A stretch of DNA of 64,000 nucleotides from Haloechinothrix halophila YIM 93223 (GTDB lineage Bacteria > Actinomycetota > Actinomycetes > Mycobacteriales > Pseudonocardiaceae). The notes beneath the pieces are model-generated. The model was not told where the DNA came from. It ran no database searches and saw nothing but the letters and a program-made list of their open reading frames with translations. The stretch covers positions 1,425,723-1,489,722 of the forward strand of contig NZ_KI632509.1 in NCBI RefSeq assembly GCF_000504245.1, in the 5' to 3' direction. This document shows positions 1 to 64,000 of the stretch, in pieces. Each line of letters begins with the position of its first letter. Within the stretch, counting starts at the first letter, position 1. The translations under genes were made by a program, and so were the position numbers.

Positions 1-297
1 CGGTTGACCAGCTGGGCCATCGACATCGGCCCGGTCTCCAGCACTTCGCGATGCGACGAGCGACCGTCGCGCGTGACTGATCGTCAACGACGTGATCCCT
101 GGCCTGCCGCAACCATTCGACTTGCGTGTCGGGATCACTGACATCGAGTGAGATCCGCCGCACGTCCACTATGGACACCAGCCTGTGAACAGCGAGCTTC
201 AACGCGGCCAACGAACCCGTGTTGTCAATGACGTGATCCGCGATATCGACGATGCGGTCCGCGCCACGTTCGTGCTTGCGCGTACTAGCGGGATAGC
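1..297 (-). pseudogene. Degraded coding remnant, C-terminal kinase-like fragment
   Basis: On the minus strand an open frame without a start codon runs from about 297 to the window edge. It has coding-like composition and contains ADHVIDNTGSLAALKLAVHRL, which recalls the tail of P-loop kinases such as dephospho-CoA kinase. Near position 65 the sensible reading appears to jump frame, to one giving HREVLETGPMSMAQLV. There is no start and no RBS, and the fragment begins right at the menC stop. I read it as a decayed gene, truncated by the window. The family assignment is weak. Confidence 0.3.
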
Positions 298-1280
298 TCG
301 CTCTCGTACGCGGCGCGGACGCGGGCGAGCCGGTCGCGCCACCATGCGGCTTGGTTGGGGTCGGTGAGTTCGTAGGTGTTGAGCAGGTTCGGGTTTGGGG
401 CCGGTGGTGTGCGCGGCACGGGTAGGTAGCCGTCCACCGCTCGCAGGGAGCCGGGTTCGGACACGATGTCGCTGTCCAGCAATGAGAGCGTGCCGAGTCC
501 GCAGGCGAAATCCAGCTTGGGCAGGGTAGCGGCGAGGGCGACCTGTGCGGCGAGGCCGACGCTGGTTTCCAGCGCGGAGGAGACTACGCAGGGCAGTCCG
601 GCCGCTTCGGCGACCTCTAGGGAGCGGCGCACGCCGCCGAGTGGGGTGCACTTGATCACGGCGACGTCAGCCGCGCCCGCGACGGCTACCCGCAGCGGGT
701 CCTCGGCGCGGCGGATGGATTCGTCGGCGGCAATCCGCACCTCGACTTGCCGCCGGACGGTGGCGAGTTCTTCGATGGTGTGGCAGGGCTGCTCGACGTA
801 CTCCAGACCACCCGCTGCCTTGTCGAGCTGGCGGATATGGGACACGGCGGTATCGACATCCCAAACTCCATTGGCGTCCACCCGGATCGCCCCGTTCGAG
901 CCGAGGGCATCCCGGACGGCTTCGACGCGGGCGAGGTCTTCGGCTAGAGATTCGGGATGGTCAGCGACTTTGACCTTGGCGGTGCGGCATCCAGAGTTGG
1001 CGGCGATCTCGTGGGCACGTTCGGGGCCGACGGCGGGCACGGTGCAGTTGATCGGGATGCGGTTGCGTACGGGCTCCGGCCAACCGATGGTGCACTGTTC
1101 GATCGTGGTGGCCAGCCACGAGGCGGACACGGTGTCGTCGTAGTCGGCGAACGGGCAGAACTCGCCCCACCCAGTGGGGCCTTCGATCAGCATTCCCTCG
1201 CGCACGGTGATGCCCCGGAATCGGGCGCGCATGGGGATGGCGTAGATGCGGGCGCCGTCGAAGTCGATCTCGTTGGTCAT
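285..1280 (-). CDS. menC: o-Succinylbenzoate synthase (enolase superfamily)
   Basis: 331 aa, the usual length for actinobacterial MenC. It dehydrates SHCHC to o-succinylbenzoate in menaquinone synthesis in the cytoplasm. Enolase-superfamily residues are all visible: the KVKV lysine pair (K102/K104), metal ligands D135 (RVDANG), E163 (YVEQP) and D186 (AADES), the second acid/base lysine K210 (VIK), and the SSALETSVG segment near the end of the barrel. The ATG start overlaps the stop of the upstream minus-strand remnant. No other men genes lie nearby. A related muconate-cycloisomerase or dipeptide-epimerase activity cannot be excluded, but the motif set fits MenC best. Confidence 0.85.
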   Translation of the reverse strand: MTNEIDFDGARIYAIPMRARFRGITVREGMLIEGPTGWGEFCPFADYDDTVSASWLATTIEQCTIGWPEPVRNRIPINCTVPAVGPERAHEIAANSGCRTAKVKVADHPESLAEDLARVEAVRDALGSNGAIRVDANGVWDVDTAVSHIRQLDKAAGGLEYVEQPCHTIEELATVRRQVEVRIAADESIRRAEDPLRVAVAGAADVAVIKCTPLGGVRRSLEVAEAAGLPCVVSSALETSVGLAAQVALAATLPKLDFACGLGTLSLLDSDIVSEPGSLRAVDGYLPVPRTPPAPNPNLLNTYELTDPNQAAWWRDRLARVRAAYESELSR

Positions 1281-1567
1281 CAGGTGGCGGTGTCCTCGTC
1301 TCGGCGGCTGCTGGTGCGGGTGAGGTCTGTGATGCGTTCGTCCAGCTCGCGCACGTCCGGCGAGCTGCTGCGCAGCGGCCGGACCTGTCGTTGCAGCGTG
1401 CGGAGCCGATCGAGTACACGAGTGGAACTGACTTGGCCTGCCGTGCGCACGGCGTCACGACCCAGCGAGGCGGCTTGTTCTAGGTCCCCGCCGACCAGAT
1501 GCGCGGTGGCGAGGTCGGTCTGGACGAAACACCGGCTACGCACCCGCCACGGCTCGTAGCTGTCCAA
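1280..1567 (-). pseudogene. Truncated TPR-type tail of an XRE-family regulator
   Basis: A 95-codon frame from a TTG codon, resembling the C-terminal helical-repeat tail of Pseudonocardiaceae XRE regulators (for example DLATAHLVGGDLEQAASLGR and VLDRLRTLQRQVRPL). Reading further upstream gives LRDAGEPEQGTRLIKQALDS in the same frame. Near 1630 the coding-like sequence switches frame and continues to about 1800 as another fragment. No HTH domain is present, so this looks like a truncated, frameshifted remnant. It overlaps the menC start by a few bases. Confidence 0.4.
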
Positions 1568-1811
1568 CGCCTGCTTGATCAGGCGGGTGCCCTGCTCGGG
1601 CTCGCCCGCGTCGCGCAGGCACCGGCCGCTACCACGTCGGCGTCTGCATTCAACGCATGGACCAGTGCCTGCCTCTCGATGAGTTCCTTACGAGTCCACT
1701 CCGCGGCGAGATCCTGGATCTGCGCGAGTCCGAGTACCACCGGCTCGCTGCCCGGCGAGCCGGATAGCCTGCCGTCACGATCACTGTGCGAAACGAGAAG
1801 GAGTGTCCGCG

Positions 1812-2342
1812 GTGCCCATCGAGCACGAAGCCAAGATCCTCGACATCGACCCGGAGGCCACCGAGAAACTGATCGTCGACAAAGGCGGGCAGAAGCTCCG
1901 CGAAAAGTTCATGCGCCGCTACGTCTACGACATCATCCCCGGCGACGAGTCCAAGTGGATCAGACTCCGCGACACCGACGGCGAGACCACGTTGACCGTC
2001 AAGGAGATCACCAGCGACGCCATCGACGGCACCCACGAAATTGAGGTCGGCGTTGATGACTTCACCGCCACCAACGCCCTGCTCGGGATGCTCGGCTTCA
2101 CCCCGAAGTCCTACCAGGAGACCAAACGCACCAGCTTCATCCTCGACGGAGCACAAGTCGAGATCGACACCTGGCCGCAGATCCCGCCGTACGTGGAAAT
2201 CGAAGCAGGCTCGAAAGACGAAGTCGTGCGCGTCGCCGCCCTGCTCGGCTACACCGAAGCAGACCTCACCGGCGAGAACACCATCAAGATCTACGCCCAC
2301 TACGGCATCGACCTCAACACGATCACGGAACTGAAGTTCTGA
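1812..2342 (+). CDS. CYTH-domain protein (triphosphate tunnel fold)
   Basis: About 176 aa. The N-terminal PIEHEAKILDI carries the ExExK signature of CYTH proteins (class IV adenylate cyclase, thiamine triphosphatase and inorganic triphosphatase families), which bind triphosphates through a charged beta-tunnel. Further tunnel strands are visible in SKWIRLRDTDGETTLTVKE and VEIDTWPQIPPYVEIEAGS. I chose GTG at 1812 because AAGGAG at 1798-1803 is 8 nt upstream; an in-frame GTG at 1803 overlaps that site. The substrate is not determined by the sequence. Confidence 0.85.
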   Translation: MPIEHEAKILDIDPEATEKLIVDKGGQKLREKFMRRYVYDIIPGDESKWIRLRDTDGETTLTVKEITSDAIDGTHEIEVGVDDFTATNALLGMLGFTPKSYQETKRTSFILDGAQVEIDTWPQIPPYVEIEAGSKDEVVRVAALLGYTEADLTGENTIKIYAHYGIDLNTITELKF

Positions 2343-2395
2343 CCATCACAGCCATTGATCACCTGTTCCCGCGTGCCCGCGAGGAGCCGCCAGCC

Positions 2396-2683
2396 GTGAG
2401 TGCGAAGCTGCCCGAGCACGCCGCCCAGGAGCTGGGACGACGCCTGCACGCCGCAGGCTTCCGCCCGCTGCCTGACGCTGACAGCGATGGCGAGCTGATC
2501 GGCACGCGTCTGGCGCGTGCGCGCCGTACGGGTGCTGAGCCCGTCACCTCCAGTGTCCCGAACGCCGTTAACCACGCATCTATGATCACCGCGAAAGCGC
2601 GGACGAGGTCATCAACTCCGCGCAGCGTTCCCCGATCATCATCGCGGGCGCGTTTGTGTTGCCACCGGTCACGGTGGGCATGA
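2396..2683 (+). CDS. Possible small protein, doubtful
   Basis: An open frame from a GTG at 2396. Its first 45 codons look protein-like (PEHAAQELGRRLHAAGFRPL), while the tail is antisense to the 3' end of the GMC oxidoreductase and looks non-coding. The same frame is open upstream to about 2343 (AIDHLFPRAREEPPAVS). It may be the end of a decayed gene or a short unknown protein; no family is recognised. Confidence 0.25.
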   Translation: MSAKLPEHAAQELGRRLHAAGFRPLPDADSDGELIGTRLARARRTGAEPVTSSVPNAVNHASMITAKARTRSSTPRSVPRSSSRARLCCHRSRWA

Positions 2684-4196
2684 TCGAGGCGTCCGCGACG
2701 CGCAGCCCCTCGATGCCACGTACCCGGAGCTGCGGGTCGACGACGGCGCGTTCGTCGGTGCCCATCCGGCAGGTGCCTACCGGGTGGTAGACGCTGTGGA
2801 CCCGGTTCGGCAGCTCTCTGCGCAGCGCCGTCTCGTCTCGGAAAGCGTCGCCGGGGCTGAACTCGCCGTGTACCTCGCCCGCGATGAGTTTGTTCGCCAT
2901 GATCTCGCGGGTGAGTTGGATGCCCTCGATGAGCAGGTCGGCGTCGGCTGGTTCGGCCAGGTAGGCCGGGTCGATCAGCGGGGCGACCGTCGGGTCTGGC
3001 GACGCCAGCCGCACCTCGCCCCTGCTCTGCGGGTAGATCAACGTCGGCAGCACCGTCAGCGCGGGCCGCTTGTCCGGCCGGTGGATGACGGGCGCGTCCT
3101 GGTTCGGCGTCGGATACGACCACGGCAGCGTATGGAACTGCAGGTCAGGACGATCGGTCGCGCGGGAGGACCGCACGAACCCGACCGCCTCGAACACGGT
3201 GCGGCCGAACCACGAGTCGCCCCGCACCATCTCGCTGAGCACGCCGGACGCGAAATGCAGCGCTGTGCCCCGATGCACCGCGGACGGCATCAGGAACGTC
3301 ATCGGCACGAACAGGTGGTCGTGCAGGTTCTTGCCAACCGGCAGGTCGGCGCGCACCGTGATGCCGAGGTCGCGCAGCTGCCCTGCCGGGCCGATGCCGG
3401 AGTGCAGCAGCAGGTGCGGCGAGCCGAACACCCCGGCCGCAAGCACCACTTCCTGCGCGGCGTTGATCACCCGGCGACGGCCCGACTTCTCGGCGATCTC
3501 CACGCCGGTCACCCGGTCGCCGTTGAACGTCAGCCGCAACACCTGCGCCTTGGTGAGCACCCGCAGGTTCGGGTTGCCGTTGAGGTAGCCGCGGGACGAG
3601 CTGTAGCGCAGCCCGTCCGCCGCGCTTTCCTGGAAGATGCTGACGCCTTCCTGTTCGGCGCCGTTGTAGTCGTCGAGCTTCGGCACACCGACGGTGTCGC
3701 TCAGCGAATCGATGAACGCCGTCGACGCGCCGGTCAGGTCGCGTTGCCGGGTGACCTTGATCGGCCCGTCCGCGCCACGCAGCTCGCTTGCGCCCTCCTC
3801 CCAGTCCTCCATCCGCTTGAAGCTGGGCAGGACGTCGTCGTAGCTCCAACCGTCGCAGCCCTCGGCGGCCCAGCCGTCGTAGTCCGCCCGGTTGCCGCGT
3901 ACGAACAGCATCCCGTTCACCGAGCTGGAGCCACCGAGCACCTTGCCGCGTGTGCTGGGGATCTGACGCTCCAGCGCGTGCTTCTGCGGCACCGTGGTGA
4001 AGCCCCAGTCGAACCGCTTCTTCAGCTGCGGCACGCTGTGCATCGGCGCGATCATGCCGGGCACCCGGACGAACCGGCTCTTGTCCGGTCCGCCCGCCTC
4101 GATGAGCACCACACTGGCGCCGTGTTCCGCGAGCCTGCTCGCCACCGCGCAGCCGGCGCTACCCGCGCCGACGACGACGTAATCCGCTTCCGTCAT
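2586..4196 (-). CDS. GMC-family flavin oxidoreductase
   Basis: About 536 aa. The N-terminal VVVGAGSAGCAVASRLAE is the FAD dinucleotide-binding motif. The GKVLGGSSSVNGMLF region and the C-terminal VYHPVGTCRMG with VTGGNTNAPAMMIGE are GMC signatures containing the catalytic His/Asn pair. The family includes choline dehydrogenase, alcohol dehydrogenases and cholesterol oxidase; the sequence is most choline/alcohol-dehydrogenase-like. The ATG at 4196 is preferred over an upstream in-frame ATG because GAGG lies 8 nt before it and the protein then starts just before the FAD motif. Its place beside fadE genes suggests oxidation of a sterol or alcohol substrate, by inference. Confidence 0.9.
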   Translation of the reverse strand: MTEADYVVVGAGSAGCAVASRLAEHGASVVLIEAGGPDKSRFVRVPGMIAPMHSVPQLKKRFDWGFTTVPQKHALERQIPSTRGKVLGGSSSVNGMLFVRGNRADYDGWAAEGCDGWSYDDVLPSFKRMEDWEEGASELRGADGPIKVTRQRDLTGASTAFIDSLSDTVGVPKLDDYNGAEQEGVSIFQESAADGLRYSSSRGYLNGNPNLRVLTKAQVLRLTFNGDRVTGVEIAEKSGRRRVINAAQEVVLAAGVFGSPHLLLHSGIGPAGQLRDLGITVRADLPVGKNLHDHLFVPMTFLMPSAVHRGTALHFASGVLSEMVRGDSWFGRTVFEAVGFVRSSRATDRPDLQFHTLPWSYPTPNQDAPVIHRPDKRPALTVLPTLIYPQSRGEVRLASPDPTVAPLIDPAYLAEPADADLLIEGIQLTREIMANKLIAGEVHGEFSPGDAFRDETALRRELPNRVHSVYHPVGTCRMGTDERAVVDPQLRVRGIEGLRVADASIMPTVTGGNTNAPAMMIGERCAELMTSSALSR

Positions 4197-4258
4197 GCTT
4201 GTGACCTCGATCCGAACGTAGGGCCGCCGTGCGGCGCTGTCCATGATGTTTGCTGGGT

Positions 4259-5347
4259 TTACGCCTGCTTCGCCGCCAGCAGCGACCCGAGGGTACGCAG
4301 CTGCGACGTCGCGCCGCCGAGCGCGAACTCGGCGCGTTTGGCCGCCGCGAAGTAGCGGTGCAGCGGCGAGTCGGTGTCGATGCCGACACCGCCGTGCAGG
4401 TGCACCGCGGTGTGCGCCACCCGGTGTCCCGCATCGGCCGCCCAGAACTTCGCGGTCGCGACCTGCTCACCGGCGGGCAGGCCCTCGGCGAGCTGCCACG
4501 CCGCCTGCCACAGCGTCAGCCGTACCGCCTCGACGTCGATGTAGGCGTCCGCCAGCCGCTGCCGCACCGCCTGGAACGACCCGATCGGCTTGTCGAACTG
4601 TTCCCGCTCGCGGGTGTACTCGCCGGTCAGCTCCAGCGCCCGCGCCACGATGCCGAGCTGCAGTGCGCACAGCCCGACGATGGCGTGCTTCCTGGTCAAC
4701 GCCGCGGCGTCCGAGCGAGACTCGCCGAGGACGTCCTCGGCGGCGACCGCGACGTCCCGCAACTCGACGAGTGCGGCGTCGTCGCCGTTCACGGTGCGCT
4801 GTGCCGACACCGTGACCCCTGGTGCGTCGGCAGGGACGACGACCAGCGCGTCGCCGTCGTCTGCGGCCACCTCACACAGGAACCCAGCCGCGTGCGCGCC
4901 GTCGAGTACCGCTGTGTGCGTGCCGGACACCAACCAGCCGTCCTCGGAGCGCTGCGCGGCGAATGGCGCGGGCGCGCCCTCGTCGGCCAGCGCGACCGCC
5001 ATGGTGGCCTCGCCCCTGCTGACCGGCAGGATCCAGCGCTCGACGTGCGTTGGGGTGCCGAACCGGGCGAGTGACGACGCGGCCGTGACGCTCGCCAGAT
5101 AGGGAACCGGTGCCGCCGTCCTGCCGATCTCGATCAGCAGGCTGCACTGCTCAAGCAGGCCGAACCCGCCGCCGCCGGTTTCGGCTGGCAGCGCGGCGTC
5201 GAGCAACCCCGCCTTGGCCATCGACCGCCACAACTCGCGGTCGAACCCGCCGAGGTCGCGGTCGGGGTGTTGTTCGGCCCAGTCGGTGAGGATGCGCCGG
5301 GCGAGACCGGCGAGGTCGTGTTGCGCTTCGGTGAGGCTGAAGTCCAT
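4259..5347 (-). CDS. fadE27: Acyl-CoA dehydrogenase, steroid-type beta subunit
   Basis: 362 aa, close to FadE27 (about 373 aa). The C-terminal acyl-CoA dehydrogenase helical domain is clear, with EREQFDKPIGSFQAVRQRLA. The middle FAD/substrate motifs are weak, as expected for the partner subunit of the unusual alpha2-beta2 acyl-CoA dehydrogenases of cholesterol side-chain degradation (ChsE4-ChsE5 type). It follows the 393-aa dehydrogenase by 42 nt on the same strand and would form a heterotetramer with it. The pairing and the position beside hsd4A/mce4 reproduce the mycobacterial locus. Confidence 0.85.
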   Translation of the reverse strand: MDFSLTEAQHDLAGLARRILTDWAEQHPDRDLGGFDRELWRSMAKAGLLDAALPAETGGGGFGLLEQCSLLIEIGRTAAPVPYLASVTAASSLARFGTPTHVERWILPVSRGEATMAVALADEGAPAPFAAQRSEDGWLVSGTHTAVLDGAHAAGFLCEVAADDGDALVVVPADAPGVTVSAQRTVNGDDAALVELRDVAVAAEDVLGESRSDAAALTRKHAIVGLCALQLGIVARALELTGEYTREREQFDKPIGSFQAVRQRLADAYIDVEAVRLTLWQAAWQLAEGLPAGEQVATAKFWAADAGHRVAHTAVHLHGGVGIDTDSPLHRYFAAAKRAEFALGGATSQLRTLGSLLAAKQA

Positions 5348-5389
5348 CGGTGTCCTTACGGGTGCTGGGTTCGGCTAGCTGAGCAGGGG

Positions 5390-6571
5390 CTACCGGGAAA
5401 CGGGCTGGCCAAGGGCGGTCGCGGCGATGATGTCGCGCTGCACCTCGTTGGTGCCGCCGCCGAAGGTGAGGATCAGCGACGAGCGGTGCAGCCGTTCGAT
5501 CCTGCCGTGCAGCAGCGCGCCGGGGGAGTCCTCTCGGACGACGCCGCCGGTGCCGAGCACTTCCATGAGCAGTCGATAGCCCTCGGTGGCGAACTCGGTG
5601 CCGAACACCTTGGTCGCCGACGCTTCGGCTGGTGCGAGGTCGCCGGTGTCGGCCGCCCATGCGATGCGCCAGTTGCGCAGCTTCAGGTATTCGGTGTTGG
5701 CATGCACCCGTGCCAGGTGCGTGCGCACCCACTCGGCGTCGATGACACGCGAGCCGTCCGGCTGCTTGGCGCGTTGCGCCCATTCCCGCACCTGTCGCAG
5801 CGACTCCCGCAGCGGCGCGGCTGAGGTGAGCGCGACCCGTTCGTGGTTGAGCTGGTTGGTGATCAGCGGCCAGCCCTTGTGCTCCTCGCCGACCAGCGCC
5901 GAGGTCGGCAGCCGGACGTCGGAGTAGTACGTGGCGCTGGTGCCTGGCCCGGCGACGGTGTGGACCTTGGTCCAGGAGAACCCGTCGGCGTCGGTCGGCA
6001 CGATCAGAATGGACAGTCCCTTGTGCTTCGTCGCATCGGGATCGGTGCGCGCTGCCAGCCACACGTAGTCGGCGTACTCGATCAGGCTGGTCCACATCTT
6101 CTGTCCATTCACGACGTAGTGATCGCCGTCGCGGACCGCTTTGGTGCGCAGAGATGCCAGGTCGGTGCCTGCCTCCGGCTCCGAGTAGCCGATCGAGAAG
6201 TGCAGCTCGCCGCGCGCGATGCGCGGCAGGTAGAACGACTTCTGCTCGTCGGTGCCGTAGCGCATGATGGTCGGCCCGATGGTGTTGATCGTCAGGAACG
6301 GCACCGGTACTCCGGCGACCGCGGCCTCGTCGGTGAAGATCAGCTGGTCCAGCATCGGCCTGGCCTGGCCGCCGTACTCCTCAGGCCAGCCGATCGCGAG
6401 CCAGCCATCCGCGCCGAGCTGGCGGACGATCTCCTTGTACGCGGTGCCGTCGCCGTACTCGCCGCCCGCCGTCGTGAGTCCTTCCCTCCGCTCTGGGGTC
6501 ATCAGCTTCGCGAAGTAGTCACGGAGCTGCTCGCGCAGTCGCTGCTGCCCTTCGGTGAAGCTGATCCTCAT
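5390..6571 (-). CDS. fadE26: Acyl-CoA dehydrogenase, steroid-type alpha subunit
   Basis: 393 aa, comparable to FadE26 (about 400 aa). Typical motifs: GWPEEYGG near residue 61, GYSEPEAGTDLASLRTKA near 128 (flavin and substrate binding), NGQKMWTS near 155, and TFGGGTNEVQRDIIA near the C-terminus. E244 in LNHERVAL falls at the expected position of the catalytic base. It is predicted to introduce the alpha,beta double bond in sterol side-chain CoA esters with the adjacent smaller subunit. It is the first gene of the minus-strand unit, and its promoter region holds two KstR-type boxes shared with the divergent hsd4A-mce4 operon. Confidence 0.88.
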   Translation of the reverse strand: MRISFTEGQQRLREQLRDYFAKLMTPERREGLTTAGGEYGDGTAYKEIVRQLGADGWLAIGWPEEYGGQARPMLDQLIFTDEAAVAGVPVPFLTINTIGPTIMRYGTDEQKSFYLPRIARGELHFSIGYSEPEAGTDLASLRTKAVRDGDHYVVNGQKMWTSLIEYADYVWLAARTDPDATKHKGLSILIVPTDADGFSWTKVHTVAGPGTSATYYSDVRLPTSALVGEEHKGWPLITNQLNHERVALTSAAPLRESLRQVREWAQRAKQPDGSRVIDAEWVRTHLARVHANTEYLKLRNWRIAWAADTGDLAPAEASATKVFGTEFATEGYRLLMEVLGTGGVVREDSPGALLHGRIERLHRSSLILTFGGGTNEVQRDIIAATALGQPVSR

Positions 6572-6606
6572 TGACTAGCCCTCCGGTGCGGTTCCTTGTG
6601 AAAAAC

Positions 6607-6642
6607 GAGAACACGTTCTAGTGTAGCCGGGAACACGTTCTA
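6607..6642. promoter_or_regulatory. Paired KstR-type operators
   Basis: Two 14-bp palindrome-like sites, GAGAACACGTTCTA (6607-6620) and GGGAACACGTTCTA (6629-6642), centred 22 bp apart (two helical turns). Each keeps the AACnnGTT core of the KstR consensus TNNAACNNGTTNNA and differs from it only at the first T. They lie in the divergent promoter of fadE26 (minus) and hsd4A-yrbE4-mce4 (plus), as expected for a TetR-family steroid-responsive repressor whose ligands are steroid-CoA esters. The kstR gene itself is not in this window. Confidence 0.8.
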
Positions 6643-6749
6643 GAGGGAATCCCTGGCGGGCTATTCACAGGTCAGTCGGCGGGGGCCGCCCGGAGGGTGG
6701 CTCGCGACGAGTGGCCGCGGGTAGGCGCACGATGTGATGGCTCGTTGCG

Positions 6750-7697
6750 GTGAATAGCCCGGATTATGACGGAACACAGCTCGCGAAGGTGCGTGAAAGC
6801 AAGGTGCAAAGAAGCAGTCTTGAGGGCAGGGTCGCCGTCGTGACCGGCGCGGGCTCCGGGCTCGGCAGGGCCGAGGCGCTGGCGCTGGCCGATGCGGGCG
6901 CCAGCGTTGTCGTCAACGACATCAGCGATGCCGCCACCGAGGTCGTCGACGAGATCGAGGCCGCGGGTGGCAAGGCGGCGCTGGTCACCGGCGACGTCGG
7001 TGAGCGGGCCACCGCGGACGCGCTGCTGAACACCGCCGTCGAGCGGTTCGGCGGGCTGGACGTGCTGGTCAACAACGCGGGGCTGCTGCGGGACCGGATG
7101 CTGTTCTCGATGCGCGACGAGGACTGGGACGAGGTCATCCGGGTCCACCTGCGCGGCCACTTCCTGCTCTCGCGTAACGCGGCCGCCTACTGGCGGGACA
7201 AGTCCAAGGCGGAGGGCGCGCCGGTCTACGGCAGCGTCATCAACACCGCGTCCGAGGCATTTCTGTTCGGCGCGGCAGGCCAGCCCAACTACGCCGCGGC
7301 CAAGGGCGGCATCGCCGCGCTGACCGTCGCCACCGCGCGCGGGACGTCGCGCTACGGCGTGCGCGCCAACGTGATCTGCCCGCGCGCCCGCACCGCCATG
7401 ACCGAGGAGGTGTTCGGGCCCGCGCCGGAAGACAAGCTAGACCCGCTCTCCGTCGAGCACGTCGCCCCGTTCGTCGCCTTCCTCGCCTCGCCTGCCGCCG
7501 AGCACATCACCGGCCAGGTCTTCGTCGTCCACAGTGGGATGGTGGCGCTACTCGCGCCGCCGACCGTTCGGCAGCGCTTCGACACGCAGGGTGAACGCTG
7601 GAGCGTCGAGGAACTGGCTGAGTCGGTGGGTGGCTACTTCGCCACGCACGGTGAGAACGACGGCTTCGCGGCCACTGAGCTGATGTCACTGCCGTGA
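6750..7697 (+). CDS. hsd4A: Hsd4A-like short-chain dehydrogenase (hydroxysteroid/hydroxyacyl-CoA)
   Basis: 315 aa (mycobacterial Hsd4A is 317 aa). Rossmann motif VTGAGSGLGRAEALALA, NNAG at the active-site strand, YAAAK as the catalytic YxxxK, and NVICPRARTAMTEEVFG, highly characteristic of Hsd4A. It oxidises a 3-hydroxyacyl-CoA or 17beta-hydroxysteroid during sterol breakdown. The first 24 residues before SLEGRVAVVTGAG are unusual and the GTG at 6750 has no good RBS, so a later GTG near 6789 or 6804 may be used. First gene of the mce4 operon, downstream of the paired KstR-type boxes. Confidence 0.85.
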   Translation: MNSPDYDGTQLAKVRESKVQRSSLEGRVAVVTGAGSGLGRAEALALADAGASVVVNDISDAATEVVDEIEAAGGKAALVTGDVGERATADALLNTAVERFGGLDVLVNNAGLLRDRMLFSMRDEDWDEVIRVHLRGHFLLSRNAAAYWRDKSKAEGAPVYGSVINTASEAFLFGAAGQPNYAAAKGGIAALTVATARGTSRYGVRANVICPRARTAMTEEVFGPAPEDKLDPLSVEHVAPFVAFLASPAAEHITGQVFVVHSGMVALLAPPTVRQRFDTQGERWSVEELAESVGGYFATHGENDGFAATELMSLP

Positions 7698-7752
7698 TCC
7701 GCGGCGATCGTCATCGTTGTAACCGACAAATCACGTGAGGAGACCGCAGATC

Positions 7753-8514
7753 ATGGGTCGATTGGCTGGCAAGGTCGCGCTCATCACCGGGGCGGCCAGA
7801 GGGCAGGGCGCCGCCGCGGCACGGCGTTTCGTCGAGGAGGGCGCGAAGGTCGTCATCGCGGACATCCTGGACACGGAGGGTAAGCGGCTCGCGGACGAGT
7901 TGGGTGACGCGGCGCGCTACCAGCGGCTCGACGTCACCGATGAGACCGACTGGCAGGCCGCCGTCGAGCGCACCGTCGCCGAGTTCGGCACGCTCACCGT
8001 GTTGGTGAACAACGCTGGCGTGCTGCACTTCGCGAAGCTGGAGGACACCACGCTGGATGACTACCAACGGGTCATCGGAGTCAACCAGATCGGAACATTC
8101 CTCGGGTTACGCTCGGTCGTCGCACCCATGCGAGCGGCAGGAGGTGGCGCGATCGTGAACGTCTCGTCGATTGAGGGTATCGCGGGGCTGCCGCACGTGA
8201 TTTCATACACGGCAAGCAAGTACGCGATCCGAGGCATGACCAAGTCCGCCGCGCTCGAACTCGGCGAGGACGGCATCCGGGTCAACTCGGTACATCCCGG
8301 CATGATCGACACGACGATGGTGCACGACGCTGTCGGCGGAGAAGACGTCGACACCAGCTGGATCGGCAAGAAGCTCGCGCTCGGCAGGCTCGGCGAGGCG
8401 GGCGAGATCGCCGAGGTCGTTCTCTTCCTTGCCAGCGATGATGCGTCGTACTGCACCGGATCCGAGTTCGTCGCCGACGGCGGCGCCACCGCGACCCACG
8501 CCCTGAAGCTGTAA
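7753..8514 (+). CDS. Short-chain dehydrogenase, 3alpha/20beta-hydroxysteroid type
   Basis: 253 aa. ITGAARGQGAAAARRF (cofactor site), NNAG, the SSIEGIAG serine segment, YTASK catalytic motif, and VNSVHPGMIDTTM after the active site. The sequence resembles FabG3-type 3alpha,20beta-hydroxysteroid dehydrogenases. ATG at 7753 follows GAGGAGA. It sits 55 nt after hsd4A and 34 nt before yrbE4A, so it is probably co-transcribed with the importer and acts on steroid hydroxyl groups. The exact position oxidised is inferred from family only. Confidence 0.88.
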   Translation: MGRLAGKVALITGAARGQGAAAARRFVEEGAKVVIADILDTEGKRLADELGDAARYQRLDVTDETDWQAAVERTVAEFGTLTVLVNNAGVLHFAKLEDTTLDDYQRVIGVNQIGTFLGLRSVVAPMRAAGGGAIVNVSSIEGIAGLPHVISYTASKYAIRGMTKSAALELGEDGIRVNSVHPGMIDTTMVHDAVGGEDVDTSWIGKKLALGRLGEAGEIAEVVLFLASDDASYCTGSEFVADGGATATHALKL

Positions 8515-8548
8515 CCATGCCGATAGCCCCAGTGCCAGGAGGTAATCG

Positions 8549-9343
8549 ATGACTCAGCGTTCCGCACGAGTCACGATGCCTGGCGCCGGGGCGTTCGAGC
8601 AGGTCGGCAGGATGACCACGCTCGCGTGGCAGGTGCTGCGCGCTATCCCGCGCAGGCCGTTCCAGCTGCGGGAGTACATCGAGCAGAGCTGGTTCTTCGC
8701 CAGCGTGACCATCCTGCCGACCGCGCTGGTCGCCATCCCGTTCGGCGCGGTCATCGCGCTGCAGCTCGGCTCGCTCACGCAGCAGATCGGCGCGCAGTCG
8801 TTCACCGGTGCGGCGAGTGCGCTCGCGCTGGTGCAGCAGGCGAGTCCGCTGATCACCGCGTTGCTGGTGGCAGGCGCCGGTGGTAGCGCGGTGTGCGCCG
8901 ACATCGGCGCGCGGCAGATCCGCGAGGAGATCGACGCCATGCGGGTCCTCGGCGTCAACCCGATCCAGCGGTTGATCGTGCCGAGGGTGCTGGCCGCCAT
9001 GACCGTCGCGGTGCTGCTGAACGGACTGGTCAGCGTGGTCGGCGTGCTCGGCGGCTACTTCTTCAACGTCGTCATGCAGGGCGGCACACCTGGTGCGTAT
9101 CTGGCCAGCTTCAACGCGCTCGCGCAGCTACCCGATCTGTGGGTCAGCGAGTTCAAGGCGGTGCTATACGGCTTCGTCGCGGGCATCGTCGCCGCGTACC
9201 GGGGACTGAACCCGGCTGGCGGGCCGAAGGGCGTCGGCGATGCCGTCAACCAGGCCGTCGTGATCTCGTTCCTGCTGCTGTTCCTGATCAACGTCGTCAT
9301 CACGGCGATCTACCTGCAAGTCGTCCCCCCGAAAGCGTTGTGA
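8549..9343 (+). CDS. yrbE4A: MlaE-type permease, Mce4 transporter subunit A
   Basis: 264 aa, about five to six hydrophobic segments, with REEIDAMRVLGVNPIQRL, the EExDA coupling-helix motif of MlaE/YrbE permeases that contacts the MceG ATPase. AGGAGG is perfectly spaced before ATG 8549. It pairs with yrbE4B to form the inner-membrane channel of the Mce4 sterol importer. No mceG ATPase is encoded here, which is normal because it is usually unlinked. Confidence 0.93.
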   Translation: MTQRSARVTMPGAGAFEQVGRMTTLAWQVLRAIPRRPFQLREYIEQSWFFASVTILPTALVAIPFGAVIALQLGSLTQQIGAQSFTGAASALALVQQASPLITALLVAGAGGSAVCADIGARQIREEIDAMRVLGVNPIQRLIVPRVLAAMTVAVLLNGLVSVVGVLGGYFFNVVMQGGTPGAYLASFNALAQLPDLWVSEFKAVLYGFVAGIVAAYRGLNPAGGPKGVGDAVNQAVVISFLLLFLINVVITAIYLQVVPPKAL

Positions 9344-10245
9344 CGATGGCAGCCCCGACCAAAGAGCCGGACACCGAGCCGACGAGCGATCCCACCAAGG
9401 AAGAGTGGGCCGAGCTCGGCGACCGCACATTGGACTACCTCGCCCGGCCAGGGCAGGTGTTCGAGGGCTTCGGCGAGCAACTGGCGTTCTGCCTGAGCGT
9501 CGTGCGCTCGATGCCGAGGACCGTGCGCCGGTACAGCAGGGAGTCGCTGCGGCTGTTGACCGAGGTCTGCTTCGGGACAGGGGCGCTGGCGATCATCGGC
9601 GGCACGCTCGGCGTGATGATCGGCATGACGCTGTTCACCGGCCTGATCGTCGGCCTGCAGGGGTACTCTTCGCTGAACCAGCTCGGCACGGCGGCGCTGA
9701 CCGGGTTCATCTCGGCGTACTTCAACACTCGCGAGGTCGCGCCGCTGTCGGCGGGTCTCGCGCTGTCAGCCACCGTTGGCTGCGGTTTCACCGCGCAGCT
9801 CGGCGCGATGCGGATCTCCGATGAGATCGACGCGCTTGAGGTCATGGCCGTGCCGAGTTTGCCGTACCTGGTTACCACCAGGGTGCTCGCCGGGGTGGGA
9901 GCGGTGATCCCGCTCTACGCCGTCGGACTGCTGTCGTCGTACCTGGCGTCGCGGCAGATCACGATCTGGGTCTACGGCCAGTCCGCTGGCACCTACGACC
10001 ACTACTTCACGCTGTTCCTGCCGCCGGAGGACGTGGTCTACTCCTTCGCCAAAGTGATGATCTTCGCGCTGGTGGTGATCATGACGCACTGCTACTTCGG
10101 CTACACCGCGCGCGGCGGCCCCGCTGGGGTCGGTGTCGCGGTCGGCAAGGCCGTGCGCACCTCGATCGTGCTGATCGCGGTGCTCGACTTCTTCCTCAGC
10201 CTCGCGCTCTGGGGTTCCACGACGACCGTGAGGATCGCAGGATGA
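9340..10245 (+). CDS. yrbE4B: MlaE-type permease, Mce4 transporter subunit B
   Basis: 301 aa from GTG 9340, overlapping the yrbE4A stop by four bases (GTGA); an ATG at 9346 would give 299 aa. It has a charged soluble N-terminus and multiple membrane segments. The coupling motif SDEIDALEVMAVPSLPYLV occupies the usual place. Homologue and partner of YrbE4A. The stop overlaps the mce4A start (ATGA), indicating translational coupling through the operon. Confidence 0.92.
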   Translation: MTMAAPTKEPDTEPTSDPTKEEWAELGDRTLDYLARPGQVFEGFGEQLAFCLSVVRSMPRTVRRYSRESLRLLTEVCFGTGALAIIGGTLGVMIGMTLFTGLIVGLQGYSSLNQLGTAALTGFISAYFNTREVAPLSAGLALSATVGCGFTAQLGAMRISDEIDALEVMAVPSLPYLVTTRVLAGVGAVIPLYAVGLLSSYLASRQITIWVYGQSAGTYDHYFTLFLPPEDVVYSFAKVMIFALVVIMTHCYFGYTARGGPAGVGVAVGKAVRTSIVLIAVLDFFLSLALWGSTTTVRIAG

Positions 10246-11603
10246 CCCGCGGCCCGCAGCGCGCCGTCCTGCTCCGCAGGCTTCGCCACCAGGCGCTCGG
10301 CCTGGTGTTCGTGCTGCTCGCGGCGTCGTTCATCGCGGGAACGATCGGCGTCTACACCAAGGCGTTCACCGACGTCGCCATGGTGACGCTGCGGACGGAG
10401 TTCGCGGGCAACCAGATGCGGGAAGGCGCCGACGTCAAGATCAGGGGCATGCATGTCGGCGAGGTGCGCGCCATCTCGTCGACCGGTGACGGCGCGAACC
10501 TCGAACTCGCGCTGAAGCCGGAGCTGATCGAGGTCATCCCCGCCGACGTCACCGCGCGGCTACTGCCTAAGACGTTGTTCGGGGAACGCTACGTCTCGCT
10601 GCGCTCCCCGGACCAGCCGAGCGAGACGCCGCTCGCCGCTGGCGACGTCATCAGCCAGGACCGCTCGGCCAACGCGATCGAGCTGGAGCGCGTGCTCGAC
10701 GGGTTGATGCCGCTGCTGCAGGCGGTCGAGCCGCAGAAGCTGTCCAGCTCACTCAACGCCATCGCCACCGCGCTCGACGGCAGGGGCGAGAAGCTGGGGC
10801 AGACGTTGACCAGGGTGTCGCGGCTGCTCGGCGAGCTGAACCCGTCGCTGCCGGACCTCAAGGCGGACATCGCCTCATTCGCCAAGGTCGCCAGGACGTA
10901 CTCCGATGCGCTGCCGGACGCGCTGGACGCCGTCTCGAACCTGACCACGACCACGAGGACGCTTGCCGCCAAGCGGGACGGATTGCGCACGCTGTACGCG
11001 TCGGTGACCGGGGCGTCGGATGACCTGGCGGGATTCCTCGATGCCAACAAGGCGAACCTGATCCGGCTCACGACCACCGTGCAGCCGACACTGGATGTGC
11101 TCGCCCGCTACGCCCCGCAGTACCCGTGCATGATGCGGCAGTTCGCCATCCAGAAAGACGCCGCGGAGATCGCCTTCGGCAAGGGAGCCGAGCACCCCGA
11201 TGTGAGCAGGGTCAAGATCGAGATCACCAGCAGCAGGGGCGCGTACAAGCCCGGCGTTGACGAGCCCCGCTACAACGACGACAGGGGGCCGCGCTGCTAC
11301 ACGCCGGTGGAACAGCCCGGCCACTGGCCGCAGTACCCGCCGGACGGCCCGATCAAGGACGGCTCGTCCAAGCCGCCACCAGGGTCCACGCCGGGCGAGG
11401 GCGGTAACGACTACGAGGACTACCAGCGCTCCGGCGGTGGTGGGTCGGCGCTGGGCGCGCCGGTCGCTGGCACGCCTGCCGAGACCGAGTTGCTGTCGCT
11501 GCTGCTCGCCGCTGAGCGCGGTGTCGAGCCGAGCGCGGTGCCCGGCTGGGGCGGGCTGCTTGTCGGGCCGCTGTACCGGGGAACGGAGGTGGAGCTGCGG
11601 TGA
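10242..11603 (+). CDS. mce4A: Mce4A substrate-binding protein
   Basis: 453 aa. One N-terminal membrane helix (LGLVFVLLAASFIAGTIGVY), then the MlaD/Mce beta-barrel domain with VKIRGMHVGEVRAI and LLPKTLFGERYVSL, then a long alpha-helical needle region. It ends in a low-complexity Pro/Gly tail (about residues 375-420) and a short hydrophobic C-terminus. Mce A-F subunits form a heterohexameric tube carrying sterol to the YrbE permease. The overlap with yrbE4B (ATGA) and the order A-F match canonical mce4. Confidence 0.92.
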   Translation: MTRGPQRAVLLRRLRHQALGLVFVLLAASFIAGTIGVYTKAFTDVAMVTLRTEFAGNQMREGADVKIRGMHVGEVRAISSTGDGANLELALKPELIEVIPADVTARLLPKTLFGERYVSLRSPDQPSETPLAAGDVISQDRSANAIELERVLDGLMPLLQAVEPQKLSSSLNAIATALDGRGEKLGQTLTRVSRLLGELNPSLPDLKADIASFAKVARTYSDALPDALDAVSNLTTTTRTLAAKRDGLRTLYASVTGASDDLAGFLDANKANLIRLTTTVQPTLDVLARYAPQYPCMMRQFAIQKDAAEIAFGKGAEHPDVSRVKIEITSSRGAYKPGVDEPRYNDDRGPRCYTPVEQPGHWPQYPPDGPIKDGSSKPPPGSTPGEGGNDYEDYQRSGGGGSALGAPVAGTPAETELLSLLLAAERGVEPSAVPGWGGLLVGPLYRGTEVELR

Positions 11604-12655
11604 GGATGGGACTGCGCACCACACTGGGCCCGACGTTGCCCTCGCTGCTGAAGCTGATCGCGTTCACCGTGGTCACCGTCGTGCTCACCGGGGTGCTCGC
11701 CGCGACGATCGCCAACACCAGCTTCGACGACAAGGCGGGTTATGCCGCCCGGTTCACCGACGTCTCCGGTCTCAGGAATGGCGACGACGTGCGAATCTCC
11801 GGCGTCAAGGTCGGCCAGGTACGCACCATCGAGATCGGTGACGACGCGGTGGCCACGGTGCACTTCGACGTTGGCCAGTCGTACCGGCTGCCGTCCACGA
11901 CGACGGCGCGGGTGAAGTACCGCAACGTCATCGGGCAGCGCTACCTCGCGCTCGGCACCCACGTCGCCTCCGACGAACCGTTGCGCAAGGGCGACGTCAT
12001 CGGCGTCGACCGCACCACGCCCGCGCTGAACCTGACCGTGTTGTTCAACGGCTTCAAGCCACTGTTCACCGCGCTCGACCCGAAGCAGATCAACCAGCTC
12101 TCCTACGAGATCATCCAGGTCTTCCAGGGCGAGGGCGGCACCATCAGCAGCCTGCTGCGGCACACCGCATCGCTGACAACGACCATCGCGGACCGCGACA
12201 AGGTGATCGGGGAGGTCGTCGGCAACCTCAACGACGTCCTCGGCACCATCAACAATCGCGACGAACAGGCCAAGGAACTGATCGACGCGCTGCAACAGCT
12301 GATCAGTGGGCTCGCCGAGAAGCGTAAGCCGATCGGGGAGGCGACCGAGGCGCTCGGTGCGCTCACCGGCAGCGTGTCCGGCCTGGTCTCCGACGCGCGC
12401 CCGCCGTTGCGCAAGAACGTGCGGGAACTGAACGACCTGGCAGGCACGCTGTCCAAGGACGCCCCGGTACTGGACGAGATCCTGCACCGGTTGCCGAGGA
12501 ACGTGAAGAAATACACCAGGGTGCTCAGCTATGGCAGCTGGTACAACTACTACCTCTGCGACATCTCGGGCACGGTCGGCATCGGTTCGCTCAACGTGAC
12601 CATCCCCGTCGTGCCGCTGCCCGCCACGGATCGGCCGGAAAGGTGCGGGCCATGA
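11600..12655 (+). CDS. mce4B: Mce4B importer subunit
   Basis: 351 aa from GTG 11600 (GTGA overlap with mce4A; ATG 11606 is an alternative). N-terminal membrane anchor near residues 17-38, Mce domain with DVRISGVKVGQVRTIE and VKYRNVIGQRYLAL, then a helical needle segment with many heptad-like Leu/Ile positions. The C-terminus has the CDISGTVG segment common in MceB. Part of the Mce4 hexamer. Confidence 0.92.
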   Translation: MRMGLRTTLGPTLPSLLKLIAFTVVTVVLTGVLAATIANTSFDDKAGYAARFTDVSGLRNGDDVRISGVKVGQVRTIEIGDDAVATVHFDVGQSYRLPSTTTARVKYRNVIGQRYLALGTHVASDEPLRKGDVIGVDRTTPALNLTVLFNGFKPLFTALDPKQINQLSYEIIQVFQGEGGTISSLLRHTASLTTTIADRDKVIGEVVGNLNDVLGTINNRDEQAKELIDALQQLISGLAEKRKPIGEATEALGALTGSVSGLVSDARPPLRKNVRELNDLAGTLSKDAPVLDEILHRLPRNVKKYTRVLSYGSWYNYYLCDISGTVGIGSLNVTIPVVPLPATDRPERCGP

Positions 12656-13710
12656 GCACCATGAAGCCGCTCGCGGAACGCAACCAAGCCGCCGTCGGGG
12701 CCGTCACCGTGCTCTTGCTGGTGGCTTCGGTGCTTGCGGCGCTCAACACCGAACGGCTGCCGCTCATCGGCGGCGGCACGACCTACGCCGCCTACTTCGC
12801 CGAGTCAGCGGGACTGGTGCCGGACAACGAGGTGCAGATCGCCGGGGTGCGCGCGGGCTCGGTCAGCTCGGTGGAGCTGGACGACGGATGGGTTCGGGTC
12901 GAGTTCCTGCTCGACGGTCCTGAGGGCGGCGAGCTGCCAAGGCTGGGCGCGGAGACCACGGCGTCGATCCAGATCAAGACGTTACTCGGCGAGAAGTACG
13001 TCGCGCTGGACCCGCGCGGGGACGGCACGCTCGATCCTGGCGAGCCGATCCCGGTCGACCGCACCACGACGCCGTTCCAGCTGCAGGACGCCTTCAACCA
13101 GCTCGGCACCACGATGTCTGATGTGGACACCAAACAGCTCGCGGACAGCTTCGACGTCATCACCGAGGCGTTGGAAGGCGCACCGAAGCATATGCGCGGA
13201 GCGCTGGAGGGGCTCTCCGCGCTGTCGCAGACGGTGGCAGAGCGCGATGACGAGCTGGCCCGCCTGCTGGACAACACCAACCGGGTGTCGAAGTTGGTCG
13301 CCGACCGCAACGAGCGGTTGCGGAAGGTGATCCATGACGGCAGCGCGCTGCTTGGCGAACTGCGGGCGCGCAAACAGGCGATCAGCGATCTGCTCGCTGG
13401 CACGCGTGCCGTCTCGAAACAACTGTCCGGGCTGGTGGCCGACAACCAGAAGCACCTCACGCCCGCCTTGCGCAAGCTCGGCACCGTGACCGATGTGCTG
13501 CGCGCCAACGTCGACAACATCGACCGCAGTCTCGAGCTGCTCGCGCCGTTCACCCGTATCGGCGCCAACGCCACTGGGAACGGCCGCTGGTTCGAGGGCT
13601 ACCTCTGTGGCCTGTTCCCGCCGACCATCACGACCAAGGGGCTGACGATCAACCCGCAAGGCTGCGAGCGGCCGGTGTCCGCACCCGGCCAGGGGATCGG
13701 GGGTAACTGA
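12652..13710 (+). CDS. mce4C: Mce4C importer subunit
   Basis: 352 aa from ATG 12652, which overlaps the mce4B stop (ATGA). Membrane anchor AVGAVTVLLLVASVLAAL, Mce barrel (VQIAGVRAGSVSSVEL, IQIKTLLGEKYVAL), helical needle, and a C-terminal Cys-containing segment (YLCGLFPPTI). A GTG nine bases upstream is in frame, but the coupled ATG is favoured. Confidence 0.92.
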   Translation: MSTMKPLAERNQAAVGAVTVLLLVASVLAALNTERLPLIGGGTTYAAYFAESAGLVPDNEVQIAGVRAGSVSSVELDDGWVRVEFLLDGPEGGELPRLGAETTASIQIKTLLGEKYVALDPRGDGTLDPGEPIPVDRTTTPFQLQDAFNQLGTTMSDVDTKQLADSFDVITEALEGAPKHMRGALEGLSALSQTVAERDDELARLLDNTNRVSKLVADRNERLRKVIHDGSALLGELRARKQAISDLLAGTRAVSKQLSGLVADNQKHLTPALRKLGTVTDVLRANVDNIDRSLELLAPFTRIGANATGNGRWFEGYLCGLFPPTITTKGLTINPQGCERPVSAPGQGIGGN

Positions 13711-14906
13711 TGGCGATCACGACTCGCGCCGGACGCACCACCTACACCTGGCTCGCGCTGGCAGCCGTACTGGTGCTGCTGCTTGCCGCCGTGCTGTGGA
13801 CGGCCACCCGCGACTCCGGTGAGACCCGGCTGACCGCCTATTTCGACCGCACTGTCGGGCTGTATCAGGACTCCGCGGTGCGGGTGCTCGGCGTCGAGGT
13901 CGGCACCATCGACCGGGTGGTACCCGAGGGCGACCGGGTCCGCGTCGACTTGGTCGTCGATTCCGATGTGGACGTTCCATCCGACGCGGGCGCGGTGATC
14001 GTCGCGCCGAGCCTGGTCAGCGACCGCTACATCCAGCTGACACCGGTCTATCGGGGCGGCCCACGCATGGCGTCCGGCGAGGTGATCCCGCGAGAACGCA
14101 CCGCGGCGCCGGTCGAGCTGGACGAGCTGTTCAACAACCTCGACGAGCTGGCCACCACGCTCGGACCGAAGGGCGCGAACTCCGGCGGGTCGCTCAGCAA
14201 CGTGCTCGACCAGCTCGCGGCCACGATGGACGGCAACGGCAAGAACCTCAACAACACCGTCTCGCAACTGGCGCGGCTGTCCGACACGCTCAACGGCAGC
14301 AAGGACGACCTGCACGGCACCATCAAGCACCTCGGTGAGTTCACAACCATGCTGGCCAAGAGCGACCGGCAGGTGGCCGATCTCTTCGACAGGGTCGCCG
14401 ACGTCAGTCAGTTCCTGGCGAGCGAGTCCGGCCAGGTGGACGCCGCACTAGCCACACTGGCCAGCGCGCTCACCGACGTGCGGGGTTTCGTGGATGACAA
14501 CCAGCAGCTGCTGTCCTCCAATGTGGACAAACTCGCCGGGGTCACCCGGCTGCTTGTCAAGCGGCGCGCTGAGCTGGCCGAGATCCTGGACGTCGCGCCG
14601 ACCGGCATGAACAACTTCATCAACGCCTACGACGCCCCGTCCGGCACCATCGCGATCAGGGGCAACCTGAACGAGTTCACGTACCCGCCGGTCATGATGG
14701 TGTGCCGGTTGCTCGCGGCAGGCACTCCGCAAGAGGTCCCCGACGTGCTCGCGAAGACGTGCAAGGACCTCGCACCGGTGTTGGACGGCACGCTCAAGCT
14801 GCCAAGCGTGTCGCAGGTGATGCACTCGCTGCAGAACGGTGAGCTGCCGCCGCTGCCGCTGCCAGTGCTCGAGGCGATGCGGAAGACATCGGGAGGCGGC
14901 TCATGA
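13710..14906 (+). CDS. mce4D: Mce4D importer subunit
   Basis: 398 aa; ATG overlaps the mce4C stop by one base (TGATG). Membrane helix near residues 12-30 (LALAAVLVLLLAAVLW), Mce barrel with VRVLGVEVGTIDRV and VAPSLVSDRYIQLTPVY, then a long helical needle. A proline-rich C-terminal segment (GELPPLPLPVLEAM) replaces the longer tails of other subunits. Confidence 0.92.
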   Translation: MAITTRAGRTTYTWLALAAVLVLLLAAVLWTATRDSGETRLTAYFDRTVGLYQDSAVRVLGVEVGTIDRVVPEGDRVRVDLVVDSDVDVPSDAGAVIVAPSLVSDRYIQLTPVYRGGPRMASGEVIPRERTAAPVELDELFNNLDELATTLGPKGANSGGSLSNVLDQLAATMDGNGKNLNNTVSQLARLSDTLNGSKDDLHGTIKHLGEFTTMLAKSDRQVADLFDRVADVSQFLASESGQVDAALATLASALTDVRGFVDDNQQLLSSNVDKLAGVTRLLVKRRAELAEILDVAPTGMNNFINAYDAPSGTIAIRGNLNEFTYPPVMMVCRLLAAGTPQEVPDVLAKTCKDLAPVLDGTLKLPSVSQVMHSLQNGELPPLPLPVLEAMRKTSGGGS

Positions 14907-16108
14907 CCCCCGTGCGGATGGCGCCCCGAACGGTCCGCCGCGCCGCGGCGTGCGTGCTGGTGACGATGCTGGTGCTGACCGGCTGCGGGCCAGGGGGGTT
15001 CTCCGGTCTCTACAACGCGCCACTGCCCGGTGGGGCCGACGTCGGTGACCACCCGTACCGCGTCACCGTGGAGTTCGCTGATGTGCTCGACCTGGTGCCG
15101 CAGGCCACCGTCAAGGTCAACGACGTCCAGGTCGGCAGGGTCGAGCGGGTGCGGCTCGCCGAGGACACCCGGTCGGCGCTGGTGGACATCGTCGTCAACG
15201 GTGACGTCGAACTGCCTGCCAACGCCGACGCCGAACTGCGGCAGACCAGCCTGCTCGGGGAGAAGTTCGTCGACCTCCGCCCGCCAGCCGATGCCGAACC
15301 GACCGGCAGGCTCAGCGACGGCGACCACATCCCGCTCGCGCGCACCAGCAGGCACGCCGAGCTGGAGGAGGTCTTCGGCGCGCTGTCGCTGCTGCTCTCC
15401 GGTGGCGGGGTCGAGCAGTTGCACACCATCGCGTCCGAGCTGAACACCGCGCTGCGCGGCAATGAGGCGGAGATCAAGGCACTGCTGTCGCGGGTGAATC
15501 ACCTTGTTACCGAACTTGACGGGCACAAGGCGCAGATCACCGAGGCCATCGACGGGCTGGCGGAGCTGTCTCGCACACTGGTGGCCGAGAAGCGCCACCT
15601 CACCGAGGGGCTGGACCACCTCGCGCCGGGCATCAGAGTGGTCGCGAACCAGCGGGACCAGATCGTCGACATGTTGACCGCGCTGCGGCGGCTGTCCCGG
15701 GTCACGGTGGACACCGTTGGTAAGACCCGCGAACAGCTGGTGGCGAACCTGCGCGCGCTGGAACCGACGTTGCGCAAGCTCGCCGAATCGGGCGACAACC
15801 TCACCGAGGCGCTCAAGATCCTGCCGACGTACCCGCTGCCGTGGAACGCGGGCAACACGATGAAGGGCGACTACGCGAACGTCGACGTCGAGTTCGACCT
15901 GAACCTCGATCAGCTCATCGGCAACCTGAGCCGCTCGGGGCAGAGCCCGATCCCGCAACTGCCATCGCCGCAGCGGAACGACGGGCCGCCGCTGCCGCTG
16001 CCGGAGACGCCGCAGCTGCCGCAGCTGCCCGCGTTGCCTGGCGTCGACGGCTCGGCGGACTCGGACGGCACTGGTTCGCTGCTTGGCTCGCTGCTGGGAG
16101 GCTCGTGA
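14903..16108 (+). CDS. mce4E: Mce4E lipoprotein subunit
   Basis: 401 aa. The N-terminal signal ends in the lipobox VLTGCG (Cys near residue 28), the hallmark of MceE proteins, which are lipid-anchored. The Mce barrel follows (VKVNDVQVGRVERV, ELRQTSLLGEKFVDL), then the helical needle and a Pro/Leu-rich tail. ATGA overlap with mce4D and one-base overlap with mce4F. Confidence 0.92.
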   Translation: MTPVRMAPRTVRRAAACVLVTMLVLTGCGPGGFSGLYNAPLPGGADVGDHPYRVTVEFADVLDLVPQATVKVNDVQVGRVERVRLAEDTRSALVDIVVNGDVELPANADAELRQTSLLGEKFVDLRPPADAEPTGRLSDGDHIPLARTSRHAELEEVFGALSLLLSGGGVEQLHTIASELNTALRGNEAEIKALLSRVNHLVTELDGHKAQITEAIDGLAELSRTLVAEKRHLTEGLDHLAPGIRVVANQRDQIVDMLTALRRLSRVTVDTVGKTREQLVANLRALEPTLRKLAESGDNLTEALKILPTYPLPWNAGNTMKGDYANVDVEFDLNLDQLIGNLSRSGQSPIPQLPSPQRNDGPPLPLPETPQLPQLPALPGVDGSADSDGTGSLLGSLLGGS

Positions 16109-17361
16109 TGCTGACCTGGTCGACGCGGATCAAGCTGCTGGCGTTCGGGCTGATCGCCGTGCTGTCGGTGGTGGTCGTCGGCGGCAAGTACGCCGGGCTC
16201 GACCGGCTGTTCGGCCCGCGCGGCTACGTCGTCACCGCCGAGCTGACCGACTCCGGTGGCATCTTCCAGGGCTCTGAGGTGACCTACCGGGGCGTGACCG
16301 TGGGCAGGGTGTCCACGTTGCGGCTGACCAACACGGGCGTCGACATCGAGCTGGACATCGATGAGGACGCGCCGCCAATTCCCGCGGACACCGATGCCGT
16401 CGTCGCCAACCGGTCCGCTGTTGGTGAGCAGTACCTGGACCTGCGGCCGGACGGATCGGGCGGGCCGTTCCTGGCCAACGGCTCGGTGATCGAGGCGAAC
16501 CGCACCGACGCGCCGGTCGCGCCGGAAACCATGCTGGCGCACGTGGACCGGCTCATCGGCAGCGTCAATACCCAGTCGCTGAACACCGTGGTCGACGAAG
16601 CCTACGTCGCGTTCGCGGATTCCGGCGATGACCTGCAGCTGCTGCTGGACAGCGCGCACGAGTTCAGCGCGTCCGCCAGGAAGAACATACCCGCGACCCG
16701 GCAGTTGCTGTCCTCGGCGCGCACCGTGCTGGAGACGCAGCAGCGCCACGCCGATGACCTGACCCAGTTCGCTGGCGGATTGAAGACGATCTCGCGGCAA
16801 TTCGCGGAGTCCGATCAGGATCTGCGCACGATCATCGACCGGGCGCCGCAGGTCGCGGACCAGGTCAGCGAGTTCATCGACGTCTCGGGCAACGACACCG
16901 CGATGCTGGTGGCCAACCTGCTGACGACGGCCAACGTCGCCGCGCCCCGTACCGACTCGACGAAGCAGCTTCTGGTGAACTTCGGCGTGATCGGGGCGTT
17001 CGCGCGCACCGTGTCGAAGGACGGGCGTGGCCAGCTCGGACTGGTGTTCGACATGTTCAACCCGCCATCGTGCACCCGAGGCTACGAGGGGACCAAGCAG
17101 CGACCCGCCAACGACGTCTCCGAGGTGGAGCCGAACAAGGACGCCTACTGCGCCGAGCCGCCTGGCAGCCCGATCAGCGTGCGCGGCGCGCAGAACGCGC
17201 CGTTCAAGGGGGTGCCGCAGGCGGTGCCCGCGCCGCAGCGGCGAGACTCCGCCGACGGCGGTTCTGGCGGCGCTCCCGGTGGCGACTTGCCCGGTCTGCT
17301 GGGGCTGCCAGGGCTGTCTTCGGAGCCGGTCGGGATCGCCGAGCTGCTGGGAGGCGGCTGA
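16108..17361 (+). CDS. mce4F: Mce4F importer subunit
   Basis: 417 aa from ATG 16108 (TGATG overlap with mce4E). Membrane anchor IKLLAFGLIAVLSVVVVGG, Mce barrel (VTYRGVTVGRVSTLRL, VVANRSAVGEQYLDLRP), helical needle, then a Cys-containing region (PPSCTRGYEGTKQRP) and a low-complexity Gly/Leu/Pro tail. Final of the six Mce subunits; the stop overlaps the next Mce-associated gene. Confidence 0.92.
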   Translation: MLTWSTRIKLLAFGLIAVLSVVVVGGKYAGLDRLFGPRGYVVTAELTDSGGIFQGSEVTYRGVTVGRVSTLRLTNTGVDIELDIDEDAPPIPADTDAVVANRSAVGEQYLDLRPDGSGGPFLANGSVIEANRTDAPVAPETMLAHVDRLIGSVNTQSLNTVVDEAYVAFADSGDDLQLLLDSAHEFSASARKNIPATRQLLSSARTVLETQQRHADDLTQFAGGLKTISRQFAESDQDLRTIIDRAPQVADQVSEFIDVSGNDTAMLVANLLTTANVAAPRTDSTKQLLVNFGVIGAFARTVSKDGRGQLGLVFDMFNPPSCTRGYEGTKQRPANDVSEVEPNKDAYCAEPPGSPISVRGAQNAPFKGVPQAVPAPQRRDSADGGSGGAPGGDLPGLLGLPGLSSEPVGIAELLGGG

Positions 17362-17873
17362 TGCGACTGGTGCGTGATCCGCTGGTGGCCATCCTCGCGG
17401 TGCTGACCGTGGTCGCGGTGGCCGCCGCCGCGTGGTTCGGCACGGCATGGGTCAGCGCCGCTCGCGACGAGGGGCTGGCACGGGCCGAGCAGCGTGACGT
17501 GGTGCTCCAGGCGGCCGAGCACGGGCTGGTCACGCTGCACACCCTCGACCACCGTGAGGCGAAGCGGGACGTCGCGGCGTGGCTGGACGTCACGGCGGGC
17601 GGGCTGCACCGGGACCTGGCCGGGGACCAGGTTGGTCAGCGAGAGCAGGCACGGCAGACGAAGACGGTGTCCAGTGCGGAGCTGCTCCGGGCCGCGGTGA
17701 CCGAGCTGAACGGGCACGCGGGCACCGCGCAGGTGATCGCGGTGCTCACGACCACGCTGGAGACGCAGGGGGCGAAGGGCGAGAAGAAGTCCACCGAGCG
17801 GAAGCGGGTGAACGCCGAGCTGGTGCGCCGCGACGGGCGGTGGAAGGTCAGCGCGGTGGAGGCGGCGGCATGA
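17361..17873 (+). CDS. Mce-associated membrane protein 1
   Basis: 170 aa; one N-terminal membrane helix (residues about 9-30) followed by a soluble domain ending DGRWKVSAVEAA, typical of Mce-associated (Mam/Mas) proteins after mceF, which are thought to stabilise the transporter. ATG overlaps the mce4F stop (TGATG). It corresponds by position to the mycobacterial Rv3493c-type gene. Confidence 0.85.
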   Translation: MRLVRDPLVAILAVLTVVAVAAAAWFGTAWVSAARDEGLARAEQRDVVLQAAEHGLVTLHTLDHREAKRDVAAWLDVTAGGLHRDLAGDQVGQREQARQTKTVSSAELLRAAVTELNGHAGTAQVIAVLTTTLETQGAKGEKKSTERKRVNAELVRRDGRWKVSAVEAAA

Positions 17874-18400
17874 AGATTGCTCGCAGGTCCGACGGCACGC
17901 GGCGGCGGATCATCGCGGTGCTCGCTGCGGTGCTGACGCTGGCGACCGCGAGCGCGGTGGTCTCCGGGGTCCGGGCGCACCAGCTGCGTGGCACGGAGTC
18001 TGCGGCCAACGCCGCGCTGGTCGATACCGAGGCGACCGAGGCCGTTGTGGAGCAGGTGAGCGCGTCGCTGAAGGCGGCGTTCTCGTACCACCACACGCGG
18101 TTGGAGCGCACCGAACACGCCATGGACGTCGGGCTGATCGGCGAGGCGGCGGCGGAATACCGGCGGGAGTTCGAGGCGGCCGCGCAGCAGGCGAAACGGC
18201 GCAAGCTGGTGAAGGCCGCGACGGTGCGGGCTATCGGCGTGCGGGAACTGACCGACGGGCGGGCGACCGTGCTGGTGTTCCTTGACCAGCAGGTCAGCCG
18301 CCAGGGCAGTGCGCCAACGTCGTCCACCGCGACCCTGGACGTCACCGCGCTTCGCGACAACGACGGGGTGTGGCGGATTTCCGACATCGAGGGGTTGTGA
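17870..18400 (+). CDS. Mce-associated membrane protein 2
   Basis: 176 aa; an N-terminal arginine-rich start, one membrane helix (IIAVLAAVLTLATASAVVSG), then a SnoaL-like soluble domain with VLVFLDQQVSRQ and a C-terminal GVWRISDIEGL. Paralogue of the preceding gene and translationally coupled to it (ATGA). Last gene of the operon; a long palindrome follows at 18457. Confidence 0.85.
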   Translation: MKIARRSDGTRRRIIAVLAAVLTLATASAVVSGVRAHQLRGTESAANAALVDTEATEAVVEQVSASLKAAFSYHHTRLERTEHAMDVGLIGEAAAEYRREFEAAAQQAKRRKLVKAATVRAIGVRELTDGRATVLVFLDQQVSRQGSAPTSSTATLDVTALRDNDGVWRISDIEGL

Positions 18401-18456
18401 CCCGGCGGGTGAGCTCGGCCCTGTTGGTCCAGCGGGTCAGGTCTGAGCAGTGGCGG

Positions 18457-18510
18457 GTGGATCTTGATGCTGTTTGGCGATGCATATCGCCAAACAGCAT
18501 CAAGATCCAC
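18457..18510. terminator. Perfect 25-bp inverted repeat at a convergent gene junction
   Basis: Arms 18457-18481 and 18486-18510 are exact reverse complements, with a GCAT loop. The arm starts GTGGATCTTGA and ends TGGCGAT. It lies between the converging ends of the mce4 operon and the ferredoxin reductase, so it could terminate transcription from both sides, although there is no T-run. The same GTGGATCTTGA...TGGCGA plan recurs in the palindrome carrying the IS481 element near 61.4-62.8 kb. Confidence 0.65.
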
Positions 18511-18560
18511 ATCAACCCGCCGCACTGCTCGCGCGACCGTGCGGCATCAACCGGCCGCGT

Positions 18561-19748
18561 TCAACCTGCCACGGCCTCCAGGGCGTCGTTCCAGCTCACG
18601 CGCTTGCCGATCTGCGCGCGCAGCCGCATCACGAGACGTCGTTGCTCCACGCCGAGCGCGCCGATGAGCCGGTCATCCCTGCGATACAGCGCCAGGAGCG
18701 TGTCCTCACCAACGCCGCCCGCGACGACCCGCACCTCGTCCGCGGTCGGAACGCCGACGAACTGCACGCGGCTGTCGTAGAGGTCCGACCAGAAGTACGG
18801 CACCAGCGTGCACGGAGTCGCCTGGGCCGGGTCGGTGGCGTTGCGCGCGGCCAGTCCGCCCTGCTCGGCGGCAGACGTCCAGTGCTCGAGTCGCATCGTC
18901 TCGCCGAACAGCGGGTTGAACCAGCGCGCGACGTCACCCGCCGCGTACACGCCAGGTGCGCTGCTCTGCAGGGTCTCGTCGCAGACGACGCCGTCGTCGA
19001 GCTTCACGCCAGAGCCACGGAGCCAGTCGATCGCTGGCGCGGCGCCAACGCCGACGATCGCGACGTCAGCGGGCAACGTCGAGCCGTCGCCGAGCCGGAC
19101 GGCCCGCACCCGATCGTCGCCGTCGATGCCCGTGACGGTGACGCCGCAGCGCAGGTCGGTGCCGTGGCGGGTGTGGAGGGCGGCGATCGCGGGCGCCAGC
19201 TCGTCGCCGACCGCGGCGGCGAAGGGCACATGCGCGGCCTCGACCAGTGTCACCTCGGCACCCATCCGTCGCGCGGAGCAGGCCAGCTCCGAACCGATGA
19301 ACCCCGCACCCACGATCACCACTCTGCTGCCGGGCTGGATGGCGGTGCGCAGCGCGCGGGCGTCGTCCAGCGTGCGCAGCGTGTGCAGCCCGGACAGCGC
19401 AGGAAGTCCCGGCAGTGTTCGTGCGGTCGCACCGGTGGCTAGCACCGCCGCCGTGTACGGCACCGGGTCGTCTCCCGCGAGGATGACCCGCTGCTCGGGG
19501 TCGAGCCCGGTTGCGGGTGTGCCGAGTCGTAAGTCGACGTCGAGGTCGGTGCGCAGCGCGTCCTCGGTGCGGAACTGCTTCGGCGTGCCGTCGCCGGTCA
19601 GGAACTCCTTGGACAGCGGCGGCCGATCGTACGGCAGGTGCTCCTCCGCGCCGAGCAGCGTGATCGCGCCGGTGAATCCTGCCCGTCGTGCGGACTCCAC
19701 CGCGCGCAGCCCGGCCAGCGACGCGCCAACGACGACGAGTCGCGCCAC
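18561..19748 (-). CDS. FAD-dependent ferredoxin reductase
   Basis: 395 aa from GTG 19748, two bases after the ferredoxin stop. N-terminal VVVGASLAGLRAVESARRAG (FAD), the LPYDRPPLSKEFLTG motif, VVIVGAGFIGSELACSARRMG (NAD(P)H), and APGVYAAGDVARW near residue 270: the rubredoxin/putidaredoxin reductase family. It would pass electrons from NAD(P)H to the adjacent ferredoxin and onward to a P450 or Rieske oxygenase not encoded in this window. Confidence 0.9.
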   Translation of the reverse strand: MARLVVVGASLAGLRAVESARRAGFTGAITLLGAEEHLPYDRPPLSKEFLTGDGTPKQFRTEDALRTDLDVDLRLGTPATGLDPEQRVILAGDDPVPYTAAVLATGATARTLPGLPALSGLHTLRTLDDARALRTAIQPGSRVVIVGAGFIGSELACSARRMGAEVTLVEAAHVPFAAAVGDELAPAIAALHTRHGTDLRCGVTVTGIDGDDRVRAVRLGDGSTLPADVAIVGVGAAPAIDWLRGSGVKLDDGVVCDETLQSSAPGVYAAGDVARWFNPLFGETMRLEHWTSAAEQGGLAARNATDPAQATPCTLVPYFWSDLYDSRVQFVGVPTADEVRVVAGGVGEDTLLALYRRDDRLIGALGVEQRRLVMRLRAQIGKRVSWNDALEAVAG

Positions 19749-19750
19749 GC

Positions 19751-19942
19751 TCAGCCTTCCAGCCGCAACGCCTGTGTCGGGCACTGGTCGACGGCGTCCT
19801 CCAGATCGGCGCGGTCCGCCTCAGTGAACTCCTCGGTGAGCAGGTGCACGATGCCGTCGTCGCCCACTTCGAAGACGTCGGGCCGCAGTCCCTCGCACAC
19901 GCCGTGGCCGGTGCAGACGTCGGTGTCGATGTGCATCTTCAT
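19751..19942 (-). CDS. Small [3Fe-4S]-type ferredoxin
   Basis: 63 aa. The cluster motif CTGHGVC (residues 10-16) plus a later CP (C54) gives three cysteines with His in the fourth position, typical of actinobacterial [3Fe-4S] ferredoxins that serve P450s, including FdxD beside mycobacterial mce4. Encoded immediately before its reductase and after hsaE, in a likely operon running from the KstR-type box at 20807. Confidence 0.9.
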   Translation of the reverse strand: MKMHIDTDVCTGHGVCEGLRPDVFEVGDDGIVHLLTEEFTEADRADLEDAVDQCPTQALRLEG

Positions 19943-19969
19943 CGCTGGTGTGTCGCCTTTCCGTCGATA

Positions 19970-20761
19970 TCACCTCGGCGGCGCAAGGACCGCCGTCACA
20001 CTGCCAAGCTCCCCCATATCGGACACTACGCTGTCTCCTGGTTTAACCGGTTCCGCGCGCGTCATCGAGCCCGGTAGTACGACGTGGCCCGGTTCCAGTG
20101 TGATGCCAAGCGGACCGACGGTGTTGGCCAGCCATACCAGCGCGTTGAGTGGCGAGCCGAGCACGGCGGCGCCGGAGCCGGTGGCACGCAGTTCGCCGTT
20201 GATGTGGAACGCACAGCCCGCGGTGCGCAGGTCGGCGTCAGCCAGCCGGGTGGGTTTGCTGCCGAGTACGACGCCGCCGGACGAGGCGTTGTCGGCGATG
20301 GTGTCGACGATCGAGATGCGCCAATCGGTGATGCGGGAGTCCACGATCTCCAGCGCTGGGACGACGAACTCGACCGCGCGCATCGCGTCGGCGGCGGTGA
20401 CACCGGGTCCTGACAGCGGCGTGCCGAGCACGAACGCGATCTCCGGCTCGATCCGGGGTTGCAGGTAGCCGCTCGCGTCGAACGGCAGGTGTTCGGCGTG
20501 GAACATGTTCGCGAGCAAGTGGCCGTAGTCGGGCTGGTGGACGCCCATCTGCCGCTGCATGGCCTGCGAGGACAGCCCGACCTTGTGACCCTTGATCTCG
20601 TCACCCGCGTCGACCCAGCGGCGAACTTGTTCCTGCTGGATGCGGTAGGCGTCAGTGACGTCGGCATCGGGGAAGCCGCTGATGATCGGCTCAACCGGGA
20701 CACCGCTGGCGTAGGCGCTGAGCAGGTGCTCGGCGGCCTTGGTGATGGCATCGGCGTCCAT
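19970..20761 (-). CDS. hsaE: 2-Hydroxypenta-2,4-dienoate hydratase (HsaE-like)
   Basis: 263 aa (HsaE is about 261 aa). Fumarylacetoacetase-like fold with GHKVGLSSQAMQRQMGV, the metal ligands in RIEPEIAFVLG (ExE) and the acidic EIVDSRITDW segment. It hydrates the C5 dienoate released from steroid ring A/B cleavage to 4-hydroxy-2-oxovalerate. A close 4-oxalocrotonate decarboxylase cannot be excluded by sequence alone, but the KstR-type operator upstream favours the steroid role. Confidence 0.82.
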   Translation of the reverse strand: MDADAITKAAEHLLSAYASGVPVEPIISGFPDADVTDAYRIQQEQVRRWVDAGDEIKGHKVGLSSQAMQRQMGVHQPDYGHLLANMFHAEHLPFDASGYLQPRIEPEIAFVLGTPLSGPGVTAADAMRAVEFVVPALEIVDSRITDWRISIVDTIADNASSGGVVLGSKPTRLADADLRTAGCAFHINGELRATGSGAAVLGSPLNALVWLANTVGPLGITLEPGHVVLPGSMTRAEPVKPGDSVVSDMGELGSVTAVLAPPR

Positions 20762-20806
20762 AGTTCGCTCCCTCGGCTTGCCTGGCCATGGTCACATCGA
20801 CCATAC

Positions 20807-20820
20807 TAGAACACGTTATA
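20807..20820. promoter_or_regulatory. KstR-type operator, exact consensus
   Basis: TAGAACACGTTATA matches the published KstR consensus TNNAACNNGTTNNA at every fixed position. It lies between divergent hsaE (start 20761) and the LLM oxidoreductase (start 20850), so one bound repressor could control both directions. Confidence 0.82.
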
Positions 20821-20849
20821 GTTTTGCCATGGCGGTGGAAGGTGAGTCG

Positions 20850-21725
20850 ATGAAGTTCAGCATGTCGGTCGCGCTCAGTCCGCCGGATCAGCTCGCGGAG
20901 CTGGCAGTCGCCGCGGAACAGAACGGGTTCTCCTCGGTGGTGCTGCCTGACTCGCTGTTCTACTCCGAGGAGGTCTCGGCCGACTACCCCTACACCGCCA
21001 ACGGTCAGCGGTTCTGGGACGCCGAGACGCCGTGGGTCGACCCGCTGATCGCCGCGACGTCGATGGCCGCCGCGACCAGCGAGATCCGGTTCTACACCTC
21101 GGTGCTCAAGCTGGGCTCGCGACATCCGGTGGTGCTGGCGCGTCAGCTCGGCTCGGTGGCCGCGCTGACCGGCGATCGGTTTGGCCTCGGCCTCGGTGTC
21201 GGCTGGTCACCGGAGGAGTTCGCCTGGTGTGGCGTGCCGTACGAGCGCAGAGGCAAGCGCACCGACGAGGCGATCGAGGTGCTGCGGTTGATCCTCGGCG
21301 GTGGGATGGTCGAGTACCACGGCGAGTTCTTCGACTTCGGCAAGCTGCGAATGAGCCCGGCGCCGCGCGAGCGGATGCCGTTCTACATCGGCGGTCACTC
21401 CAAGCCCGCGCTGCGGCGCGCCGCCCGCTACGGCGACGGTTGGTCCTCGGCGATGATGACCATCGACGAGCTGCGCACCACCATCGGCCGGCTGCGTGAG
21501 CTGCTCGCGGAGTATGGCCGAGCGGACGACCCGTTCGAGTTCCAGGCGGTGTGCGTCGACCGGTTCGGTGTGTCGGGCTATCGGGAACAAGCCGAGGCCG
21601 GTGTGACCGATGCCGTGGTGATGCCGTGGGTGTTCCAAGGGCTGCCGTTCGATGCCCCAGTTTCGTCCAAAGTGGACGCGGTGAAGAAGTTCGCCGATGA
21701 AGTGATCGCGGAGGTTGCGGCGTGA
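20850..21725 (+). CDS. LLM-class flavin/F420-dependent oxidoreductase
   Basis: 291 aa. The luciferase-like TIM barrel is shown by GFSSVVLPDSLF, FYTSVLKLGSRHPVVLARQL, GRFGLGLGVGWSPEEF-type sequence (here DRFGLGLGVGWSPEEF) and PFYIGGHSKPALRRAARYGD. Cofactor is likely F420 or FMN; the substrate is unknown, possibly steroid-derived given the KstR-type box 30 nt upstream. I chose ATG 20850 because GAAGGTGA lies about 6 nt before it; an ATG at 20829 is in frame but very close to the operator. Confidence 0.85.
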   Translation: MKFSMSVALSPPDQLAELAVAAEQNGFSSVVLPDSLFYSEEVSADYPYTANGQRFWDAETPWVDPLIAATSMAAATSEIRFYTSVLKLGSRHPVVLARQLGSVAALTGDRFGLGLGVGWSPEEFAWCGVPYERRGKRTDEAIEVLRLILGGGMVEYHGEFFDFGKLRMSPAPRERMPFYIGGHSKPALRRAARYGDGWSSAMMTIDELRTTIGRLRELLAEYGRADDPFEFQAVCVDRFGVSGYREQAEAGVTDAVVMPWVFQGLPFDAPVSSKVDAVKKFADEVIAEVAA

Positions 21726-22162
21726 GTGTGACAGTGTGCTGGGACGAGGCGGCCGATCAGCCGCCAGCGCGACAGGTCGCGCTGGCGTCGATGCGGGCGG
21801 TCGACGCGGGCGACAAGGACGCCTGGCTGGCGCTGTTCGCGCCGGACGCCGTGGTCGAGGACCCGGTCGGGCCATCCGGGTTCGACCCGGAGGGCAAGGG
21901 ACATCGCGGTGCCGACGGGCTGTCGGCGTTCTGGGACACCGCGATCGCCTCGGTGGAACGGTTCGAGTTCGTGGTGCACGATTCGCACGCGGCTGGTGAC
22001 GAGGTCGCCAACGTCGCCACGATCACGACGCACTTTCCCGGCGGGCACCGCGTCGACACCGATCTGGTCGCGGTGTATCGGGTCGACGAGGACGGGCGAT
22101 TGTTGTCGATGCGTGCGTTCTGGGAAGTCGAGCGCGCCATGGCCACGGCGCGGCAGGCGTAA
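21722..22162 (+). CDS. SnoaL/ketosteroid-isomerase-like (NTF2 fold) protein
   Basis: 146 aa with the cone-shaped NTF2 pattern: SMRAVDAGDKDAWLALFAPD, VVEDPVGPSGFDPEGKGHRG, then beta strands ending LLSMRAFWEVE. GTG start overlaps the previous stop (GTGA). The acidic residues typical of this fold are present (VVEDP, D near 38), but I cannot assign ketosteroid isomerase activity from sequence. Context suggests a role in steroid metabolism. Confidence 0.75.
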   Translation: MSVTVCWDEAADQPPARQVALASMRAVDAGDKDAWLALFAPDAVVEDPVGPSGFDPEGKGHRGADGLSAFWDTAIASVERFEFVVHDSHAAGDEVANVATITTHFPGGHRVDTDLVAVYRVDEDGRLLSMRAFWEVERAMATARQA

Positions 22163-22231
22163 CGGTCGCGCCGCTATTTCGCGGAATGTCAGGAATTGCG
22201 CGTGATTGCCGCTAGCTGATCCGGCCGCTAA

Positions 22232-22279
22232 CGTCGTTTCAAGATTAATGGATATCACATTTCTCCCTATGAAACGACG
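22232..22279. promoter_or_regulatory. Inverted repeat in the leader of the MaoC-SDR operon
   Basis: CGTCGTTTCA (22232-22241) and TGAAACGACG (22270-22279) are perfect 10-bp inverted repeats 28 nt apart, in an AT-rich stretch whose right arm ends 9 nt before the ATG at 22289. It could be an operator or an RNA hairpin that masks the ribosome site; the function is not known. Confidence 0.5.
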
Positions 22280-22288
22280 GGTGGCGGT

Positions 22289-22750
22289 ATGCGGATCGAC
22301 CCGGAGAAGGCGAAGGCGTTGCCGATTCGGTCCATCGAGGCCGATGTGGAGCGCGGCAGGCTGCGGTTCTTCGCGAAGGCGGTCGGGCAGACCGATCCGA
22401 TCTACAGCGACGTCGACGCGGCACGGCGGGCGGGGCATCCGGACCTGCCGGTGCCGCCGACGTTCTTCTTCAGCCTGGAAATGGACGACCCCGACGCGTT
22501 CTCATTCCTCGCCGATTTGAACATCGATCTCGGTCGCATTCTGCACGGCGAACAGTCTTTCACCTATCACTCGCTCGCCTACGCGGGAGAAACCCTGCTC
22601 CTGAAATCCAGAATCGCCGACGTCCACACGAAAAAGGGTGGGGCGTTGCAGTTCTTGGTCAAACACACCGACATCACGCGGCCCACCGGTGAGCCGGTCG
22701 CTGAGGCGGAGTTCAGCCTCGCCATCAGCCACCCGGAGGTGACCTCGTGA
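22289..22750 (+). CDS. MaoC-like dehydratase, N-terminal (cap) type subunit
   Basis: 153 aa hot-dog protein (FAS1-like dehydratase type): VERGRLRFFAKAVGQTDPIYSD at the N-terminus and LGRILHGEQSFTYHSLAYAGE. It lacks the hydratase-2 catalytic DxxxxH pattern found in the next gene, so it is probably the non-catalytic partner, as in HadA-HadB or ChsH-type heterodimers. RBS is weak. Coupled to the next gene by a GTGA overlap. Confidence 0.82.
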   Translation: MRIDPEKAKALPIRSIEADVERGRLRFFAKAVGQTDPIYSDVDAARRAGHPDLPVPPTFFFSLEMDDPDAFSFLADLNIDLGRILHGEQSFTYHSLAYAGETLLLKSRIADVHTKKGGALQFLVKHTDITRPTGEPVAEAEFSLAISHPEVTS

Positions 22751-23148
22751 CGACCACGACCGAGATCGCGGTAGGGACCGAGCTGCCGCCGCTGCGTGTC
22801 ACACCGATCTCGCGCGCGACGTTGGCGCTGTTCGCGGGCGCGTCGGGCGATCACATGCCGATCCATATCGACATCGACGCCGCGAAGAAGTTCGGTTACG
22901 ACGACGTCTTCGCGCACGGCATGTTGTCGATGGCCTACCTGGGCAGGCTGCTGACCGACTGGGTGCCGCAGGAGAAGATCCGCTCCTATCGGGTGCGGTT
23001 CACCGCCGTCACGCCGCTGCACGCGGAACCCACTTGCACCGGGCGCGTCACCGCCATCGACGACGGCATCGCCATTGTCGAGCTCACCGTCACCCTCGCC
23101 GACGGCACCGTCACGCTGCGCGGCGACGCCACCATCGACCTCACCTGA
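22747..23148 (+). CDS. MaoC-family (R)-enoyl-CoA hydratase subunit
   Basis: 133 aa hot-dog protein. The hydratase-2 motif SGDHMPIHIDIDAAKKFG carries the catalytic Asp/His pair, followed by DVFAHGMLSMAYLGRLL. With the preceding cap-like protein it would hydrate an enoyl-CoA; the following SDR would oxidise the hydroxyacyl-CoA. Starts on GTG overlapping the upstream stop. Confidence 0.88.
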   Translation: MTTTTEIAVGTELPPLRVTPISRATLALFAGASGDHMPIHIDIDAAKKFGYDDVFAHGMLSMAYLGRLLTDWVPQEKIRSYRVRFTAVTPLHAEPTCTGRVTAIDDGIAIVELTVTLADGTVTLRGDATIDLT

Positions 23149-23159
23149 GAAAGGCAGCC

Positions 23160-23990
23160 ATGGGAAAGCTCGACAACAGATCCGCCCTGGTCACGGGTTC
23201 GGGTCGCGGCATAGGCCGCGAAATCGCCCGCAAGCTGGCCGGTGATGGCGCGCGCGTCGTCGTCAATGATCTGGACGCCGAACCGGCCAAGGACACCGTC
23301 GCCGCGATCGAAGCCGCGGGCGGGACCGCCCTCGCCTGCGTCGGCAGCGTCACCGACGACGACTTCGCCGACCGGTTCGTGCGCACCGCCGTCGACAATT
23401 TCGGTGGCATCGACATCATCGTGAACAACGCGGGTTACGTGTGGGACTCGGTCATCCAGCGAATGACCGACGAACAGTGGGACGCGATTCTCGACGTTCA
23501 CCTGAAAGCGCCGTTCCGGATTCTGCGGGCCGCGCAGCCGGTGATCTCCGCGGCCGCGAAGAAGGCGAAGCAGGCGGGCGAGCCGGTGCCGTGCCGGAAG
23601 GTCGTCAACATCTCCTCGATCGCCGGCCTCGGCGGCAACGCCGGGCAGGCGAACTACGCCGCGGCGAAGGCGGGTGTGACCGGGCTGACCAAGACCATGG
23701 CGAAGGAATGGGGCCGCTACAACGTCACCGTCAACACCGTCGCGTTCGGACTGATCAAGACCCGTATGACCGAGACACCCGCCGGTGAGGGCGGCACCGT
23801 GACCATCGAGGGCCGCGAGATCAACATCGGCGTCAACCCCGATGTGCTCGAGATGATGAAGACCATGATCCCCCTCGGCCGCAGCGGCACGCCGACCGAG
23901 GCGGCCGGGTCGGTGTATCTGCTGTGCATTCCCGAGTCGGACTACGTCAGCGGTCAGACCCTCGTCTGCGGCGGCGGCTTCATGTTCTGA
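23160..23990 (+). CDS. Short-chain dehydrogenase, MFE-2-like hydroxyacyl-CoA dehydrogenase
   Basis: 276 aa. VTGSGRGIGREIARKLA, NNAGYVWDSV, NISSIAGLGG, YAAAK and a C-terminal YVSGQTLVCGGGF. The sequence is of the type fused to hydratase-2 domains in peroxisomal multifunctional enzyme 2; here the parts are separate genes in one operon with the MaoC pair. ATG 23160 has GAGAAAGG upstream and starts 12 nt after the previous stop. Confidence 0.87.
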   Translation: MGKLDNRSALVTGSGRGIGREIARKLAGDGARVVVNDLDAEPAKDTVAAIEAAGGTALACVGSVTDDDFADRFVRTAVDNFGGIDIIVNNAGYVWDSVIQRMTDEQWDAILDVHLKAPFRILRAAQPVISAAAKKAKQAGEPVPCRKVVNISSIAGLGGNAGQANYAAAKAGVTGLTKTMAKEWGRYNVTVNTVAFGLIKTRMTETPAGEGGTVTIEGREINIGVNPDVLEMMKTMIPLGRSGTPTEAAGSVYLLCIPESDYVSGQTLVCGGGFMF

Positions 23991-24086
23991 CCGCACGGAG
24001 CGTAATCCCCTGGTTGCGGGCTGGTACCAGTGGAGCTGGCCTGCCAGCGTGAATAGTCGGGTCTGTTGCCGACACGCGAGGTAGCT

Positions 24087-24674
24087 ATGGGCGCGCCGAT
24101 GCCAGTGCTGGTCATGCAGGGTGTCGCGCTCGTGCTGATCGCGCTGCTCGCGACCACCCGCCTCGTGCACGCACATCCTGCCTCGACGCTGCGGGTGCAC
24201 GTCCGGCGCGAAGACGAGGCGGCCGAGGTGCTGATGAGTCTCGGCATGCTTGCCATGTTGCTGCCGGCAGGGTGGCCGATCCCGAGGGCAGGATGGCTGG
24301 CGGTGTTCGCGCTGACCGCCGTCATTCTTGGGGTGATGTGGGTGCGTCGGCGCGGCGGCGCCTGCTGCGTGCCGTCGCAGTGCGGGCATCACCTACTCGG
24401 CTCGGTCGCGATGCTGCTCATGCTCGCCGCGATGGCAGGACATTCCGCTGGTCACGGCCATGGTGAGCCGTTGGTGGCCGCCGGTGACCCGGCGCTGCTC
24501 ACGGCCGCGGGGGCCGCGACGGCCTACTTCGCGGTCGACGTCGGGGTGTGCCTGGTGCGCGGCAGGACACGGCCAGCGCCCGCGTTGCCGCTGGTGCTGC
24601 GGCACCGCACGCGGTTGACCGCACGGGCGGCGATGAACGTCATGATGGCCGCCATGCTGGTGTCGATGTCCTGA
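24087..24674 (+). CDS. DUF5134-type integral membrane protein
   Basis: 195 aa with about five to six membrane segments, Met/Ala/Leu-rich (VLMSLGMLAMLLPAGWPI), and a His-rich stretch GHSAGHGHGE. This pattern is the actinobacterial DUF5134 family, function unknown; the histidines and CC/C motif (GGACCVPSQCGHH) might bind metal, but this is inference. ATG 24087 preceded by GAGGT is preferred over a TTG seven codons earlier. Converges with the next gene. Confidence 0.75.
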   Translation: MGAPMPVLVMQGVALVLIALLATTRLVHAHPASTLRVHVRREDEAAEVLMSLGMLAMLLPAGWPIPRAGWLAVFALTAVILGVMWVRRRGGACCVPSQCGHHLLGSVAMLLMLAAMAGHSAGHGHGEPLVAAGDPALLTAAGAATAYFAVDVGVCLVRGRTRPAPALPLVLRHRTRLTARAAMNVMMAAMLVSMS

Positions 24675-24686
24675 TGCCCGGGGCGG

Positions 24687-25610
24687 CTACCGCTCGGCGT
24701 TCGCGTGGGACGCGCCGTTGGCCGCCTCGCCGTTGGCGCTCGGCGTGTCGTCGGTGTTGCGGTACAGCACGCCTAGCGCCCACGTCACCGGGCCAGCCAA
24801 CAGCACGCTGCCCACCTCGGCAGGGCCCAGCCACCACGGCCCGATCGCGCGCTCGCGCGTCACGATCGCGCGCCCGACGATGTCCGCGGCCTCGGCGGAA
24901 CTCATGCCGGGAAGCTGGCGCATGATCGGCGTCGGCGCGCTCATCCGGGTGTAGATCAGCGACGGATAGAACGTCGACACCGCGACGCCATCGTGGGCGA
25001 TCTCCGGCGCGATGCTGCGCAGCCACGTATCGAATGCGCTCTTCGACGCCTGGTACGCGCCCCAACGCGGCGCGGGGGTCAGGCGAACGCCGATGGTGGA
25101 GACGTTGATGATCTGCCCCTGCCCGCGCGCCCGCATCGACGGCAGCAGCGCGAGCAGCATCCGCACCGGGCCGAGGTAGTTGACGCCGATGGTGCGCTCG
25201 AAGTCGCGGAACCGGTCGTACTGCAGGTCCACCGACCGCCGGATCGACTTGCCCGCGTTGCTGACCACGATGTCGACGTGACCGTGCTCGGCGAGGATGG
25301 TGCCCGCCAGCGCCTCGGCGGCCACCGGATCGGCCAGGTTCGCGCAGTAGAAGTACGCCGCGCCACCCGAAGCGGTGATGTCGTCGGCGACCTCGGCCAG
25401 CCGCTCCTCGGTGCGCGCCGCGAGCAGCACTGTCGCGCCAGCCCGCGCGAGCAGTCGCGCGGTGGTGGCACCCACCCCGTACGACGCGCCGGTGACCAGT
25501 ACGTTCTTGCCCCGCACGGCACCGGCGAGGTCCGCGAGGTCGTGACCGGGCTGGGGATTGACGGCGCGGTTCACGGCAGCGGTCGCAGCGCGGGTCAGAG
25601 CGGACAGCAT
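24687..25610 (-). CDS. SDR-family oxidoreductase
   Basis: 307 aa. VLVTGASYGVGATTARLLARAG cofactor motif (shown here in part), SNAGKSIRRSV, INVSTIGVR, YQASK active site, and a hydrophobic C-terminal helix (AEVGSVLLAGPVTWALGVLY) after the catalytic domain, as in DltE/retinol-dehydrogenase-like SDRs. ATG 25610 starts four bases after the TetR gene stop, so the two form an operon. Confidence 0.85.
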   Translation of the reverse strand: MLSALTRAATAAVNRAVNPQPGHDLADLAGAVRGKNVLVTGASYGVGATTARLLARAGATVLLAARTEERLAEVADDITASGGAAYFYCANLADPVAAEALAGTILAEHGHVDIVVSNAGKSIRRSVDLQYDRFRDFERTIGVNYLGPVRMLLALLPSMRARGQGQIINVSTIGVRLTPAPRWGAYQASKSAFDTWLRSIAPEIAHDGVAVSTFYPSLIYTRMSAPTPIMRQLPGMSSAEAADIVGRAIVTRERAIGPWWLGPAEVGSVLLAGPVTWALGVLYRNTDDTPSANGEAANGASHANAER

Positions 25611-25614
25611 GGGT

Positions 25615-26253
25615 TCACTCCTGGGGTGTGTTGGTGCGCATCGCGTCGAGCCCCGCGATGATGGTGCGTGCCGTGAAGTCGAGGAGTTCCTCCCAGCCGC
25701 ACGGGTGCAGCACCTGCCTGCCCCCGGTGACGTGCTCGGCAAGGCCGGTGATGGTCGCCCATACGAACGGCAGTGCCAGTTGCATCTCGCCCGGTGCCAC
25801 CGGCCGTTTCGCGGTGCGCGTCAACGCGGCGCCCAGTGTGTTCAGCACCCGCTGCGACGCCGCGACCAGCGGTCGGGCGATGTCGTTCGCCGAGGGATGC
25901 TCGCCGAGCACCATCGTCCAGATGTTCAGCTCCCGCCCGAACACCCGGTAGACGTCGAGGTACGCCGTGGCGATCGTGGCGATGACCTGCTCGCCGGTCT
26001 CGGCCACCCGGCACGCCGGGGCGATCTCGGTGTGGAAGTCGTCCAGCCGCTGCGTGAACAATGTCGCGAACAGATCCTCCGTGCCCTGGAAGAAGACGTG
26101 GATCGTGTCCTCGCTGACCCCGGCGTCAGCGGCGACGTCGGGTACCGACAGCGCGGCGTAGCCGCCGTCGGTCAGCCGTTGACGCGCCGCGGAGAGGATG
26201 TCGAGACGCTGCCGGTCGCGCTGATCCCAGCGCGCTCCCGTCACCGTCGACAC
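25615..26253 (-). CDS. TetR-family regulator
   Basis: 212 aa. N-terminal HTH: LDILSAARQRLTDGGYAAL, VPDVAADAGVSEDTIHVFF. The C-terminal ligand domain has no recognisable specificity. It precedes an SDR gene by four bases and most likely controls that gene and itself through the overlapping palindromes at 26284-26302, 31 bp upstream of its start. Confidence 0.88.
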   Translation of the reverse strand: MSTVTGARWDQRDRQRLDILSAARQRLTDGGYAALSVPDVAADAGVSEDTIHVFFQGTEDLFATLFTQRLDDFHTEIAPACRVAETGEQVIATIATAYLDVYRVFGRELNIWTMVLGEHPSANDIARPLVAASQRVLNTLGAALTRTAKRPVAPGEMQLALPFVWATITGLAEHVTGGRQVLHPCGWEELLDFTARTIIAGLDAMRTNTPQE

Positions 26254-26283
26254 ACCTGACCACCCTCGTCGCGTCCGTGCCCA

Positions 26284-26302
26284 TGAACGCCGTTCAGAAC
26301 GG
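26284..26302. promoter_or_regulatory. Overlapping palindromes, probable TetR operator
   Basis: TGAACGCCGTTCA (26284-26296) and CCGTTCAGAACGG (26290-26302) are both palindromes with a single central base, sharing a GTTC half-site. They lie just upstream of the TetR gene. The link to that regulator is by position only. Confidence 0.5.
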
Positions 26303-26427
26303 CCTTACTATGCGCTCCGCGGGCTGCCATGGTCAATGGTGGACAGCTGTCTGTGCGCACTGTGCGGTGCGGTACGCCATTTGAGTGGTGCGCGCCGGTC
26401 TGACCGCACTGCGAAGTTACTTTCGGT

Positions 26428-27321
26428 ATGTACGAGTGGTCCTATCTCTACATAACCTCGTGGGACGACGGCAGCGACACGGTCAGCTATGGCTGGGACG
26501 ACGCCGGCAACCTGGTCGATAAGACTGGTACAGCGCAGGTGTTCAACGAGCGTAATCAGCTCGTCGAGTCCGGTGGGGACTCTCGGACCTACACGGCTCG
26601 CGGCACCCTGTCGTCGAGCACGACCGACGGCACGACGTCGACGATGAGCTATAACGCGTTCGACGAGCTCGTCGCGGCGGACGGCACGAACTATGCCTAC
26701 GACGCACTCAACCGGCTCGTGTCCCGTGGCAGTACGACGTTGTCGTATCTCGGCACCAGCAGGGATGTCACCGCCACTGGTTCGTGGGATTACAGCTACC
26801 TACCCAGCGGCGAGCTGTTGGGTGCCGGTGATGGCACCACCACCGGGCTCGCGGCCACCGACCGGCGCACCGACCTGATCGGACTTTACGACCCGACCAC
26901 CGGTGGCTTGGGTGGTTCGCGCAGCTATGACCCGTTCGGCGATGAGACCGGCTCCGCGGGTGCTCAACCGTTGCTCGGGTATCAGCACCAGTACACCGAC
27001 CCGGCCACGGGCATGACCAACATGGGCACCCGCTGGTATGAACCCGGCACCGGAGGGTTCGCCTCCCGCGACTCGGCCGCCCTCGACCCCCGCGATGTGG
27101 GCAACGCCAACCGCTACGGCTACGCCGCGGGGAGTCCGCTCAACTACACGGATAGGACCGGTCGGTTGTGCGATCCCTACCCATGTCCAAGTATTCCGGG
27201 CACAACCACGGGAACGGCTGCCAAGGTCCTTGGCTTCTTCGCTCGCGCTGGTACTGCTTTTTGGATCCGTAGTCGGATCGCTGGTCCTCAACCCAGGAAG
27301 GCTTGCAGACGGCACGTGTGA
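26428..27321 (+). CDS. RHS-repeat core, C-terminal fragment
   Basis: 297 codons, no signal or N-terminal delivery region. YD-type repeats (YGWDDAGNLVDKTG, YAYDALNRLVSRG) lead into the RHS-associated core: SYDPFGDETG, GYQHQYTDPATGMTNMGTRW, NRYGYAAGSPLNYTDRTGR. After the core this frame gives a meaningless tail, while the neighbouring frame from about 27233 continues as the membrane-proximal and toxin part, so a one-base shift separates core from tip. A full RHS protein would be over 1500 aa; this is an orphan 3' piece, probably not translated as a functional toxin. Confidence 0.75.
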   Translation: MYEWSYLYITSWDDGSDTVSYGWDDAGNLVDKTGTAQVFNERNQLVESGGDSRTYTARGTLSSSTTDGTTSTMSYNAFDELVAADGTNYAYDALNRLVSRGSTTLSYLGTSRDVTATGSWDYSYLPSGELLGAGDGTTTGLAATDRRTDLIGLYDPTTGGLGGSRSYDPFGDETGSAGAQPLLGYQHQYTDPATGMTNMGTRWYEPGTGGFASRDSAALDPRDVGNANRYGYAAGSPLNYTDRTGRLCDPYPCPSIPGTTTGTAAKVLGFFARAGTAFWIRSRIAGPQPRKACRRHV

Positions 27322-28102
27322 TGCTGATCCGGACTGCGTTCGCTTCAAGCCACATATCCGCGACAGCTGGGAGTGGCGGATTTCCAAGGGGCGTGACGGT
27401 CAGGGTCGGCCCAACCCGCCAGATCCACCTGTGCCGCCGGGCCCGCCAGCGCCGCCGGGCCCGCCGCCGATGCCTGGTGGCAGTGGGTGTGGAAACTGCT
27501 GGGGCGTTCTCGATGACGCGGCCGCCATTGCGGCCAACGAAGCCACTGAGAACGTGATCAACTGGACTCGGATCATCGATGATCGCGCCACCACCAAGGC
27601 TGAGCGTCCCGACCTCAGCATTACCATCCGCGAGGCCGCCAAGGACCTCTGGGAGAAGGCCAACGACGTCGTCAACGACATCCACCTCGGCGTCGTCGGA
27701 GACGACGGCAGCGAAGACCAGCCCTATCAGCCTGATGAGGTACCTACAGAAATTGCTGCGCCGGCACCGACGCGTGACGATAGAGACGAGGATCAAGTCC
27801 AAATCTTCCGAAACGTCGATGAAGTAGAGTTCAATGACATCGCTGCAACGCAGCGTTTCAATATTGCTCCAGGCATGATGGTGGGTAAGTGGTTCGCTCT
27901 TACGGGACCTGATGCCGAAGAGTGGGGACGTCGGCTCAATAAGGGGAACGGGATAACTGTTGAAACTAGGATTCCAAGATCTACATTCGACACGCTGCTA
28001 TACCATGAGCGATGGGATGGAATAGGTCCAGCGGTGTGGGCAGAGCCGCCGCAGCTCGAATTAATAAACCAGACTATGGACGGAATACGAGTTTGGCCAT
28101 GA
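27233..28102 (+). CDS. RHS toxin tip: shared linker plus ART-like toxin domain
   Basis: This frame (open from 27038) becomes meaningful at about 27233. It has a hydrophobic helix (ALVLLFGSVVGSLVL), a Pro/Gly hinge (PPVPPGPPAPPGPP), then a linker RPDLSITIREAAKDLWEKAN that recurs in the toxin at 30658. The last 100 residues contain VGKWFALTGPDAEEWGRRL, ITVETRIPRSTFDTL and WDGIGPAVWAEPPQL, which recall ADP-ribosyltransferase-like RHS tips; this is a tentative reading. No start codon lies near 27233, so translation would require fusion to the RHS core. The stop overlaps the immunity gene (ATGA). Confidence 0.65.
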   Translation, partial: ASSLALVLLFGSVVGSLVLNPGRLADGTCDADPDCVRFKPHIRDSWEWRISKGRDGQGRPNPPDPPVPPGPPAPPGPPPMPGGSGCGNCWGVLDDAAAIAANEATENVINWTRIIDDRATTKAERPDLSITIREAAKDLWEKANDVVNDIHLGVVGDDGSEDQPYQPDEVPTEIAAPAPTRDDRDEDQVQIFRNVDEVEFNDIAATQRFNIAPGMMVGKWFALTGPDAEEWGRRLNKGNGITVETRIPRSTFDTLLYHERWDGIGPAVWAEPPQLELINQTMDGIRVWP

Positions 28103-28461
28103 AGGATAGTGTCGAACCCGCTATAGCACATATGAGAGTCGAATGGCGAAAGACCTATGAGGATGGAAGGGGGTTCACGCCTCCGAGCGCCCGAGTGTTC
28201 ACTGCTGGATGTAGGTTTACGGGCGGGAAAGAGTCTGAACCGATGGGTGTGATCCTAGAACTGTTGGATTCGAACTTTGGCAACCGATGCTTGTACAAGG
28301 TCGACTTTCCGGATCGGCGACTCGCATACTCCTATCTTGAAGTGGGTGCCGAAGTAACAATAACTGAAGGGCCAGTTTCAATAGTAGGACGAGGAATAGT
28401 TACTAAAGTTCTTAAAGATGAAGCATACATCAGAGAATTCCCCTACCATATGTCGGACTAA
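28099..28461 (+). CDS. Probable immunity protein for the RHS tip
   Basis: 120 aa, AT-richer than its surroundings, starting on the ATGA overlap with the toxin stop, the classic toxin-immunity arrangement. Mostly beta-strand-like: MGVILELLDSNFGNRCLY, LEVGAEVTITEG, VGRGIVTKVLKDEAYI. No named immunity family is recognised; function inferred from position, size and composition. Followed directly by a hairpin terminator. Confidence 0.65.
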   Translation: MKDSVEPAIAHMRVEWRKTYEDGRGFTPPSARVFTAGCRFTGGKESEPMGVILELLDSNFGNRCLYKVDFPDRRLAYSYLEVGAEVTITEGPVSIVGRGIVTKVLKDEAYIREFPYHMSD

Positions 28462-28467
28462 CATCGC

Positions 28468-28494
28468 GCTTTCACGCAGCATCAGCGTGAAGGC
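28468..28494 (+). terminator. Hairpin after the immunity gene
   Basis: GCTTTCACGC and GCGTGAAGGC pair over nine of ten positions around a 7-nt loop, starting 7 nt after the immunity stop. There is no T-run, but the position fits a terminator. Confidence 0.45.
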
Positions 28495-28628
28495 TCGAAG
28501 CCTGACGGTGAATCGATTGCAACACGGTACACGTCATCTGACTAAGGCTGGGATCTCTCCTGTATGGAGGGCAAGACGGGCCCTGCTCTGCGGCAGGCGA
28601 GGAGGTCCGGGATGACGATCCGCGATTA

Positions 28629-28919
28629 GTGCGGCGAGACAAGGCCCGTCGGCGTCGGGTGTGGGCGCCTCCAGCAGTGGTAATCGTGATTGGGCTGGTG
28701 ATGGCGGCGGGTGCGGACTACCGGGAGATCCATTCGACGACGGCCTTCACCGACGCCGGACTACCGAACGGCACGGACCGCGCCGGTCTGGTGAATGTGA
28801 CGCCGTTCGCGGCTACGGGCGGGGGCCTGCTGCGCACCCTTGCCGGACTGCTGTGGTTGGTCCCGGCGCTCTTCTGGCTCCGCCGAAAGAGGATGCAGAA
28901 GCGAGCGAGCACTGAATAG
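28629..28919 (+). CDS. Small two-helix membrane protein, unknown
   Basis: 96 aa with two membrane helices (PPAVVIVIGLVMAAGA and LLRTLAGLLWLVPALFWL) and a basic tail. The GTG start overlaps the stop of a 21-codon open frame (28564-28629, beginning MEGKTGPALRQARR) that could be a leader or remnant. RBS not evident. Lies between two toxin-related cassettes; it could be a small membrane immunity protein, but nothing shows that directly. Confidence 0.45.
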   Translation: MRRDKARRRRVWAPPAVVIVIGLVMAAGADYREIHSTTAFTDAGLPNGTDRAGLVNVTPFAATGGGLLRTLAGLLWLVPALFWLRRKRMQKRASTE

Positions 28920-28964
28920 CTCCCCGACCAAGGCCGGGCGGTTCCATTCTCGTTGCTGATGATA

Positions 28965-29126
28965 GAAAAATCTATACAATGTTGATGGTCTGCCGTACAA
29001 TGTCGTGTCTCAAGAACGATTCGATGAACTTTACCGGGACGGAATGACGGAAGTTGTACGCATGTGGGCGGAGGTTGGGCCGAACAGAATTCATAATCCG
29101 TATCGAAAGGGGTCAGGTTATCGATG
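28965..29126 (+). pseudogene. Orphan toxin C-terminal tail
   Basis: After a stop codon near 28963 an open frame without a start reads VDGLPYNVVSQERFDELYRD, then MTEVVRMWAEVGPNRIHNP, ending in a stop that overlaps the next ATG (ATGA). Size, composition and the overlap with an immunity-like gene mark it as the last part of a displaced polymorphic toxin tip. The toxin type is not recognised. Confidence 0.55.
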
Positions 29127-29504
29127 ATCCTCGACCCTGCCGGGGAAGTGAAAGAATTTTTGCGTGCATTATACCATGTACGTTCGGTCGTCTTCGAGGA
29201 GATTCCCGGTCTCCATGGGAGCGTCCCGTCGATGAGGTGGATGTATCACTCCAAAGCTCTGGATAAATCTGGTTCAGTAGGCGGTCGGATAGATTACAAT
29301 ATGCATGGAATCGGCTGCTGGTTTATCGACGAAAGTGGCGCCTTAATTGATGTCGACTTCGATTATTCAGTTGATGAGAAGGGTGTCGAGATATTCGATT
29401 GCTGGAGGGTTAAACGCTACTCTGAAAGTATTGGTTCTGAAGCGTCTCCAGTCCTGAAGAAATTATTGACGCTTGCAGGGGGCTTGTTTCTCTTGAGTGG
29501 ATAA
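29124..29504 (+). CDS. DUF6896-like protein, probable immunity protein
   Basis: 126 aa. YNMHGIGCWFIDESGALIDV and FDCWRVKRYSES match the pattern I know for DUF6896, often found as immunity in polymorphic-toxin loci. It is AT-rich and translationally coupled to the orphan toxin tail just upstream. It may still protect against the original toxin even though only the tail remains here. Confidence 0.65.
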   Translation: MILDPAGEVKEFLRALYHVRSVVFEEIPGLHGSVPSMRWMYHSKALDKSGSVGGRIDYNMHGIGCWFIDESGALIDVDFDYSVDEKGVEIFDCWRVKRYSESIGSEASPVLKKLLTLAGGLFLLSG

Positions 29505-29593
29505 CTGAGTTGCGTAATGGATGGTTTACTCCGGTCTGGGAAAAATTCGATTCCGATAGAGATGTCTGCGTGTAGCGCAAAAGGGTTCAAGGT

Positions 29594-29660
29594 GGAACGA
29601 AGCGCTGTTCGACCCCTCGGTCTCTAGTCTTTTATGCGCGCCAGGTGTTCACGAAGTTTT
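29594..29660 (-). pseudogene. Short remnant of a fic gene
   Basis: About 64 bases align at roughly 80% identity with 35237-35300 inside the intact fic gene, same strand. Shared blocks include CTGTTCGA, CCCTCGG, CCAGG and TTCACGAAG. The segment corresponds to GDRGRGIEQSRF in the intact protein. No open frame survives. The rest of 29505-29936 has no gene that I can see. Confidence 0.55.
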
Positions 29661-29936
29661 CATATCCGAGCGAGTTGGTTCGGGTCGTCGAACTGGGGCT
29701 CACTGATCTAGCATTCTGGTTGATCCTAGAGAGAGGTCAGTTGGCGGGTCGCTATCGCGGACTGCAAAATGATTCCCGTCACGCGCCGCCAGGATAACGA
29801 CGATGTCGCGTGCCGGGAATTAGAGCGAAGTCGCGGGTGCGTGGTGATCGTGCGCGACTATGCCTCGCCAGAATGGGAACAGTGTTCGGAATTCGCTACT
29901 CTCAACGTCTGACGCCGATATTTTGTAGGGATCTGC

Positions 29937-30480
29937 ATGCGTGCTGAGAAGTTGAGCAAGGTGGTGTCGTACGCGTTGCGTCATGCGCCGTGGTTGTATG
30001 AGCTGGAGCTTGATGCCGAGGGGTGGGCTCCGGTTGATCAGTTGTTGGATGCGTTGCGTGCTAAGGGGGGCGTGGGAGGCGGTGGACGGCGAGGCGCTGG
30101 CCGTCATGATCGAGTCGTCTGCCAAGCGGCGTTTCGAACTTGTCGGTGATCGCATCCGCGCTTTGTATGGCCATTCGCTGCCCGGGCGGGTTGAGCGGCA
30201 GGTGGCTAAGCCTCCGGAGGTTTTTTATCACGGCACTGCTCCCGGGACGTGGGAGGCGATCCGCGGCGAGGGGCTCCAGCCCATACGTCGTCAGTACGTG
30301 CATTTGTCTGTCGACACGGCGACGGCTGTGGCCGTTGGCAAGCGCAAGAGCACGTCGCCCGTCCTTCTCAGCGTTGCCGCATCCGAGGCGGCGGCCGACG
30401 GCATCGAGTTCTACGTCGGTAACGAGGCAACCTGGCTCGCGCTGCAGATTCCGGCCAGGTTCATTCGGCCCTGCACGTAG
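29937..30480 (+). pseudogene. kptA: RNA 2'-phosphotransferase copy 1, frameshifted
   Basis: KptA/Tpt1 transfers the 2'-phosphate of RNA to NAD+. The N-terminal [14 protein letters not shown] is read in one frame. After codon about 43 the frame changes and continues [46 protein letters not shown] and YVHLS to a normal C-terminus. Compared with copy 2 at 32698, two bases are missing in the G-run near 30066. The core Tpt1 residues (RH, GHS, YHGT) are otherwise intact, so the gene was functional recently or this is an assembly error in a homopolymer. Confidence 0.8.
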
Positions 30481-30498
30481 TGGCAGCGGTAGTGCGGC

Positions 30499-30597
30499 TC
30501 AGCGCTCCCAGGTCTTGCCCGTGATCCGCTCGTAGACGTCGATGTAGCGCTGCCGGGTCGCCTGCACGATGTCGTCGGGGATCTCTGGGCCTGGCGG
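30499..30597 (-). pseudogene. Duplicate of the purC 3' end
   Basis: Ninety-nine bases repeat the last part of purC (35910-36008) in the same orientation, at about 91% identity, encoding IPDDIVQATRQRYIDVYERI and a stop. Homology ends abruptly at about 30597, where a toxin reading frame begins. The repeat and the intact purC bracket a 5.3-kb segment with toxin, immunity, kptA and fic, suggestive of an integration or recombination scar. Confidence 0.85.
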
Positions 30598-30657
30598 GAA
30601 TCTGGTGGTTACCGGAACGGCCGCCGTCATCGGGATCGCCGCTGTCGGGGCTGCGGC

Positions 30658-31731
30658 GTGGACTGCATACGCTTCGAGTCCAGCCCGGCTGGTCGGGAGG
30701 CGGCATCTGATCTCGAGGCTAGCCTGTCGTCGGTGGCTGGCGACGTGGCCGACGGGGTGGCTGATGCGTGGGACAACATCACAACAACCACTGTCGCGGG
30801 CACGGCGGTGGCTGCTCCTCCGAGGCCGGACCTGAGCGATTACGACGCGGCGAAGGCGTGGCTGTGGCGGTCCATGGCCACCGCCGCAGGTACAGCAGCG
30901 GCCGTCGATGCTATTTCCAGTTCTGGTGGTTCGCCCGGTTCTGGAAGTGGACCCGGCAACTACCTGCCACAGTGTGGATACGCCTGTGTGGCCACTCTGG
31001 GCACCGGCGCCGGTGGTGTGGCTACCGTGACCGCTACCCCCGAACAACTGCGCCAGCAGTATTGGAGTCAGGAGGTCAACGAACGCGCCAACACCAAGGC
31101 GCCACGCCCCGATCTCAATACGACCGTCCGTGAGGCCGCTAAGAGCCTTTGGAAAGCCGCCAACGACCCCGGCAACGACATCGACCTGGGCACCGTTGGA
31201 GGCGGTGATAATCAACAGGATGAGCGGTACACACCTGAGCGGGGGCCTGATACATCTGCCGCCCCTGCGCCGGTGCCCCCTGGCACAACCCCCAAGAAGT
31301 TCCGCAAGCAAGGTTGCGGAAAGGGATGGAAAGACTACGGAGATGTCCTCAAGAACGGAAACCGGACCGGGGTCAGGGCATGCTTGACCTCAAGCGACAT
31401 CGGCCAGGGGCAGAAAGTGCGTGAATGGATCAAGCCGCCAGGATATGGAGGCAGAGCGCAAAAACATGACAAGGGACATCTCCTTGCGAAGAAGCTTGGA
31501 GGTACTGGCGAAATGCCAGAGAACTTTGTCACCGTCTATCAAAGTCCCAACCGAGGTCGCATGAGAGTCGGGGAAAATGAAGTTGCTAACGCGTTGGAAA
31601 CGCAGGATGTGTACTACACCTCGACGCCGATATATCGAAATGGTGATCCGATACCATATAAGATCATGATCACTGCGAGGGGAACGAAGGGTCTAGCGTT
31701 TACGATTCCTGTAGAGAATACGCCATCGTAA
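30658..31731 (+). CDS. Polymorphic toxin tip with DNA/RNA non-specific endonuclease domain
   Basis: 357 codons. The middle repeats the linker seen at 27.6 kb (RPDLNTTVREAAKSLWKAAN). The C-terminal domain has HDKGHLLAKKLGGTGEMPEN and VYQSPNRGRMRVGENEV, the DxGH...N...NRG pattern of the NUC/EndA nuclease superfamily, with His of DKGH as the expected base. N-terminally, a hydrophobic helix (GTAAVIGIAAVGAAAWTAYA) lies in another frame from 30599, so a frameshift has occurred near 30680. There is no RHS core or secretion signal: an orphan tip replaced beside the purC fragment. An SMI1-type gene follows. Confidence 0.75.
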   Translation: MDCIRFESSPAGREAASDLEASLSSVAGDVADGVADAWDNITTTTVAGTAVAAPPRPDLSDYDAAKAWLWRSMATAAGTAAAVDAISSSGGSPGSGSGPGNYLPQCGYACVATLGTGAGGVATVTATPEQLRQQYWSQEVNERANTKAPRPDLNTTVREAAKSLWKAANDPGNDIDLGTVGGGDNQQDERYTPERGPDTSAAPAPVPPGTTPKKFRKQGCGKGWKDYGDVLKNGNRTGVRACLTSSDIGQGQKVREWIKPPGYGGRAQKHDKGHLLAKKLGGTGEMPENFVTVYQSPNRGRMRVGENEVANALETQDVYYTSTPIYRNGDPIPYKIMITARGTKGLAFTIPVENTPS

Positions 31732-31746
31732 CAGGAAGGGTTCGAG

Positions 31747-32292
31747 ATGAGTGCGCTTGATCGATTGATTTCTCTTGTGCCACCGTATTCGTACAAAGAC
31801 GATAGGAGTATCGATTGGGCGGCGGTGGAATCTCAGTTGGATTCGCCGTTGCCGTCGGACTACAAGCGCCTGGTCGAGCGGTATGGTGCTGGTGTTTTCG
31901 ACGACTTTATTTGGGTATATCAGCCAATGTATCCGACCGAGGCTTTGGATATAGGGTGGCGTAATCGAAATGCATTAGAAACTCTCAGGGTTATAGGTGC
32001 GGATCAAATTCCGTATTCGATTGAGGCTGGCGCTGAGGAACTTCTGGTCTGGGGTGGAACCGAGACAAGAGAAGAGTGTTATTGGGTGAAGAGCGACGCC
32101 GATCCTGAGAGGTGGACGGTAGTTCTGAATGACGCGGGGGACGATGAGTGGTTTTCATTTGAAGGCTCGATGAGCGAGTTTCTAGTTGCGGCACTGTCGG
32201 GAGAATGCGGACGTGACTTTTTCGTGGATTTCCCGTCGCCTCGACCGATTTTTTCCCCCGACCCGCTACCGGTGATCGATTCGACCGATTAA
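31747..32292 (+). CDS. SMI1/KNR4-family immunity protein
   Basis: 181 aa. LDSPLPSDYKRLVERYGAG is the N-terminal SMI1/KNR4 (SUKH) signature, with ELLVWGGTETREECYWV further on. SUKH proteins are common immunity factors for nuclease toxins. It starts 15 nt after the endonuclease toxin stop with AGGAAGGG upstream, so it is most likely the cognate immunity protein. Confidence 0.85.
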   Translation: MSALDRLISLVPPYSYKDDRSIDWAAVESQLDSPLPSDYKRLVERYGAGVFDDFIWVYQPMYPTEALDIGWRNRNALETLRVIGADQIPYSIEAGAEELLVWGGTETREECYWVKSDADPERWTVVLNDAGDDEWFSFEGSMSEFLVAALSGECGRDFFVDFPSPRPIFSPDPLPVIDSTD

Positions 32293-32390
32293 CGAACTGA
32301 AAGTTGTGGAGGAGATGTTTCGACCTGGCACGTTACCGATGACGGGCTACGCTTGACGGCTGTGATGTCGATAGCAGTGCCACGCTTACG

Positions 32391-32606
32391 TTGGGTGAGA
32401 TTGCCGGATCCGCCAGTATCCGATGGCTTGAGAATGGCGATGAAAGGCTTGTGCTTAAGCGCGAGACCGTGTCAAAGGTTTCGGCCCGCGATGAGTATGG
32501 AGGCGTCCAGTTTCTAGTTTGGTCTTACTCCGAGGGTCTTAGCGGCAAGCTGATCGTACGAGTTGGCGAGCACGTGTCAGTGCGTGACGCATTGCTCCGC
32601 ACCTAA
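32391..32606 (+). CDS. Small protein, probably a truncated or frameshifted gene
   Basis: 71 codons from a TTG: IRWLENGDERLVLKRETVSK, GVQFLVWSYSEGLSGKL. Upstream, another frame reads STWHVTDDGLRLTA and the same frame reads DVDSSATLTLGE, so the true gene may begin near 32310 with a one-base shift. No family recognised; AT-rich like the other immunity genes in this island. Confidence 0.4.
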   Translation: MGEIAGSASIRWLENGDERLVLKRETVSKVSARDEYGGVQFLVWSYSEGLSGKLIVRVGEHVSVRDALLRT

Positions 32607-32697
32607 CTCCGTTGTGGGTGCTTGGCAGCTGGCGAATGGGAAGCGCCGGAGTTCGCTAAGGTCAACGACCGGCGCCGACATATAGGGGAGGGTCTGA

Positions 32698-33258
32698 TTG
32701 CGTTTACGTACTGAGAAGCTGAGCAAGGTCGTGTCGCACGCGTTGCGGCATGCGCCGTGGCTTTATGAGCTGGAGCTCGATGGCGAGGGTTGGGCTCCGG
32801 TTGATCAGTTGGTGGATGCGCTGCGTGCTAAGGGTGGGGCGTGGGAGGCGGTGGACGGCGAGGCGTTGGCCGACATGATCGAGTCGTCTGCCAAGCGGCG
32901 TTTCGAACTTGTCGGTGACCGCATCCGCGCTTTGTATGGTCATTCGCTGCCTGGGCGGATCGAGCGGCAGCCTGCCACACCGCCTGACGTCCTTTACCAC
33001 GGCACTGCTCCCGAGACCTGGGAGGCGATCCGCGTCGAGGGGCTCCAGCCCATACGCCGTCAGTACGTGCACCTGTCCGTCGACAAAGAGACCGCTGTGG
33101 CTGTTGGCAAGCGCAAGAGCACATCACCCGTCCTTCTCAGCGTCGCCGCCGCTGCAGCGGCGGCCGATGGTGTCGAGTTCTACATGGAAACGAGACAACC
33201 TGGCTCGCACAGCAGATTCCGGCTAAGTTCATCCGGCGGTGTACGTCGTAGCGAATAG
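32698..33258 (+). pseudogene. kptA: RNA 2'-phosphotransferase copy 2, C-terminal frameshift
   Basis: Reads [46 protein letters not shown] and YVHLS intact in one frame from a TTG with GGGAGGG upstream. The last 25 residues are out of frame: restoring one base near 33188 gives NETTWLAQQIPAKFIRRCTS and a stop that matches copy 1. The catalytic region is intact, so the protein might retain activity with an altered tail. About 65 bp upstream of the start are also homologous to copy 1, showing a segmental duplication of roughly 620 bp. Confidence 0.8.
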
Positions 33259-33420
33259 ACACATCACCGTGCATCCCTGCTGAGCTGTATGGAGTTCGAA
33301 TCGACCCCTCATCCGGCATTCCAAGCACGGCGGACTGTACTTACTCGTCCGTGGGACCGATGCGTCGCAATTGGGCAGAAGACGTCAATTATCCTCATCT
33401 ACTGACTCTGGAGGGGTGTA

Positions 33421-34524
33421 GTGGAGGACGACGCGGTAGTTGCGGCGATCCCGGAGGCTCCGGGGCCCCGCACCGACCGGCCTGGCGCGGAGGACCCGCA
33501 TACGCGAGTGGTGATCAGATTTGTCTATCGAGGTTTATGGCGGGGTGTCGGCGGATGCGCGGGGATGTGTGCGCTCGCTGGCATCGTGGCATTCTTCGGC
33601 CGGGAGACACTGGCGGCGATTACGCTGTTCATCGGGCTCGCCTTGGCGCTGCTGTTCTTCCGCCAGTTGACGTTACTTCGCGCCGTTGACAAGGCCATGG
33701 CGGCGCAGACGTGGCGCCCGGTGATCGCGCGGCCCTTGCGGGCGACTGACTGTCGCGTTGAGGTCCGTGACGGGGCCAACCTGTTCTACCTGAAGGGCGG
33801 CGTGCTCGATCCGTTCGCGCAGGTTCTCGCGCGTCACCCACGCGCGTGGCTGGTCGGGCCCGACTCGCGGGGCAGGGTGGCGCTACGCCTGCCAGGAATC
33901 CATTCCCCGATTCCGCTGCGAAAGGCGAAGAACGCCGACGGTTATCGCGAGGTGCGGCCACGTCAAACGGACATCGACCCGGCCGCTCCGGCATCCGAGG
34001 ACGAGGTCGCGATTCGCTGGGCCAAGGTGGTGCGCCGCAAGACTCGTCGATGGTTCTGTTGGCCCGCACTGCTCGCCCTCGCGGTTTCGGTCGGATTCCT
34101 CCGTGGAGCGTCCGACCAGACCGCTGCGGATGAGGCGAGTATGTCGGTAGCGATCGCGGCCGCGGCCGGTGTGCTGGTGCTGCTGATATGGGCGCTGTCG
34201 CGGTGGCAGAAGGGTCGGGACGCGGTAACGTTGCCGAAGCTGCTCGCCGCTGGCCCCTGGCAGCGTTATTCCATCCGACTCACGTCTCCCTACCGTCCTG
34301 GGAAGTTCGCGTTCGGTGATGTCTCCGTCGCGGTTGAGTTCGACGGCATGGAGCATCCGTTCACCCTGCACTACGCGTCGCCGGATGTGGTGGGCTACAT
34401 CGAGAACACCGGCACGATCTGGTTCGCGGCCTCACCGCATTCCGGCGGACAGGCGATCGCTGTAGGCGTACCGGGATATCCCATCATCGGAATCGTTCGT
34501 CCTGCGGCGCCCGAATCCCGCTGA
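33421..34524 (+). CDS. Membrane protein of unknown function
   Basis: 367 aa from GTG 33421 (GGAGGGG upstream). Two pairs of membrane helices: residues about 42-85 (AGMCALAGIVAFFG, AITLFIGLALALLFF) and about 215-265 (FCWPALLALAVSVGFL, VAIAAAAGVLVLLIWAL), separated by and followed by soluble beta-rich domains. The domain after the first pair (RPLRATDCRVEVRDGANLFY) and the C-terminal VEFDGMEHPFTLHYASP show a repeated plan. No family recognised; GC content is closer to the chromosome than the toxin cassettes. Confidence 0.7.
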   Translation: MEDDAVVAAIPEAPGPRTDRPGAEDPHTRVVIRFVYRGLWRGVGGCAGMCALAGIVAFFGRETLAAITLFIGLALALLFFRQLTLLRAVDKAMAAQTWRPVIARPLRATDCRVEVRDGANLFYLKGGVLDPFAQVLARHPRAWLVGPDSRGRVALRLPGIHSPIPLRKAKNADGYREVRPRQTDIDPAAPASEDEVAIRWAKVVRRKTRRWFCWPALLALAVSVGFLRGASDQTAADEASMSVAIAAAAGVLVLLIWALSRWQKGRDAVTLPKLLAAGPWQRYSIRLTSPYRPGKFAFGDVSVAVEFDGMEHPFTLHYASPDVVGYIENTGTIWFAASPHSGGQAIAVGVPGYPIIGIVRPAAPESR

Positions 34525-34610
34525 GCTTGCACTAATCCGCTGCTACTTCGAGTCGAGAGCAATGCATGAGGATAAATAGGCGAAGGACGATTTGTTGTTT
34601 GATGAGACAG

Positions 34611-35786
34611 CTAACTCTCCGACAAGAGGTCGTAGACTCGTTCACAGCGGTAGACACGGCCGTAGTTGCCGCCCGTCTGTTCGGTGAGATACCCGAGTTT
34701 TTCCAACTTGGTGACAGCGCCGTTCGCGGTCGGGTAGGAAACGCCGAGGTCTCGCTGCACCTGCGGCACCGTCATAACCGGGTAGCCGATCAGGTTTGCA
34801 GCCAGGTCCAAAACAATGCCGCGAGCACCGGTTGTCTTCAGGGCGTCTGTCACTTCTGCGGAGAAGTCCATCAATCGGTCGATCGTTTCAGACGCTGCGG
34901 TGGCGCGAGCTGCGACGGCCTCGCCAAAGAACTTGACCCAGGGGTCGAAGTTGCCCGTCTTGCTTACGGAGAGCAAGTGGTCGATGTAGTCGTCGCGCCG
35001 AGGCTCAAGCCAAGGAGACAAGTTCAGGACAGGAAATCCCAGGACTCCCTCTTCGATGAGTTGTAGCGTGATGACCAGTCGGCCGATTCGCCCGTTGCCG
35101 TCACTGAATGGATGCAACGTCTCGAACTGGTAATGCGCTAGTGCGAGCTTCACCAGGGTGGGCATTTCCTGCTCGTTGTTCACCCACTTTTCCCAGTCGC
35201 TCACGCCTTCCTCCAGCTGATGGCCCGGAGGAGGCGGGACGAAGCGTGACTGTTCGATCCCTCGGCCTCTGTCCCCTATGCACACCAGGCGTTCACGAAG
35301 GCGTCCGGCGTCATATGTGTCTCCCCGTGTGCCGTGCACGAGGATTGCTTGCAACTCGGCGATGACCTTGAGGCAAATCGGTAGTCTTTCGATGAGTTCG
35401 AGTCCGCGAAAGGCGGCCCGGATGTAGTTCTGGACCTCGCGTACTTCGGCCGACGACGCCCTGCCATCGGCGTACTCGGCTTCGAGAACGTCCGCGTATG
35501 GAGCGAACGTTCCTTCCAGCGCCGAGGTGCTGACGGCTTCCCGCGTCAGTGACGGTCGAACCAATAGGGCCGGATTGGGAAGTCGTTTCACCCGGGCCTC
35601 GAGTGCGCCGATCGCACGGTCAGCACCGCTGATGACCTTGTAGGTCGCGGCGGTGAGCTCGACGGTTCCGGGGAGGGGCCTCGGGGCGAAGGCGTAATGG
35701 CTGAACGTGCGTCGCATCCGGGCGTCACTGCCGCTGATGGGCACGAGGTCGCCAGCGGGCGACTCCACAAAGTCATCTAGCTGCAC
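34611..35786 (-). CDS. Fic-domain protein (AMPylase) with C-terminal winged helix
   Basis: 391 aa from GTG 35786. The core motif HPFSDGNGRIGR (His near residue 225) is the complete Fic AMP-transferase motif. An N-terminal STSALEG places the inhibitory glutamate (near residue 91) before the core, a class II, self-inhibited Fic. The last 70 residues form a winged helix (VPQVQRDLGVSYPTANGAV), suggesting DNA binding and autoregulation through the inverted repeat overlapping the start. Targets are unknown. Chromosomal Fic proteins of this type are not necessarily toxins. Confidence 0.9.
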   Translation of the reverse strand: MQLDDFVESPAGDLVPISGSDARMRRTFSHYAFAPRPLPGTVELTAATYKVISGADRAIGALEARVKRLPNPALLVRPSLTREAVSTSALEGTFAPYADVLEAEYADGRASSAEVREVQNYIRAAFRGLELIERLPICLKVIAELQAILVHGTRGDTYDAGRLRERLVCIGDRGRGIEQSRFVPPPPGHQLEEGVSDWEKWVNNEQEMPTLVKLALAHYQFETLHPFSDGNGRIGRLVITLQLIEEGVLGFPVLNLSPWLEPRRDDYIDHLLSVSKTGNFDPWVKFFGEAVAARATAASETIDRLMDFSAEVTDALKTTGARGIVLDLAANLIGYPVMTVPQVQRDLGVSYPTANGAVTKLEKLGYLTEQTGGNYGRVYRCERVYDLLSES

Positions 35787-35817
35787 TTTTAAAGTATATC
35801 GCAACTTACTTTAAAAG
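35786..35817. promoter_or_regulatory. Inverted repeat overlapping the fic start
   Basis: CTTTTAAAGTA (35786-35796) and TACTTTAAAAG (35807-35817) are perfect 11-bp inverted repeats with a 10-bp spacer. They are strikingly AT-rich in a GC-rich genome and span the promoter and start of fic. Likely the operator of the Fic winged-helix domain, by inference. Confidence 0.65.
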
Positions 35818-35909
35818 CTCGTCTGGGTATGCAAGAAGTCGTTACATCTCGCGGGGGCTTTGTAAGCAAACCCGGAAATCCTTTAAATTACAGGTTCGTA
35901 ATTTAAGGC

Positions 35910-36743
35910 TCAGTGCTCCCAGGTGTTGCCCGTGATGCGCTCGTAGACGTCGATGTAGCGCTGCCGCGTCGCCCGCACGATGTCGTCCGGGATCTCCGGC
36001 CCCGGCGGCGTCTTGTCCCAGCCGGTGCTGGTCGACCAGTCCCGCACGAACTGCTTGTCGAACGAGTGCTGCGTGCGCCCCGGCTGCCACTCGTCGGCGG
36101 GCCAGAACCGGGAGGAGTCCGAGGTCAGGATCTCGTCGGCCAGCGTCATGGTGCCGTCTGCGTCATAGCCGAACTCGAACTTGGTGTCGGCGATGATGAT
36201 GCCGCGCGACGCCGCGTGCTCCGCGCCCCTGCGGTAGACCTCGATCGACGTCTCCCGTAGCCGTTCGGCGTCGTCCTTGCCGATCATCGCGACGACGTCG
36301 TCGAACGTGATGGGCTCGTCGTGTCCCTCGGACGCCTTCGTGGTTGGCGTGAAGATCGGCTCGGGCAGCTTGTCCGCCTCGACCAGCCCGTCCGGCAGCT
36401 TGACACCGGATACCGCGCCGGTGCGCTGGTAGTCCTTCAAGCCGGAGCCGCTGAGGTAGCCGCGCACGATGCACTCCACGCCGATCATGTCCAGCCGCTT
36501 GCACCGGACCGCCCTGCCGCGGAACTCGTCGGGCACGTCGGTCGTGGACAGCACGTGGTTCGGCACGACGTCGGCGAGCTGGTCGAACCACCACGCCGAC
36601 AGCTGGGTGAGCAGCGCACCCTTGTCCGGGATCGGCGTCGGCAGCGAGACGTCGTAGACCGAGACCCGGTCGGACGCGACCAGTACCAGGTCGCCCCGGT
36701 CGGTGTAGACGTCGCGGACCTTGCCGGTGTGAACGAGCTCCAT
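35910..36743 (-). CDS. purC: Phosphoribosylaminoimidazole-succinocarboxamide synthase
   Basis: 277 aa. ATP-dependent synthesis of SAICAR from CAIR and aspartate in purine synthesis. Typical motifs: TGKVRDVY near the N-terminus, SDRVSVYDV, ECIVRGYLSGSG, IIADTKFEFG and LADEILTSDSSRFWP. ATG 36743 (starting MELVHTGKVR) is preferred; a GTG three codons upstream is possible. The 3' 99 bases are duplicated at 30499. Confidence 0.95.
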   Translation of the reverse strand: MELVHTGKVRDVYTDRGDLVLVASDRVSVYDVSLPTPIPDKGALLTQLSAWWFDQLADVVPNHVLSTTDVPDEFRGRAVRCKRLDMIGVECIVRGYLSGSGLKDYQRTGAVSGVKLPDGLVEADKLPEPIFTPTTKASEGHDEPITFDDVVAMIGKDDAERLRETSIEVYRRGAEHAASRGIIIADTKFEFGYDADGTMTLADEILTSDSSRFWPADEWQPGRTQHSFDKQFVRDWSTSTGWDKTPPGPEIPDDIVRATRQRYIDVYERITGNTWEH

Positions 36744-36807
36744 GCCTGACACCCAATCACGCCGCTGGTTGCCACGCGCGACGACTCCCGGTGTGCTGTG
36801 GTCTCCG

Positions 36808-36870
36808 CGACGCCGTGTCCCCCGTAGCCGACGCCGTGTTCCTCACTCCCGACGCCGTGTTCCACATTCC
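36808..36870. repeat. Three tandem 21-bp intergenic repeats (family 1)
   Basis: Units at 36808, 36829 and 36850, each starting CGACGCCGTGTTCC with small changes, then a variable tail ending CC or GC. The same unit in reverse complement occurs at 39017-39079 and 50049-50132. It lies between purC and the surface-protein gene. Confidence 0.85.
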
Positions 36871-36946
36871 CGCGGCAGGTTTCTGTGACCGTGCCCCGCC
36901 CTCGGTGCTCCTAGGAGGTGACAGCCCACCAACAAAGGAGCCCATC

Positions 36947-37474
36947 ATGACCATCTCGATCCGATCGCTGTTCCGGCTGACGATGTTCGCCGTCGCCGCC
37001 ATCATCCTCGTCTTCGCGTTCAGCGGGATGGCGTTCGCCGCGCCCGGTGGCGACGACGCCGTCAGCCCGACGCCGCACACCTACCAGCCGGTCTACACCG
37101 TGCCACCCAGCTGGGAACCCACCGCGCCGGAGGGTGAGCCGGAGGAGCCGGCCGAGCCGCCAGCTGACCCCGAGGAGCCAGCGTCCCCGGAGCCTGAGCC
37201 GACGGAGGCCGCGCCGACAGAACCAGAGACGCCGACGCCGACCCAGCCGCCGACGTCCGAACCGACGTCGGAACCCGCATCGCAGCCCTTCGCGACCCCG
37301 GCCACCACGACGTCCAGCGTGCCGTCGAGCCCCGACACCCCGGCCGCCAGCCAGCCGGCCAACACCGGCGCCGTGCGGGTCGCCATCGGCGCTGGACTCG
37401 CGGCCGTGCTGCTCGGCGGTGGCTGGCTCGCGACCTCGCTCGCCCGCATGATCAGGCGGGAGCGTCACCCGTGA
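36947..37474 (+). CDS. Secreted Pro/Glu-rich surface protein with C-terminal anchor
   Basis: 175 aa from ATG 36947 (AAAGGAG upstream). Signal peptide ending near FAFSGMAFAAPGG, a long low-complexity Pro/Glu/Thr stalk, then PANTGAVR followed by a hydrophobic helix and a basic tail (ARMIRRERHP). The NTG-helix-basic arrangement resembles a degenerate sortase sorting signal, so the protein may be wall- or membrane-anchored. It ends one base before the ECF sigma gene, suggesting a shared operon. Confidence 0.7.
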   Translation: MTISIRSLFRLTMFAVAAIILVFAFSGMAFAAPGGDDAVSPTPHTYQPVYTVPPSWEPTAPEGEPEEPAEPPADPEEPASPEPEPTEAAPTEPETPTPTQPPTSEPTSEPASQPFATPATTTSSVPSSPDTPAASQPANTGAVRVAIGAGLAAVLLGGGWLATSLARMIRRERHP

Positions 37475-37475
37475 C

Positions 37476-38990
37476 ATGGAAAATGCGGACAAGTGGGGCA
37501 CTTCGCCCTACCCTCATACCATGGAGGACGCCGAGCTGGCACGACGTGCGGTTGACGGCGATCAGCGTGCGTGGACCGAGATCTACGACACCTACGCCGA
37601 CCGGCTGCACGACTACTGCCACTCCATCCTGCGCGACCGCCACGACGCGGCCGACGCGCTGCACGACGCGTTCGTCACGGCGGCGTCCAAGATCGGCCAG
37701 CTTCGCGACCCGAGCAGGCTGCGGCCCTGGCTGTACTCGATCTGCCGCACCCAGTGCCTCGCCGCGATCCGGAAGCGCTCCCGGGAACGTCCCGACGAGG
37801 ATGTGGCCGCGATGACGCCGCCGGTCGTCGACCGCGACGAGTACGCCGACGCCGAGCTGCGGCAACTCGTCGCGGACGCCTCGCTCGGGCTGGCGGCCAA
37901 GGACAGGGCGGTGCTCGACCTGCACCTACGGCACGGCCTGGAAGGCAAGGACCTCGCCGTCGCGCTCGACGTGACCCCGCATCACGCCACCGTGCTGCTC
38001 GGCAGGGTGCGCGGTCACGTGGAACGCTCGCTCGCGGCGTTGCTCGTCGGCCGCACCGGCAGGCGCGACTGCCCCGAGCTGGACGCGCTCCTCAGCGGCT
38101 GGGACGGTTCGTTGTCGCCGTTGATCCGCAAGCGCGTCGCCCGGCACATCGACGCCTGCACGACGTGCGGCAGGCGGCGCGAACGCATGGTCAGCCCGCT
38201 CGCGCTGCTCGGCTCGCTGCCGATGATCCCGGCGCCGGACGACCTGCGGGAGCGGACGTTGGACGACATCGCGCTCGCCTCGGCGCAGCGTTCGATGGGT
38301 TCTCGCGCGCCAGGTGGCAGCAGGGCGCTCGGGCTCGCTGCGGGCTTCGCCGCGTTGCTGCTCATCGGCGGCGCGGTCGTCGCGCTGCAGTCGCCGCCCG
38401 CTACCCCCGGCGACCCCGCGGGTGCCATCGCGGGGCCGCAGACGACGTCGACGTTGCCCACGGAGGTGACACCGGAGACGACCACCACCACACCCGAGGA
38501 ACCCTCCCCGGTGACCGCGACATCAACGACGACCACGCCGCCACCGACGTCGCCTGAGACATCGGAGCCGGACGCGGGCACCGCCACGACCCCTGAGACG
38601 GACCGGGATACCACCTCGCCGAGGGTGTTCGACCTGCGGACCGACCGGCAGGGGATCGGGCCGCGTGGCAGCGGCTGCGCGACGACCACGGTGGCTCGCG
38701 CCCGCGTCGTCGACGACGGGGAGCCGACCAGCGGCACCAGCGAGCCAGCAGGGACCACCACCAGCGAGCCCGCCGAGCCGCTCGACGTCACGCTGTTCTG
38801 GCAGCACAGCGAGGGTGCGGTGCATGACGTTGCCATGGCCCACGAGTCGGCGGACGTCTACCGCGCCGATATCGGTCCGCCCGAGAGTGGCGAGGACATC
38901 GTGTGGTGGGTAGTCGCGGCCGATGCCGCGGGCAACTCCACGCGGAGTGCCGATCAGCAGCTCGCGGTGTACGCGGCCTGCCCTCGGTGA
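37476..38990 (+). CDS. ECF sigma factor fused to anti-sigma-like, membrane and extracellular domains
   Basis: 504 aa (ATG 37521 is an alternative start). Residues about 20-95: sigma region 2 (AWTEIYDTYADRLHDYCHS, PWLYSICRTQCLAAIRKRS). About 130-190: region 4 (LRHGLEGKDLAVALDVTPHH). About 225-245: zinc-finger HIDACTTCGRRRER, as in anti-sigma factors. About 290-310: one membrane helix (LGLAAGFAALLLIGGAVVAL), then a Thr/Pro-rich linker and a beta-rich outer domain with VTLFWQHSEGAVHDVAM. One protein combining sigma, anti-sigma and sensor parts, as in actinobacterial ECF groups with large C-terminal extensions. How the sigma part is released is unknown. Confidence 0.85.
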   Translation: MENADKWGTSPYPHTMEDAELARRAVDGDQRAWTEIYDTYADRLHDYCHSILRDRHDAADALHDAFVTAASKIGQLRDPSRLRPWLYSICRTQCLAAIRKRSRERPDEDVAAMTPPVVDRDEYADAELRQLVADASLGLAAKDRAVLDLHLRHGLEGKDLAVALDVTPHHATVLLGRVRGHVERSLAALLVGRTGRRDCPELDALLSGWDGSLSPLIRKRVARHIDACTTCGRRRERMVSPLALLGSLPMIPAPDDLRERTLDDIALASAQRSMGSRAPGGSRALGLAAGFAALLLIGGAVVALQSPPATPGDPAGAIAGPQTTSTLPTEVTPETTTTTPEEPSPVTATSTTTTPPPTSPETSEPDAGTATTPETDRDTTSPRVFDLRTDRQGIGPRGSGCATTTVARARVVDDGEPTSGTSEPAGTTTSEPAEPLDVTLFWQHSEGAVHDVAMAHESADVYRADIGPPESGEDIVWWVVAADAAGNSTRSADQQLAVYAACPR

Positions 38991-39016
38991 TGGCGCCACT
39001 GCCGAATACGGCGTTG

Positions 39017-39079
39017 GGAACGTCGGACACAGCGTTGGGAACGTCGGACACGGTGTCGGGAACGTCGGACACAGCGTCG
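39017..39079. repeat. Three tandem 21-bp intergenic repeats (family 1)
   Basis: Units at 39017, 39038 and 39059, GGAACGTCGGACAC then AGCGTTG, GGTGTCG or AGCGTCG. Reverse-complement relation to the repeats at 36808. Located 25 nt before the SpoIIM-family gene. Confidence 0.85.
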
Positions 39080-39103
39080 GTTCAGAGCCGATAGGGTCAC
39101 GGC

Positions 39104-40111
39104 GTGGACATCGACGTGTTCGTCGCGCAACACCGCGCGGAATGGGACCGGCTGCGGTACCTGGTGCGGCATGCGCGGAAACTACGCGGGCCGGAGGCCG
39201 ACGAGCTGGTGGCGCTGTACCAGCGTGCCGCGACGCACCTGTCGATCGTGCGCTCCACCGCGCCGGACCCTGCGCTGCTCAGCAAGCTGTCGACGCTGGT
39301 CGCGCAGGGCCGCGCCGCCGTCGCCGGTTCGCACAACCCGAGCTGGCGCGAGTTCGGACTGTTCTTCTCCCGGCGGTTCCCCGCCGCGATCTACCGCGCG
39401 CGGGCGTGGTGGATCCCGGTCGCCGTAGCGTTCCTGCTGGTCAGCGGTGCGCTCGCGGCGTGGATCGCCACGGACACCGGGGTGCGCGGCCAGCTCGCCA
39501 CGCCGTCGGAGATCGAGCAGCTCACCGCGCCTGGCGGGCAGTTCGAGAGCTACTACTCCTCGGCTCCTGCCGCATCGTTCGCCTTCGACGTCTGGACCAA
39601 CAACGTCTGGGTCAGCGCGGGCGCGCTGACGCTCGGGGTGCTGTTCGGACTGCCGGTCATCGTGATGCTGCTGGCCAACGCGGTCAACGTCGCGGTTGCC
39701 TGCGGCATGATGGCATCGGTGGGCAGGCTCGACATCTTCTTCGGGCTGATCACGCCGCACGGCTTGCTTGAGTTGACCGCCGTGTTCGTCGCGGCGGGCC
39801 TCGGCCTCAAACTCGGCTGGACGGTCATCGACCCTGGCCGACGCAGCAGATCGGCCGCGCTCGCGCAGGAGGGCCGCGCCGTGGTCGGGGTCGCACTCGG
39901 CCTCGTCGTCGTGCTGCTGATCTCTGGCGTGATCGAGGCGTTCGTGACGCCGTCGGGGCTGCCGACCGCCGCGCGCATCGGCATCGGCGTGCTCGCCGAG
40001 GTGGTGTTCCTGGCCTACGTCTTCGTGCTGGGCCGCCGCGCCGCGCAGGCAGGGGAGACCGGCGACATCGAGGCGAGCCACGCGGGCGCGAGCGCCCCGG
40101 CAACGGGTTGA
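39104..40111 (+). CDS. Stage II sporulation protein M (DUF95) family membrane protein
   Basis: 335 aa. A soluble N-terminal helical domain (WDRLRYLVRHARKLRGPEAD) is followed by four or five membrane helices with TNNVWVSAGALTLGVLFGLP and LITPHGLLELTAVFVAAGLG, the SpoIIM family pattern. In non-sporulating actinobacteria it occurs beside RDD and MoxR/DUF58 clusters, as here, where it converges with that cluster; its function is unclear. Confidence 0.85.
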   Translation: MDIDVFVAQHRAEWDRLRYLVRHARKLRGPEADELVALYQRAATHLSIVRSTAPDPALLSKLSTLVAQGRAAVAGSHNPSWREFGLFFSRRFPAAIYRARAWWIPVAVAFLLVSGALAAWIATDTGVRGQLATPSEIEQLTAPGGQFESYYSSAPAASFAFDVWTNNVWVSAGALTLGVLFGLPVIVMLLANAVNVAVACGMMASVGRLDIFFGLITPHGLLELTAVFVAAGLGLKLGWTVIDPGRRSRSAALAQEGRAVVGVALGLVVVLLISGVIEAFVTPSGLPTAARIGIGVLAEVVFLAYVFVLGRRAAQAGETGDIEASHAGASAPATG

Positions 40112-40170
40112 GGCGCACGGGTCGATCGCGCCGGTCGGGAGTTGGCTGGCACCGTGCGGGCCGGGATGTG

Positions 40171-40250
40171 GATCAACTTGCCCTGTGCTGTGACCAAAAA
40201 CGTGTCCGTTTTGCCGGATCTAGCTGGTAACAGTGCAGGGTAAGCTGATC
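40171..40250. repeat. Imperfect long inverted repeat between convergent genes
   Basis: Arms 40171-40195 and 40226-40250 pair over 20 of 25 positions around a 30-nt loop. The left arm sits in GTGGATCAACTTG. As with the palindrome at 18457, it lies between converging transcription units (SpoIIM gene and DUF58 gene). A role in termination is possible. Confidence 0.45.
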
Positions 40251-40291
40251 AACTTGGGCACGAATGCTCCGAGGCGCCATACCATCACGGA

Positions 40292-40408
40292 ATGAGCGAG
40301 CAGATTACTGAGAGCGACGCGGAGATCCTTGCCGCTTCGGGCCCAGACCTGGACCTAGATGAACTTGCCGAGTACGCGGTCGAGGTGCCTATGAGTGACC
40401 TCGGCTGA
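40292..40408 (+). CDS. Possible 38-aa acidic peptide
   Basis: ATG 40292 to TGA 40408 encodes MSEQITESDAEILAASG followed by an Asp/Glu-rich tail with DLDLDELAEYAVEVP. The leader-like LDLDEL stretch recalls RiPP leader peptides, but there is no Cys/Ser/Thr-rich core and no modification enzyme nearby. No clear RBS. It could be chance. Confidence 0.3.
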   Translation: MSEQITESDAEILAASGPDLDLDELAEYAVEVPMSDLG

Positions 40409-40411
40409 GCG

Positions 40412-41704
40412 CTACAACCGTCCCTCGGACTTCAGTGCCAAATATCGGTCCGCCAGCGCGGGTGGCAGGTGCTCCGGGGTCGCGTCCACGACGCTCACGC
40501 CGTGCCGGGCCAGCAGCGCGGTCGCGTGACGGCGTTCGGCCGTGGTGCGCTCCGCGGCGGCCGCCTCGTACACCGCTTGCGCGTCGCCCCTGCCTGCCGT
40601 CATCTCCGCTACCCGAGGATCGGCGATCCCCGCCACCAGCAGTTCATGCCGTGCGGTCAGCGACGACAGCACGGGCAGCAGTCCGTGCTCGATCGGCGCG
40701 GCGTCCAGTCCGGTCAGCAGCACAACCAGGCTGCGCTGCCGCACGCGGCGCAGGACCTCAGCGACCATGCCGCGCGCGTCCAGTTCGACAAGCTCCGGCT
40801 CCACCGGCGCCATCGCGTTCACCAGCGGTGGCAGCAGGTCCGTCGACGACGTGCCGGACACCGAGGCCTTCACCCGCCGGTCGTAGGCGACGAGGTCCAC
40901 CCGGTCCCCGGCATGCGAAGCGAGCGTGGCCAGCAACAACGCCGCGTCCATCGCCGCGTCCAGTCTTGGCACGTCACCAACCCGCCCGGCAGACGTCCTG
41001 CCGGTGTCCAGCACGATCAGGATGCGGCGGTCTCGCTCCGGCCGCCAGGTCCGCACCATCATGTCGGCCGCGCGGGCCGACGCCCGCCAGTCGATGGACC
41101 GGACGTCGTCGCCGACGACGTATTCCCGCAGCGAGTCGAACTCGGTGCCCTGCCCCCTGATCAGCACCGCCTGCCTGCCGTCGAGCTGTTGCAACCTGGC
41201 CAGCCGCGAGGGCAGGTGCTTGCGGCTCTCGAACGGCGGCAGTGAACGCACCGTCCACGGCACATCGTGCGAGCACTGCCGCGCCGCCAACCCGAGCGGG
41301 CCGACCGAGCGCACCGTCACCCGCACCGCCTTCCGGTCACCTCGCCGCGTCGGCCGCAACGTCGTCGTCACCTGACCGCGCTGACGAGCGCCGACGTCGA
41401 CGCGATGCCGGTCGGCCACCGCGCCCGCGCTCGGTTGCCATGCGTCCCGGAGTACGCCTCGCACTCGACGTCCCGGATTCTCGATGTGCAGCGTGACGTC
41501 GGCCTGCTCACCGAGCCGCACCGACGTCGCCCCGGTGCGGCTGAACCGCAACGCACGGGGGCTGCCCGCGAACACGACGTCGACAACGACCCCGAGCAGC
41601 AGCACCACGACGACCACCGCGATACCGGTAGCCGATGGCGCGGCGAGGCCGACGATGACGGCGCCGATGCCCGCGAGCAGCGGGGTCCTTCCGGTGAGCG
41701 CCAT
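40412..41704 (-). CDS. DUF58 domain protein (MoxR partner)
   Basis: 430 aa from ATG 41704, two bases after the moxR stop. Two N-terminal membrane helices (IGAVIVGLAAPSATGIAVVV), a beta-rich middle, then the DUF58 signature FDSLREYVVGDDVRSIDWRA and a von Willebrand A-like domain (RRILIVLDTGRTSAG). It works with MoxR ATPases in poorly defined chaperone or maturation complexes at the membrane. Confidence 0.9.
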   Translation of the reverse strand: MALTGRTPLLAGIGAVIVGLAAPSATGIAVVVVVLLLGVVVDVVFAGSPRALRFSRTGATSVRLGEQADVTLHIENPGRRVRGVLRDAWQPSAGAVADRHRVDVGARQRGQVTTTLRPTRRGDRKAVRVTVRSVGPLGLAARQCSHDVPWTVRSLPPFESRKHLPSRLARLQQLDGRQAVLIRGQGTEFDSLREYVVGDDVRSIDWRASARAADMMVRTWRPERDRRILIVLDTGRTSAGRVGDVPRLDAAMDAALLLATLASHAGDRVDLVAYDRRVKASVSGTSSTDLLPPLVNAMAPVEPELVELDARGMVAEVLRRVRQRSLVVLLTGLDAAPIEHGLLPVLSSLTARHELLVAGIADPRVAEMTAGRGDAQAVYEAAAAERTTAERRHATALLARHGVSVVDATPEHLPPALADRYLALKSEGRL

Positions 41705-41706
41705 CG

Positions 41707-42675
41707 TCAGCGGGGGACGGGCACGGCGGCCAGCACCCGGTCGAGCACGCCATCCGAGGTCGCGCCCTCGAGCTCCGCCTCGGGGCGCAGCTCGATGCGG
41801 TGCCGCAGCGCGGGCCGCGAAACGGTCTTGACGTCGTCCGGCGTGACGTAGTCCTTTCCGGACAGCCACGCCCAGGCTCGCGACGCCGCCATCAACGCCG
41901 TCGCGCCGCGCGGCGACACCCCGAGCCGCACCGCGCCCGCCGAGCGGGTCGCGCGGCAGAGGTCCACGATGTAGCTGATGACGTGCTGGTCCAGCGTGAC
42001 GTTGGCGACGGCGGAGCGGGCGGCCGCGAGCTGCTCCGCAGTGGCGACCGGCCGCACACCCGCCGCGTCAAGGTCACGCGGGTCGAATCCGGCCGCGTGC
42101 CGCGTCAGCACGCCGATCTCGTCGTCACGCGAGGGCAGCGGCATGGTCAGTTTGAGCAGGAACCGGTCCAGCTGCGCCTCCGGCAGCGGGTAGGTGCCCT
42201 CGTACTCGACCGGGTTCTGCGTCGCGATCACCACGAACGGGTCCGGCAGCGGCTTCGGCTTGCCATCCACCGACACCTGCCGCTCCTCCATCGCCTCGAG
42301 CAGCGAGGACTGCGTTTTCGGTGGGGTGCGGTTGATCTCGTCGGCAAGCAGCAGGTTGGTGAACACCGGGCCCTGCTTGAAGGAGAACTCGGCGCTGCGC
42401 GCGTCGTAGACCAGCGAGCCGGTGACGTCACCTGGCATCAAGTCCGGCGTGAACTGGATCCGGCCGGAGTCGAGGTCGAGCGCTTTCGCCAGCGCGCGGA
42501 CCAGCAGCGTCTTCGCCACGCCTGGCACGCCTTCGAGCAGCACGTGGCCCCGGCACAGCAGTGCGACGATCAGCCCGGTCACCGCGGCGTCGTTGCCGAC
42601 GATCGCCTTGCCGACCTCGGTGCGCAGCGCCACGAGCGCGGCACGGGTGTCGTCCACTCTGGATGGTTCGGTCAT
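41707..42675 (-). CDS. MoxR-family AAA+ ATPase
   Basis: 322 aa. Walker A GVPGVAKT, Walker B LLADEINR, sensor 1 VIATQNPVEYEGTYPLPEA, and arginine-finger/sensor 2 sequences (LSPRGATALMAASRAWAW-like, here VSPRGATALMAASRAW). Start ATG 42675 overlaps the stop of the preceding gene (ATGA). Belongs to the five-gene minus-strand block that ends with DUF58. Confidence 0.93.
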   Translation of the reverse strand: MTEPSRVDDTRAALVALRTEVGKAIVGNDAAVTGLIVALLCRGHVLLEGVPGVAKTLLVRALAKALDLDSGRIQFTPDLMPGDVTGSLVYDARSAEFSFKQGPVFTNLLLADEINRTPPKTQSSLLEAMEERQVSVDGKPKPLPDPFVVIATQNPVEYEGTYPLPEAQLDRFLLKLTMPLPSRDDEIGVLTRHAAGFDPRDLDAAGVRPVATAEQLAAARSAVANVTLDQHVISYIVDLCRATRSAGAVRLGVSPRGATALMAASRAWAWLSGKDYVTPDDVKTVSRPALRHRIELRPEAELEGATSDGVLDRVLAAVPVPR

Positions 42676-43814
42676 GCCTGTCGTACCTCGTTCTCCAGCC
42701 GGTCGAGTTCTGCCGCGAGCCGCACAAGGGCCGCGTCGTCGGATGGTGCCGGACCGTACAGCAGCCAGTGCACCTCGTCGGCGGGCCTGCCACTCCGGCA
42801 CCCCGCCGCGACGATGGCCTCGCGGGTTTCGTGACCCGCGTCGGCGGTGAGTCCGGCACTGGCGGCGATCCGATGCCGGGCCGCGTCCCGCAACGCCTCC
42901 GCCGCGTGGTCGGCCGCGCCTGCCCGCCGGTACAGCCGGGCGCGCCCTTCGGTGGTCTCCGCCGCGTGCACGACGACCGGCAGCGGCTCGGTGACCACTG
43001 GCCCGAGGCGGCGCGCCCGCCACAACGCCAGCAGCACGGCGGCGATGGCCAGTGTGGCGATGCCGTAATGCCAGCCGCGCGGCAACAGCGACAGCAGCGA
43101 TGACGTGCCGTCTCGCAGCGCGGGGTCGTTCGGCGACGGCACGTACCAGACCAGCCGCTCTCGCTCGCCGAGCAGCCGCATCGTGAGCGCCGCGTTGCCC
43201 TCCTCGGCCAACGCCTCGTTGGTCAGCGGGGTCGCGGTGCCGAGCAGTGTCACCGGCGTGCCGTCGTGGTCGTATCGCACCAGTGCCGCGCCCGCCGTCG
43301 TGGGGTAGCACAGCTCGCCGTTCGGTGTCCGGTAGCCGATGCCACCAGTTGTCGCGTCGCCCGCTTCGTCGGCCAGCGCGCAGTCCGGCGCGTGCGTGGC
43401 ATCGGCGGTATGGCCGGTGACGTCGATGTCCGGGTCCACCGCGCGCGCGAGCGTCTGGTTCGGCGCGATGACGACAAGGCCCTCGGCGATCGTGCTGAGA
43501 CGTTTCAGGTCGGCGGGATCGAGCGTGTTCGGATGGGTGATGAGCACGGTCGCATCGTGGGCCGCCCTGCTGGTGGCGGCGAGGGTGTGCATCGGTCTGA
43601 CGTCCACGCCGTAATCGCCGAGCATCTGCGCCAGCGCGCGCGAACCGTTCGGGTCGGCCGAGCGCGGATCGAGTCTGCCGCCTTCGCTGTGGCCGCGTAC
43701 CAGGGTGAGCACGATCGCCGCCGCGATGATCACCAGCAGGATCGCGAGCGGGCCGCGCGCGGCGAGCCACATGCGGCGGGTGTCCGGGCTGACCGGAGTC
43801 GTCGCGGCCGTCAT
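42672..43814 (-). CDS. DUF4350 domain membrane protein
   Basis: 380 aa. N-terminal membrane helix (GPLAILLVIIAAAIVLTLV), an extracytoplasmic GATase-like domain (DPNGSRALAQMLGDYGVDV, VLITHPNTLDPADLKRL), and a second membrane helix near residue 260 (YGIATLAIAAVLLALW). Typical DUF4350 between DUF4129 and MoxR. Both ends overlap neighbours by ATGA, implying strict co-translation. Confidence 0.88.
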   Translation of the reverse strand: MTAATTPVSPDTRRMWLAARGPLAILLVIIAAAIVLTLVRGHSEGGRLDPRSADPNGSRALAQMLGDYGVDVRPMHTLAATSRAAHDATVLITHPNTLDPADLKRLSTIAEGLVVIAPNQTLARAVDPDIDVTGHTADATHAPDCALADEAGDATTGGIGYRTPNGELCYPTTAGAALVRYDHDGTPVTLLGTATPLTNEALAEEGNAALTMRLLGERERLVWYVPSPNDPALRDGTSSLLSLLPRGWHYGIATLAIAAVLLALWRARRLGPVVTEPLPVVVHAAETTEGRARLYRRAGAADHAAEALRDAARHRIAASAGLTADAGHETREAIVAAGCRSGRPADEVHWLLYGPAPSDDAALVRLAAELDRLENEVRQA

Positions 43815-44458
43815 GAGGCGGTCCCAGCCAACGCGGGTCGCCCGGTACGCACCGCGTCGTCGGTCTCCGCCACCACGCCGTAGGCATCCGCCGTGGCCGG
43901 TTTGCCGCCGTAGTAGACGTCGTCGAAGATCCGCGCCGCCGCGCGCAGGGCGTCGGCGCAGTCCGGGAGGGCGTCCGCCGCCTGTGCGGCGAGTTCGTCC
44001 GCGGTGCGTCCAGTCTGGACGTCCAGCACGCCTCGCTGCTCCAATTCCCGCGCCAGCGCGCGGAATCGCGCCACCACCGCGCCGTGCAGGTCGGCCGCCG
44101 CCAGTGCCGCCGCCGCCTCCTCCCGGTGCGTGCTTGCGGGGACCGTCGCGTCGCCGAGCGGGGTGTGCCTCGCGTGCGGCGACGTCGCCAGCTTGCCGGT
44201 GCGCAGCCGGATCGCCACCGCCACGATGAGCAGCACTCCCAGCACCACGAGCAGGCCGGTGACGCCGCCAGGGCCGAGCTGGGACGCGGCCTCGAACAGC
44301 TCGTTCAGCCGGTCGTTGAGCCAGCTGATCAGCCGCTCGAACCAGGACGGTTCCGCCGCGCGGTAGATCGGGTCGGACAGCTCATCCTTGGCCGCATCCC
44401 GCGCCTCGTCCCTGCCGGGTTCGACCGGGACCGCGGCGAGCCCCAGCGTCACGCTCAC
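43811..44458 (-). CDS. DUF4129 domain membrane protein
   Basis: 215 aa. One central membrane helix (VTGLLVVLGVLLIVAVAI) and the C-terminal DUF4129 region with GAVVARFRALARELEQRGV, TADELAAQA and ARIFDDVYYGG. The family often accompanies transglutaminase/MoxR/DUF58 genes. GTG start overlaps the previous stop (GTGA). Confidence 0.88.
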   Translation of the reverse strand: MSVTLGLAAVPVEPGRDEARDAAKDELSDPIYRAAEPSWFERLISWLNDRLNELFEAASQLGPGGVTGLLVVLGVLLIVAVAIRLRTGKLATSPHARHTPLGDATVPASTHREEAAAALAAADLHGAVVARFRALARELEQRGVLDVQTGRTADELAAQAADALPDCADALRAAARIFDDVYYGGKPATADAYGVVAETDDAVRTGRPALAGTAS

Positions 44459-45453
44459 TGTGGCGGCGGGTTACCCGCGTTGCGTGCCAGCTCGATGTCG
44501 AGGCCTTCGCGGCGCATCCGCTGATCGGTGTAGAGCAGCGCGACGACAGCCGCGAAGAACGGCTGCGTGATCGTGGCCGCGATGATCGCTCCGATGGCGG
44601 CGATGACGAGGCCGAAGAACGTGATCCCGCCGGGATCGCCCGCGAAAGCGCTGGCGCCGCCGCCAATGATGCCGAACGGGATCTGGATGATCCCGCTGAT
44701 CACGACGACGAGGATCCCGGTCAGCAGCAGGATGCCGAAGATTCGCCACCACGACCGCTGCACCAGCACTCGGGACCGCTTGACCGACTCGATCACACCG
44801 CAGCGTTCCAGCACCAGTGCCGGAGCGGCGAGCCCGAAGTACAGCACGTACAGCCAGAAGCCGACGACGATCGCGGCGGGAATGACGAGGAGCAGCAGCG
44901 GTGGCAGCACCAGTCCGACGGCGACGACGACGAGCACGAGACCCAGCGCGGGCACGATGGAGAACAGGGCGAGCCCGATCAGCCTGCCGAGCTGTGGTTT
45001 GACCTCGGCCCACACCGTCGAGAAGGGAGCCTGCCTGCCGAGCACGGCTTTGCCGACGACCGTGGTCAGGACGCCGGTCAGGAAGGCGCCCGCCACGAGT
45101 CCGAGGATGCCTCCGACACCGGTGCCGAGCGCGAGCGGCTCCAACGTCTCGGCGACGTCCGTCGGAGTCGGGTTGGGCCCGAGATCGGAGGTGGGGTCAC
45201 CGATGCTCGCCTGGAACGGGAGCTCGATGATCGCGGTGATCGTGGCGACGATGGCGGCGACGCCCAGCATGACGCCCGGGTACGAGCGCATGGTCTTCAC
45301 GGCGGCGTCGATGATCTCGGTCAAGCTCAGCGGGCGCAGCGCGATGACGCCGGGCTTCTGCGGCGCCTGCCAGCTCGGTGGGGGCGGCATGGGTGGCTGC
45401 TGCTGGTTGCGGTCGTTGGGCTGGTCGGGTTGGTGCCAACCGGTATCGCTCAT
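44455..45453 (-). CDS. Multi-pass membrane protein, GPDP membrane-domain type
   Basis: 332 aa with a Pro/Gln-rich cytoplasmic N-terminus (about 35 residues) and six hydrophobic segments (for example GGILGLVAGAFLTGVLTTVV and FGLVIAAIGAIIAATI). ALRPLSLTEIIDAAVKTMRS is characteristic of the actinobacterial family annotated as glycerophosphoryl diester phosphodiesterase membrane domain; no catalytic domain is present. First certain gene of the MoxR-cluster unit. Confidence 0.8.
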   Translation of the reverse strand: MSDTGWHQPDQPNDRNQQQPPMPPPPSWQAPQKPGVIALRPLSLTEIIDAAVKTMRSYPGVMLGVAAIVATITAIIELPFQASIGDPTSDLGPNPTPTDVAETLEPLALGTGVGGILGLVAGAFLTGVLTTVVGKAVLGRQAPFSTVWAEVKPQLGRLIGLALFSIVPALGLVLVVVAVGLVLPPLLLLVIPAAIVVGFWLYVLYFGLAAPALVLERCGVIESVKRSRVLVQRSWWRIFGILLLTGILVVVISGIIQIPFGIIGGGASAFAGDPGGITFFGLVIAAIGAIIAATITQPFFAAVVALLYTDQRMRREGLDIELARNAGNPPPQ

Positions 45454-45502
45454 AGGGAAGTCCTGGTCGTCGTTGGTGTGTTGTGTCCGGTTTGGAGTCT
45501 AT

Positions 45503-46384
45503 TCAGCTCGGCGGTGTGAACCGTGTGTCACCGGGTGAGCCGGGCGTGGTGGGCTGCGACGGTTGCACGTCGTGTCGCGGAGGTTGGTGCGGCGGCGCGG
45601 GTGGTTGCTGGACCCCAGTCGCCGGTGCCGCCGTCGGCATACCCACCTTGGCGGCTTCCCGCCTGCGGCGTTCCGCGACGACCGCGGACAGATACGCCCA
45701 CGGCGGAACTCCTGGCGGGCACGGCGTGCCGGTGCAGTCGGTGACCTCGGCTACCAGCCTCGAGCCGAGGATGGCGCGCGATTCGGGGGCGAGGGTGTGG
45801 AACCGGCCCAGGTATTGGCGGATGGCGAGCGCGAGCCCGTCCGGGACCCGGGACAGGTCCAGCTGCGTCGCCCATTCGGCCAGCTGCGGTGGCATTCCGA
45901 TCTCGCCGACGTGCGGTTGCGGCGACCGCACGTTGATCACGACGGTGCCCGCGAGGTAGTCACCGACCCGTTTGCCGGTCTTCGAGAACAGCGACACGAC
46001 CACCGCGACGAACCCGCCGAGGCCGAGTGCCCAGAAATCGACGAAGAACCCGGCCAGCCCGCGCACCAGCGCGTGGCGGAATCGGACGGGGCCGCCGTCG
46101 TCGCGCACGACCTGCAGGCCGAGGGCGAGCTTGCCCAGGGTGCGGCCCCGAGTCAGTGACTCGCACGTGACGGGGTAGCCCACCAGGACGAACACGGCGA
46201 TCACGAAGATGATCGTCAGCAGTAAGGAGGTGTCGACGTCGGCACCGGTGAACACGATCGCGTACAGCACGACGAGCGCGAGGAACTGGAGTACGGCGTC
46301 GATCGCGAACGCCAGCCCTCTGCTCGCCAGCCGGGCGTGTTGCAGTTCGAGTTCAACGGCTTCTCCGGTGACGAGGTCAGACAC
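45503..46384 (-). CDS. RDD-family membrane protein
   Basis: 293 aa from GTG 46384 (AGGG upstream; an ATG at 46408 is the alternative). RDD domain with about four helices: LASRGLAFAIDAVLQFLALV, TRGRTLGKLALGLQVVRDDG, VGDYLAGTVVIN. A soluble C-terminal part ends in a Pro/Gln-rich tail. Probably part of the same transport or envelope cluster as the genes that follow it on this strand. Confidence 0.87.
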   Translation of the reverse strand: MSDLVTGEAVELELQHARLASRGLAFAIDAVLQFLALVVLYAIVFTGADVDTSLLLTIIFVIAVFVLVGYPVTCESLTRGRTLGKLALGLQVVRDDGGPVRFRHALVRGLAGFFVDFWALGLGGFVAVVVSLFSKTGKRVGDYLAGTVVINVRSPQPHVGEIGMPPQLAEWATQLDLSRVPDGLALAIRQYLGRFHTLAPESRAILGSRLVAEVTDCTGTPCPPGVPPWAYLSAVVAERRRREAAKVGMPTAAPATGVQQPPAPPHQPPRHDVQPSQPTTPGSPGDTRFTPPS

Positions 46385-46458
46385 GCGCTTCACCCTATCG
46401 CGCCGCATTGCGTACGTCCGGTTCGTCTGTAAGGTTCTTCGATTCGGCGGCGGTGGTG

Positions 46459-47013
46459 TTATGGCGCTGTGATGCCAGCGCGTGTCAGCGCCCTGCGCAG
46501 ACGTCGTAGGCAGCGCGTCCGCAGCTGACCGACGCTGGCCGGGGTGACGCCGAGTTTCGTCGCGATATCGGCGTAGCTCATCCCTGGTGACCGTGCGATG
46601 AGGTGCGCGATGAGCCGGTCCCTGATGGGCAGGGTGGCGACGACTCGCCACAGCGTCCGATCGCGGTCGCGCAGGGAGATGTCGTCGCTTGGGCTCATGG
46701 CAGCGTCCGGCGTCATTCCGTTGGTGACGTCATCCGACGGGCTCTCGGTGCGGTGGTGGCGCAGCGCCCGCATCGCCTCGCGGATGGCGATGGTGCGCAG
46801 CCAGCCCGCCGCGCGTTCCGGGTGCCGGATGGTGTCGCGGTGCTCCAGGAACCGCAGCCACACCTCCTGCAGGACGTCCTCGACATCGGCGTCGGCGAGC
46901 TTGCAGCGCCGCAGCACGGTGCGGAGCCGGGGCGTGAGCCCGCTGACGAAGTCGTCCACTGGCTCGCCCGCCCTGGGAAGCGGTGGTGGCTGACTCGCGT
47001 CATCGTTGCTCAT
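46459..47013 (-). CDS. ECF-type RNA polymerase sigma factor
   Basis: 184 aa. Region 2: DADVEDVLQEVWLRFLEH, then WLRTIAIREAMRALR. Region 4: LPIRDRLIAHLIARSPGMSY, ADIATKLGVTPASVGQLRTR. No anti-sigma factor is adjacent, so regulation is not evident. The 22-bp repeats lie upstream of its start. Confidence 0.87.
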   Translation of the reverse strand: MSNDDASQPPPLPRAGEPVDDFVSGLTPRLRTVLRRCKLADADVEDVLQEVWLRFLEHRDTIRHPERAAGWLRTIAIREAMRALRHHRTESPSDDVTNGMTPDAAMSPSDDISLRDRDRTLWRVVATLPIRDRLIAHLIARSPGMSYADIATKLGVTPASVGQLRTRCLRRLRRALTRAGITAP

Positions 47014-47052
47014 GTCCCTGTGACGGGGCTTACAGCCGGACGGCTCCGTCCA

Positions 47053-47139
47053 GGATCGCGAGTCCCCCGTTCCGGTACCGCGAGTCCCGCGTTGCGGTGC
47101 CGCGAGTTCTCCGATCTGGTGCCGCGAGTTCCGTGTTGC
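47053..47139. repeat. Four tandem 21-22-bp intergenic repeats (family 2)
   Basis: Units begin at 47053, 47074, 47096 and 47118. Each contains CCGCGAGT or TCGCGAGT and a GGT/GGA start (consensus GGTGCCGCGAGTTCC). Distinct from the CGACGCCGTGTTCC family. Lies between the ECF sigma gene and the end of the MarR gene. Confidence 0.8.
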
Positions 47140-47143
47140 GGTA

Positions 47144-47590
47144 TCAGTCGAGCTGGGCGAGCACCGTCTCCGAGATCGCGCGGAGGGCCCGCACCTGCTC
47201 CGGAGTGAGCTGGTCGAAGATCAACCGGCGCACGGTCTCGACGTGCCCGGGTGCCGCGTGTTCGATAGCGCGCCTGCCCTCGGGAGTCAGTTCGATGTAG
47301 GAGCCGCGGGCGTCCTCATCGCACTCAACGCGGTCGATCAGGCCACGACGTTTCATACGCGCCAGGTGATGCGACAGCCGACTCTTCTCCCACTGCATCT
47401 CCTTGGCCAGCTCGAAGGCCCGCACCCGCCCGTCATCGCGGTCAGTGAGGTGCACCAGTACTTCGAAGTCAGCCAGCGAGAGATCCGACTCCGCCTGGAG
47501 CTCCCGGTTGAGCTGCGCGTTCAACTTCGCCTGCAGGGAGACGAAGGCGCGCCAGGCGCGCTGTTCGTCATCGGAGAGCCATCGTGTCAC
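47144..47590 (-). CDS. MarR-family regulator (MhqR-like)
   Basis: 148 aa from GTG 47590, with GAGG just upstream; a longer TTG-initiated frame would run into the operator. Winged helix: SLADFEVLVHLTDRDDGRVR, ELAKEMQWEKSRLSHHLARM, RRGLIDRVECDEDARGSYIE. Divergent from a YceI-dioxygenase-hydrolase unit, as MhqR-type regulators are from quinone-detoxification genes. Probable ligands are quinones or other electrophiles. No conserved sensing cysteine is evident near the N-terminus. Confidence 0.87.
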   Translation of the reverse strand: MTRWLSDDEQRAWRAFVSLQAKLNAQLNRELQAESDLSLADFEVLVHLTDRDDGRVRAFELAKEMQWEKSRLSHHLARMKRRGLIDRVECDEDARGSYIELTPEGRRAIEHAAPGHVETVRRLIFDQLTPEQVRALRAISETVLAQLD

Positions 47591-47610
47591 GCCCTCAGTG
47601 TAGCGGAATA

Positions 47611-47656
47611 GTTGACGCGTCAACCATGTTGTGTAGGATTAAGATGACACGTCAAC
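47611..47656 (+). promoter_or_regulatory. yceI promoter with two MarR-type operators
   Basis: GTTGACGCGTCAAC (47611-47624) is a perfect 14-bp palindrome covering the -35 (TTGACG, 47612-47617). TAGGAT (47634-47639) sits 16 bp on as -10. A second copy, GATGACACGTCAAC (47643-47656), matches at 12 of 14 positions and lies just downstream of the -10. A dimer on each would block RNA polymerase at both sides. The first site also covers the marR promoter side. Confidence 0.72.
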
Positions 47657-47672
47657 CAACTGGAGGTCTACC

Positions 47673-48236
47673 ATGACGACAAGCGCACCGGCTTTCACTG
47701 GTGAGGTCACCGGCACGTACGAGCTGGACCCCACTCACACCCGGATCGGATTCGTTGCGAGGCACGCGATGGTCACCAAGGTGCGGGGAGCGTTCAACGA
47801 GTTCAGCGGCACCGCCGTGATCAACGGCGATGACCCGAGCCAGTCGAGCGCCACCGTTGCCATCAAGGTCGACAGCATCGACACGCGCAACGCCGACCGC
47901 GACGCGCACCTGCGCAACAACGACTTCTTGCAGGTTGAGGACTACCCGGAGATCACCTTCTCCTCGACGAGCATCACCCAGACCGGTGAGAACACCTTCG
48001 ACGTCACCGGTGACCTGACGATCAAGGGCACCACCCAGCAGGTGACCGTGCCGTTCGAGTACCAGGGTGCCGCCAAGGACCCGTTCGGCTACGACCGCGT
48101 CGGCTTCGAGGGCTCGACGGTCATCAACCGCAAGGACTTCGGCGTCACGTGGAACGCTCCGCTGGAGACCGGTGGCGTGCTGGTGGGCGACAAGGTCACC
48201 CTCGAGTTCGAGGTGTCGGCGGTCAAGGTCAGCTGA
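47673..48236 (+). CDS. YceI-family lipid-binding protein
   Basis: 187 aa lipocalin-like barrel: TYELDPTHTRIGFVARHAMV, VRGAFNEFSGTAVIN, DVTGDLTIKGTTQQVTVP, GFEGSTVINRKDFGVTW. No signal peptide, so cytoplasmic. YceI proteins bind isoprenoid or polyisoprenoid lipids such as quinones. GGAGG lies before ATG 47673. Expression is likely controlled by the divergent MarR protein. Confidence 0.92.
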   Translation: MTTSAPAFTGEVTGTYELDPTHTRIGFVARHAMVTKVRGAFNEFSGTAVINGDDPSQSSATVAIKVDSIDTRNADRDAHLRNNDFLQVEDYPEITFSSTSITQTGENTFDVTGDLTIKGTTQQVTVPFEYQGAAKDPFGYDRVGFEGSTVINRKDFGVTWNAPLETGGVLVGDKVTLEFEVSAVKVS

Positions 48237-48273
48237 GGCGTTGGTGCCGGGATCGACGAGAAGGGAGCACGAC

Positions 48274-49254
48274 ATGGCGATCAGAACCTCGGGGCTGCAC
48301 CACGTCACGGCGATCGGTGGCGATCCGCAGCGCAACGCCGACTTTTACCTGCGGACCCTTGGGTTGCGCCTGGTGAAGACCACGGTGAACTTCGACGATC
48401 CCGGCACGTACCACCTCTACTACGGGGATGAATCTGGCAACCCTGGCTCGCTGCTCACGTTCTTTCCGTGGCGCAACGTCCCCGGTGGGCGGCAGGGCAA
48501 CGGTCAGGCCACGACAACGTCGTTCTCGGTCCCGCCGAACTCGATCGGGTGGTGGCACCAGCACCTCGCCGACGCTGGGGTCGAGACCAGCCGCATCACC
48601 AGCACGGACAACGAGGACACGCTGTCCTTCCGAGACCCGGATGGCCTGGAGATCGCACTGGTCGCGCACCCACAAGGGGATCCGCGCGATCCGTGGGACA
48701 CGCCGTTCGTGCCAGCCGAACACGCGATCAGGGGGCTGCACTCGGTGACGCTGTCCGTCGCCAAGGAGGACGCGACCGCGTCGATGCTCGCCGAGAACCT
48801 CGGCCTGACGTTCCACAGCCAGCACGGCAACCGACTGCGGTTCGAGGCCGCGGACGGCGGGCCAGGCGCGCTGGTCGATGTTCTGGTCACGCCCGACGCG
48901 CCGGACGGCCTCGTCGCCGGCGGCACCGTGCACCACGTCGCGTGGCGCGTTCCCGACGACGCGACGCAACGTGCGTGGCGGGAGGAACTGGTCGGCAAGG
49001 GCGTCCAGGTCACCGCGATCATGGACCGGCAGTACTTCCACTCGATCTACTTCCGCGAGCCGGGTGGCACGTTGCTGGAGATCGCGACCGAGGACATCGG
49101 CTTCAACTACGACGAGCCGCTGCTCGAACTGGGCCAGGCGCTCAAGCTGCCGCCGTGGCTTGAGCCGAACCGGGACCAGATCCAGGCGGCGCTGCCGAAG
49201 CTGAACCTGCCAGACGAGAACAATCCCGAGGTCGCGGAAAGGCTGCGGGCATGA
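48274..49254 (+). CDS. Ring-cleaving dioxygenase, VOC superfamily (MhqO-like)
   Basis: 326 aa, two VOC modules: GLHHVTAIGGDPQRNADFYL and IRGLHSVTLSVAKEDATAS, with VHHVAWRVPDDATQ and GTLLEIATEDIGF supplying metal ligands (His, His, Glu). The pattern matches glyoxalase-like hydroquinone dioxygenases such as MhqO/LinE relatives. AAGGGAG lies upstream of ATG 48274. Coupled (ATGA) to the hydrolase gene. Confidence 0.88.
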   Translation: MAIRTSGLHHVTAIGGDPQRNADFYLRTLGLRLVKTTVNFDDPGTYHLYYGDESGNPGSLLTFFPWRNVPGGRQGNGQATTTSFSVPPNSIGWWHQHLADAGVETSRITSTDNEDTLSFRDPDGLEIALVAHPQGDPRDPWDTPFVPAEHAIRGLHSVTLSVAKEDATASMLAENLGLTFHSQHGNRLRFEAADGGPGALVDVLVTPDAPDGLVAGGTVHHVAWRVPDDATQRAWREELVGKGVQVTAIMDRQYFHSIYFREPGGTLLEIATEDIGFNYDEPLLELGQALKLPPWLEPNRDQIQAALPKLNLPDENNPEVAERLRA

Positions 49255-49868
49255 CGGCGGCGGAGCTGAGCCTGCGGCATTCCTACACCGAAGGCGACGC
49301 CGACACGCCGGTGCTGTTGCTGCTGCACGGCACCGGCGGCTCGCCACAGGATCTGCTGGGCGTCGCCCGTGAGCTGGAACCGGCTGCCGGGGTGCTCGCG
49401 CCCTCCGGCCCGGTGTCGGAGAACGGCATGGCGCGCTGGTTCCGGCGGCTGGCCGAGGGCGTGTTCGATCACGAGGACGTCGTCGTGCGCGCCAACCAGC
49501 TGGCGGATTTCCTGGTCGACGCACGGGAGAAGTACGGCTTCGGTGGGCGGCGGCTCGTCGCGGTCGGATTCTCCAACGGCGCGAACATCGCGGTGGCCAC
49601 GGCGTTGCTGCGGCCGGACGCACTGCGCGAGGTGGTGGCGTTCGCGGCGATGCGGCCGTTGCCCGATCCGCCGGAGGGTGACCTGACCGGCACGCGGGTG
49701 CTGTTGTCCAACGGTGAGCAGGACCCGATGGCGCCGCTGCCTTCCACGGAGCAGCTCATCGCGGACCTCCGGTCGCGTATGGCCGAAGTGCGGGTTCACC
49801 GCCACCCCGGTGGCCACCAGCTGACTGTCGACGGCGTCCGGGAGGCGCGGGCCTGGCTCCGGGCGTGA
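49251..49868 (+). CDS. Alpha/beta-hydrolase, carboxylesterase (MhqD-like)
   Basis: 205 aa. Oxyanion loop LLLHGTGGSPQDLL, nucleophile elbow VGFSNGANIA, acid LSNGEQDPMAP, and base GGHQLT: a complete catalytic triad of the phospholipase/carboxylesterase group. Pairing with a ring-cleaving dioxygenase and a MarR regulator mirrors the Bacillus/Staphylococcus mhq systems for quinone detoxification. ATGA overlap with the preceding stop. Confidence 0.88.
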   Translation: MTAAELSLRHSYTEGDADTPVLLLLHGTGGSPQDLLGVARELEPAAGVLAPSGPVSENGMARWFRRLAEGVFDHEDVVVRANQLADFLVDAREKYGFGGRRLVAVGFSNGANIAVATALLRPDALREVVAFAAMRPLPDPPEGDLTGTRVLLSNGEQDPMAPLPSTEQLIADLRSRMAEVRVHRHPGGHQLTVDGVREARAWLRA

Positions 49869-50048
49869 CGGCCGAGGTGACCATTGCCCGATGACACCGG
49901 GCCAGTGGGCGGCGAACCGCGACCGGCCCGGCGTGATCGGTGTCCACGTAGTCGCTCGTCGACGTTGTGCGGTTCCCAACGCGGGCACGATCACCCGATG
50001 GAGAGGCCGAGGCTGCCAGGATTTGTCGGTTTGCCACAGGTGATGCCG

Positions 50049-50132
50049 GGAAAGTTGCACACGGCGTCGGGAACGCAGGACACGGCGTCCTGAATGTCGG
50101 ACACGGCGTCGGGAGCGTCGGACACGACGCAC
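50049..50132. repeat. Four tandem 21-bp intergenic repeats (family 1)
   Basis: Units at 50049, 50070, 50091 and 50112, typified by TGAATGTCGGACACGGCGTC. Same orientation as those at 39017 and reverse to those at 36808. The rest of the 49869-50173 interval holds no gene that I can see. Confidence 0.85.
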
Positions 50133-50173
50133 CGGAGGCTGGGGCGCGCGCCGTGGCGTGGGAGGCTCGGGGT

Positions 50174-50539
50174 ATGTCGCTGTTCACGGTGGAGGAAGCG
50201 CGTGCGGAGCTGCGCCAGCTCCGGCCGGTGGTCGACGAGGTCGTCACGTTGCGGGCGGACGCGGCGGAGCTCGCGGTGGCGACGTCATCCGGCGGCACGC
50301 CGTCCGACCTCGGTGGGCTGCCTGAACTCAAGGCCAAACAGGCGCGCCTCGACGAGTTGATCACGCTCGTCCAGGAGGCAGGCGTGGAGATCAAGGGGTT
50401 CGCGCCGCTGCTGCTGGACTTTCCGTCCGAACTGAACGGTGAGCAGGTGCTGCTGTGCTGGCTGGAAGGCGAGGACGACATCGACTGGTACCACCGGCGT
50501 GATCTGGGTTTCGCCGGTCGCCGTCGCCTGCCGGAGTGA
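50174..50539 (+). CDS. DUF2203 family protein
   Basis: 121 aa. LFTVEEARAELRQLRPVVDE at the N-terminus and VLLCWLEGEDDIDWYHRRD near the C-terminus are typical of DUF2203, a small helical protein of unknown function widely found in actinobacteria. A coiled-coil-like region lies between. Coupled to the following TetR gene by a four-base overlap if that gene starts at 50536. Confidence 0.85.
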   Translation: MSLFTVEEARAELRQLRPVVDEVVTLRADAAELAVATSSGGTPSDLGGLPELKAKQARLDELITLVQEAGVEIKGFAPLLLDFPSELNGEQVLLCWLEGEDDIDWYHRRDLGFAGRRRLPE

Positions 50540-51183
50540 ACCGGCTGCCCCGTACAGTTGGGCCCGTGGCGGCAGCACGTTCGACATTCCGGGAGTCCGT
50601 GCGGTCGCTGCTGCGCGAACAGCTGCTCGACGCGGCATCCGAATCCCTCGTGGCTGGCGGCTGGAACCAGCTCAAGATGGCCGACGTCGCCCGCGCCGTC
50701 GGCGTCAGCAGACAGACCGTCTACAACGAATTCGGCAACAAGACCCAGCTCGGCGAAGCGCTAGCCATGCGCGAGGCGGAGCGGTTCCTTGACGGCATCG
50801 CGACCACACTGGACGAGCACCCGGACGATCTGCTCACCGCCATCACAGCCGCCGTGGAGTTCACGCTCTCGGAAGCCGAGGTCAACCCGCTGCTCAAGGC
50901 GATCCTGACCGCCACGCGCGGCGGCGCGACCGAGCTGTTGCCGTTCGTCACCACGCGCTCCGGTCCGATCCTGGCCGCCGCGACGCGCGTGCTGCTGACC
51001 TACCTCAACGACCACTGGCCCGAGATCGAGCTCGACGAGGCCGAGCGCACGCTCGTCGTCGAGTCGATCGTCCGGCTGGTGGTCAGCCACCTCGTCATGC
51101 CGCTCGCGCCCGCCACCGAGGTGGCGCGGCAGATTTCCTGGCTGGCGAGCCGCATCCTGCACCACCCCACGCCCGAAGCCTGA
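50536..51183 (+). CDS. TetR-family regulator
   Basis: 215 aa. N-terminal HTH: LLDAASESLVAGGWNQLKMA, VARAVGVSRQTVYNEFGNKT. The C-terminal domain is of the AlkX-like actinobacterial type (hydrophobic ligand), but the target is unknown. GTG 50536 overlaps the previous stop; a GTG eleven codons later is an alternative start. Confidence 0.87.
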   Translation: MNRLPRTVGPVAAARSTFRESVRSLLREQLLDAASESLVAGGWNQLKMADVARAVGVSRQTVYNEFGNKTQLGEALAMREAERFLDGIATTLDEHPDDLLTAITAAVEFTLSEAEVNPLLKAILTATRGGATELLPFVTTRSGPILAAATRVLLTYLNDHWPEIELDEAERTLVVESIVRLVVSHLVMPLAPATEVARQISWLASRILHHPTPEA

Positions 51184-51294
51184 GAATTTTCGCGGCGAAC
51201 GCCGAGATTTCCAGGCCATCGTGGAATCCGTACCGGGGGTCTCGTACGAATAGGGTGTAACGAGCTATCACACGCGCGAGGAGTAGGACGCACC

Positions 51295-51753
51295 ATGCCG
51301 CAGGAACAGTCCAGCACGGAAACCAACGGAACAGCGATCCCGCGCAGGGCGGCCGTCGCGGGAGTGGGTGCGCTCGCGGTCGCCGGCGTCGCGGGGGTGG
51401 CTGCTTGCGGCAACGGAGATGGCGGTAACGGCGGCGGCACCGGTGGTGACGGCCCGGACCCGGGCACCGTGGTCGGCAAGGCCAGCGACGTCCAGGTCGG
51501 CGGTGGCGCGGTGTTCGAGGACGCCGAGGTCGTCGTCACCCAGCCGAGCGAAGGCGAGTACCAGGGCTTCAGCGCGGTGTGCACCCATCAGGGCTGCATC
51601 GTGGACAAGGTCGAGGGCGGTACGATCAACTGCGCCTGCCACGGCAGCAAATTCAACGTCGCGGACGGCTCGGTCGCGCAGGGGCCAGCCTCGGATCCGC
51701 TGCCGAAGCAGCAGGTCAAGGTCAATTCGGCGGGGGAGATCGTCGTCGCCTGA
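51295..51753 (+). CDS. Rieske [2Fe-2S] lipoprotein
   Basis: 152 aa. Tat-like RR near residue 17 (IPRRAAVAG), hydrophobic region and lipobox VAAC (Cys 38), then a Gly-rich linker. Cluster ligands: C96 and H98 in CTHQGC, C113 and H116 in CACHGS, with C101/C115 as the expected disulfide. Soluble Rieske electron carrier anchored outside the membrane; the redox partner is not encoded nearby. Confidence 0.9.
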   Translation: MPQEQSSTETNGTAIPRRAAVAGVGALAVAGVAGVAACGNGDGGNGGGTGGDGPDPGTVVGKASDVQVGGGAVFEDAEVVVTQPSEGEYQGFSAVCTHQGCIVDKVEGGTINCACHGSKFNVADGSVAQGPASDPLPKQQVKVNSAGEIVVA

Positions 51754-51770
51754 GTTGTCGACGGAACCAG

Positions 51771-51802
51771 ACGTCGCCCGCGTCACACGTCGCCCGCGTC
51801 AC
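51771..51802. repeat. Two tandem 16-bp repeats
   Basis: ACGTCGCCCGCGTCAC occurs twice head to tail (51771-51786 and 51787-51802) followed by ACGTCGAT, just at the converging end of the next minus-strand gene. Its last copy includes that gene's stop codon. No function suggested. Confidence 0.6.
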
Positions 51803-52548
51803 ACGTCGATCGCCGTCTCCCGGAAGCTGTCGAGCACCCGCCGGATCACCGGTCGCGCCTTGCTGGCGTGTGACGGCGTCGTGACGCCGATGACCTGGTA
51901 GAAGGCCTTCTGGCCGTGCACGGCGGTGTCCCAGAAAACGAAGCGAATGCCGTCGCCGTTTCCCGTGTAGTGCCAGCGTATGGCGGGCATGCCGTTCACT
52001 TTCAGCGTGCGTTTGCCGTTGACCTTGACCTTCTTCAGGTCGGACCGTCCAGCGTCGCGCACCAGCTTGGCGAACGCGGGGAACCCGGCGAAATTCCGCT
52101 TGTTGGCGGTGACCACGATGACGAACTGACGCTGGGACGCGTCGCCGATCTCGAGCACCGCGTTCTTCACACCGCGGTCCTTGCCTGGCTTGCGCCAATG
52201 CTTCGGCACGGTTAGCTCGCTCTTGCCGTCCTTGGCTGTGACAACCCGAGTGTGCGGCGATGGCGGCTTCGTGGAGGCGGGCGGCTTGCTGGTCGGTGTC
52301 TGTTCGGGGCGTGCGGTCGCCGTGCTCGAGGGGAGCGAGAAGTGCGGTGACACGCTCGCCTCACCCGCCGTGGTCGGCGGCGGGATCAGCAGCGCGGCCG
52401 CGGCGACCGCGCCACCGAGCGCCAGCACGGGCACCAACGTCAGGACCAGCAGCCGGACCCGCTTGCGGCGAGGCCTTGGCGCCGGAGCCGGTGGTGGAGC
52501 CATTCCGCTGGGCGGTACCCAGCCGCTGGATCCTGGCGTGGGCATCAT
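51799..52548 (-). CDS. Membrane-anchored protein of unknown function
   Basis: 249 aa. Pro-rich, basic cytoplasmic N-terminus (APRPRRKRVRLL), one membrane helix (VLTLVPVLALGGAVAAAALL), a Ser/Thr/Pro linker, then an extracellular domain ending SKARPVIRRVLDSFRETAI, resembling the serine/threonine-kinase-associated and PsbP-like domains of actinobacterial surface proteins. No enzyme motif is visible. Confidence 0.72.
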   Translation of the reverse strand: MMPTPGSSGWVPPSGMAPPPAPAPRPRRKRVRLLVLTLVPVLALGGAVAAAALLIPPPTTAGEASVSPHFSLPSSTATARPEQTPTSKPPASTKPPSPHTRVVTAKDGKSELTVPKHWRKPGKDRGVKNAVLEIGDASQRQFVIVVTANKRNFAGFPAFAKLVRDAGRSDLKKVKVNGKRTLKVNGMPAIRWHYTGNGDGIRFVFWDTAVHGQKAFYQVIGVTTPSHASKARPVIRRVLDSFRETAIDV

Positions 52549-52637
52549 GAACCGTGCGTCCCCCTCTTAGGTGATCGACCCAGGGGCGGATGGTAGCGCA
52601 TTGACCCTATAGGGCGAATACGAGGCGCAGGGGCCGT

Positions 52638-53510
52638 TCAGTCCACCGGCTGCAGGAATCCGGTCAACTCGATAGTCCCTGGCCCATACTTGTCAGCGAG
52701 CTCGTCCCGTAGCTCGTCCGTGGCGACATACACCTCGAGCCGCACGACGTTGCCTGGCTCATCGATCCCACCCGAGATGAAGCCGGGGACATCGCTGATC
52801 TCCTGCTGGACCTCCTGCAACCGCGCGTAACTGCGCTCGGCCTTGCTCACGCAGAGCGGTCCGCCCCAGACCTCGCGGATCCACTTCCGCTTGGCGGGGA
52901 GGTCGTCGGTGAAGCTCACGTTGAGCACCGCTTCCCGCGGCGGGCCGAGCGGGTCGAGCCACGCACCGCCGAACTCCGGCGCGGACCGCGCGCGGCTGAT
53001 CGCGCGCTGCTGGTCTTCGGGGTTGGCCTTGTCGGGATCGACGTCGTGCCAGCCGCCATCGGGTTCGTCGCAGGGCGTCGTGCTCTCGTCGGCGGGATCA
53101 GCAGGTGGTTCCGACGGCGGCTTGGGTGCCGACGGTGGCTCGGTGAGGTGCAGCCGTTCGCCGTCCCAGGTGCCGACGACCGTGTACTCGCCCCATTGGA
53201 CATCGCCTTGCGTCTGCGATTCGACCGCATCCCAGTCCCAGCCGACGAGGTCGAGGCCACCGCACTGCGGCGGGTACGACGTCGCCACGACACCGCAGAG
53301 CTGCGGGCCGTGCGACTCGTTCGCCAGCACCGTGCCGGTCGCGGTGTAGCGCTGGTCGTCGTCGCCAGCGCGGCTGACGCTGTCAGCGGGGTCGCCGCTG
53401 GTGTTGGTGTTGCCGTTCGCGGCGGGCGCTGGTGGCGTCCCGCACGCCGTGAGGGCAAGCGCACCGGCGAGGCTCGCCGCGAGGATCGCTCGGGCCGGAT
53501 GTTCGATCAT
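52638..53510 (-). CDS. Lipoprotein of unknown function
   Basis: 290 aa from ATG 53510 (GGGAG upstream). Signal with lipobox ALTACG (Cys near residue 23). Two regions: one with CGVVATSYPPQCGGLDLVGW, a pattern common to actinobacterial lipoproteins, and a C-terminal part with KWIREVWGGPLCVSKAERSY and GNVVRLEVYVATDELRDEL. No known ligand. Confidence 0.75.
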   Translation of the reverse strand: MIEHPARAILAASLAGALALTACGTPPAPAANGNTNTSGDPADSVSRAGDDDQRYTATGTVLANESHGPQLCGVVATSYPPQCGGLDLVGWDWDAVESQTQGDVQWGEYTVVGTWDGERLHLTEPPSAPKPPSEPPADPADESTTPCDEPDGGWHDVDPDKANPEDQQRAISRARSAPEFGGAWLDPLGPPREAVLNVSFTDDLPAKRKWIREVWGGPLCVSKAERSYARLQEVQQEISDVPGFISGGIDEPGNVVRLEVYVATDELRDELADKYGPGTIELTGFLQPVD

Positions 53511-53779
53511 GGTGTCGCTCCCGTCTCGTGAGGATTGTCGCCTCCTGGACGGAGCCGCGCGAGTCATCGGTTGCACGCGGCACCGATAGAGCTACACAGC
53601 GGCACCGATAGGACCACGTCGGAAACTCGCCAGCATGGGAAGCGCCGCCCGGCAGAGTCGCCTGCTACCCGGACGTATGCGCTCGCGCGCACGACGGCGG
53701 GCAAGATGGGGGGCGACGACGTACATCGCCCCCGCGCCGACCCCGGAGCTCGCGCGGACAGGTGACTGAGGAGGTGCGG

Positions 53780-54358
53780 ATGACGGTCGCGGGGGTGCTG
53801 CTGGCGGCGGGTGAGGGTTCCCGCCTCGGACGGCCGAAGGCGCTGGTCGAGCTGGGCGGGACGTCGCTGGTCGCACGCGGCGTCGAGATGCTGGCCCAAG
53901 CTGGCTGCGCCCCGGTGCACGTCGTCACCGGCGCGGCCGACGTCGAACTGCCCGGCGTCACACTGGTGGCCAACCCGGACTGGCGCACCGGCATGGCGTC
54001 CTCGCTGCTGGCGGGGCTGGCGTCGCTCCCAGCTGACGTCGACGCCGTCGTACTCGCCCTCGTCGACCAGCCACTGATCGGTCCGGACGCGGTGCGCCGC
54101 CTCATCGCCGCCTACCGAGACGGCGCGCTGGCCGTCGTCGCCACGTACGACGGCAGGCAGCGCAACCCGGTGCTGCTGCGTCGGGACCTCTGGGCCGCGG
54201 CCGCCGACGCGGCGCACGACGACGTCGGCGCGAGGGCCTACCTGCGCGCGCATCCCGACGTCGTCACCGAGGTGGAGTGCGGCGACATCGCGGATCCCGC
54301 CGACATCGACACCGCGGCCGACCTCGCCGCGCTGGAACGCCGCCTCAGCGCTCGCTGA
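53780..54358 (+). CDS. MocA-like nucleotidyltransferase
   Basis: 192 aa. VLLAAGEGSRLGRPKALVEL is the GxGxRxGxxK nucleotide-binding loop, followed by VVLALVDQPLIGPDAVRRL and the DIADPADIDTAADLA ending typical of molybdenum-cofactor cytidylyltransferases (MocA/CoxX type). GAGGAGG precedes ATG 53780, which is preferred over GTG 53762. No molybdoenzyme genes lie nearby. Overlaps the converging TetR gene by 14 bases. Confidence 0.85.
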   Translation: MTVAGVLLAAGEGSRLGRPKALVELGGTSLVARGVEMLAQAGCAPVHVVTGAADVELPGVTLVANPDWRTGMASSLLAGLASLPADVDAVVLALVDQPLIGPDAVRRLIAAYRDGALAVVATYDGRQRNPVLLRRDLWAAAADAAHDDVGARAYLRAHPDVVTEVECGDIADPADIDTAADLAALERRLSAR

Positions 54359-54947
54359 CCGCGCGCCCCGCGACCAGCCGCATCACGTCGGTGAGCACGC
54401 TGACCGGGATGGTCGGGTCGATGGCGCGCTGGATGCCGAGTCCGATGCCCAGGCTGAGCAGCGCGGTCGCCGCGTCGTCCGCCGACAGCGGCAGGTCGAT
54501 GCCGAACTCCGCCGAGTTTGCGGCGACCAGCCCCGCGATGATGTCGCGGATGCCCTTGTCGCGGCTGGCCAGTTCGCCGCGCAGCCGCTCATCGCGGCGC
54601 GCGTTGACGGCGAACTCCACTTCGAGCGCGGTCCATGCCTGATCGCCGATGTTGCGTTCCGCCCAGCCTTGAATCCGGGCGATGCGCTCCTCGACGGTCG
54701 TCGAGCCGGTGATCACCTCGGCGATGCGGGCTGCCTGTTCCGCGTGGATGTCGTCGAGGACCGCGAGGCAGAGCTCGTCTTTGTTACGGAAGTTGGAGTA
54801 CACCGCGCCCTTGGAATAACCAGCGGCGTCGGCGACTTTATCCAACGAGGTCGGGCCGTAGCCATCCCGCAGGAACAGTTCCTTCGCGGTCGCGACGAGC
54901 TGCTCGCGGGTACGCGCCTGGCTCTCAGATCGGCTGAGTCTGGGCAT
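54345..54947 (-). CDS. TetR-family regulator
   Basis: 200 aa from ATG 54947 (AGGTG upstream; the longer frame lacks an RBS). HTH: TREQLVATAKELFLRDGYGP, DKVADAAGYSKGAVYSNFRN. The C-terminal domain shows no specific ligand motif. Divergent from the thioesterase-like gene at 55040 and possibly its regulator. Confidence 0.87.
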   Translation of the reverse strand: MPRLSRSESQARTREQLVATAKELFLRDGYGPTSLDKVADAAGYSKGAVYSNFRNKDELCLAVLDDIHAEQAARIAEVITGSTTVEERIARIQGWAERNIGDQAWTALEVEFAVNARRDERLRGELASRDKGIRDIIAGLVAANSAEFGIDLPLSADDAATALLSLGIGLGIQRAIDPTIPVSVLTDVMRLVAGRAVSER

Positions 54948-55039
54948 GGCACCTACCCTATCGACGCCGCGCGCCGACGTGACGATCACGACAGCACGTC
55001 GACGTTGACGGGCGGGAAAGACACTGCGAGGTTCAGCAA

Positions 55040-55840
55040 GTGAGCGATTTTGACGTAGCGACAACAGTTCGGCCCCGTTCCGACGGCGGCTTCGACGCCG
55101 AACTGGACGGCCGGTGGAGCGCTGGCGGCGTCCCGCACGGCGGTTATCTGCTCGGGGTGCTGGGCAGGGCGGCGGCTGCGGCGTCGGCCGAGCACCCGCA
55201 CCTGACGTCGGTGAGCGCGTCGTTCCTGCGTACTCCGCAGCCAGGTCCGGCGCGGGTGGACGTCGATGTGCTGCGGGTCGGCCGCTCCACGACGCAACTG
55301 CGCGCCGCGCTGCGGCAGGACGATGCGCTCGTGCTGGATGCGCTGCTCACCCAAGGTGTGCTGGACGACGCGGACCCGTGGTGGTCCGCCGTTTCCCCGG
55401 CTGAGATGCCGGACGAGGCGGACTGCGTGCGGATCCCGGTTGAGGCGCCGGGCGCTGGCTTCCGGGTGGAGCTGATGGAGTTCGTCGACCAGCGGCTCGA
55501 CCCAGGTGTGCTCGGGTTCGCCATGGGAAAGCCGACCGGCAGGGGCGTTATCGCGGGCTACAATCGCTTCGCCGACGGCACGGACTGGACGCCGTTGAGC
55601 TTGCTCATTCCGCTTGACGCCGGTCCGCCCGCGTCGTTCGACGTCGGCGCTGGCCGCTTGCTCACCCAGCAGTTCACCGCCTACATCCGGAGCCTGCCCG
55701 CGCCTGGCCCGGTGCGGTTCGAGCTGCGAGCGCGGCAGGTGTCCGGCGGCCGCATCGACCAGGATGCCCTCGTCTGGGACAGCAAGGGACGTCTCGTGGG
55801 GCAGTCGACGCAGCTCGCGGCCGTGCGGGTGCCGGAATGA
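55040..55840 (+). CDS. Acyl-CoA thioesterase-like (double hot-dog) protein
   Basis: 266 aa. RWSAGGVPHGGYLLGVLGRA is the hot-dog helix of the TesB/4HBT_3 family, with LTSVSASFLRTPQPGPARV and a second domain ending SKGRLVGQSTQLAAVRV. Two hot-dog modules in one chain, typical of TesB-type thioesterases. Starts on GTG, 92 bp from the divergent TetR gene. An MFS exporter follows 77 bp downstream on the same strand. Confidence 0.8.
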   Translation: MSDFDVATTVRPRSDGGFDAELDGRWSAGGVPHGGYLLGVLGRAAAAASAEHPHLTSVSASFLRTPQPGPARVDVDVLRVGRSTTQLRAALRQDDALVLDALLTQGVLDDADPWWSAVSPAEMPDEADCVRIPVEAPGAGFRVELMEFVDQRLDPGVLGFAMGKPTGRGVIAGYNRFADGTDWTPLSLLIPLDAGPPASFDVGAGRLLTQQFTAYIRSLPAPGPVRFELRARQVSGGRIDQDALVWDSKGRLVGQSTQLAAVRVPE

Positions 55841-55916
55841 GCGGGAAACTCGTCGCCGTTCCGCCGTGTGTCCGGCATCATCGGGGCAGCATGGTCTCGT
55901 GGCCCCGAGGGGAAGT

Positions 55917-57398
55917 ATGTCGGCGACCGACGACGCGGCACCCGATGGGTCGGCAGCACCCGATGGGCCGGTATCGCACGACGGGCTGAGTGCCGAACCG
56001 GCACCGCGATCCCGTTGGGTCGCGCTCGTGGTGCTGTGCGCCGGGATGTTGATGATCGTCCTGGATGCCACCGTGGTGAACGTGGCGCTGCCGGTGATCA
56101 AGGCGGAGCTCGGATTCAGCCAGGCAAGCCTCGCGTGGGTGTTCAACGCCTACATGATCGCGTTCGGTGGGCTGCTGCTGCTCGCCGGACGGCTCGGCGA
56201 CCTCGTCTCGCGCCGGGGGATGTTCCTCGCTGGCCAGGCGGTGTTCGCGGCGGCTTCGCTGGCGTGCGGGCTCGCGGGGTCGCCGGAGATGCTGGTCGTG
56301 GCGCGGTTCGTGCAGGGGATCGGCGGCGCGATGACGGCCGCGGTGATTCTCGGCATGATCGTCACGCTGTTCCCGGAAGGGCGGGAGCAGGCGAAGGCGA
56401 TCGGCGTCTACAGCTTCGCGGCCGTCTCCGGTGGTGCCATCGGCCTGCTGGCGGGCGGGGTGCTGACGCACGTGCTCAACTGGCACTGGATCTTCTTCAT
56501 CAACGTCCCGATCGGAATCGCGGCCATCCTGCTCACGCTGCGGTTCGTCGACCCGGACACCGGGATCGGGCTGCGCGGCGGCACCGACGTCTCCGGCGCG
56601 GTGCTGATCACCAGCGCGCTGATGCTCGGCGTCTACACCATCGTGGAACCCGCATCGCGCTACGGCTGGGCGGACATCGTCACGCTGCTGCTCGGCGGGC
56701 TGGCGCTGGTGCTGCTCGCTCTGTTCGTCGCACGGGAGGCCACCGCGCGCACCCCGCTGATCCCGCTGCGGATCTTCCGCTCGCGCATAGTGGTCGGGGC
56801 GAACGTGGTGCAGGCGCTCGCGGTGTCCGGGATGTTCGCGATGTTCTTCCTCGGTGTGCTGTATCTGCAGCAGGTGCTCGGCTACAACCCGCTGCAAGCC
56901 GGGCTGGCGTTCCTGCCGAGTTCTGCGGTGATGGGCGTGCTGTCGCTGCGCTATGTCGAGAAGCTGATCATGCGGTTCGGCGCACGGGCGCTGGCACTGC
57001 CCGGTCTCGGCGCGCTGGGGTGCGGGCTGGCGTTGTTCGCGCGGGTGCCGGTGGACGGCCGCTACGTCGTCGACGTCCTGCCCGGCGTGCTGCTGGTCGG
57101 CGTCGGGGTCGGCACGCTGTTCCCCGCGCTGGCGTCGCTCGCGATGTCCGGTGCGACGAAGGAGGACGCCGGGCTGGCGTCCGGACTGATCAACACGACG
57201 AACCGGATCGGCTCCTCGCTGGGGCTTGCCGTGCTCGCCACGCTGTCAGCCACCCGCACCGAGGAACTGGCCGCCACCGGTGCCGCCAGGGACGCGGCGC
57301 TGACCGGCGGCTTCCGCGCGGGCTTCCTGCTCGCCGTCGGCATCGTCGTCGTGGCGATGGTGGTCGTGCTGGTGGTGTTGCGGCCGTTCCGGCGGTGA
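55917..57398 (+). CDS. DHA2-type MFS drug exporter (14 helices)
   Basis: 493 aa. MIVLDATVVNVALPVIKAEL is the DHA2 motif of helix 1, GRLGDLVSRRGMFLAG motif A, FVQGIGGAMTAA motif C region, and hydrophobic segments to the count of about 14. EmrB/QacA-type proton antiporter of toxic compounds. ATG 55917 with GAGGGG upstream; GTG 55899 is in frame. Confidence 0.9.
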   Translation: MSATDDAAPDGSAAPDGPVSHDGLSAEPAPRSRWVALVVLCAGMLMIVLDATVVNVALPVIKAELGFSQASLAWVFNAYMIAFGGLLLLAGRLGDLVSRRGMFLAGQAVFAAASLACGLAGSPEMLVVARFVQGIGGAMTAAVILGMIVTLFPEGREQAKAIGVYSFAAVSGGAIGLLAGGVLTHVLNWHWIFFINVPIGIAAILLTLRFVDPDTGIGLRGGTDVSGAVLITSALMLGVYTIVEPASRYGWADIVTLLLGGLALVLLALFVAREATARTPLIPLRIFRSRIVVGANVVQALAVSGMFAMFFLGVLYLQQVLGYNPLQAGLAFLPSSAVMGVLSLRYVEKLIMRFGARALALPGLGALGCGLALFARVPVDGRYVVDVLPGVLLVGVGVGTLFPALASLAMSGATKEDAGLASGLINTTNRIGSSLGLAVLATLSATRTEELAATGAARDAALTGGFRAGFLLAVGIVVVAMVVVLVVLRPFRR

Positions 57399-57403
57399 CC
57401 CTG

Positions 57404-57670
57404 TCACCCGAACCGGCGAGCGGCGCGCTCCTTGGCCTTCGCGGCCTCCACCTCGCGGTCCTTCGGCGGCGCGGTGGTCACCAGGGAGTCGAGCAGCGTG
57501 CGGGTGGCATCCTCGATGGCGGCGACGGCGTTGTCGAACGCGGCGGCGTTCGCGGCGGACGGCTTCGACGCCCCGCTGATCTTGCGGACGTACTGCAGCG
57601 CGGAAGCGTGGATCTCGTCGTCGGTGGCTGGCGGGTCGAAGTTGTGCAGGACCTTGATATTGCGGCACAT
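57404..57670 (-). CDS. DUF2277 family protein
   Basis: 88 aa. MCRNIKVLHNFDPPATDDEI and ALQYVRKISGASKPS define this small actinobacterial family, which has an N-terminal Cys and conserved basic residues and is thought to be cytoplasmic. Function unknown. Converges with the MFS gene with 5 bases between. Confidence 0.88.
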   Translation of the reverse strand: MCRNIKVLHNFDPPATDDEIHASALQYVRKISGASKPSAANAAAFDNAVAAIEDATRTLLDSLVTTAPPKDREVEAAKAKERAARRFG

Positions 57671-57713
57671 ACGGCCAGTTTTCCAGCGTTCGCCCGCCGA
57701 TTCCAGGGCCGCG

Positions 57714-58964
57714 TCAGCCGCTGAACCCGCGCTTCGGCCGGCGCAGGCTCTGTACCCCGGTCGTCGCGAAGTACTGCGCGAGGTTGCGCAGCGGATGCCG
57801 GTGTGGCGCGGGGTCCTTGCCGTCGCCCATTCGCCAGAGCTGCACGGTGTGCCACGACAGTTCGGCCGCGCTGTCCAGCACGCGGATGCCGATGCGGCGG
57901 GGTTGGACGTCGCTGGCAGCGGTCGTGCCGGACAGCAGCCTCGCGGGCAGGTCCGGTTCCAGCGCGAGCGGCCTGCCGAGGCCAACGACGTCGACCGCGC
58001 CAGACGACAGCGCGCTGGCCATGCCCTCGGCGGTGCGAAAGCCGCCGGTCAGCATCAGGGGCAGCGACGTCGCCGCCCGGACGCGTTCGGCGTAGTCCAG
58101 GAAGTACGCCTCGCGTTTCCGCGTGCTTTCCTTCACCGGCTCGGCCGACACGCCCATCATCGCGGCGGATTCGTAGGTGCCGCCGGAGATTTCCAGCAGG
58201 TCGATACCCGCCTCGGCGAGGTCGAGCACGACCTGCAACGACTCGTCCTCGGTCATGCCGCCGCGCTGGAAATCAGCCGAGTTGAGCTTGACACCGAGCG
58301 GGACGTCGGACCCGATCGCCGCCCTGACCTCGTGGACGATCTCCAGCAGGAACCGGCGTCGCTTCTCCGGCGTGCCGCCCCAGCCGTCGGTGCGGTGATT
58401 GGACAGCGGCGAGAGGAACTGGCTGATCAGGTAGCCGTGCGCCGCGTGGATCTGCACGCCGGTGAACCCGGCGGCGACCACGGTCTTCGCGGTGGCGGCG
58501 AAGCGGCGGATGATGTCGGCGATCTCGTCGTGCTCCAGCGCCCTCGGCGTCGCGAAGGTCCCGCCGGGCAGGTCGAGGCCGACCGCGGATGGCGCCACCG
58601 GCGTGGCGTTGAGGGTGCGCGGCACCTGGCGTCCCGCGTGGTTGATCTGCACCCAGGCGTGTGCGCCGTTCGCGGTCGTCGCGGCGGCCCACTCGGACAG
58701 CGCGGCGCTGTCGCGGTCATCGGTGACGACCACGTTGCCCGGCTCGCCGACGGCCTCGTAGTCGACCATGACGTTGCCGGTGATCAGCAGCCCAGCACCA
58801 GACGTCGACCAGCGCTCATACAGCCTGCGCAGCCGGGGGCTCGGGGCGTTGCGTTTATCGCCAAGGCCCTCGCTGAGCGCGGCCTTCGCGATGCGGTTCG
58901 GCAGCGTGACCCCGCACGGCAGGGTGAACGGCTCAGCCAGCACGGACTGCGTCGACGTCGTCAT
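57714..58964 (-). CDS. Old-yellow-enzyme-type NADH:flavin oxidoreductase
   Basis: 416 aa from ATG 58964 (GAGAGG upstream). TIM barrel with LPNRIAKAALSEGLGD, WVQINHAGRQV, GFTGVQIHAAHGYLISQFLS and a phosphate-binding VDVVGLGRPLALEPDL. FMN cofactor; likely reduces enones or nitro compounds. A perfect palindrome lies 23 bp upstream of the start, suggesting a TetR-type repressor. Confidence 0.9.
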   Translation of the reverse strand: MTTSTQSVLAEPFTLPCGVTLPNRIAKAALSEGLGDKRNAPSPRLRRLYERWSTSGAGLLITGNVMVDYEAVGEPGNVVVTDDRDSAALSEWAAATTANGAHAWVQINHAGRQVPRTLNATPVAPSAVGLDLPGGTFATPRALEHDEIADIIRRFAATAKTVVAAGFTGVQIHAAHGYLISQFLSPLSNHRTDGWGGTPEKRRRFLLEIVHEVRAAIGSDVPLGVKLNSADFQRGGMTEDESLQVVLDLAEAGIDLLEISGGTYESAAMMGVSAEPVKESTRKREAYFLDYAERVRAATSLPLMLTGGFRTAEGMASALSSGAVDVVGLGRPLALEPDLPARLLSGTTAASDVQPRRIGIRVLDSAAELSWHTVQLWRMGDGKDPAPHRHPLRNLAQYFATTGVQSLRRPKRGFSG

Positions 58965-58986
58965 GGGCACCTCTCGCGGTTTGGTT

Positions 58987-59000
58987 TAGACGGGCGTCTA
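58987..59000 (-). promoter_or_regulatory. Palindromic operator upstream of the flavin oxidoreductase
   Basis: TAGACGGGCGTCTA is a perfect TAGACG-GG-CGTCTA palindrome in the promoter of the minus-strand oxidoreductase, typical of a TetR-family site in actinobacteria. The regulator is not identified. Confidence 0.6.
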
Positions 59001-59145
59001 GCAGGAAAGCTACTCAGAAGTAGAGTGGCTGGTCAACGCGGTGCACCTGTCGGGACCGCGGCGCGCGGCCGGTTGGGCGTGATGAGCACGACGAATGACC
59101 CAATGGTGATCTGGATTACTCCGTGCTATTCGTGGCACCATGATT

Positions 59146-59168
59146 ACCTGTAACTTGCCGTTACAGGT
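59146..59168. promoter_or_regulatory. Inverted repeat upstream of the large membrane protein
   Basis: ACCTGTAAC and GTTACAGGT are perfect 9-bp inverted repeats around TTGCC, 68 bp upstream of ATG 59237. It may be an operator or a leader hairpin; no cognate regulator is adjacent. Confidence 0.5.
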
Positions 59169-59236
59169 ACGACGGGTAACAGCGCTTGCGCTGACCCGCG
59201 GGCCGTTGTCACCGCATCACCCGGAGAGGAACGCCG

Positions 59237-61324
59237 ATGTTCATCGCGCAACAGCCGCTACCCGCGCCACCGGCCGGTGGCGCCGCGATTGGCGAGGTGC
59301 TGATCGCACTCTTGCTCAGCCTCGGCGTGATGCTGCCCGTCGGGTGGTTCCTGGTGCGCGAGCGCGCGGGGAAGCCGACGGTGATCGGCCGCGCCGCCGA
59401 CTGGGTCGCCAGCAAGGACGGCCTGCCGCGCTGGGCGGGCTTGCCCTCGTATCTGACCGTCACGGCGCTGCTCACCGCTGGCTTCGGCGTGTGGTGGGAC
59501 GTCGCGACCCACATGCAGAACGGCCGCGACGAGGGCCCGCTCGCCAACCCGTCGCACTACCCGATCTTCCTGGCGATCCTCGGCTTCTTCAGCGCGGGCA
59601 TCATCAGCATGACGCTGGCCAAGGGCGACCTGCCGCGCCGCAGCTTCCGCATCGCGCCCGGCTGGCACGCCCCGATGGGCGCCATGATCATCACGGCGGC
59701 TGGTGCGATCGCGCTGGTCGGCTTCCCCGCTGACGACGTCTGGCACCGGCTGTTCGGTCAAGACGTCACCGAGTGGGGCCCGACCCACATCATGATGATC
59801 GGTGGTGCGGTCACCTGCGTGCTCGGCATCCCACTGCTGTTCGCCGAGGCGCGCCAGCTCGGCTATCCCGGCGCGCTCGGCTTCGCGGGCAAGCTCCGTA
59901 GCGCTATCGCGCTGAGCGTGTGCATCGTGCCGTTCGCGTTCCTGATGGAGTTCGACCTCGGTGTCCCGCAGTTCCCCGCCGCGACGCAGTTCATCATCGC
60001 CGGGTTCCTGGTCGGCTGGATCTTCACCGCCGTCCGCGCGTACTTCGGCCCCGGCGGCGCGCTGCTCGCCTGGGGCATCTACATCGGCGCGCACCTGTTC
60101 CTGCTCGGCACCACCGCACTGCTGGACGACGTCCTGCTCGCGCGGTTCCTGCTGTTCCTCCCGTCGGCGGTGCTGATCGAGCTGGTCGCGTTCGTTGTCT
60201 CGCCGCGCAGGGGCATCGCCTTCGGCGTGACGTCCGGTGTGCTGGTGGGCACGGTCGGCATGCTGGCCGAGTGGCAGTGGAGCAAGGTCTTCATGCCGCT
60301 GCCGCAGCCGCTGCCCGCGTCGGCGCTGCCGCTGATGCTGGCCGTGGGCACGGCCGCCGCGATCGGCGGCGGGCTGCTCGCTGGGTGGCACGTTCGGATG
60401 CTGGCGCGCGTCGGCGCCCGCGACGGCGTCAGCCACGAGACGTCGTTCGATGGTTTCGAGTCCGGGCTGCGCAGGGGGCGGCTCGGGTTCGCGGTCGCGC
60501 CTGGCAGGGCGCTGTTCGGTTTCTGGCAGCGCCGCCAGGTCGCGCTGACCTCGCCGGACAACGGCGGCGTGCTCCGCAAGCACGGCGCTGGGCTGGCCGG
60601 TGTGCTGGTGTTCATCGCGCTGATGGCGGTGTTCGCGCCGCCGACGGCGAACGAGGGGCTCACCGGCACTGTCCAGCTCAGCGACGTCACGTATGAGGAC
60701 GGCCGCCAGGCCGAGGAGTGCGACGGCGAGGCGAAATGCCTCGCACGGGTCACCGTCACCATGGCGCCCGCCGCTGCCGCCGAGGACGCGGTGTGGTTCT
60801 ACGCGCTGGCCTGGCAGGGTCGGCACGAGAACGCCGAGCCGGACCTGCCGCGCGACCCCATGGGCGACGCGCCCGGCGTGCTGCGGGTCGCGTTGCGGCC
60901 GACCGGCACGCCCGGCGAGTACGTCTCCGAGCACAAGCTGCCGTTCTACGGCAACTGGAAGACGTTGATCCGGGTGCACCAGGCGCCCACGGTGCACATG
61001 GCGCTGCCGCTGCACGCACCGAACGACCCCGCGATCGAATCGGCCAAGGGGCGGCAGATCGTGACCGGCGACGGCGAGACCGTCGAGCTGATCACCGAGC
61101 ACGAGTTCCTGCAGCGCGAGATCAAGGACGACGTGCCCGGCTGGCTGTGGGCCGCCGCGTACGGCGTCGTCAACACCTCGTGGCTGGTGCTGATCGGCTT
61201 CTACGGCTGGTGCTACGCGATGGCCGCCTACGGCGCGCCGAACGGGCGTCGGCGCGCGACGTCCGGTGGGGCATCTGGCGGCGCGTCCGGTGGTGCGAAG
61301 CGCCACGTGAGCAGCGGGGCCTGA
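59237..61324 (+). CDS. Large multi-pass membrane protein of unknown function
   Basis: 695 aa with GAGAGGA before ATG 59237. About ten to twelve membrane helices in the first 370 residues (for example VLIALLLSLGVMLPVGWFLV, AAATQFII-type and ALLAWGIYIGAHLFLLG). One loop carries WWDVATHMQNGRDEGPLANP and another FGQDVTEWGPTHIMMIGG, with His/Asp residues that could bind metal. After a helix at about 450-470 comes an outer domain with Cys pair EECDGEAKC, then a last helix near residue 645 and a Gly/Ala tail. No family recognised. Confidence 0.75.
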   Translation: MFIAQQPLPAPPAGGAAIGEVLIALLLSLGVMLPVGWFLVRERAGKPTVIGRAADWVASKDGLPRWAGLPSYLTVTALLTAGFGVWWDVATHMQNGRDEGPLANPSHYPIFLAILGFFSAGIISMTLAKGDLPRRSFRIAPGWHAPMGAMIITAAGAIALVGFPADDVWHRLFGQDVTEWGPTHIMMIGGAVTCVLGIPLLFAEARQLGYPGALGFAGKLRSAIALSVCIVPFAFLMEFDLGVPQFPAATQFIIAGFLVGWIFTAVRAYFGPGGALLAWGIYIGAHLFLLGTTALLDDVLLARFLLFLPSAVLIELVAFVVSPRRGIAFGVTSGVLVGTVGMLAEWQWSKVFMPLPQPLPASALPLMLAVGTAAAIGGGLLAGWHVRMLARVGARDGVSHETSFDGFESGLRRGRLGFAVAPGRALFGFWQRRQVALTSPDNGGVLRKHGAGLAGVLVFIALMAVFAPPTANEGLTGTVQLSDVTYEDGRQAEECDGEAKCLARVTVTMAPAAAAEDAVWFYALAWQGRHENAEPDLPRDPMGDAPGVLRVALRPTGTPGEYVSEHKLPFYGNWKTLIRVHQAPTVHMALPLHAPNDPAIESAKGRQIVTGDGETVELITEHEFLQREIKDDVPGWLWAAAYGVVNTSWLVLIGFYGWCYAMAAYGAPNGRRRATSGGASGGASGGAKRHVSSGA

Positions 61325-61404
61325 CGCTGCGTGCGGCGCGCGGACCAGCAGGACTGTACGCGCTGACCTAGTGGATCTTGAGACGTCGTGGCGAAATAGA
61401 TCGC

Positions 61405-62817
61405 TGCCGTGTGTCTTGAGATGTCGGACGGTGGTGTGTCGGGACATGGCTGACACCTGAGTGCTGTGGCCAGACTTGCTGGTCATGGCGGAACAGGTGG
61501 TTGCTATGGAGATCCGGCTGTTGGTGGCGCTGGCCGGACGCCCAGGACAGGAACGGGTCAATGTCACCGCGTTGTGTGCCGAGCTCGGGATCTCGCGGGA
61601 CACGTTCTACCGGTATCGACGCCGCTTCGACGGCCGTGGCCTGGAGGGGGTGCTGCCCCGGTCGCGGCGCCCACACCACTCGCCGGGCCAGACCCCGGAC
61701 TGGCTGGAGGAGTTGATCGTGGCCACGCGCCACGAACTCGACAGGCAGGGCTGGGACTGTGGGGCACGCTCGATCCGCTACCGGCTGCTGCGGCGCGGCA
61801 TCAGCCCCTCGCCCACGGCGCGCACGATCCATCGAGTGCTGGTGCGCCGCGGTGAGATCACCCCGGCGCCGCAGAAACGGCCCCGCTCGTCGTGGCGGCG
61901 GTTCGAGTTCGCCGAGCCGAACGGCTGCTGGCAGATCGACGGCACCGAATGGCACCTGGCCGACGGCACTCCCGCGGTGATCCTGCGGGTGCTCGACGAC
62001 TGTTCCCGCAAAACGCTGGCCAGCAGGGCAGCAGTGAGCGAGAACGCCGCCGACGCCTGGGGCTGCATGCTCACCGCGCTGACCCGCCACGGACGCCCGG
62101 CGATCCTGCTCTCCGACGGCGGCGCGGCGTTCACCGCCCGCCACCGTGGCGGGTGGGCGGCATTCGAGGCCAACCTGCGCGCCCTGGCCATCACCCCCGC
62201 GGTCGCCAGCCCGCACCACCCACAAACCTGCGGCAAGAAGGAACGCGAATGGCAAACCCTGAAACGCTGGCTGCGTGCCCGCCCCACCGCGGCCAACCTG
62301 ACCGAACTACAGCAGCAACTCGACCTCTACGACGCCGCCTACAACGCGCTCCGACCCCACCAAGCCCTCGACGGACACACCCCCGACGAACGCTACGCCC
62401 AACGCCACACCACCAGCGACAACAACGACGACACCCCACCCGCACCTCTGCCCCCACTACCAGTGGTGCGCGACGTCAAAGCCAGCACGACCGGCACGGT
62501 CGCCATCGGCCGCCACCAACAAGCCCAAGTCGGCATCCAATGGCAACACGCCCAGCTCACCGTATTCCGCGACGGCAACCGCGTCGCGATCTTCCACCGC
62601 GACCACCTCGTCCGCGCCCTCGACGCCGACCCCAACCGCCGCTACCAACCCCTCGGCAGCCGACCCGGCCCACCACGACGACCACGCCTGGCCCTACCCA
62701 ACTCCCCACTGCCCCACCCCCAACTAGCCGAAGCGAGAAACCAACCCAACCACAAATGATCAGCGTACTGTCAGACATGTCCGGACACACGTGTCAGACA
62801 TGTCCCGCCACACCACA
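61405..62817 (+). mobile_element. IS481-family insertion sequence with 14-bp target duplication
   Basis: 1413 bp from TGCCGTGTG (left) to CACCACA (right). Terminal 25-bp inverted ends match at 18 positions, and each end carries a second copy of a TGTC-GGACATG-CTGACA-type repeat (61431-61456 and 62791-62816, 24 of 26 matching). The flanking direct repeat GCGAAATAGATCGC (61391-61404 and 62818-62831) is the target duplication. Removing the element and one repeat restores a perfect palindrome whose arms are 61371-61394 and 62828-62851. Identical repeats and an intact transposase suggest recent insertion. Confidence 0.88.
61461..62759 (+). CDS. IS481-family DDE transposase
   Basis: 432 aa from GTG 61461 (ATG 61485 or 61506 also possible). 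N-terminal HTH (VTALCAELGISRDTFYRYRR), then the rve catalytic core: first Asp in WQIDGTEWH, second in LLSDGGAAFT, Glu in CGKKEREWQT, and YNALRPHQALDGHTPDERY. A C-terminal extension of about 110 residues, basic and Pro-rich, follows. Reads as intact and probably active. Confidence 0.92.
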   Translation: MLWPDLLVMAEQVVAMEIRLLVALAGRPGQERVNVTALCAELGISRDTFYRYRRRFDGRGLEGVLPRSRRPHHSPGQTPDWLEELIVATRHELDRQGWDCGARSIRYRLLRRGISPSPTARTIHRVLVRRGEITPAPQKRPRSSWRRFEFAEPNGCWQIDGTEWHLADGTPAVILRVLDDCSRKTLASRAAVSENAADAWGCMLTALTRHGRPAILLSDGGAAFTARHRGGWAAFEANLRALAITPAVASPHHPQTCGKKEREWQTLKRWLRARPTAANLTELQQQLDLYDAAYNALRPHQALDGHTPDERYAQRHTTSDNNDDTPPAPLPPLPVVRDVKASTTGTVAIGRHQQAQVGIQWQHAQLTVFRDGNRVAIFHRDHLVRALDADPNRRYQPLGSRPGPPRRPRLALPNSPLPHPQLAEARNQPNHK

Positions 62818-63020
62818 GCGAAATAGATCGCCACGACGTCTCAAGATCCACTTTCTGCTCGGACGAAGTGTGCGTTTCGGGCGTGCGTGGGCCGGAGTCG
62901 TCGCGTGGTGCTGTGCCCGGTCCCGTGTGATTCCGCCCGTTCCGATGTTGATCAACATCGCGGAGTTCGCGCCACCAGCATCGCGGGCGAGGCCCGCGTG
63001 ACCGCCGGGAAGGTGGAACC

Positions 63021-63053
63021 TATGCAACTAGTTGCTATGCGCCTAGTTGCATA
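63021..63053. promoter_or_regulatory. Tandem operators for the PadR regulator
   Basis: TATGCAACTAG (63021-63031) and CTAGTTGCATA (63043-63053) are perfect 11-bp inverted repeats. Within them GCAACTAGTTGC (63024-63035) is itself a palindrome, with a near copy GCGCCTAGTTGC at 63039-63050. They lie 15 bp upstream of the padR start, fitting autoregulation. Confidence 0.65.
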
Positions 63054-63067
63054 GTAACTTGCTCCGC

Positions 63068-64000
<933 letters not shown>

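Follow-up and report, generated by a model that had tools for sequence, protein, structure and literature searches.

REP-like 54-nt palindromes dispersed behind genes in Haloechinothrix: possible transcript-end hairpins

Introduction

Intrinsic terminators without a T-tract, called I-shaped, are made of a stable hairpin placed right after stop codons, often at convergent junctions. The palindromes described here share these traits, being predicted to form stable hairpins, located just past stop codons and often between convergent genes. However, they form a dispersed repeat family, whereas I-shaped terminators are individually evolved hairpins.

Two further systems are close to this family. 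According to the available part of PMC3733652, CGTC-tagged REPs are short dispersed palindromes, mostly intergenic, found mainly at convergent or unidirectional junctions and lacking a dedicated transposase. The present family is similarly short, dispersed and mostly intergenic, with the same preference for convergent and unidirectional junctions. Unlike REPs, it consists of near-perfect palindromes of a fixed length of 54 nt with neither a GTAG nor a CGTC tag, and it is confined to one genus in the sampled genomes, where positions are kept across species and the two arms change together. The second system comprises the REP-targeting insertion sequences ISRm22, ISPsy8 and ISPpu9/10, which insert at the axis of dispersed intergenic palindromes (PMC1525189, available part). 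An insertion sequence enters the palindrome axis of a dispersed intergenic repeat in our case too, but it belongs to the IS481 family, a name absent from PMC1525189, and its 14-bp duplication is centred on the axis.

Thus, the family itself is new, while its kind, REP-like palindromic repeats, is already known. No description of it appeared among the papers listed by searches of the open-licence PMC literature, and a search on REP in Pseudonocardiaceae gave no paper. Here REP-like repeats can be studied in a genus of actinomycetes that lacks a RAYT in its reference genome, and their loss, their inheritance and the changes in their arms can be traced gene by gene between species. They are also a clean test of whether dispersed hairpins owe their covariation to RNA selection or to self-correction of palindromes.

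Results and Discussion

The palindrome at 18457-18510 and its neighbours

The window is the whole stretch of 64,000 nucleotides analysed here, taken from Haloechinothrix halophila YIM 93223. This source genome (G000) is a single contig of 5,551,297 bp, and G001, G002 and G003 are congeners. Features of the window are collected in Table 1.

Table 1. Positions in the window of the two family elements and of the features next to them.
Feature	Coordinates	Strand	Details	Basis
Last gene of mce-type operon	17870..18400	+	stop codon 56 nt before the 18457 element	own gene finder
Family element, 54-nt palindrome	18457..18510	.	arms 18457-18481 and 18486-18510, loop 18482-18485	inverted-repeat listing, RNA folding, covariance model
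Ferredoxin-reductase-type gene, convergent	18561..19748	-	stop codon 50 nt from the 18457 element	Pyr_redox_2 and Reductase_C
Left half of the second family element	61371..61404	.	ends in 14-bp target duplication 61391-61404	
IS481-family insertion sequence, 1413 bp, on the palindrome axis	61405..62817	+		ends read by eye
Transposase gene (rve, LZ_Tnp_IS481)	61461..62759	+		gene finder and Pfam
Right half of the interrupted element	62818..62851	.	starts with 14-bp target duplication 62818-62831	

The element is a perfect inverted repeat with 25-bp arms and a 4-nt loop, the sole one of such quality among the 18 listed for the window. When 91 nt around it were folded as RNA, z-scores of -12.9 and -11.8 were obtained on the two strands, and none of 200 shuffles matched the fold of the region. 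It is recognised by the covariance model of the family with an E-value of 4.6e-19; Rfam gave no match within the 64-kb window. The sequence-only reading had placed this perfect hairpin between convergent mce4 and ferredoxin-reductase units, and the inverted repeat and the Pfam domains agree: the operon carries Mce4_CUP1, MlaD and MlaE domains, although the product of its last gene has no Pfam match. The comparison which that reading drew with the IS-interrupted palindrome is likewise borne out by the sequences. Both share GTGGATCTTGA and TGGCGA, and the seven middle bases that differ are compensated in the opposite arm.

The hairpin is nested within a wider imperfect stem in window 18440-18530 (GAGCAGTG...CACTGCTC). 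A general outer palindrome, as would result from insertion into an older hairpin, was dropped as a rule because flank complementarity is at chance level over all 71 copies.

Copy number and distribution

A covariance model built on 25 copies from the source genome gave 142 strand matches at 72 places in that genome, 71 of them with an E-value of 1.1e-5 or better. Since 150 of the 3777 first-look candidates were scored, with 142 matching, 71 copies is a lower bound. The hairpin thus represents a family, as had been proposed from the window with a genome-wide search as the check, and the genome carries at least 71 intact 54-nt copies plus three interrupted ones. A fixed-spacing pattern was found at 38 places per strand, and its reversed control at none. 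The ends are symmetric (GTGGATC...GATCCAC).

Among 60 genomes, the source genome included, seven had covariance-model matches. G002 displayed 84 strand matches and G003 20, four other genomes had 1 to 4 weak ones, and G001 had none, though it is a congener. No match was found in the viruses, plasmids and phages searched. G002 and G003 also have subfamilies in which the core is unchanged and the ends are not (GATCTGAAGAC, AGCTGTAGAC); in some of these the two arms differ.

Exact GATCTTGA ends were found in 5 of 200 genomes of the host's family (42 in G000, 22 in G002, 2 in G003 and 1 each in two others) and, class-wide, in 9 of 394 genomes: besides G000, G141 had 28, G079 8, G175 2 and five others 1 each. 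The same search run backwards hit 1 of the 200 and 1 of the 394 genomes. The palindromes listed for G141, G079 and G175 have the same ends, a length of 48-49 nt and other cores. A contig scan with the pattern GATCTTGAN{30,36}TCAAGATC gave at least 116 matches; among the 116 listed, 91 had an interior less than half paired and 9 had at least 0.7 of inner pairs, eight of these nine being from Actinomycetota by record title, and G002 itself being among the matches. Palindromes some 47-49 nt long, alike in their GATCTTGA ends but with unrelated cores, might have arisen by independent amplification in several families of actinomycetes, and separate amplification would in turn imply a trans-acting factor, other than a RAYT, that reads the ends and accepts any self-complementary core. 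We consider this rather improbable. If true, a transposase-like enzyme or a DNA-binding protein would seed interchangeable hairpins behind genes.

Placement relative to genes

Genes were called with our own crude codon-based finder. Convergent junctions hold 37 of the 71 copies and tandem junctions 31; the remaining 3 are at divergent junctions. Relative to the intergenic space of the same regions, which were chosen for holding copies (0.218/0.583/0.200 for convergent/tandem/divergent), convergent junctions are in excess (p 2.0e-8) and divergent ones in deficit (p 1.4e-4). Moreover, 28 of the 31 tandem copies are closer to the stop codon upstream of them (p 4.6e-6). Measured to whichever stop is nearest, the median distance is 29.5 nt, and 62 of 68 values do not exceed 100 nt. 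No overlap with a predicted gene was seen for 65 of the 71 copies; five overlap a gene end by up to 11 nt and one is wholly intragenic. In G002, a listed subset of 49 copies was placed, with 32 at convergent, 14 at tandem and 2 at divergent junctions and 1 without a junction type, and 13 of the 14 tandem copies were nearer the stop. Placement at 3' ends is solid. Location at gene ends had been predicted, with random placement as the outcome that would speak against it, and the copies are far from randomly placed.

As in an intrinsic terminator, a stable hairpin lies after the stop codon. The T-tract of a Rho-independent terminator is lacking: TTTT follows the hairpin at none of the 31 tandem and none of the 74 convergent ends. 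The genus also has ordinary terminators beside the T-less hairpins; they read AAAAGGCCCCGC...GCGGGGCCTTT and occur near 595475 in G000 and near the 585738 junction in G001.

Insertion of an IS481-family element at the palindrome axis

The element that splits the second copy in the window encodes a protein scoring above cut-off for PF00665, PF13683 and PF13011, i.e. an rve integrase core and the IS481 leucine zipper. The source genome contains three full copies of it and a partial 63-bp match elsewhere, and G001-G003 contain none. Each of the three full copies interrupts a palindrome of the family. With 74 x 54 nt, the family makes up some 0.07% of the genome, so this is not chance. Each 14-bp duplication, with boundaries set by eye, corresponds to element positions 21-34 and is centred on the axis, although the sequences of the three duplications differ, as do the loops of the targets. 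Use of the family axis by the IS481 element is thus shown, and the element appears to treat these palindromes as safe places to land.

Tests of known repeat classes and traces of mobility

As a dispersed, mostly intergenic palindromic repeat (71 places, 65 of 71 copies outside genes), the family is REP-like, and its gene-end location resembles that of known REPs (PMC3733652, available part). A REP/REPIN mobilised by a RAYT, a Y1 tyrosine transposase, is nevertheless very improbable and largely refuted. The Y1_Tnp domain (PF01797) has no match in the single-contig source genome or in G003, it occurs once in G002 and once in G001, which has no family copies, and neither a GTAG nor a CGTC tetranucleotide is present at either end of the family. 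The target-site duplication expected of a MITE is also lacking: flank identity showed no excess in 67 of the 71 copies with eight choices of boundary, four irregular or frame-shifted copies having been dropped.

The intragenic copy (1366162-1366215 of the source contig C1) is translated in frame within an acyl-CoA dehydrogenase gene and lies at the same place in G002. The surrounding residues, 136-174, are lacking in 6wy8, the nearest solved homologue, whose two aligned stretches abut there. From this insert relative to 6wy8 we infer a past insertion of the copy. Its core differs between G000 and G002 as one block, which suggests exchange.

Conservation of positions and covariation of arms

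In an alignment of family copies, pairing holds for 86.7% of cells, compared to 29-42% once the partners are slid, and changes on both sides are seen in 10 of 25 pairs. For the interspecies comparison, 53 copies of G002 and G003 were set against stretches of the source genome amounting to 7% of it. Twenty-eight share their junction with a source-genome copy (27 from G002 and 1 from G003), one maps to another place, and the other 24 are without a match in the compared 7%. Hence, of 28 placeable G002 copies, 27 lie at the junction of a source-genome copy.

After one irregular copy was dropped, 26 G002-G000 pairs were compared, two G002 copies sharing one G000 copy. Stem positions changed on both sides numbered 74, whereas independent sides would give an expectation of 27.5. 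Of the 74, 48 are Watson-Crick in both species, and one-sided changes number 103. At the copy at 46828, for instance, T-A became G-C in both arms between orthologues whose stems otherwise match. The covariation, whose absence the sequence-only reading had named as a refutation, is thus present between copies and between orthologues. That reading had gone further, to selection of structure rather than sequence. The covariation stands, but the step to selection at the RNA level does not follow. Tandem copies have a known transcript strand, on which selection for RNA pairing predicts more G.U than A.C mismatches; the counts were 20 G.U against 22 A.C in G000 and 9 against 15 in G002, and give no support for RNA-level selection on the hairpin. 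Since G.U does not exceed A.C, covariation alone is no proof of such selection.

The same covariation would result if template switching homogenised the arms or if copies exchanged sequence. For yeast, template switching that makes the arms of inverted repeats alike and inverts the spacer is described (PMC8604942, available part). In our pairs, the arms of one copy are more alike (0.85) than are same-side arms of orthologues (0.79). We infer that arm homogenisation adds to the covariation. These processes are part of a neutral or selfish explanation, in which the copies are remnants of a short mobile palindrome persisting at the least harmful sites, behind genes, with arms matched by template switching and exchange and with no host function. 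The lack of a G.U/A.C asymmetry fits it, as do the copy within a coding gene and the block swapped between its orthologues. Moreover, orthologous copies are barely more alike than non-orthologous ones (identity 0.746 vs 0.697) despite 0.878 in a coding stretch of G002 vs G000. G003 is as near to the source genome as G002 in coding identity (0.885 vs 0.878) and has few copies, so copies are dispensable. Against this explanation, almost all placeable G002 copies keep their junction, and the placement is tighter behind the stop than would obviously follow if copies merely avoided promoters. We regard it as somewhat unlikely.

Symmetric mismatch classes are also what a DNA-level site predicts, i.e. 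a palindrome or cruciform bound by a nucleoid or topology factor or by a recombinase, mainly between convergent genes. Such a site would agree with the GATC and GG blocks being fixed among copies while positions 15-18 vary, with the choice of the axis by the IS481 element in three copies with different loops, and with the many GATCTTGA-ended palindromes of different cores in genomes of other families. However, those shared ends come from a search by the ends only, no candidate protein was found, and the tandem copies stay close to the upstream stop, a position not required of a pure DNA site. We judge a DNA-level site to be improbable.

The 18457 junction is occupied in G002 by a 54-nt relative that has diverged and ends in GTTGAT on its arms, and in G001 and G003 by unrelated strong hairpins. 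Among nine scored junctions without the family in G001 or G003, five carry an unrelated hairpin stronger than all 200 shuffles and four do not. This weakly suggests that hairpins at such gene ends are wanted yet interchangeable.

The explanation we prefer, with roughly even confidence, is that of REP-like 54-nt palindromes amplified within the genus, formerly mobile, kept almost only behind genes and probably forming hairpins at transcript ends. A palindrome of fixed length would have been amplified inside one genus by insertion at many places in the past, and copies would then have been retained almost solely just downstream of genes. Each copy would fold into a hairpin without a T-tract in RNA made from either side; this hairpin may mark or protect mRNA 3' ends and insulate convergent neighbours. 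The transcript-end role is probable in view of the convergent excess and the hugging of the stop by tandem copies, both repeated in G002, of the retained junctions and double arm changes in that species, and of the unrelated hairpins at five of nine family-free junctions, the 18457 junction of G001 and G003 included. Against it stand the missing T-tract, the lack of a G.U excess over A.C, the few copies in G003, the four family-free junctions without a strong hairpin and the 580504 site, which has no intergenic DNA in G003. In addition, other strong hairpins are not significantly rarer at convergent junctions bearing an element (4 of 30 vs 5 of 15; p 0.63 on score excess).

A second palindrome family and a stretch with few gene calls

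The palindrome at 40171-40250 had been taken for an imperfect relative of the 18457 element. The family matrix and the covariance model argue against this: its best matrix score is -33.9, compared to 73.0 for 18457, and it is absent from the covariance-model listing even up to an E-value of 10. It belongs to a second family with GATCAACTTRCC ends. In the stretches of the source genome examined, this motif gave four matches at three places, and its reversed control none. The second family is dispersed and its members measure about 80-90 nt; they lie at window 40171-40250 and at 1919761 and 2349609 in the source genome.

Finally, our gene finder called a single short ORF in window 27322-33564; composition or coding content is therefore unusual there.
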